Position numbers and translations under genes: made by a program | Shown here: positions 1 to 20,099 of the stretch, piece after piece | Layout: every line of letters starts with the position of its first letter | Position numbering within the stretch: the first letter of the stretch is position 1 | Virus record (IMG/VR): IMGVR_UViG_3300042731_001791 | Coordinates: 1-20,099 of that record | From: a virus | DNA: 20,099 bases | Reading direction: 5' to 3' (one strand) | The notes under the pieces: generated by a model | What the model was told of the DNA's origin: nothing | Seen by the model: only the letters and a program-made list of their open reading frames with translations | The model's database searches: none

Positions 1-355
1 TATAACACTTACATTGTTTGATCCACTATTGTTTACATATAATCTGTCGTTTAAAGGACTATACGCTATTCCTCTTGGTGCAGTTGCTACAGTTATTGTT
101 GTATCTACTGTATTTGTATTTGGATTTATAACACTTACATTGTTTGATCCATTGTTGCTTACATATAATCTGTCGTTCGAAGGACTATACGCTATTCCTC
201 TTGGTGTGGTTGCTACAGTTATTGTTGTATCTACTGTATTTGTATTTGGATTTATAACACTTACATTGTTTGATCCACTATTGTTTACATATAATCTGTC
301 GTTTAAAGGACTATACGCTATTTCAGCCGGTGTAGTTGCTACAGTTATTGTTTTT
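1..355 (-). repeat. 126-bp tandem repeats coding propeller blades
   Basis: Units begin at 1, 127 and 253, exactly 126 bp (42 codons) apart. Units 1 and 2 differ at about 7 of 126 positions by eye. Unit 3 is identical to unit 1 for its first 70 bases and then diverges from about 323. The array continues past the left window edge, so the copy number is unknown. Confidence 0.95.
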
Positions 356-630
356 ATATTTCTAATCCAACCGTTCCACAAACCTAATAATCCATCATAA
401 TTTTTAACAAAATTGTTTCCTATTTTTATTCCTTGATTGTTAACTCTTAAACCAACTAAGTTTAGATTTGATTCGCTATCTGTTTTTACAACGGCTTCAC
501 TATCTCCATCACTTGTAACAGCTCCAATTGCCGTAAAATTGTCTTTTTGCTCGTTTGTTGTGTTTTGGTAAGTTGCTCCACCAGGAGTAAAATCGCTTTG
601 ATCAGTTATAATCATATTTGTTTTTGCCAT
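1..630 (-). CDS. YVTN beta-propeller repeat protein, 3' end cut by window edge
   Basis: Partial gene open from ATG at 630 to base 1 (210 codons, no stop), so its C terminus lies outside. A good ribosome binding site (AGGAGG then TAAAATA) precedes the ATG. The protein starts MAKTNMIITDQ, has about 90 residues of unrecognised N-terminal sequence, then 42-residue repeats of the type IAYSPSNDRLYVSNNGSNNV followed by SVINPNTNTVDTTITVAT. This is the YVTN beta-propeller signature: the family forms blades from about 40-residue units and is common in surface proteins. Two full blades and part of a third are visible. It follows the tape measure gene after two small genes, so a virion tail or tail-tip protein that touches the host surface is the likely role (inference). 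The neighbour at 645-842 starts almost the same way (MAKSN). No enzyme motif is seen. The assignment to the repeat family is firm; the function is not. Confidence 0.85.
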   Translation of the reverse strand, partial: MAKTNMIITDQSDFTPGGATYQNTTNEQKDNFTAIGAVTSDGDSEAVVKTDSESNLNLVGLRVNNQGIKIGNNFVKNYDGLLGLWNGWIRNIKTITVATTPAEIAYSPLNDRLYVNNSGSNNVSVINPNTNTVDTTITVATTPRGIAYSPSNDRLYVSNNGSNNVSVINPNTNTVDTTITVATAPRGIAYSPLNDRLYVNNSGSNNVSVI

Positions 631-654
631 TATTTTACCTCCTATTATTTATTA
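621..654 (-). repeat. 34-bp direct repeat, copy 1 (gene junction with RBS and start)
   Basis: Identical over 34 bases to 833-866. It carries the TAA stop of the gene at 645-842, the AGGAGG ribosome binding site, and the ATG plus first codons (MAK) of the propeller gene. Confidence 0.95.
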
Positions 655-842
655 GATTTTATATAATTTTCATTTAATACAATTTCTTTATTAACAAATA
701 AATATTTTCCGTTTGTAAAATCACTAGGTAACAAATTTTTGTCAAACTCTTCGCCTATTGTTTCAGTCCCCCAACTTAATACATTACCTTCTTTGTCTGC
801 GTTAATTCTAAATATTTCTTTTTTTAAATTACTTTTTGCCAT
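645..842 (-). CDS. small hypothetical tail-region protein (65 aa)
   Basis: Begins MAKSNLKKEIFRINADKEGN and ends IKSNK. It has a strong AGGAGG ribosome binding site 7 bases before the ATG. It is acidic and basic mixed, with no membrane segment, cysteine or recognised domain. It sits between the 119-aa gene and the propeller gene with 14-base junctions on both sides, so it is translated as part of the tail operon. Its first five residues nearly match those of the propeller protein (MAKTN), and its 5' junction is a 34-bp duplicate of the next one. It may be a small tail-tip or chaperone-like component, but I do not recognise it. Confidence 0.75.
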   Translation of the reverse strand: MAKSNLKKEIFRINADKEGNVLSWGTETIGEEFDKNLLPSDFTNGKYLFVNKEIVLNENYIKSNK

Positions 843-866
843 TATTTTACCTCCTATTATTTATTA
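833..866 (-). repeat. 34-bp direct repeat, copy 2 (gene junction with RBS and start)
   Basis: Second copy of the repeat at 621-654. It holds the TAA stop of the 119-aa gene, AGGAGG, and the ATG and first codons of the 65-aa gene. Confidence 0.95.
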
Positions 867-1216
867 ATTTTTTCTATACTAAAACTAGCTATTACATTGG
901 CATGTAAATTTTGTACTGTTTTGCTATAATTACATGTAACTTTTGCATTATATATAGCTCCATCTACTTTTACTTCTGCAAATCCAAAAGTGCTAACTAT
1001 ATAGTTATAAATTTTTTTGATATTGTATTGGTTAGTTATTGCTGTTGTAAGATCGTCTGTAAATGTTGGTGAACCTATAGGCAAATAACTAATGTTTCCA
1101 TCAGCGTTTTTTTCTGCAAATTCATTATATTCATAACTTTTAGAATGTTCTGAAATTGGCAAATTAACCCAATCATCTATAGAATTATATTTTAAATTTA
1201 TTTGATATTGTGACAT
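857..1216 (-). CDS. hypothetical protein directly downstream of tape measure (119 aa)
   Basis: Starts MSQYQINLKYNSIDDW. The ATG abuts the tape measure stop (TAA then ATG, no gap), which suggests translational coupling. The sequence is beta-rich and soluble, with no signal peptide or membrane segment. In siphoviruses the slot after the tape measure usually holds the distal tail protein (Dit), but typical Dit proteins are about twice this length and I see no Dit signature. A small tail-tip component or adaptor is possible by position only. Confidence 0.75.
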   Translation of the reverse strand: MSQYQINLKYNSIDDWVNLPISEHSKSYEYNEFAEKNADGNISYLPIGSPTFTDDLTTAITNQYNIKKIYNYIVSTFGFAEVKVDGAIYNAKVTCNYSKTVQNLHANVIASFSIEKINK

Positions 1217-4200
1217 TTAGTTCACCGCCCTAGCTTGTCCGTAAGTTTCAATAACAATTTCTTTTACTGTTGCTTCTGTAACTCCACTTCCACTAAAATT
1301 AGCACCTGAAAAATCGAAGTATTGTTGATTTCCTGCTGTATTTGTAACTACAGTTCCAGCACCTGCACTAGCTTCAAAAATTCTTGCAGCTAACTTAGAA
1401 CCTTCTGGTAAGTTTTCCGAACTAAGAGTACTATTAAGACTATTTGTTGAACTTGTGTTAGTATCTAACGAAATACCTAATTTTTGCATATATTCTGATA
1501 ACTTATCAGTGTAACTAGCTATTAATTTTGCTTGCTCTTCTAATGTAAGCCCACTAAGATCATCAGCAGAAAAATTAAAATCTGCTCCTGCTATTGTTCC
1601 GACTATTTGCTTATATACATTTTCTCCAAATGCTTTATACAATTCAGTCAATCCAAAACTTTGTAACATTGCTGTTTGCATTGCTGTAGAAAATTGACTC
1701 ATTAATGCACTTTCTACATCGCCAGAAGTAAATCCGGATATAACAGTACTTGTAATATCTCCTTGTTCTATGCTAAGTGCTTCCATTATGTTTTCTTTTA
1801 TTTCTGACTGAATAGAATTAAATATTTCTTCTAATGCTTTTTTTGCTTCTTCGTAACTTTGTCCAGTTGTGAAAGCATCCGAAATGTCAATGTTTAATTT
1901 TGATAACAGATCACTAGTCCATCCTGCATCAGCAAGAGTTTTTTTCGCATCAGGCAACCATCCAACGAACTGATTCCAAATGTTTTTAAACCCAATTTGA
2001 TAAGGGTCTGTAATATCTATAGTTCCTAATCCTGCTATATTTAGTTGATCAAAAATATTCATCGAATCAATAATTTCTGTTGTTGTATCAGCTATTTGTA
2101 TATTTAATTCATCAAAAATTTTGTATATTTGATTTGTATATTTAGAAATTATTTCTAACTGTCTGTCAAAAGAATAGTTTGACAAATTTTCTGTATAATA
2201 TTCTAATAAGTCAGTTCCAAAATCAACTCCACCAATTTTATCTACAATTTCATCTACCATATTGTTTGAAAAAGCTTGGTATAAATCGGTTAATCCAAAT
2301 GATTGCAACATTGCTGTTTGTAAAGCATCAGAGAACTCTTTTTGTAATGTTTGTTTTACATTACCATCACTTACTGCATCTATTATAGAAGAGCTTATAT
2401 CGCTAGCGTCAATTCCTAAGTTTTCTGCTATTTCTCCTCTTAGCTCATCCTGAACTGCTTTTACAAGGTTGTTTATTTCGTTTAATAATCCAGCTTCATC
2501 TATATAAGCATGTTGAGATGTTCCACTTGCATCTACTTGAGTATATTTGTCAACCAATGATTGTATTTGATTAGCAGTCATTAGCACGCCTTGATCTTCA
2601 AGGTATGACTGAATTTGAGATATATTAGCACGTTCTACAGTTTTACTTCCAACTTTGTATTTTATACCTAGCTTCTTTTTATACAAAGCTTCATAATGCG
2701 AAGTAATACCCAAAGTACTCATTGTAGCTGCTTTTTGAGTATATTGCATGAACTCTGTAATTTTGCTGAAATCCATATCACTTACAGTTTCAGCAAAAGT
2801 TTCTACTGCATTAGCAAAAGTTTCAGTTGCTTCTTCTTGTGTCTGGTATTGGCTAGCATCTATTCCACCGTATATTGGTGAATCATCAGAAAGCAAAGTA
2901 GCGGCGATTCCTATAGCTGCACCAGCTGCACCCAATGCACCAGCTGCACCAGCTAAAGAACCAACTCCACCAGCTGCACTTACAGTAGCCAAACCACCAG
3001 CTACACCAGCCGCGTTTTGAGTTAAAGAACCCATTGAAGAAAAAAAGTCACTATTCATTGTAGAACCTAAATTTGAAAATGCGTTTGCTAAATCATTTGT
3101 ATCATCAATTAATTTTAGTGTTTCTTTGCTAAACCCTTTATTTTCTGTAGTAAGGTTTTTTAGGGAATCTGCTGCTTGTTTGCTTGATCTTTCAACTTCT
3201 GATTGTTCTTTTTTAGTCATGTTTTTAGTTGCTTGTTTTGTAGCTTGGCTATACAAGTCGCTAATTAAACTTATATCTCCAGCATTTAAATTTTCAGAAG
3301 ATAAAGCTTTGTCTGTATAAGTTGCAATATCATTAAAATATTTTACAGTATTATTATACAAATCATTGTATATTTTAAGTTGGTGTTCTTTACTTTTTTG
3401 CTGTAATTCTTCTATTTGCTTATTAATTGTTTCATTGAAATATATTTGATTAGCTTGTTCTTTTAAGGCTTTGTTGTAATCTTTGTATAGAGCATTAATA
3501 GTTTCGACTAAATTTTTAATTTTTTCTAAAGAATCAGAGTTGCCTTCTAAAGCTTGGTTATAATATTCTGTTCCTTTAGCTAGACCGTTTGTAGAAACGC
3601 CCATTTCTTTAGCCTTATTTATTACATCAGAAAAATCTATTTTTTTTGCTTCTTCTGTAGTTTTTTTCATTTCATTTACTTTTTCTATAGCTTGTTCTAC
3701 AGGTGTTTTAAAATCTAGTTCTTTTACAATAGATTTAACATCTTTTAAATCCATATAAATTATGTCAAAACCTAAATCTTTTGCTTTGTCAGAAACTTTT
3801 TTCATTTGTTCTTCCGTTAAATCAAAAGTATCTTTTAATAGTTCTAATTTTGTTCCTGTCAAATCTACAGTTTCAGCTAATTTTCCGTATTTCTCAGCTT
3901 GTTTGTTAGCACTTTCTAAAGCTTCTGCTACTTTTCTAAAAGATTCCTCTGTTTCTTCTAATCCTTCTTTGTATGCTTCCATTTCACCTGAAACAAACAA
4001 ATCTCCAGTTCCTTTGTCATAATCGTAATATTTTGATTCGCCTGTTCTTGTAATTGAACTTCTTCCAGCTAATCCAGACAAAAGAACATCTTGTAAATAA
4101 AGAGTATCACCAACATTTCCAGTTTTAGAAGGAGTAGTTTTATTTTTTTCTGGTGTAATAGCTTCTCTAACTGTTTTTATTGTTATTTTTAATGGATTTT

Positions 4201-5257
4201 GTAAAAAAGTTTCATACAGAATATCATAATCTGTTTTTATAGTTTCTAGTAATTTTTTCCATTCTCCCGCAACATTATCTGTTACTTCTTTACTTTTTTT
4301 TCCAACGTCTACAGTAGTATTTTGTATATTTTTTAATTGTTTTGCATACTCTTCTGAGTTTTCTCCTGCAAGTGCCATTATAGCGGTTCCTGCTTCAATT
4401 CTGCCGGTAAAGTCTGTAATTTCTCTTCCCGTTTCTTTTGCATATTTTCCTATAAGTTGTGTAGCTTGTTGTAAATTACCGCCATCAGATATGTATTGCC
4501 TAAAAGATTTTCCTGTAAGTTGATTAAATACTTCCGACAAATCACTTCCACTATTAGATAATTCCGTAAATAATCTTCTTAATTGTGTTGTGGCTCTTGC
4601 AGTGTTAAAACCTTGCTTAGTAATAGTAACTAATCCAGCAAGTATATCATCAAGCGTAACTCCTAAATTTCCACCAATAGATGTTGCACCAGCTAAAGAA
4701 GAAGCTAGTTCTTGTATTTTTAATTTACCCTTATTTTGGGCTTCTAATAATTTGTTAGAAATTTCAGTTACATTTCCTGCTGCATCTCCGTAAGTATTCA
4801 TTATAGATGTTAACAAATCTATACTCTGGCTAGTTCCTGTAAATCCAACTATAGCTAGTTGATTAGCTTTTTTAGTAAATTCTAAAGATTCTCCAACTTC
4901 TTGACCTGCTGAAACAGCTTCGTACAAACCTTTTGTAAGTTCTATACTAGCCGTACCTGATTCAATAGCCATTTCTTGCAATGATTTTTTATATTTTTGC
5001 AATTGTGAATCAGAAAGATTTAATATAGTGTTAGTTTGATCTAATGATTTTTCTAGTTTTATACTTTCTTTTGTTAGTCCTGCAATTGCTATACCTATAC
5101 CAGTTATACCAAGATTGACAGGTGTTAATGCTCTCGCAAAACTACCTAATTTACTTTTTAAGCTAGTAGTAGTTTTTCCTACACCACCGAGTTGTCGTTG
5201 AAACTGTGGTGCGTTACTCCTAAATTGAACGTATAAATCTCCTATTTGTTGTGCCAA
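1217..5257 (-). CDS. tail tape measure protein (TP901-type), TTG start
   Basis: Length (1346 aa), position after the tail assembly chaperones, and content identify the tape measure, which sets tail length and occupies the tail tube. Residues about 70-310 match the phage tail tape measure core (segments such as ELTKGLYEAVSAGQEVGESL and LDDILAGLVTITKQGFNTAR). A hydrophobic segment lies near residue 55 (LGITGIGIAIAG), a long polar coiled-coil-like middle follows, and a Gly/Ala-rich hydrophobic stretch lies near 745-790 (likely membrane-active). Two related units of about 130 residues lie at about 922-1053 and 1138-1263, each with the core TAMLQSFGLT. The start is TTG at 5257; GGGAGG sits 5 bases upstream, and the N terminus MAQQIGDLYVQFRSN is family-typical. 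No lytic or peptidase motif was seen. By the usual 0.15 nm per residue, a tail near 200 nm is expected (inference). Confidence 0.95.
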   Translation of the reverse strand: MAQQIGDLYVQFRSNAPQFQRQLGGVGKTTTSLKSKLGSFARALTPVNLGITGIGIAIAGLTKESIKLEKSLDQTNTILNLSDSQLQKYKKSLQEMAIESGTASIELTKGLYEAVSAGQEVGESLEFTKKANQLAIVGFTGTSQSIDLLTSIMNTYGDAAGNVTEISNKLLEAQNKGKLKIQELASSLAGATSIGGNLGVTLDDILAGLVTITKQGFNTARATTQLRRLFTELSNSGSDLSEVFNQLTGKSFRQYISDGGNLQQATQLIGKYAKETGREITDFTGRIEAGTAIMALAGENSEEYAKQLKNIQNTTVDVGKKSKEVTDNVAGEWKKLLETIKTDYDILYETFLQNPLKITIKTVREAITPEKNKTTPSKTGNVGDTLYLQDVLLSGLAGRSSITRTGESKYYDYDKGTGDLFVSGEMEAYKEGLEETEESFRKVAEALESANKQAEKYGKLAETVDLTGTKLELLKDTFDLTEEQMKKVSDKAKDLGFDIIYMDLKDVKSIVKELDFKTPVEQAIEKVNEMKKTTEEAKKIDFSDVINKAKEMGVSTNGLAKGTEYYNQALEGNSDSLEKIKNLVETINALYKDYNKALKEQANQIYFNETINKQIEELQQKSKEHQLKIYNDLYNNTVKYFNDIATYTDKALSSENLNAGDISLISDLYSQATKQATKNMTKKEQSEVERSSKQAADSLKNLTTENKGFSKETLKLIDDTNDLANAFSNLGSTMNSDFFSSMGSLTQNAAGVAGGLATVSAAGGVGSLAGAAGALGAAGAAIGIAATLLSDDSPIYGGIDASQYQTQEEATETFANAVETFAETVSDMDFSKITEFMQYTQKAATMSTLGITSHYEALYKKKLGIKYKVGSKTVERANISQIQSYLEDQGVLMTANQIQSLVDKYTQVDASGTSQHAYIDEAGLLNEINNLVKAVQDELRGEIAENLGIDASDISSSIIDAVSDGNVKQTLQKEFSDALQTAMLQSFGLTDLYQAFSNNMVDEIVDKIGGVDFGTDLLEYYTENLSNYSFDRQLEIISKYTNQIYKIFDELNIQIADTTTEIIDSMNIFDQLNIAGLGTIDITDPYQIGFKNIWNQFVGWLPDAKKTLADAGWTSDLLSKLNIDISDAFTTGQSYEEAKKALEEIFNSIQSEIKENIMEALSIEQGDITSTVISGFTSGDVESALMSQFSTAMQTAMLQSFGLTELYKAFGENVYKQIVGTIAGADFNFSADDLSGLTLEEQAKLIASYTDKLSEYMQKLGISLDTNTSSTNSLNSTLSSENLPEGSKLAARIFEASAGAGTVVTNTAGNQQYFDFSGANFSGSGVTEATVKEIVIETYGQARAVN
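1468..1845 (-). repeat. tape measure internal duplication, copy 2
   Basis: Encodes about residues 1138-1263. It shares TAMLQSFGLTELYKAF and the pattern (I/V)xxGDVxxxLxxxFSxAxQ with copy 1. It is diverged at the DNA level, so the duplication is old. Confidence 0.7.
2098..2493 (-). repeat. tape measure internal duplication, copy 1
   Basis: Encodes about residues 922-1053, with core TAMLQSFGLTDLYQAF and DGNVKQTLQKEFSDALQ, aligned with copy 2 through its end (YTNQIYKIFDELNI versus YTDKLSEYMQKLGI). Confidence 0.7.
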
Positions 5258-5270
5258 GGGAACCTCCCTT
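5255..5270 (-). promoter_or_regulatory. hairpin over the tape measure RBS and TTG start
   Basis: The minus strand reads AAGGGAGGTTCCCTTG. AAGGGA pairs perfectly with TCCCTT around a 3-base loop, burying the Shine-Dalgarno GGGAGG and two bases of the TTG start. This should lower free initiation and favour coupling to upstream translation. Confidence 0.6.
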
Positions 5271-5302
5271 CTTAAAAATAGCCGACATTATGCCGACTAT
5301 TT
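5271..5302 (-). terminator. terminator-like hairpin between chaperone stop and tape measure
   Basis: The minus strand has AAATAGTCGGC, then ATAAT, then GTCGGCTATTT: a stem of up to 12 pairs (two G-U) ending in five T. The stop TAG of the chaperone extension lies in the left arm. It may be a leaky terminator or RNA-stabilising stem inside the tail operon, since downstream genes have no other visible promoter. Confidence 0.5.
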
Positions 5303-5545
5303 ATTATTTTTCTTCTTATTTTCTCTTTCTTTTTCAGTTACATCATAATCTAATTCGCTCATAATTAAATGAACCCAATATTGTTCCTCTGAATATGTGT
5401 TATAATATTCAAACATATCCATATTTAAACTTTTTGCAATTCTAAAAACATTTAAATCGCAAGGATTAAATTTTGAATTACTAATCTTAGGATCAGGCAC
5501 ATTTTCTTCTAAAGCATTAAAATATCTTCCTCTTATTTCTCTTCT
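5297..5545 (-). CDS. tail assembly chaperone gpT part, made as gpGT by -1 frameshift
   Basis: This frame is open from the slippery site and enters RREIRGRYFNALEENV, then PDPKISNSKFNPCDLNVFRI, ending NKKKNNK. A -1 shift after codon 189 of the upstream gene gives a fusion of about 271 residues with an 82-residue extension. In siphoviruses such as lambda, gpG and gpGT escort the tape measure into the tube; the pair always lies just upstream of the tape measure, as here. A separate start is possible only from GTG at 5500, which has no Shine-Dalgarno sequence, so the fusion is the better model. The extension ends in a highly charged Lys-rich tail. Confidence 0.8.
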   Translation of the reverse strand, partial: RREIRGRYFNALEENVPDPKISNSKFNPCDLNVFRIAKSLNMDMFEYYNTYSEEQYWVHLIMSELDYDVTEKERENKKKNNK

Positions 5546-6111
5546 AAACCCATGTAAGTCATTTCTGTTGTTAATTTAACCCAATATTTTAAAGAAGTTG
5601 GTAAAAAAGGATTATTAGAATCTCCTTTTAATAAAATTTTAATTTGTTTTTCATCAAACATTTTTTCTTTTTCATTTCCTTCTTCTTGATAATAAGCACA
5701 TTCTAACAAAAAATAAGCTCCTAATAATTCAAAATCAATTTCTTTATTTTTTGTAGACAAACTTTTTATTTTTTTATTTTCTGCTAAGTTAGGTTTTTTA
5801 AAATAAAATTCACCTTGTTTTTTGTAACCTAATATTTCTAAATCTTCTTTTTTAAATTTTTTATTTATTTTTTTATCTTCATTTAATTTATTTATAATTT
5901 TTAAAAATAAATCTGTATCAAATTCTACTCCTAAAAAACTAACTCCTATTTGATTTTCTATTTTTTTGCAAACTAGTATTAATTCTTTACATTCTTCTTC
6001 ACTAAAATTTGTTGCTTTAATTAATTCTTTTAAATTAACATCTGCAATTATTACCTTTTCATATGTGTTATTACAAGTTTTTAAAGCCATTGCTATTATA
6101 CTATTTTTCAT
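5533..6111 (-). CDS. tail assembly chaperone gpG-like (192 aa)
   Basis: Starts MKNSIIAMALKTCNNTYEKV after AAGGGGGAAAT. It is a soluble, Lys/Glu-rich protein with no membrane segment. The identification rests on position (after tail tube, before tape measure), on size, and on a perfect slippery heptamer near its 3' end (codons 187-189, ATG GGT TTA) that joins it to the following frame. The C terminus in the normal frame is MGLEEK. The family binds the tape measure and recruits tube subunits. There is no clear primary-sequence signature, as is usual for this fast-evolving family. Confidence 0.8.
   Translation of the reverse strand: MKNSIIAMALKTCNNTYEKVIIADVNLKELIKATNFSEEECKELILVCKKIENQIGVSFLGVEFDTDLFLKIINKLNEDKKINKKFKKEDLEILGYKKQGEFYFKKPNLAENKKIKSLSTKNKEIDFELLGAYFLLECAYYQEEGNEKEKMFDEKQIKILLKGDSNNPFLPTSLKYWVKLTTEMTYMGLEEK
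5545..5551 (-). other. -1 programmed frameshift site GGGTTTA
   Basis: The zero frame reads ATG GGT TTA, so the heptamer G GGT TTA fits X XXY YYZ exactly. After slipping one base back, the frame is open to 5297, while the zero frame stops 4 codons later. No obvious stimulatory stem was seen immediately downstream. Confidence 0.85.
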
Positions 6112-6125
6112 ATTTCCCCCTTAAT

Positions 6126-6734
6126 TTAACTTAAATAAAATTGTATCTCTCCGTTGTTTATAAAACTATAATTATTAGTTACTAAATCTTCTACAGAAGA
6201 ACTATATTGATTATTGCTTGATTTTAATTTAAACGAAACTTGAAAAAAATCAGTAAAGTCAACAACCAAAATTAAGTCTTGATCATTTAAAGTTTCTGTA
6301 TCTATTTCATAGTTTTGTTTTACCAAACCTCCTAAAGTTCCAGAAGCTGATTTTAAAGTTTGCTCTGAAATCATATATCCTGGATTTGAAGAACAAAAAA
6401 CAGTTGCATCTTGATTTCCAAAATCTATACTTATTTCTATATTTTTATAAGAACAAACTTCTTCTTTTATTAAATAATTATAATCCGCTGTTATAGTTCC
6501 AGTTTTAGAAGTATTAAACTCAACTATTCCTGCTAAATTTTTTACACTTACAACATCAGTTATAGCTATACCATCTTCTTTGAAAACATAACTTTGATCT
6601 AAATCTATAATTTGCTTTTCTCTGTTTGTTATTTTAAAAATTTTATTACTTCCTTTGTAACTAGACAAAGCTTCTCCTACAGTTGGAGTGCTTGTTCCAG
6701 TTTTATTTACAGTTGTTTTAAAACCTGCTGCCAT
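6126..6734 (-). CDS. tail tube-related structural protein, third paralogue (202 aa)
   Basis: Begins MAAGFKTTVNKTGTSTPTVG after AGGAGGAATTTAA. It is beta-rich with few helices. Its C-terminal half has GTLGGLVKQNYEI followed by DLILVVDFTDFFQVSFKLKS, which resembles GLGGLLAYL followed by MWIKFKLTDFFDITAKM of the 149-aa neighbour, and all three proteins of this cluster share an (M)xAG start. It is probably a divergent tail tube-like or tube-cap subunit, or a minor tail protein, between the tube genes and the chaperones. The relation to the other two is by eye and weaker than theirs to each other. Confidence 0.65.
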   Translation of the reverse strand: MAAGFKTTVNKTGTSTPTVGEALSSYKGSNKIFKITNREKQIIDLDQSYVFKEDGIAITDVVSVKNLAGIVEFNTSKTGTITADYNYLIKEEVCSYKNIEISIDFGNQDATVFCSSNPGYMISEQTLKSASGTLGGLVKQNYEIDTETLNDQDLILVVDFTDFFQVSFKLKSSNNQYSSSVEDLVTNNYSFINNGEIQFYLS

Positions 6735-6745
6735 TTAAATTCCTC

Positions 6746-7195
6746 CTAACTTCTTGATATTGTAGGAGCTACATTTCCATTTTTTAAGCTTATTGTTAAA
6801 CCAGATTGACCATCTACGTCAGAACTATTACCAAAAGTTTGATATATCATTTTTGCTGTAATATCAAAAAAATCAGTTAATTTAAATTTAATCCACATAT
6901 CTTTATTTGTGTTTGATTCTAAATAAGCCAATAATCCACCTAAACCTTTTGTCTCATCAGCTATTAAAGTTTTATTCGGAATACTTCTTATAGTTATGTT
7001 TGCCGTAAAATCTTTTAATCCTTCTTCTGTCCTTGACCAATCATCACCAAATTCAGAAATATCTAATTGTGTAACATCTATACTATTATCAAAAGTATTT
7101 ACAGCTTCTATTTTGTCAGTAACATCAATTGTAGGTAGTGGGTCTCCTGCTGTTGTTATAACTAACATTACCAGTGAATCTTTACCTGCTGCCAT
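6746..7195 (-). CDS. tail tube-like protein, second paralogue (149 aa)
   Basis: Starts MAAGKDSLVMLVITTAG behind AAGGAGGTATATATA. It contains NTFDNSIDVTQLDISEFGDD, then WSRTEEGLKDF and GLGGLLAYL, matching the 181-aa gene next to it over most of its length. The DVTQL...DW...EGLKD pattern is typical of siphoviral tail tube proteins, which stack as hexameric rings to form the tube. Two complete tube-like genes in a row suggest a mixed tube or one specialised for an end of the tail. Which one is the major subunit cannot be told from sequence. Confidence 0.8.
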   Translation of the reverse strand: MAAGKDSLVMLVITTAGDPLPTIDVTDKIEAVNTFDNSIDVTQLDISEFGDDWSRTEEGLKDFTANITIRSIPNKTLIADETKGLGGLLAYLESNTNKDMWIKFKLTDFFDITAKMIYQTFGNSSDVDGQSGLTISLKNGNVAPTISRS

Positions 7196-7216
7196 TATAT
7201 ATACCTCCTTGTTTTT

Positions 7217-7762
7217 TTATTCTGATATAGGTAATACATCTCTTCTATATTGTATATCAAAATTAGTTAAATTTTGTAAAACATAATTTTCTACATTTTG
7301 TAAGTCAAAATTAGTTCTTTGAACCTCGTAAAATTTAAAATCTCCTGCACCTTTCCAATTTATAGTTATTGTTACTCTGTCTTCAGTTTGAGATGTGATA
7401 GAAAAACTTTGTATAACTATACTAAAAGCTAAAGCAAAATAATCGTTTGATCTGTTTTCTATCCAAGCTTTTTTCCCTTCAAAAAGTTGTGGGTATGCAA
7501 TAGCAGTTATTAAACCACCCAAACCGCTTTCTTCAAACAAATCTATACTTTCATTTATATATATATTTACACTTCCGCTTAAATCTTTTAATCCTTCTTC
7601 AAATTTATTCCAGTCGTTACCAAGTTCTGTTTTTTCTAATTGTGTTACATCACTGCTATTATCAAAAGAAAAACTTCCATCTACTTTATCAGAAGAAGAA
7701 AAAACTGGTAAAGAACCATCTGAAATTTTAAATTTTACATTACCTTTATAACCTGCTGACAT
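7217..7762 (-). CDS. tail tube protein, first paralogue (181 aa)
   Basis: Two ATG codons in a row occur at 7765 and 7762. AAGGAGG is 3 bases from the first and 6 from the second, so the second (MSAGYKGNVKFKISDG) is preferred. SFDNSSDVTQLEKTELGNDW and EEGLKDLSGSVNI, then GLGGL, give the tail tube pattern. It is 30 residues longer than its neighbour because of a C-terminal extension (YEVQRTNFDLQNVENYVLQN and on). It lies just after the tail terminator gene, the usual place for the major tail tube protein. Confidence 0.8.
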   Translation of the reverse strand: MSAGYKGNVKFKISDGSLPVFSSSDKVDGSFSFDNSSDVTQLEKTELGNDWNKFEEGLKDLSGSVNIYINESIDLFEESGLGGLITAIAYPQLFEGKKAWIENRSNDYFALAFSIVIQSFSITSQTEDRVTITINWKGAGDFKFYEVQRTNFDLQNVENYVLQNLTNFDIQYRRDVLPISE

Positions 7763-7773
7763 CATGCACCTCC

Positions 7774-8184
7774 TTAACTGTTGAGGTCTACGTTATAAAA
7801 TAGTTGAAAATTCAAACTTCTTTGATATCTGTTTTTGCTATCTTTTCCAAGTGGAAATATACCTCCACCGCTTATTTTACAATCTTGTATTTCTGTTCCA
7901 TCTGTAGCTGTCCATGATATTGATTGTAACTTTTTTCTAATATCATTTGATAAATCTCTACAACTTACATTATCATTAATTTCTCCCCTAACATATATTT
8001 GAACTAGTGGATATTGCGTTTCCTCTCTGCTACTAAAAGTTCTGTCAGGGGATTTTTCTCCATATTGATTCACAAACACTGCCTTGTCTGGTATGTTTGC
8101 ATTGTCACTTACAGGAAAGTTATATATGCTTTCATTAGGAAATAACTCTATTAATTTTAATGCTACTTCTCTATCTGCTATCAT
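7774..8184 (-). CDS. tail terminator / tail completion protein (136 aa)
   Basis: Starts MIADREVALKLIELFPNES, overlapping the previous stop by 4 bases (ATGA), so it is coupled. The layout is an N-terminal helix, then YPLVQIYVRGE, then a C-terminal strand (YQRSLNFQLFYNVDL). This is the pattern of minor capsid/tail terminator proteins that cap the tube at the head side. Size and its slot between the gp10-like gene and the tube gene agree. The family identity is inferred from order and fold pattern more than from fixed residues. Confidence 0.7.
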   Translation of the reverse strand: MIADREVALKLIELFPNESIYNFPVSDNANIPDKAVFVNQYGEKSPDRTFSSREETQYPLVQIYVRGEINDNVSCRDLSNDIRKKLQSISWTATDGTEIQDCKISGGGIFPLGKDSKNRYQRSLNFQLFYNVDLNS

Positions 8185-8675
8185 GTTTTAACCTTCCTTT
8201 CTAATTTTTTCAATTCTTTTGCTATATCTGAGTTTAGTCCAGGCACTACTTTTAATAGTGCTTTTTCTAAGAACTTGTAAGCTTTTGTACCATCCCGCTT
8301 AATTTTTTCTGTGATAACTCTTGCTATAGGATAAGCACCTGTTTCATCTGTAGCTATCCCTTTTCTTTTTACCCATTCATAAATATCATTGAAATTAACA
8401 TTAGGATTAGGATTACCCTCATGGAGATCAAGTGCATATGTGGTATTATACCCACCTTTGCCTTTTCCAGTTTTTTGTATTTCCGCTAAATTTGTAACTT
8501 TGGAACTGTCTCTTAATCTTCCTGTATCAACATTTACATTTTTGTCTGATTCTGCAATTATCTTTAATAGCGATATATATATTTGTTTGTTTGCTTCTTG
8601 AGGGTATATTGTAGATATTTTTAATATGTTTTTTTGTAACTGTTTCATACCAGTTATTTTTATACTATCAGCCAT
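8181..8675 (-). CDS. HK97 gp10-like neck/tail completion protein (164 aa)
   Basis: Starts MADSIKITGMKQLQKNI after AGGGGGAAGT. The motif VDTGRLRDSSKV followed by YALDLHEG is the hallmark of the HK97 gp10 family (VDTG-L-S... then a YA--vE-G motif), a neck or tail-completion component in the head-tail connector set. The C terminus is strongly basic (ELKKLERKVKT). The spacing to the neighbours is tight: 16 bases upstream and a 4-base overlap downstream. Confidence 0.85.
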   Translation of the reverse strand: MADSIKITGMKQLQKNILKISTIYPQEANKQIYISLLKIIAESDKNVNVDTGRLRDSSKVTNLAEIQKTGKGKGGYNTTYALDLHEGNPNPNVNFNDIYEWVKRKGIATDETGAYPIARVITEKIKRDGTKAYKFLEKALLKVVPGLNSDIAKELKKLERKVKT

Positions 8676-8691
8676 ACTTCCCCCTAAAATA

Positions 8692-9027
8692 TTATTTAAA
8701 TACTATTGTATATATTGTTGTGTTAGTAGAATCTCTTTCTCTACGCACATCTTTTACTATACCTATTTTATTACCGAATAATCTAATTTCAGTTTGAACG
8801 TTATTATCAAATTCCTCTAATGTTACTATATGGCTTTCATACGCTACTTCTTCTGTTGTATCAGCATTGTTATTTATTCTTTCCGCATCTTCTTCAAGAA
8901 ATCCTTCTAATGATATCCAATCCGACCAAGTTTTTTTACCTTCAAAATTTTCACTTTGCTGTTTTCTATATTCAATTACACCAGTCCACCTTTTAGCAAA
9001 CCTTTTGACTGTATCAGAAAGTGCCAT
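8692..9027 (-). CDS. head closure / head-tail stopper protein (111 aa)
   Basis: A TTG at 9030 is directly followed by an ATG at 9027. The ATG is preferred: it overlaps the previous stop as TGATG and has AAGGTGG 4 bases upstream. The protein reads MALSDTVKRFAKRWTGVIEY and ends with TIYTIVFK. It is a small beta-barrel-like protein in the third connector position, which fits the stopper family that seals the portal after packaging. The assignment is from order and size. Confidence 0.7.
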   Translation of the reverse strand: MALSDTVKRFAKRWTGVIEYRKQQSENFEGKKTWSDWISLEGFLEEDAERINNNADTTEEVAYESHIVTLEEFDNNVQTEIRLFGNKIGIVKDVRRERDSTNTTIYTIVFK

Positions 9028-9701
9028 CAAACCACCTTCTTATAATGGCTTAATATAGACATTTCCTTAGTGGTTGCACCAAATTCATTAGTGTTATTAG
9101 TCTTGGTATCATATGTTACACTTGCGTTTTTTACTTTTTCTTGAGATACAAGTAAATCTCCACCAACTTCTGTTTTATACTCTCTAGCTGACATTTTCTT
9201 GCATACACTTGCTAAATCAGCCGGTATAGTTTCAAATCCTGCCGTATAGCTAACTCTAACAGAAGGACTATTAATAATTTCCATAGGTCTACGTGTTAAC
9301 GTGTCATAACCTTTATATCCAGGTACTAGACTATCAAACTTAACAACTCCTATCTCACTATCAAATGTCATATTATACAAATCTATACTTTCAACTGAAT
9401 CATACACAGTTGTCCATTCATCTTCTACAGATACACCGTAACCATAGCCATATGAATATCTAAATTCTATTTTTTCTATTGATTGCAAAAATATATTTTT
9501 TAATATTAAACTATTTGTAAACTGTGATCCTTCGTATAGTTCATCTGTAATTACTGTACTTTCAAGCTTTGTATCACAGTAATTTTCTATTGCTAAACTA
9601 TTACTATCTATTATTTCTTGTATCATAGCGTCTCTTGCTAGGTCATCTCCAGTTGTGAAGCCTAACCAAGAATTGACACTATCTAGTGTACATAGTGTCA
9701 T
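9027..9701 (-). CDS. head-tail connector (HK97 gp6-like adaptor, 224 aa)
   Basis: Begins MTLCTLDSVNSWLGFTTGDD after AGGAGGTGTCATA. The early helical part (DAMIQEIIDSNSLAIENYCD) followed by beta hairpins, then VRVSYTAGFETIPADLASVC and a final helix, is the typical gp6/gp15-like adaptor layout. That family docks on the portal ring and starts the neck. A Tyr/Gly-rich loop (YSYGYGYGVS) is a local oddity. It is longer than many family members because of the middle loops. Confidence 0.8.
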   Translation of the reverse strand: MTLCTLDSVNSWLGFTTGDDLARDAMIQEIIDSNSLAIENYCDTKLESTVITDELYEGSQFTNSLILKNIFLQSIEKIEFRYSYGYGYGVSVEDEWTTVYDSVESIDLYNMTFDSEIGVVKFDSLVPGYKGYDTLTRRPMEIINSPSVRVSYTAGFETIPADLASVCKKMSAREYKTEVGGDLLVSQEKVKNASVTYDTKTNNTNEFGATTKEMSILSHYKKVV

Positions 9702-9719
9702 TATGACACCTCCTAAATT

Positions 9720-9747
9720 ACAAGAGAGAGCCGAAACCCTCTCTTGT
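9720..9747 (-). other. hairpin between decoration gene and connector gene
   Basis: ACAAGAGAG pairs with CTCTCTTGT (9 perfect pairs) around a short inner loop with CGAAA. On the minus strand it is followed by TAATTTAGG, so there is no T run. An RNA processing or stabilising stem is more likely than a terminator; it separates the abundant capsid genes from the low-copy connector genes. Confidence 0.65.
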
Positions 9748-9753
9748 TATATA

Positions 9754-10533
9754 TTAAATATCTCTAGTATATTTTGGATCGCCTAATACAGCCACAATAT
9801 TAACTGGTATTGAAGGACTTGCATCAACACCGCCAGTTAAAGTTACTGCTCCCCAAGCTCCGTTTGTGCAAGTTTCTGTTGTTGCAACTGAGTTTCCAGT
9901 TGTTCCAGTTGTTCCGTAAGTTACGTCTACAGTGTCACCAGCTCCATCAGCTGCAGAATATGTTCCATCTCCACTAGCTGTTACTGCTGCAACTAATGCC
10001 GTTACTGCGTCTGCTGCAGTAGCTCCTCCTGATACATCAACTAATATATTTCCTGCTGTTACACTTGCATCAGTATCAAATTCATATACATCTGTTCCAA
10101 TTGTTACAGTTTGACCATCTGCTACAACTCCTGAAAAAGTAAGTACTCCTGTTGCTGCTGCTGCACTTACAGAAGTTCCACCAGTAAAAGCAGTTACTAC
10201 AGAAGCACCGAGGTATTGTAATTGCTGATCTATTGCTGCATCAACAAAAGAATTTAAATTATCAGCTGTTAACTCTATAGTAATAGCATTTCCATCTAAA
10301 TCAAGTAAATTTTCAGCATTAGTTCCACTTGCATCATCTGCTGTTTGTAGTGTAACAGTAACAGATTGAGCTGTTGGACTTCCTAAAGCTTCACCTACAG
10401 CTAACATAACAGATGCAGATATAAAGTTTTGTGCATCAATAAAAGTTGTTGCAGTTGTTCCTGCACTCAAAGGAGTAACAGTTGGGTCAAGTAGTGGTTG
10501 AACTGATATGTTATCTATTAATCTTCTTTTCAT
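9754..10533 (-). CDS. capsid decoration-like protein with inserted Ala/Gly/Thr-rich domain (259 aa)
   Basis: Starts MKRRLIDNISVQPLLDPTVT. Residues 1-117 and the final 20 (SIPVNIVAVLGDPKYTRDI) look like one beta-sandwich unit of the type often encoded right after the major capsid gene. Residues about 122-237 look like an added domain (LTFSGVVADGQTVTIG, then YEFDTDASVTAGNI, then TAADAVTALVAAV), a compact beta-rich module known from many phage structural proteins. The insert is clearly higher in GC than the rest of the window, partly through Ala/Gly/Thr content. Position makes a capsid auxiliary protein likely. An alternative is a head-attached adhesin. The exact fold was not tested. Confidence 0.7.
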   Translation of the reverse strand: MKRRLIDNISVQPLLDPTVTPLSAGTTATTFIDAQNFISASVMLAVGEALGSPTAQSVTVTLQTADDASGTNAENLLDLDGNAITIELTADNLNSFVDAAIDQQLQYLGASVVTAFTGGTSVSAAAATGVLTFSGVVADGQTVTIGTDVYEFDTDASVTAGNILVDVSGGATAADAVTALVAAVTASGDGTYSAADGAGDTVDVTYGTTGTTGNSVATTETCTNGAWGAVTLTGGVDASPSIPVNIVAVLGDPKYTRDI

Positions 10534-10544
10534 CTATTTCCTCC

Positions 10545-11882
10545 TTATGATAATTTAGCTTTTACTTTGTCATAATAAACAAAAGCTTCTGGATATTTAA
10601 TTCCAAAGTCTAAAAGCGATGTAACTTTTATCGCTGTTAATCCTCTTTCAAACATGTTAACTCCTCCAATTGTTGCTTCTGTTGATAATGCTACATCAAA
10701 CATTTTTTCCTCCGCGACTACCATGTTTTCCCATGCTCCAACAAAAACATCTGTATATTTGTCTGCTGTTGCTCCAACCGTAATTTCGTTAAACATGTAA
10801 AAAGGTGAACCAGTTAAAGTTCCTCTATTCATTTCTTCTCTTTGGATATATTGACCTACTCCATCAGTTACGTTGTACATAGGAGCCCATAATCCACCTG
10901 AGAATACAATACCCATTTTTTCTCTTGGTACGTTTGTAGAATATATATTTCCAACCATATCAGGGATAAGTTCAGGAGATACAACAGCGTCCCAAGTTTT
11001 TTTAGTGATTCCAGATGTGTTTTTAATTCCTAAAGGTTGACCGTTTTTACCAGTTCCATATAACGCAGCCGTATTAATCATTACTGCCATTTCTCTAAGC
11101 ATATCATTTAAGAACGCTTGATCTGCATCATAAGAGTTGTTTTCAATTAATCTATTTGACATTACGCAAATTGAATTAAGCTCTTTTGAGTTAAATGTAA
11201 TGTTTCCAAGTTTTTGTTTAGTTGCAGGTGCTGCTCCACCTTCACCAACCCAATATGAAAATGCTCCAGCTTCGTGAACTGGTAAATTTAAGTTTCCTCT
11301 TGGCATAGGTACAGTAGTTACACCAGTTTGAAATAAAAATACTTTAGCTCTTAGCAATTCAACAACTTCTTGGGCATAAGCTTCCATAATTAAATACCCA
11401 CCATCTTCATTGTAAGTACCATTTTGAAATGATTTTACACAGTTTAAGAAAGTTGGATTACCACCATAGTGTTTTTCAGCTTGTTCATACATATTAAAAT
11501 CTTTTCTTCCGATTCTACCTTCTTTTTGAAACATTTCATTTTGAAGTTTTAATTTTGCCATTCTAGCAAATCCAAACCCTTTATCCATTTCTTCTTTTAC
11601 TTTAGATGATAAAGCTGTTTTAACAGTTCTATCTCTAATCATTTTTGTAAAAGGAGTATCTTCCCCTCTTTCAGCTGCTTCAGAATAATCTTTCATTTGA
11701 GCTTCTACTAGTTCTTTAATTTTTTCTTCCGGCATTTCCCATTCAACTAATTGTTTTTCCATTAATTGCTCCATTACATCTCCTGTAATATCAGCAATCA
11801 TTTTAACATCATCTGCTTCAAGTGATGAATACTTTTCAATTAAAGCTTTCTCGTCTAACTTGATTCCTTTTTTAGTTAGCAT
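10545..11882 (-). CDS. HK97-fold major capsid protein with N-terminal delta domain (445 aa)
   Basis: Starts MLTKKGIKLDEKALIEKYSS after AAGGAGGAAAAC, overlapping the protease stop by 7 bases. Residues 1 to about 155 are helical and charged (scaffold-like delta domain). GGYLIMEAYAQEVVELLRAK then marks the N-arm of the mature subunit, followed by the usual VPMPRGNLNLPV and YWVGEGG of HK97-type coats. NRLIENNSYDADQAFLNDML and GTGKNGQPLGI match the spine helix and following loop. The protease upstream should cut near residues 150-160, leaving about 290 residues. No separate scaffold gene is present, in agreement with a built-in scaffold. Confidence 0.93.
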   Translation of the reverse strand: MLTKKGIKLDEKALIEKYSSLEADDVKMIADITGDVMEQLMEKQLVEWEMPEEKIKELVEAQMKDYSEAAERGEDTPFTKMIRDRTVKTALSSKVKEEMDKGFGFARMAKLKLQNEMFQKEGRIGRKDFNMYEQAEKHYGGNPTFLNCVKSFQNGTYNEDGGYLIMEAYAQEVVELLRAKVFLFQTGVTTVPMPRGNLNLPVHEAGAFSYWVGEGGAAPATKQKLGNITFNSKELNSICVMSNRLIENNSYDADQAFLNDMLREMAVMINTAALYGTGKNGQPLGIKNTSGITKKTWDAVVSPELIPDMVGNIYSTNVPREKMGIVFSGGLWAPMYNVTDGVGQYIQREEMNRGTLTGSPFYMFNEITVGATADKYTDVFVGAWENMVVAEEKMFDVALSTEATIGGVNMFERGLTAIKVTSLLDFGIKYPEAFVYYDKVKAKLS

Positions 11883-13318
11883 GTTTTCCTCCTTATTAAA
11901 CTCTTTTTATTTAAAGTTTGTTTTTCTACTTTATTTTTTTTAAATATACTTTTAGCTTTTTCTTTTGCTTTATTTATAGCTACCTCTTTTTTATATTCAG
12001 CCATAAAACTTTTAATTCCAGTTGATTCTACCATTTCAGTCAACATAGGACGCATGATATTTTCAACTTCTTTTTTAAGCCATACATTTTGAGCTTCCAC
12101 TTCAACCATATTTTCATTATCAACAGCAACTTCTCCATTTTCATTAACGCTGAATGACATTTCATAATACTTGTCTTGCCAACGACCATTTTCGTCATCG
12201 CCCCAAATATTAACTATAGCCGATTTAGGCAACATTTCTACTACACGTACACCTTTTTTAGGATAGCACCCTTTACAATACTTGATTATTTGATCATATA
12301 AAGGTATTTCTGACATTGGTATATCTTGCTTATTTATAGCTTTTTCTATTACATATGATAGTTCCGGGTCTTTCTCTATTAATTCTTTTATACTACAGTT
12401 ATCATCTAAGTTTAAACTTTTTAAACCAGCTCCTACATTTGCAGGCGCAATAACTGCAGATAGTTCATATTGTTCAGCTTCGTATATATCATATCCACCT
12501 TTTTCATTAGCAATAGCTTTTTCTGGATTGAATAGGAAACCTATAGATACTTTTATATCTCTTCCTTTTTCTACCCAATTCCATAATCTTTCTGTTAATT
12601 TAGCACCTTCTGTTAATATATCAGAATCTACTTTTTCACCAGAAGCTTTTACAGTAGGATCATCAAATTGAATTTTATTCATCCACTCAGTGCCTTTTTG
12701 ATATCCTTTAAGTATATCACCTAATATTTTATCCACTGTACCTGTAGATTGATGTGCATCTATAAATCTTGCACCGGGTCGCATTTTCATACTTTCTACC
12801 ATCATTCTATCATTGTCAGAATCAAAGTTTTTATTTGAAGCCTTAAACTCTACTATCCTTTTTTCTTTATCTACTATGTAAGGTGTAACTATCATAGAAA
12901 TTTCTTTTTTCTTTTTTTCCAAATTTACACCCCCTTCCAAATTTTTCTTATTATCAACTTTTTTCTTTTCTTCGTTAATTAAGTTTTTCATATAGCTAAT
13001 ACCACGTGAGCCTATACCGCCCCACTTGACTTGTGCGATAACACCAGCTATATTTTTATTACCATAATGTCTAGCCATCCACGCCTCACGCTCTTTTATC
13101 CAGTCTATTACTGAATCAGTTTGTGTTCCTTGCCTAGCTTTAGTCCATAAATTAAAAGCTTGATTGCCTCTTATATTACCGCCTTTTTTCCATATAGTAG
13201 GGTAGTCTTCTTTTAATTTATTGGCGTAACTATAGTCAAATTGTCTATAGTTACTGTTTCTTAGTGATATTTTCTTATTATCTCCCTTTTTAGGAAAATT
13301 AGTTATTTCATCAGCCAT
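11876..13318 (-). CDS. HK97-family prohead protease with extra N- and C-terminal domains (480 aa)
   Basis: The ATG at 13318 (MADEITNFPKKGDNKK) is chosen because AAAGGTGG lies 5 bases upstream. An ATG at 13357 in the same frame adds 13 residues but lies inside the leader hairpin. Residues about 15-115 form an extra domain (SYANKLKEDYPTIWKKGGNI, then IKEREAWMARHYGNK and IAGVIAQVKWGG). The protease core spans about 138-300: His189 in IDAHQ, Ser258 in IKVSIGF, Glu285 in YELSAVIAPAN form the expected His-Ser-Glu set. The last 180 residues end in a Lys-rich helix and may help scaffolding or bind the capsid. It processes the capsid delta domain during maturation. Confidence 0.88.
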   Translation of the reverse strand: MADEITNFPKKGDNKKISLRNSNYRQFDYSYANKLKEDYPTIWKKGGNIRGNQAFNLWTKARQGTQTDSVIDWIKEREAWMARHYGNKNIAGVIAQVKWGGIGSRGISYMKNLINEEKKKVDNKKNLEGGVNLEKKKKEISMIVTPYIVDKEKRIVEFKASNKNFDSDNDRMMVESMKMRPGARFIDAHQSTGTVDKILGDILKGYQKGTEWMNKIQFDDPTVKASGEKVDSDILTEGAKLTERLWNWVEKGRDIKVSIGFLFNPEKAIANEKGGYDIYEAEQYELSAVIAPANVGAGLKSLNLDDNCSIKELIEKDPELSYVIEKAINKQDIPMSEIPLYDQIIKYCKGCYPKKGVRVVEMLPKSAIVNIWGDDENGRWQDKYYEMSFSVNENGEVAVDNENMVEVEAQNVWLKKEVENIMRPMLTEMVESTGIKSFMAEYKKEVAINKAKEKAKSIFKKNKVEKQTLNKKSLIRRKTC

Positions 13319-13336
13319 AATTACCACCTTTGCAAT

Positions 13337-13449
13337 AAAAAAACGGAAATTGTGCATATAAACGCACTCCTCCCGTTATCAGTATCCTTTTAATTTTTCA
13401 AGGGTAGCGTTAGTTTTTTGCACACTAACGGTATTATATTCTATTTTCT
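13337..13449 (-). promoter_or_regulatory. structured leader with terminator-like hairpin before protease-capsid operon (leader B)
   Basis: The leader starts near 13449. CGTTAGT (13424-13430) can pair with ACTAACG (13408-13414). Alternatively CCGTTA (13426-13431) can pair with TAACGG (13373-13378). The latter overlaps the left arm of a terminal hairpin at 13344-13375 (CGGGAGGAGTGC, 8-base loop, GCACAATTTCCG), which is followed by seven T at 13337-13343. The pairings are mutually exclusive, as in an attenuator or riboswitch expression platform. No known riboswitch consensus was recognised. Confidence 0.55.
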
Positions 13450-13455
13450 ATTACA

Positions 13456-13484
13456 ATTGTACCTCTTTTTAGTTTTTTTGTCAA
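13456..13484 (-). promoter_or_regulatory. promoter for protease-capsid-tail operon
   Basis: TTGACA (13479-13484), a 17-base spacer and TACAAT (13456-13461) on the minus strand give a near-consensus sigma-70/sigma-A promoter. The -35 box lies directly at the end of the preceding terminator T run. The start should be near 13449. Confidence 0.85.
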
Positions 13485-13511
13485 ATAAAAAAAGCCTATT
13501 AATTAGGCTTT
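13483..13511 (-). terminator. intrinsic terminator of the antirepressor cassette
   Basis: AAAGCCTA, a 5-base loop, and TAGGCTTT, then a T-rich tail of seven T, A and three T. The stop codon TAA of the 136-aa gene lies in the hairpin loop region. Confidence 0.9.
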
Positions 13512-13913
13512 ATTCATATTTAACTTTTTTGTTTTTTCCCAGTTTATATTATTAATTATTTTTACTACAGGAAACAATGTTCCATATAAACATACAGCAA
13601 GATTGCAATAATAATGTTTAAAATCATCCTCTTCCAACACAACTAATTCATTTTCTTTACCACAATTTAAGCAAATATATTTTAATTCATAGCCCAAATT
13701 TTTAATAAAGTCAGCTTTATCTTTTTTAATCGCATGTCTCGCATATGTTTGTTCTGCATCTATATATCCTTCGTCTATGTGTTTTCCTATATTTTTTTCA
13801 TCTATTTGTATAGCGATTGGATAATTCAATTCAAAAGTAATCGGATAACCTTCTTTATATGATTTTATTAGTTGCTCTTTGTAAAAAAAATTAAATCTAT
13901 TATTATTTACCAT
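13503..13913 (-). CDS. small protein with four-cysteine zinc-ribbon-like motif (136 aa)
   Basis: Starts MVNNNRFNFFYKEQLIKS with AAGGAG 9 bases upstream. Cys81, Cys84, Cys103 and Cys108 (CLNC ... CNLAVC) could bind zinc. It ends in the cassette terminator, so it is the last gene of the antirepressor cassette. Possible roles are a nucleic-acid-binding or host-takeover factor, but I do not recognise a family. There is no membrane segment and no enzyme motif. Confidence 0.75.
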   Translation of the reverse strand: MVNNNRFNFFYKEQLIKSYKEGYPITFELNYPIAIQIDEKNIGKHIDEGYIDAEQTYARHAIKKDKADFIKNLGYELKYICLNCGKENELVVLEEDDFKHYYCNLAVCLYGTLFPVVKIINNINWEKTKKLNMNKA

Positions 13914-13925
13914 TTACATCACTCC

Positions 13926-14177
13926 TTATAATTTTTCAAACTTTTCTTTTAACTGTTCAATTAGTATTTTGTTATTTTTTATTTTCCTATCAGCTAATTC
14001 AATAAAATCATTAAAATTTAACTTAACATTCCAGTTACTTCTGCATGTATCTCTTATTTCAACTTTAAACCCCCAATTTTCTTTTATTTCAGGATTTTCT
14101 AAAATTTTGTTTTCTTCCTGTAAATTTTCTATTTCTCTTGCAATTCCATTTGCTAGTTCTAAAGTTTCTAATTTCAT
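13926..14177 (-). CDS. small coiled-coil protein in antirepressor cassette (83 aa)
   Basis: Starts MKLETLELANGIAREIENLQ directly at the antirepressor stop (TAG then ATG). Both ends are predicted helical with heptad-like Leu/Ile spacing (IENLQEENKILENPEI and ILIEQLKEKFEKL). The middle has a Cys-containing beta piece (FKVEIRDTCRSNWNVKL). The Shine-Dalgarno sequence is weak, so translation probably depends on coupling. It might bind the antirepressor or a host protein; unknown. Confidence 0.75.
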   Translation of the reverse strand: MKLETLELANGIAREIENLQEENKILENPEIKENWGFKVEIRDTCRSNWNVKLNFNDFIELADRKIKNNKILIEQLKEKFEKL

Positions 14178-14897
14178 CTAAATCAACTCTCTTTCTTGCA
14201 ATAACTTTCTAATTTTATCTATACCCTTAGTTGTTATCATAGTTTTGGTAAAGTTTTGACTCCACTCACCATATGATTTGTTAACCTCTATAACTTCAAA
14301 TAACATTGAGTCTAAATGTTTCTGATAAGGTGTATTATTTGACATTAATAACTTTTCTTCTCTAAGTAATTTAAATAGTTTATTTCTACCTATTCCAAAG
14401 CTTTTAGCGACTTCTCCTACATCTTGAGAGTTATTCGCTGTAAGCAAAGTTTCATAAGCTTGTACTTTAGGTTTCTGCTCTTTTACAGTTAATTTTAATT
14501 TTTCATTTTCCAAAGCCAGTCTTCCTGCTTCAAGTAATGCTTCTGCATATGTTTGTGGAATAGATGGTGTTAATTCAACTTTTCCTTCTCTAATTAATGT
14601 AGTGATCTGAGTATCACACCATATTTCAAATTCTACAGAAACATATCTAGCTAATGATAATACTAATTTTTCATGAATCCAAGTACCGCCATTTCGACCT
14701 TCTTCTGATTTTATAAACTCCCTATTTTTTAGTGAGTTACTTAAAGCCTTAATATACTTTTTTGTGTTAGGACTTGCTTTCCAATTTTCTAATTTCTTTG
14801 AATCTGTCATAGAGTTTGCTTTCGCATACACTTCTCCACTAATCATTTTAAAAACAATTTCGTTTCCCAAATATTCCTTAACTATTAATTCTTGCAT
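14178..14897 (-). CDS. KilA-N / KilAC phage antirepressor (239 aa)
   Basis: Starts MQELIVKEYLGNEIVFKM after AAAGGAGATACT. Residues about 1-105 carry the KilA-N DNA-binding module (GRNGGTWIHEKLVLSLARYV and EFEIWCDTQI, residues 67-98). After a helical linker, residues 145-239 match the KilAC/Ant C-terminal domain with a helix-turn-helix (DVGEVAKSFGIGRNKLFKLL) and TMITTKGIDKIRKLL. Proteins of this class inactivate lysogeny repressors or act as DNA-binding regulators. It has its own promoter and folded leader and lies among head genes, so it is regulated separately from the virion genes. The target repressor is not in this window. Confidence 0.9.
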   Translation of the reverse strand: MQELIVKEYLGNEIVFKMISGEVYAKANSMTDSKKLENWKASPNTKKYIKALSNSLKNREFIKSEEGRNGGTWIHEKLVLSLARYVSVEFEIWCDTQITTLIREGKVELTPSIPQTYAEALLEAGRLALENEKLKLTVKEQKPKVQAYETLLTANNSQDVGEVAKSFGIGRNKLFKLLREEKLLMSNNTPYQKHLDSMLFEVIEVNKSYGEWSQNFTKTMITTKGIDKIRKLLQERELI

Positions 14898-14914
14898 AGT
14901 ATCTCCTTTGCAAT

Positions 14915-15056
14915 AAAAAAAGCACCATAAATATATGTCGGTTGGTAGCCACTAAAGAATAACCGTCAACTGTTACTCTACCACATATTTATAGTGCATA
15001 ATTGTTAAATTGTATATTGTTGTTAGTTGACGTTAATACCAAGCTACCACACTTGA
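14915..15056 (-). promoter_or_regulatory. structured leader with terminator-like hairpin before antirepressor (leader A)
   Basis: A hairpin at 14922-14997 (16-pair outer stem starting GCACTATAAATATGT with GCACC... on the other arm, then GGTAG/CTACC) ends in seven T at 14915-14921. Upstream, TGGTAGC (15043-15049) pairs perfectly with GCTACCA (14943-14949), and CGTCAACT (15025-15032) with AGTTGACG (14964-14971). These two nested pairings would break up the terminator. A stopped transcript would be about 142 nt, so a free small RNA is an alternative. Confidence 0.6.
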
Positions 15057-15062
15057 TAATAA

Positions 15063-15091
15063 ATTATAGCATATTTCTATATAAATTTCAA
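15063..15091 (-). promoter_or_regulatory. promoter for the antirepressor cassette
   Basis: TTGAAA (15086-15091), 17-base spacer, TATAAT (15063-15068) with an extended -10 (TGC just upstream). The -35 box begins right after the stop of the 58-aa gene. The start should be near 15056. Confidence 0.85.
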
Positions 15092-15268
15092 TCAAAAAGT
15101 TATGTTTTCATCAATTGCATTGTTAAACTCAGTCTGACAACTACACCATCCTTTGTTAGTTAATTCTTGCAATGTGTAGTCTTTTAACGCCTGTATTTCT
15201 GTTTCGTTACAACAGTGTTTCGCTTTTATTATAATTACTTTTTTCAAAGTTTCTTGATCCCAGCACAT
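15092..15268 (-). CDS. 58-aa cysteine-rich small protein
   Basis: ATG at 15268 with AAGGAGG upstream, 15 bases after the stop of the fibre-like gene. The 58 residues run MCWDQETLKKVIIIKAK, then HCCNETE, then LTNKGWCSCQTEF and end ENITF. Cys2, Cys19, Cys20, Cys42 and Cys44 with His18 suggest a small zinc-binding fold (CC ... CSC). The strong ribosome binding site and the tight fit into the operon support it as real despite the small size. No family is recognised. Confidence 0.65.
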   Translation of the reverse strand: MCWDQETLKKVIIIKAKHCCNETEIQALKDYTLQELTNKGWCSCQTEFNNAIDENITF

Positions 15269-15283
15269 ATTTTTCCTCCTTAA

Positions 15284-16717
15284 TTAATGCACTTGTAAAG
15301 TTGCATATGAAACTAATATATTTTGTGTTCCTGTGTTGTTTTCTATCCATGCTTCTATATAATCATCAGTTTCTACAGATATATTTGCTAAACAAGTGAC
15401 TTGAGTATCATTTTTTGCACTAGCTCTACCTCTACTAGAAATAATCGGAGTGCCATTTTTTGCAATATACAAAGATGCTGTAACTTCAACTCCAAGTTCT
15501 GGTTCTACAGTTGCAATTAACACTACATCTATTATAGCTTTTTCTATACCTGTATAATTTAATCTATCACTAGAAAGCAAAAATCTTTCTGTGTTTCCTT
15601 CTATCCATGATCCGGCAATTTTTACAGGTGTGTTTATAGCTGAAATTGTTGTATTAGATATATTGTTGTTTAAATATACTAATGCTTTTACCTCACTGTC
15701 TTCAATACCAGAATTTCCTGAATATTTCCAATATGGGTCTGTTTGATCCAAAGAGTCATTTCTAAACCATAATCCGCCTAAAGAACTATCAAAACTTACA
15801 CCCGTTACAACTCCTGCTTGAAGTGTACTTTGTGGATCAACATACATAATAGCTTCATTAGATTTTGGTTGTATATAGTTTCCTGAGTTAACTGAAAAAT
15901 TGTTCATTACACCTCTTAAGCTTAAAGCCGTTCCACCAACTAAATTTTGACCATCTGTCCACTGTAAAAAACTGAAATTTGTTCTTCCTACATTAATCAG
16001 ATCATATCCTTGTCCACAACCAACTGCTGCAAAAGATACTGTTAAGAATCCATAATTTTGTATAGTTCCTATATCGTTTGCAATAATCAAAGATATATCC
16101 GCTAATACACTCCCACCCTCTTCATTTAACAAAGAGTAATAACAGTCTGTATTATCTGCAAAATCTAAAAAAACAGGTTTATGTATTTCAAAAACTGTAG
16201 AACTAGTTATACTTTCAACATAAAAATATTCTTCACCTATACCAGTACCAACATTAGGAAATCTTACCCTGTCATTAACACTTAGATTATGATCTGTAGC
16301 AGTAGTTACAGTTGTGTTTGTTACAGATGTGCTAGGCAATAATTGCCAGTTATCTCCTAAATCAAATATTTTTCCATTAGGTGCTAATAATCCTATAGCT
16401 TTGAACCAATAAGAACTACGCTTCCCACTAGTTACAAACATTGCATCCGTTCCTTCATAAACTATTTGTCCACCTCCTCCACCAACTGCAAATGGATCAG
16501 TTGAAATAAATGTATTAAATGAATCGTCTAATTGTGCTATTTGATTTGTACCTATATTTATTTCTCCATCTATTACATAGCTTTGGTTTTGTGCCAGTGT
16601 TATAACTCCGCCAACCGGAGCAGGTAAATCATTTACATTTTTTATAACTTTGGAATTATTAAGCAATAGTGATATAAAAATATCTGATAACGCTAGTATC
16701 GTTGACTTTGTAACCAT
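15284..16717 (-). CDS. beta-rich fibre/spike-like virion protein (477 aa)
   Basis: Starts MVTKSTILALSDIFISLLLN, with its ATG abutting the previous stop. The early segment DLPAPVGGVITLAQNQSYVI then INIGTNQI is like the start of phage beta-helix (pectate-lyase-like) structural proteins. A Gly run (VGGGGGQIVYEG) follows. Residues about 135-195 (TTVTTATDHNLSVNDRVRF, then YVESITSSTVFEI) resemble the FCCH-like domain seen in phage structural proteins. The last 90 residues (VTASLYIAKNGTPIISSRGR, DDYIEAWIENNTG, ILVSYATLQV) look like a C1q/TNF-like trimeric head. So: a trimeric fibre. Its place between portal and protease suggests attachment to the head or neck rather than the tail tip (inference). 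Confidence 0.7.
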   Translation of the reverse strand: MVTKSTILALSDIFISLLLNNSKVIKNVNDLPAPVGGVITLAQNQSYVIDGEINIGTNQIAQLDDSFNTFISTDPFAVGGGGGQIVYEGTDAMFVTSGKRSSYWFKAIGLLAPNGKIFDLGDNWQLLPSTSVTNTTVTTATDHNLSVNDRVRFPNVGTGIGEEYFYVESITSSTVFEIHKPVFLDFADNTDCYYSLLNEEGGSVLADISLIIANDIGTIQNYGFLTVSFAAVGCGQGYDLINVGRTNFSFLQWTDGQNLVGGTALSLRGVMNNFSVNSGNYIQPKSNEAIMYVDPQSTLQAGVVTGVSFDSSLGGLWFRNDSLDQTDPYWKYSGNSGIEDSEVKALVYLNNNISNTTISAINTPVKIAGSWIEGNTERFLLSSDRLNYTGIEKAIIDVVLIATVEPELGVEVTASLYIAKNGTPIISSRGRASAKNDTQVTCLANISVETDDYIEAWIENNTGTQNILVSYATLQVH

Positions 16718-17070
16718 TATTCTTTCACCTCATTTATCCAGCATTCAAATGTTCCGTCTATTGATGTATCTTTTATTTTAATGGATGTTATCAAGTCTTG
16801 ATGATCGAATACAACATCATTAATAAAATCATCGTAAAAACTTCTATCGTTGATTTTAACTTGAGTTGGAGTTTTTACTAATATCGAGAAAGATAAATAT
16901 ACTCCCTCATTAATTTGACTAGAACTTAAAAACTCTTCTAAAGCAGCTCTAATATTTGTGTCTGTAATTAAATCGTAATCTGTAGATGTCGTTGTAAACT
17001 TAATAACAAAATGATCTCGCTCCCCTTCTACAAATTGAACTGATCCTCGTTTTACATTTTTCAAATACAT
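16717..17070 (-). CDS. hypothetical protein between portal-MuF and fibre-like gene (117 aa)
   Basis: Starts MYLKNVKRGSVQFVEGERDH; the portal stop and this start overlap as TAATG, with GGAGGAGATG before it. It is beta-rich (HFVIKFTTTSTDYDL, LSFSILVKTPTQVKI) and soluble, and its own stop abuts the next start, so the three genes are coupled. It may be an attachment adaptor or chaperone for the fibre-like protein encoded next. No family was recognised. Confidence 0.75.
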   Translation of the reverse strand: MYLKNVKRGSVQFVEGERDHFVIKFTTTSTDYDLITDTNIRAALEEFLSSSQINEGVYLSFSILVKTPTQVKINDRSFYDDFINDVVFDHQDLITSIKIKDTSIDGTFECWINEVKE

Positions 17071-19172
17071 TACATCTCCTCCATTCTATTTGTAATTTTT
17101 TCTAACTGTTTCTTAAATGCTTCTTCATAAGCTGCTGCAAACTTTTCTTCGTAAGGTAACAAAGTATTTTCCATTTTATTTAATTCAGCTGTTTTCATAA
17201 CGATATATTGATTATCAATTAATGTTTTTTTGTTGTCAAATTTTGGTATCATAGTACATCTGCATAATATATTTTCTTCTGCTTCTGCAAAATCTCCTGG
17301 TCTCATAGCTTCGTTACCTAATCCAGATATAAACATTTCATTAATTTTTACTGTTTGACCTTCCATTGTAGAGTGCCACTCTCTAACTCTTTCATCAGAT
17401 GCAGTCAGCCACTGTTTGAATGGAACTACTTCCGATTGACTATAACTTTGTAATTTTGTTTCTTGAAAAGCATTATGAGTTTCCGTTCTGACTATTCTTC
17501 TTAAGTTGTTAGGATTGTTATAATTTGAATACTGGTTATTATTTGCATCAATTATATTCCTAACAATTTCATTAACTCCTAACCCATCTTGTACGCCGCT
17601 TACAATTGTTGTTTTTAATACATTTTTGTAAGTTTCAGACATGTAAGCTATGTTTCTTCCTAAGTTTTCAGATAAAAACTCTATAGCTTCTGGATTTTCA
17701 ACATTAAACATTTCTGATATACCCAAAGCTGCTAATTCACTAGTTCCTAGATTTTGCATAAGATCAACATACTCTTCTACAACATCATCATATAGTTCTT
17801 CATTGCTAAACTCTTCATCTACTATAGAAGATAGTTCAATGCCTAAATCTTTTTTCTTTTTTTGTTCTTTCTCCGCTTTAATAAACTTTTCAAACTCTAA
17901 TTGCTTTTCAGTTGGCACTGTAAAAGTTTCACCTTGCGTATTTTTTACTTGTCCAGTTTCAAGCGACATTAATAGAGTACTAGAACTAATTGCAATCATG
18001 CTTCCATCTTCATACTCTTGTAATTGTTTTCCTGCTAAATCTAACCACCTTTTAGCCGTTGCTATGTGTGGAGCATTTTTATATATTTCTATTAATTGTT
18101 CTTTGTCTTCTGGAATTGCAGCATCAAAACTTAATATGTACTTTTTCCCCGGAAACATTTCCGGCATTACTTGGTAATTGTACATATTAATTATTCTGTT
18201 CAAACTTGGTATAATTTCTTTGTTATAAAATTGAGTAGCTATTATATATGCAGTTGATCTGTTTGACTTATCTATATCTCTATATACGTGATAAGATTTC
18301 TCTAAGTAATCTCTTTCAAATTTTCTTATTTCGTTAACTTGAGCGTCTTTGAAGTTTTCTGTCATTTTAACAGGTTTCAATTCAGATTGAGCGTTTAAGC
18401 CTATAATATCAACAGTGTCTCTTTTTAACCATCCACCAAACCTTGACTTCCAACTTTCTTTAATTCTGTCAGCTTGCGGTTGTGTGCCACCTATTAATTG
18501 AATCAAATAGTCAGGTATAAATTTATTATTAAATAAATTAGCTATTTGTTGTGATGACTTTTCAACTATTGCCATTTCATCTACTTGTGATTGCATTCTT
18601 CCCCAAAACTGGTTAAATGGACGTTCTAAGTCTCTATTACATACAGCTACTATATTATCTTTGTGTACTATCATATTGCTTTGATTGTTGAAAGTGATAT
18701 TGTAATATGGATATCCATCCGTAGGAAATGTATTAATCCAACTAGGATTAATTGCATGTACATATCTAACTTTACCAGTAGTAACTGTAAGCTCTTTTCC
18801 ACGATCCAAAAGTCCTATCATAGCTCCATTCGTCTCATAATATTTTGTCCACAGGATAACTTTCTCTTGAAATGTTACTCCTAACGGATCTCTTGCTGTT
18901 ATAATATTAAGTTGGCTATTCTTGTGATATTCGTCTGTCCTTCCTATCTCTCTAAGATCACCCTTTTGATTTTTCTGTTCCGATAATACAAATATAGTCT
19001 TCTCTAACTCATTTGTAATCTCACGCATAATACTTGACATTGTACTTGATTCTTTTACATATCTATTAATAGCACGTTTATTGGTTTTATCACGTTGATA
19101 ATTTTCTTTTGACCATAACGCACTAGTAGCCTGTGTTTGCTTAGGTTGTTTCTTCCTTTTAATTCCAAACAT
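17070..19172 (-). CDS. portal protein fused to MuF-like head morphogenesis domain (700 aa)
   Basis: The start MFGIKRKKQPKQTQATS at 19172 is preferred: GGAAGGGAG lies 7 bases upstream, whereas the ATG at 19196 has no good site and lies only a few bases from the predicted transcript start. Residues about 1-440 are an HK97-type portal (SWINTFPTDGYPYYNITF, then WGRMQSQVDEMAIVEKSSQQ and DKSNRSTAYIIATQFYNKEI). Residues about 505-645 are a MuF/SPP1 gp7-type domain (RRIVRTETHNAFQETKLQSY, KQWLTASDERVREWH, MRPGDFAEAEENILCRCTMI). The portal forms the dodecamer for DNA entry; MuF is a minor head protein. A 55-residue charged helical tail ends the protein. The fusion is the main oddity. Confidence 0.93.
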   Translation of the reverse strand: MFGIKRKKQPKQTQATSALWSKENYQRDKTNKRAINRYVKESSTMSSIMREITNELEKTIFVLSEQKNQKGDLREIGRTDEYHKNSQLNIITARDPLGVTFQEKVILWTKYYETNGAMIGLLDRGKELTVTTGKVRYVHAINPSWINTFPTDGYPYYNITFNNQSNMIVHKDNIVAVCNRDLERPFNQFWGRMQSQVDEMAIVEKSSQQIANLFNNKFIPDYLIQLIGGTQPQADRIKESWKSRFGGWLKRDTVDIIGLNAQSELKPVKMTENFKDAQVNEIRKFERDYLEKSYHVYRDIDKSNRSTAYIIATQFYNKEIIPSLNRIINMYNYQVMPEMFPGKKYILSFDAAIPEDKEQLIEIYKNAPHIATAKRWLDLAGKQLQEYEDGSMIAISSSTLLMSLETGQVKNTQGETFTVPTEKQLEFEKFIKAEKEQKKKKDLGIELSSIVDEEFSNEELYDDVVEEYVDLMQNLGTSELAALGISEMFNVENPEAIEFLSENLGRNIAYMSETYKNVLKTTIVSGVQDGLGVNEIVRNIIDANNNQYSNYNNPNNLRRIVRTETHNAFQETKLQSYSQSEVVPFKQWLTASDERVREWHSTMEGQTVKINEMFISGLGNEAMRPGDFAEAEENILCRCTMIPKFDNKKTLIDNQYIVMKTAELNKMENTLLPYEEKFAAAYEEAFKKQLEKITNRMEEM

Positions 19173-19210
19173 TAATTTTCTCCCTTCCAAAAACATTATT
19201 TTCCACTATA

Positions 19211-19239
19211 ATTTTACTACATTTACAGATTATAGTCAA
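19211..19239 (-). promoter_or_regulatory. promoter for the portal-fibre operon
   Basis: TTGACT (19234-19239), 17-base spacer, TAAAAT (19211-19216). The -35 lies within the end of the preceding terminator. The start should be near 19204, giving a leader of about 30 nt. Confidence 0.8.
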
Positions 19240-19270
19240 AAAATAAAAAAAGAGCCAATTAAGGCTCTTT
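19238..19270 (-). terminator. intrinsic terminator after the 198-aa gene
   Basis: AAAGAGCC (19263-19270), loop TTAATT, GGCTCTTT (19249-19256), then TTTTATTTTTT. The TAA stop of the upstream gene begins in the first arm. Confidence 0.93.
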
Positions 19271-19865
19271 AAACATCTAACTCAAACTTAACATTGTACA
19301 TTTCTTCTATTTCTTTAATAGTTTTAAACTCGCCATTTAAAACAAAAGGTCTGTACATTTTAGCATTTTCTGACAAAATATGATCTAAACAACTATTTTT
19401 TTCTATTTCAAATTTATAAGGAGCATAATTTAATTTGTTTATTTTTATCAACCACTTCTTAAACTCCTGAAAAGTAGATATAACTTGCACATCTTCAAAT
19501 ACTAGCTCTATGTTAAGTTTTTCTTTGCAGAACTCTTTTAAAGTATCATTATCTTGCTTTAAAATGTTATAATTGTGTCTTCCATATTTATCTTCTACAG
19601 TTATTGAGAAAATAGTATTATATATATCTCTTTTATAATCAAACCTTATTAAACCTTCAACTTGTTTAAACTCCGACCAATCGCCATTCCTAATCACAAC
19701 TTTTTGCATGTTATACTCCTTAATTTTATCGTTATATTTAATTTTAGCGTCAACTATATCTATTCCGTTTTCATCTACAGATATTGTTCCGGTTATCAAA
19801 ACGTCATCTCCACCAAACATGGCTTTGGATAGTTTGTTTAAATCTAACACATCTCTCCAACTCAT
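19269..19865 (-). CDS. hypothetical protein before the head operon (198 aa)
   Basis: Starts MSWRDVLDLNKLSKAMFGG at 19865, supported by AAAGGAGAG upstream; a later ATG (MFGGDDVLITG) has no better site. The N-terminal half is beta-rich and acidic (ITGTISVDENGIDIVDAKIK, FDYKRDIYNTIFSITVEDKY). The C-terminal half is helical (ISTFQEFKKWLIKINKL, FKTIKEIEEMYNVKFELDV). No cysteine cluster, membrane segment or known motif is seen. It is the last gene of the upstream transcript and overlaps the preceding gene by 62 bases. Unknown function. Confidence 0.75.
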   Translation of the reverse strand: MSWRDVLDLNKLSKAMFGGDDVLITGTISVDENGIDIVDAKIKYNDKIKEYNMQKVVIRNGDWSEFKQVEGLIRFDYKRDIYNTIFSITVEDKYGRHNYNILKQDNDTLKEFCKEKLNIELVFEDVQVISTFQEFKKWLIKINKLNYAPYKFEIEKNSCLDHILSENAKMYRPFVLNGEFKTIKEIEEMYNVKFELDV

Positions 19866-20099
19866 TTTTCACTCTCCTTTTATCTAATTCTATTTTATAT
19901 TCGCATAAATTAATAAAATTTATACAATCTTGTGGCAAATTAAAATAAAATCTTTCTTGTATATATTTATATATTTTAAACAAACACTCGTCAAGCTCAA
20001 CTTTAATTTCAAACCATATATAATCCACTACATAATCAATGTACCAATTAATTAACCAAGCTTGATCTATGTAAGGCATAAGTTCTATTAGATTTTTTA
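19804..20099 (-). CDS. hypothetical protein, probably running off the right edge
   Basis: The frame ends at 19804 and stays open to the right window edge. The ATG at 20079 has no Shine-Dalgarno sequence, and sense codons (K N L I E L) precede it, so the true start is likely outside. The visible part has PYIDQAWLINWYIDYVVDYI, is Trp/Tyr-rich and helical, and ends ERCVRFKQTIQSHVWWR. The 62-base overlap with the next gene is unusually long, which may mean a true overlap or a wrong 3' boundary from a frameshift. No family recognised. Confidence 0.5.
   Translation of the reverse strand, partial: KNLIELMPYIDQAWLINWYIDYVVDYIWFEIKVELDECLFKIYKYIQERFYFNLPQDCINFINLCEYKIELDKRRVKNELERCVRFKQTIQSHVWWR

Follow-up and report, generated by a model that had tools for sequence, protein, structure and literature searches.

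The KilA-N/ANT (KilAC) antirepressor-like gene carried by a 20,099-nucleotide stretch of viral DNA (IMG/VR record IMGVR_UViG_3300042731_001791; this whole stretch is called the window below) is preceded by a leader that probably functions as a cis-acting attenuator, with two upstream segments complementary to the apical and internal loops of a large terminator-like hairpin. The recurrence of this layout, together with matched mutations in its paired segments, before similar regulators in Enterobacteriaceae prophages and phage HK97 looks like a widespread RNA control of phage regulator genes that is undescribed in the open literature searched. In many phages the decision between lysis and lysogeny is thrown by antirepressors; KilA-N and Rha genes are widespread, frequently as lone insertions within late operons, and we know of no control for them. 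A covarying fold before antirepressors in about a quarter of the sampled Enterobacteriaceae genomes and in HK97 offers a concrete, testable mechanism, and extends the few known cases (C4 of P1/P7, IsrK of Gifsy and sar of P22) towards a general rule in which RNA holds phage antirepressors.

Architecture of the leader upstream of the KilA-N/ANT gene

The leader lies on the minus strand between a small ORF ending at 15093 and the KilA-N/ANT start at 14897 (Table 1). The original prediction had placed a promoter, a 16-pair hairpin with a T7 run and a KilA-N/KilAC gene here, and all of these are present on the minus strand, the promoter itself being plausible rather than proven. Its TTGAAA-17-TATAAT elements are near consensus, and it ranks among the best of the promoter-like sites of the window, which number 21 against 21.9 in shuffles. 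The 16-pair stem pairs 14997-14982 with 14937-14922; the stability of the hairpin is equalled by 1 of 1000 dinucleotide shuffles, and with the T7 run it is, by the criteria applied to sequence, a candidate intrinsic (Rho-independent) terminator. That such a hairpin could block read-through arriving from the portal operon, as had also been proposed, is reasonable. The fold of the entire leader is only modestly better than that of shuffles (z -1.74). The leader additionally contains an 8-codon ATG frame lacking a clear Shine-Dalgarno sequence, which was compared with the orf45 of IsrK.

Table 1. Positions of the leader elements, antirepressor cassette and related units (window coordinates unless another record or locus is named)
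Feature	Position	Strand	Description
Promoter-like site of the leader	15063..15091	-	TTGAAA-17-TATAAT, TG before -10; 11/12 consensus matches
5' hairpin	15039..15056	-	TCAAGT-GTGGTA-GCTTGG; P' displayed in loop
P'	15043..15049	-	TGGTAGC; complementary to P
Q'	15025..15032	-	CGTCAACT; complementary to Q
Terminator hairpin	14922..14997	-	16-pair stem, 8-pair apical stem, 8-nt apical loop; -25.1 kcal/mol
Q	14964..14971	-	AGTTGACG; complete 8-nt apical loop of terminator hairpin
P	14943..14949	-	GCTACCA; within 3' internal loop of hairpin
T7 run of terminator	14915..14921	-	TTTTTTT
Shine-Dalgarno-like site	14903..14909	-	AAAGGAG; from sequence
KilA-N + ANT (KilAC) antirepressor-like gene	14178..14897	-	239 aa; Pfam and PHROGs
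Cassette gene 2	13926..14177	-	83 aa; no family found
Cassette gene 3	13503..13913	-	136 aa; no family found
Simple terminator closing the cassette	13491..13511	-
Leader B promoter-like site	13456..13484	-	TTGACA-17-TACAAT
Leader B terminator hairpin and T7	13337..13377	-	ahead of protease/capsid genes
Gene X	IMGVR_UViG_3300035141_000014 ~37120-37215	+	TATAAT-type promoter, one strong hairpin, terminator
GCTACC/GGTAGC copies in leaders A (window leader), B and gene X	15043, 14949, 13408; L032 2197

Long-range pairings between the leader and the hairpin loops

Two nested perfect pairings had been reported for this leader, and both are confirmed, P':P with 7 bases and Q':Q with 8. Two nested Watson-Crick pairings as strong as these between the leader and the hairpin interior arise in about 1 in 3000 upstream shuffles (stem excluded), such pairings occur in 282 of 20000 shuffles (1.4%) under a laxer count across the whole hairpin, and the complement of the apical loop Q appears upstream in 61 of 50000 shuffles, all of these being p-values for pairings that the original prediction had already picked out. 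The 1 in 3000 figure comes from a Watson-Crick two-stem score; a lax chain score that allows G-U pairs and short stems has little power.

The further claim that the pairings and the terminator share a CTACC strand and are mutually exclusive does not survive, as 0 nt are shared with either the 16-pair stem or the apical stem. The leader lacks the antiterminator strand, shared with a terminator stem, of attenuators that switch between exclusive alternative hairpins. Judged from the positions of the paired segments, the conflict between the pairings and the terminator is topological only, and the predicted fold is a pseudoknotted or kissing terminator. By energy, the nested pairings (-24.8) are possible while the last terminator arm has yet to be transcribed, and in the full-length RNA the greater stability belongs to the terminator fold (-31.0); standard folding cannot hold both simultaneously because together they constitute a pseudoknot.

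The sole close relative among 2.9 million viral contigs of IMG/VR is the 50-kb contig IMGVR_UViG_3300035141_000014, and as it is 100% identical over the compared regions, covariation in the window leader itself cannot be measured. Searches with the capsid, protease, terminase and portal proteins returned no relatives other than the identical contig or distant proteins. BLAST of the window leader against phages and plasmids gave nothing above chance and no plasmid copies, and a tRNA-like element was looked for and not found.

Terminator-type leaders before other antirepressor genes

A scan with a KilA-N/ANT alignment gave 18 other loci. Of these, L053, L059 and L060 were inspected, being the ones in which a strong hairpin and a T-rich run lie no more than ~40 nt from the start codon. 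The leader of the AntA + ANT gene at L059 is a near copy of the window layout in unrelated letters (p 0.0007), with the order promoter, P' TGTCTATG, Q' AAGAGTAAT, a 16-17-pair stem, then a U-run and a Shine-Dalgarno sequence; its 8-nt apical loop lies inside Q, and P is immediately 5' of the 3' arm. The Rha + ANT gene at L053 has a partial version of the layout, in which the 5' hairpin loop GTGGTAGT matches the terminator loop ACTACCAC (p 0.008) over 9 bp that include the same GTGGTAG as the window. L060 displays two nested pairings (p 0.006, for a stretch picked after inspection) but a poor U-run. In a control set from phage contigs, made up of 97 large hairpins each followed by a U-run, the median p was 0.44 and L059 alone fell below 0.01. 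The U-run versions found are few, and leaders of this kind are missing from most ANT genes of Bacillota and from most AntA relatives.

Two further antirepressor-type loci carry hairpins in comparable positions. An AntA relative (L174, near 1468) has a 20-pair hairpin and T6 directly before its start codon, with GGTAAC/GTTACC complementarity upstream (p 0.14). In Pseudomonas phage D3 (L103 1372-1489) the KilA-N gene orf11 is inserted among head genes; it is preceded by a terminator-like hairpin, ACGCAGC..GCTGCGT-TTCTATT, and CGCTCATC within the loop of this hairpin matches GATGAGCG at the ribosome site.

A covarying leader family in Enterobacteriaceae prophages

A conserved leader lies directly before the KilA-N start codon in the lambdoid phages HK97 (gp73), KP12 and SPN3UB and in Enterobacteriaceae prophages. 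Its elements follow the order small hairpin with P', Q', and large hairpin, the latter with Q near the apex and P in a 3' bulge; the base of the large hairpin includes or abuts the ribosome site, mostly without a U-run. When the complementarity of each leader's own segments was compared with that of swapped ones, in 19 and in 17 non-duplicate leaders, Q':Q and P':P were each equalled in 0 of 20000 permutations. Shifted-window controls were mostly null, and the two non-null ones have part of the Q' window or of the hairpin arms in them. The paired letters differ from phage to phage, e.g. CTCAGAA/TTCTGAG, CATCGAA/TTCGATG, CACCGAA/TTCGGTG and CCAAAGAG/CTCTTTGG for Q':Q, and TCTCAC/GTGAGA, CCGCAATG/CATTGCGG and TTCGCGT/ACGCGAA for P':P. 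In an alignment with Q':Q treated as a pseudoknot (A3), 85% of the cells are paired and both sides have changed in 79 cells versus 29 when shuffled; the covariation is 0.521 versus 0.234 for shuffled and at most 0.201 for slid versions. Only six columns of the enterobacterial alignment are invariant.

A covariance model built without the long-range pairings (R1) has matches in 26 of 99 Enterobacteriaceae genomes. For the 17 leaders new to the alignment both pairings again gave 0 of 20000, one shifted control (upstream x P) giving 182 of 20000, and the newly found leaders precede KilA-N, Rha and other antirepressor-like genes. Taken as a group, the enterobacterial loci L101-L156 represent a family of covarying leader RNAs, found ahead of KilA-N, Rha and ANT-type genes, that has no Rfam entry. 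RefSeq annotates no RNA feature beneath 26 E. coli matches.

The window leader has the layout of this family, an antirepressor gene being preceded by nested P':P and Q':Q pairings whose order is unchanged, and the two share a 5' hairpin with P', followed by Q', a large hairpin, a ribosome site and an antirepressor-like gene. The enterobacterial leaders differ in that the U-run is mostly missing, the hairpin is located at the ribosome site, and the sequences are not alignable with the window. Since R1 gives no match over the window leader, whether filters are applied or not, common descent of the two is not established; the likeness is architectural, and convergence could account for it. It is about an even call whether the window leader is a member of a broad, so far undescribed phage class in which two upstream segments clamp a terminator or ribosome-site hairpin at its apical loop and its internal loop, and which controls antirepressor-type regulators (KilA-N, Rha, AntA and ANT) across unrelated phages in transcriptional (U-run) and translational versions. 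By analogy with C4 in P1 and P7, the letters of the pairings may set which prophages cross-regulate.

Comparison with known RNA regulators

That the leader fits no recognized riboswitch class, as had been stated at the outset, agrees with the Rfam searches: the window stretch has no real match at gathering or lax thresholds (E up to 10), riboswitches included. At gathering thresholds the relatives gave no match, and none was recovered for the leaders in L005 or L006. The C4 model (RF01695) is not among the window matches up to E 10, has none in HK97, KP12 and SPN3UB, and has none over the enterobacterial leaders of other genomes, its matches falling elsewhere in the same genomes. Likewise, the isrK model (RF01394) does not match the window or the enterobacterial leaders and matches elsewhere in the same genomes. 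The idea that the enterobacterial leaders are C4 or isrK RNAs is hence rejected, as the model matches never overlie them. In several genomes (G351, G445, G239, G338, G356, G366 and G327) isrK matches are regularly situated ~20-70 nt upstream of C4 matches on the same strand, which suggests that isrK and C4 may be parts of one leader.

The sar RNA, encoded antisense, provides RNA control of the P22 ant gene. It resembles the window in that an antirepressor is placed under RNA control, and differs in being antisense, the parts of the window leader all being on one strand. Classical attenuators and terminator riboswitches share with the window the succession of promoter, leader, alternative pairing, intrinsic terminator and gene; in the window, unlike in these, the upstream pairings would bind the loops of the terminator and leave its stem unused. 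IsrK of Salmonella Gifsy-1 illustrates that a terminated leader RNA combined with long-range pairing can control an antirepressor (PMC4825925). As predicted for the window leader, it has its own promoter, an intrinsic terminator directly before the antirepressor gene with read-through into that gene, and a long-range alternative pairing, in IsrK between the sRNA part and downstream RNA (PMC4825925). As far as the letters of the window go, the IsrK-type feature found there is an own promoter and terminator directly before the antirepressor gene. IsrK acts on translation of orf45 via a ~30-nt helix (PMC4825925), whereas in the window leader two short segments would pair with the apical loop and the internal loop of the terminator, and there is no sequence or model match to IsrK. 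The C4 antisense RNA of phages P1 and P7 recognizes two short target sites, a' and b', via two loops (PMC5320573). It is comparable to the window as the leader RNA of an antirepressor operon with two short downstream target sites, and differs in being a processed RNA of ~77 nt with three stem-loops (PMC5320573). The C4-type feature seen in the window is the complementarity of two short segments, P' and Q', to two downstream sites.

Proposed mechanism and alternative explanations

The proposal of an attenuator-like, regulated leader before an antirepressor is supported by the recurrence of the layout in unrelated phages, the enterobacterial covariation and the lack of such complementarity in 96 of 97 controls; the part that is not supported is the mutual exclusion. 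In the mechanism that we favor, transcription from the leader's own promoter would yield the 5' hairpin with P' in its loop, then single-stranded Q', and then the large intrinsic terminator hairpin. P':P and Q':Q would form during synthesis of this hairpin to give a kissing or pseudoknotted fold, and this fold would set how frequently RNA polymerase continues beyond the T7 run to transcribe the antirepressor gene. As the stems are conserved along with the long-range pairings and have no nucleotide in common with them, a composite fold in which the upstream segments clamp the loops is the likeliest one, and the window leader would, by analogy, fold as its enterobacterial cousins do. Since the hairpin is terminator-like in both the window and L059, the predicted output there is read-through that reaches the antirepressor; an equivalent fold in the enterobacterial cousins would lie over the ribosome site and act on translation, the output expected of a hairpin that covers this site. 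Antirepressor expression is presumably low by default, and some infection cue or a passing polymerase might release the hold of the leader.

A possible but unlikely alternative is that the promoter-leader-terminator unit yields a stable ~140-nt small RNA whose target in trans would be the read-through transcript of the unit itself or the leader of another phage, with the antirepressor expressed via read-through. The leader indeed has its own promoter and a strong terminator, its looped P' and single-stranded Q' are typical antisense seeds, and both the layout before an antirepressor in IsrK (PMC4825925) and the setting of two loops against two target sites in C4 (PMC5320573) offer precedents. 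However, the terminated RNA would hold both P'/Q' and P/Q and would thus satisfy itself, no processing signal was found, and the Rfam models of the two precedents match neither the window nor the enterobacterial leaders.

We consider it improbable that the hairpin is an ordinary terminator, insulating the cassette from the portal operon or ending that operon, with the complementarity arising by chance. A moron-like cassette with its own promoter and closing terminator would accommodate such a terminator, and the T6-7ATT tail is common to the other terminators of the phage. It is disfavored by the rarity of two nested pairings (~1 in 3000), one of them with exactly the apical loop, by the 96 of 97 control U-run hairpins that are without them, and by the return of the layout before other antirepressors.

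A ligand-binding riboswitch is very improbable: there is a terminator with a structured region upstream, but neither the window (lax thresholds) nor the relatives (gathering) match Rfam, the enterobacterial P and Q letters vary freely provided that pairing persists, and six invariant columns leave little space for a conserved ligand pocket. We give similarly slight credence to the GGTAGC and GTCAAC repeats being DNA operators for a repressor, with the RNA pairing a by-product of inverted operators; GGTAGC/GCTACC does occur 5 times in 50 kb with 4 copies in three promoter-leader units, yet the paired enterobacterial letters differ per phage while complementarity is kept, as needed by RNA pairing and not by a shared operator.

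Genomic context and related promoter-leader units

The KilA-N/ANT gene is the first of a three-gene cassette that sits amid head genes, with the portal-MuF gene upstream and the protease and capsid genes downstream, and in its sequence organization the cassette appears to have the anatomy of a moron. The original prediction would have tied the leader to prophage induction, and this link is uncertain. The 50-kb relative was searched for tyrosine and serine integrases and none was found, although it encodes a Cro/CI-type HTH gene (L031 11920-12135). A second antirepressor-like gene of the same phage, Rha + ANT (L032 3282-3929, minus strand), is without an evident leader of the window kind.

A second promoter-leader-terminator unit in the window, leader B, spans 13484-13318 on the minus strand. 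Its terminator is complementary to its own upstream region (p 0.003), and these pairings would compete with the inner hairpin. Leaders A (the window leader) and B have in common a 17-nt tail, TTTTTTTATTGCAAAGG, of which a longer version is rare in genomes. The tail was considered as a mobile module and rejected, as most of its other matches fall in terminator tails or in coding sequence and have no leader. Gene X (L032 2120-2215, plus strand) is a free-standing, small-RNA-like unit amid opposite-strand genes. Its terminator, GTAGGTAGTC..GGCTACCTA-TTTTTT-ATTGCAAA, shares GGCTACC and the tail with leader A. Small-RNA pairing among leaders A, B and gene X was not convincingly above shuffles and was set aside. 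The hexamer GCTACC/GGTAGC has 5 copies in the 50-kb phage, 4 of them within these three units. Elsewhere in the window, portal and Mu-F-like domains are fused in one 708-aa protein (17070-19196, minus strand), and a tandem-repeat open frame at the window edge (14-400) is encoded on the strand opposite to the structural genes.
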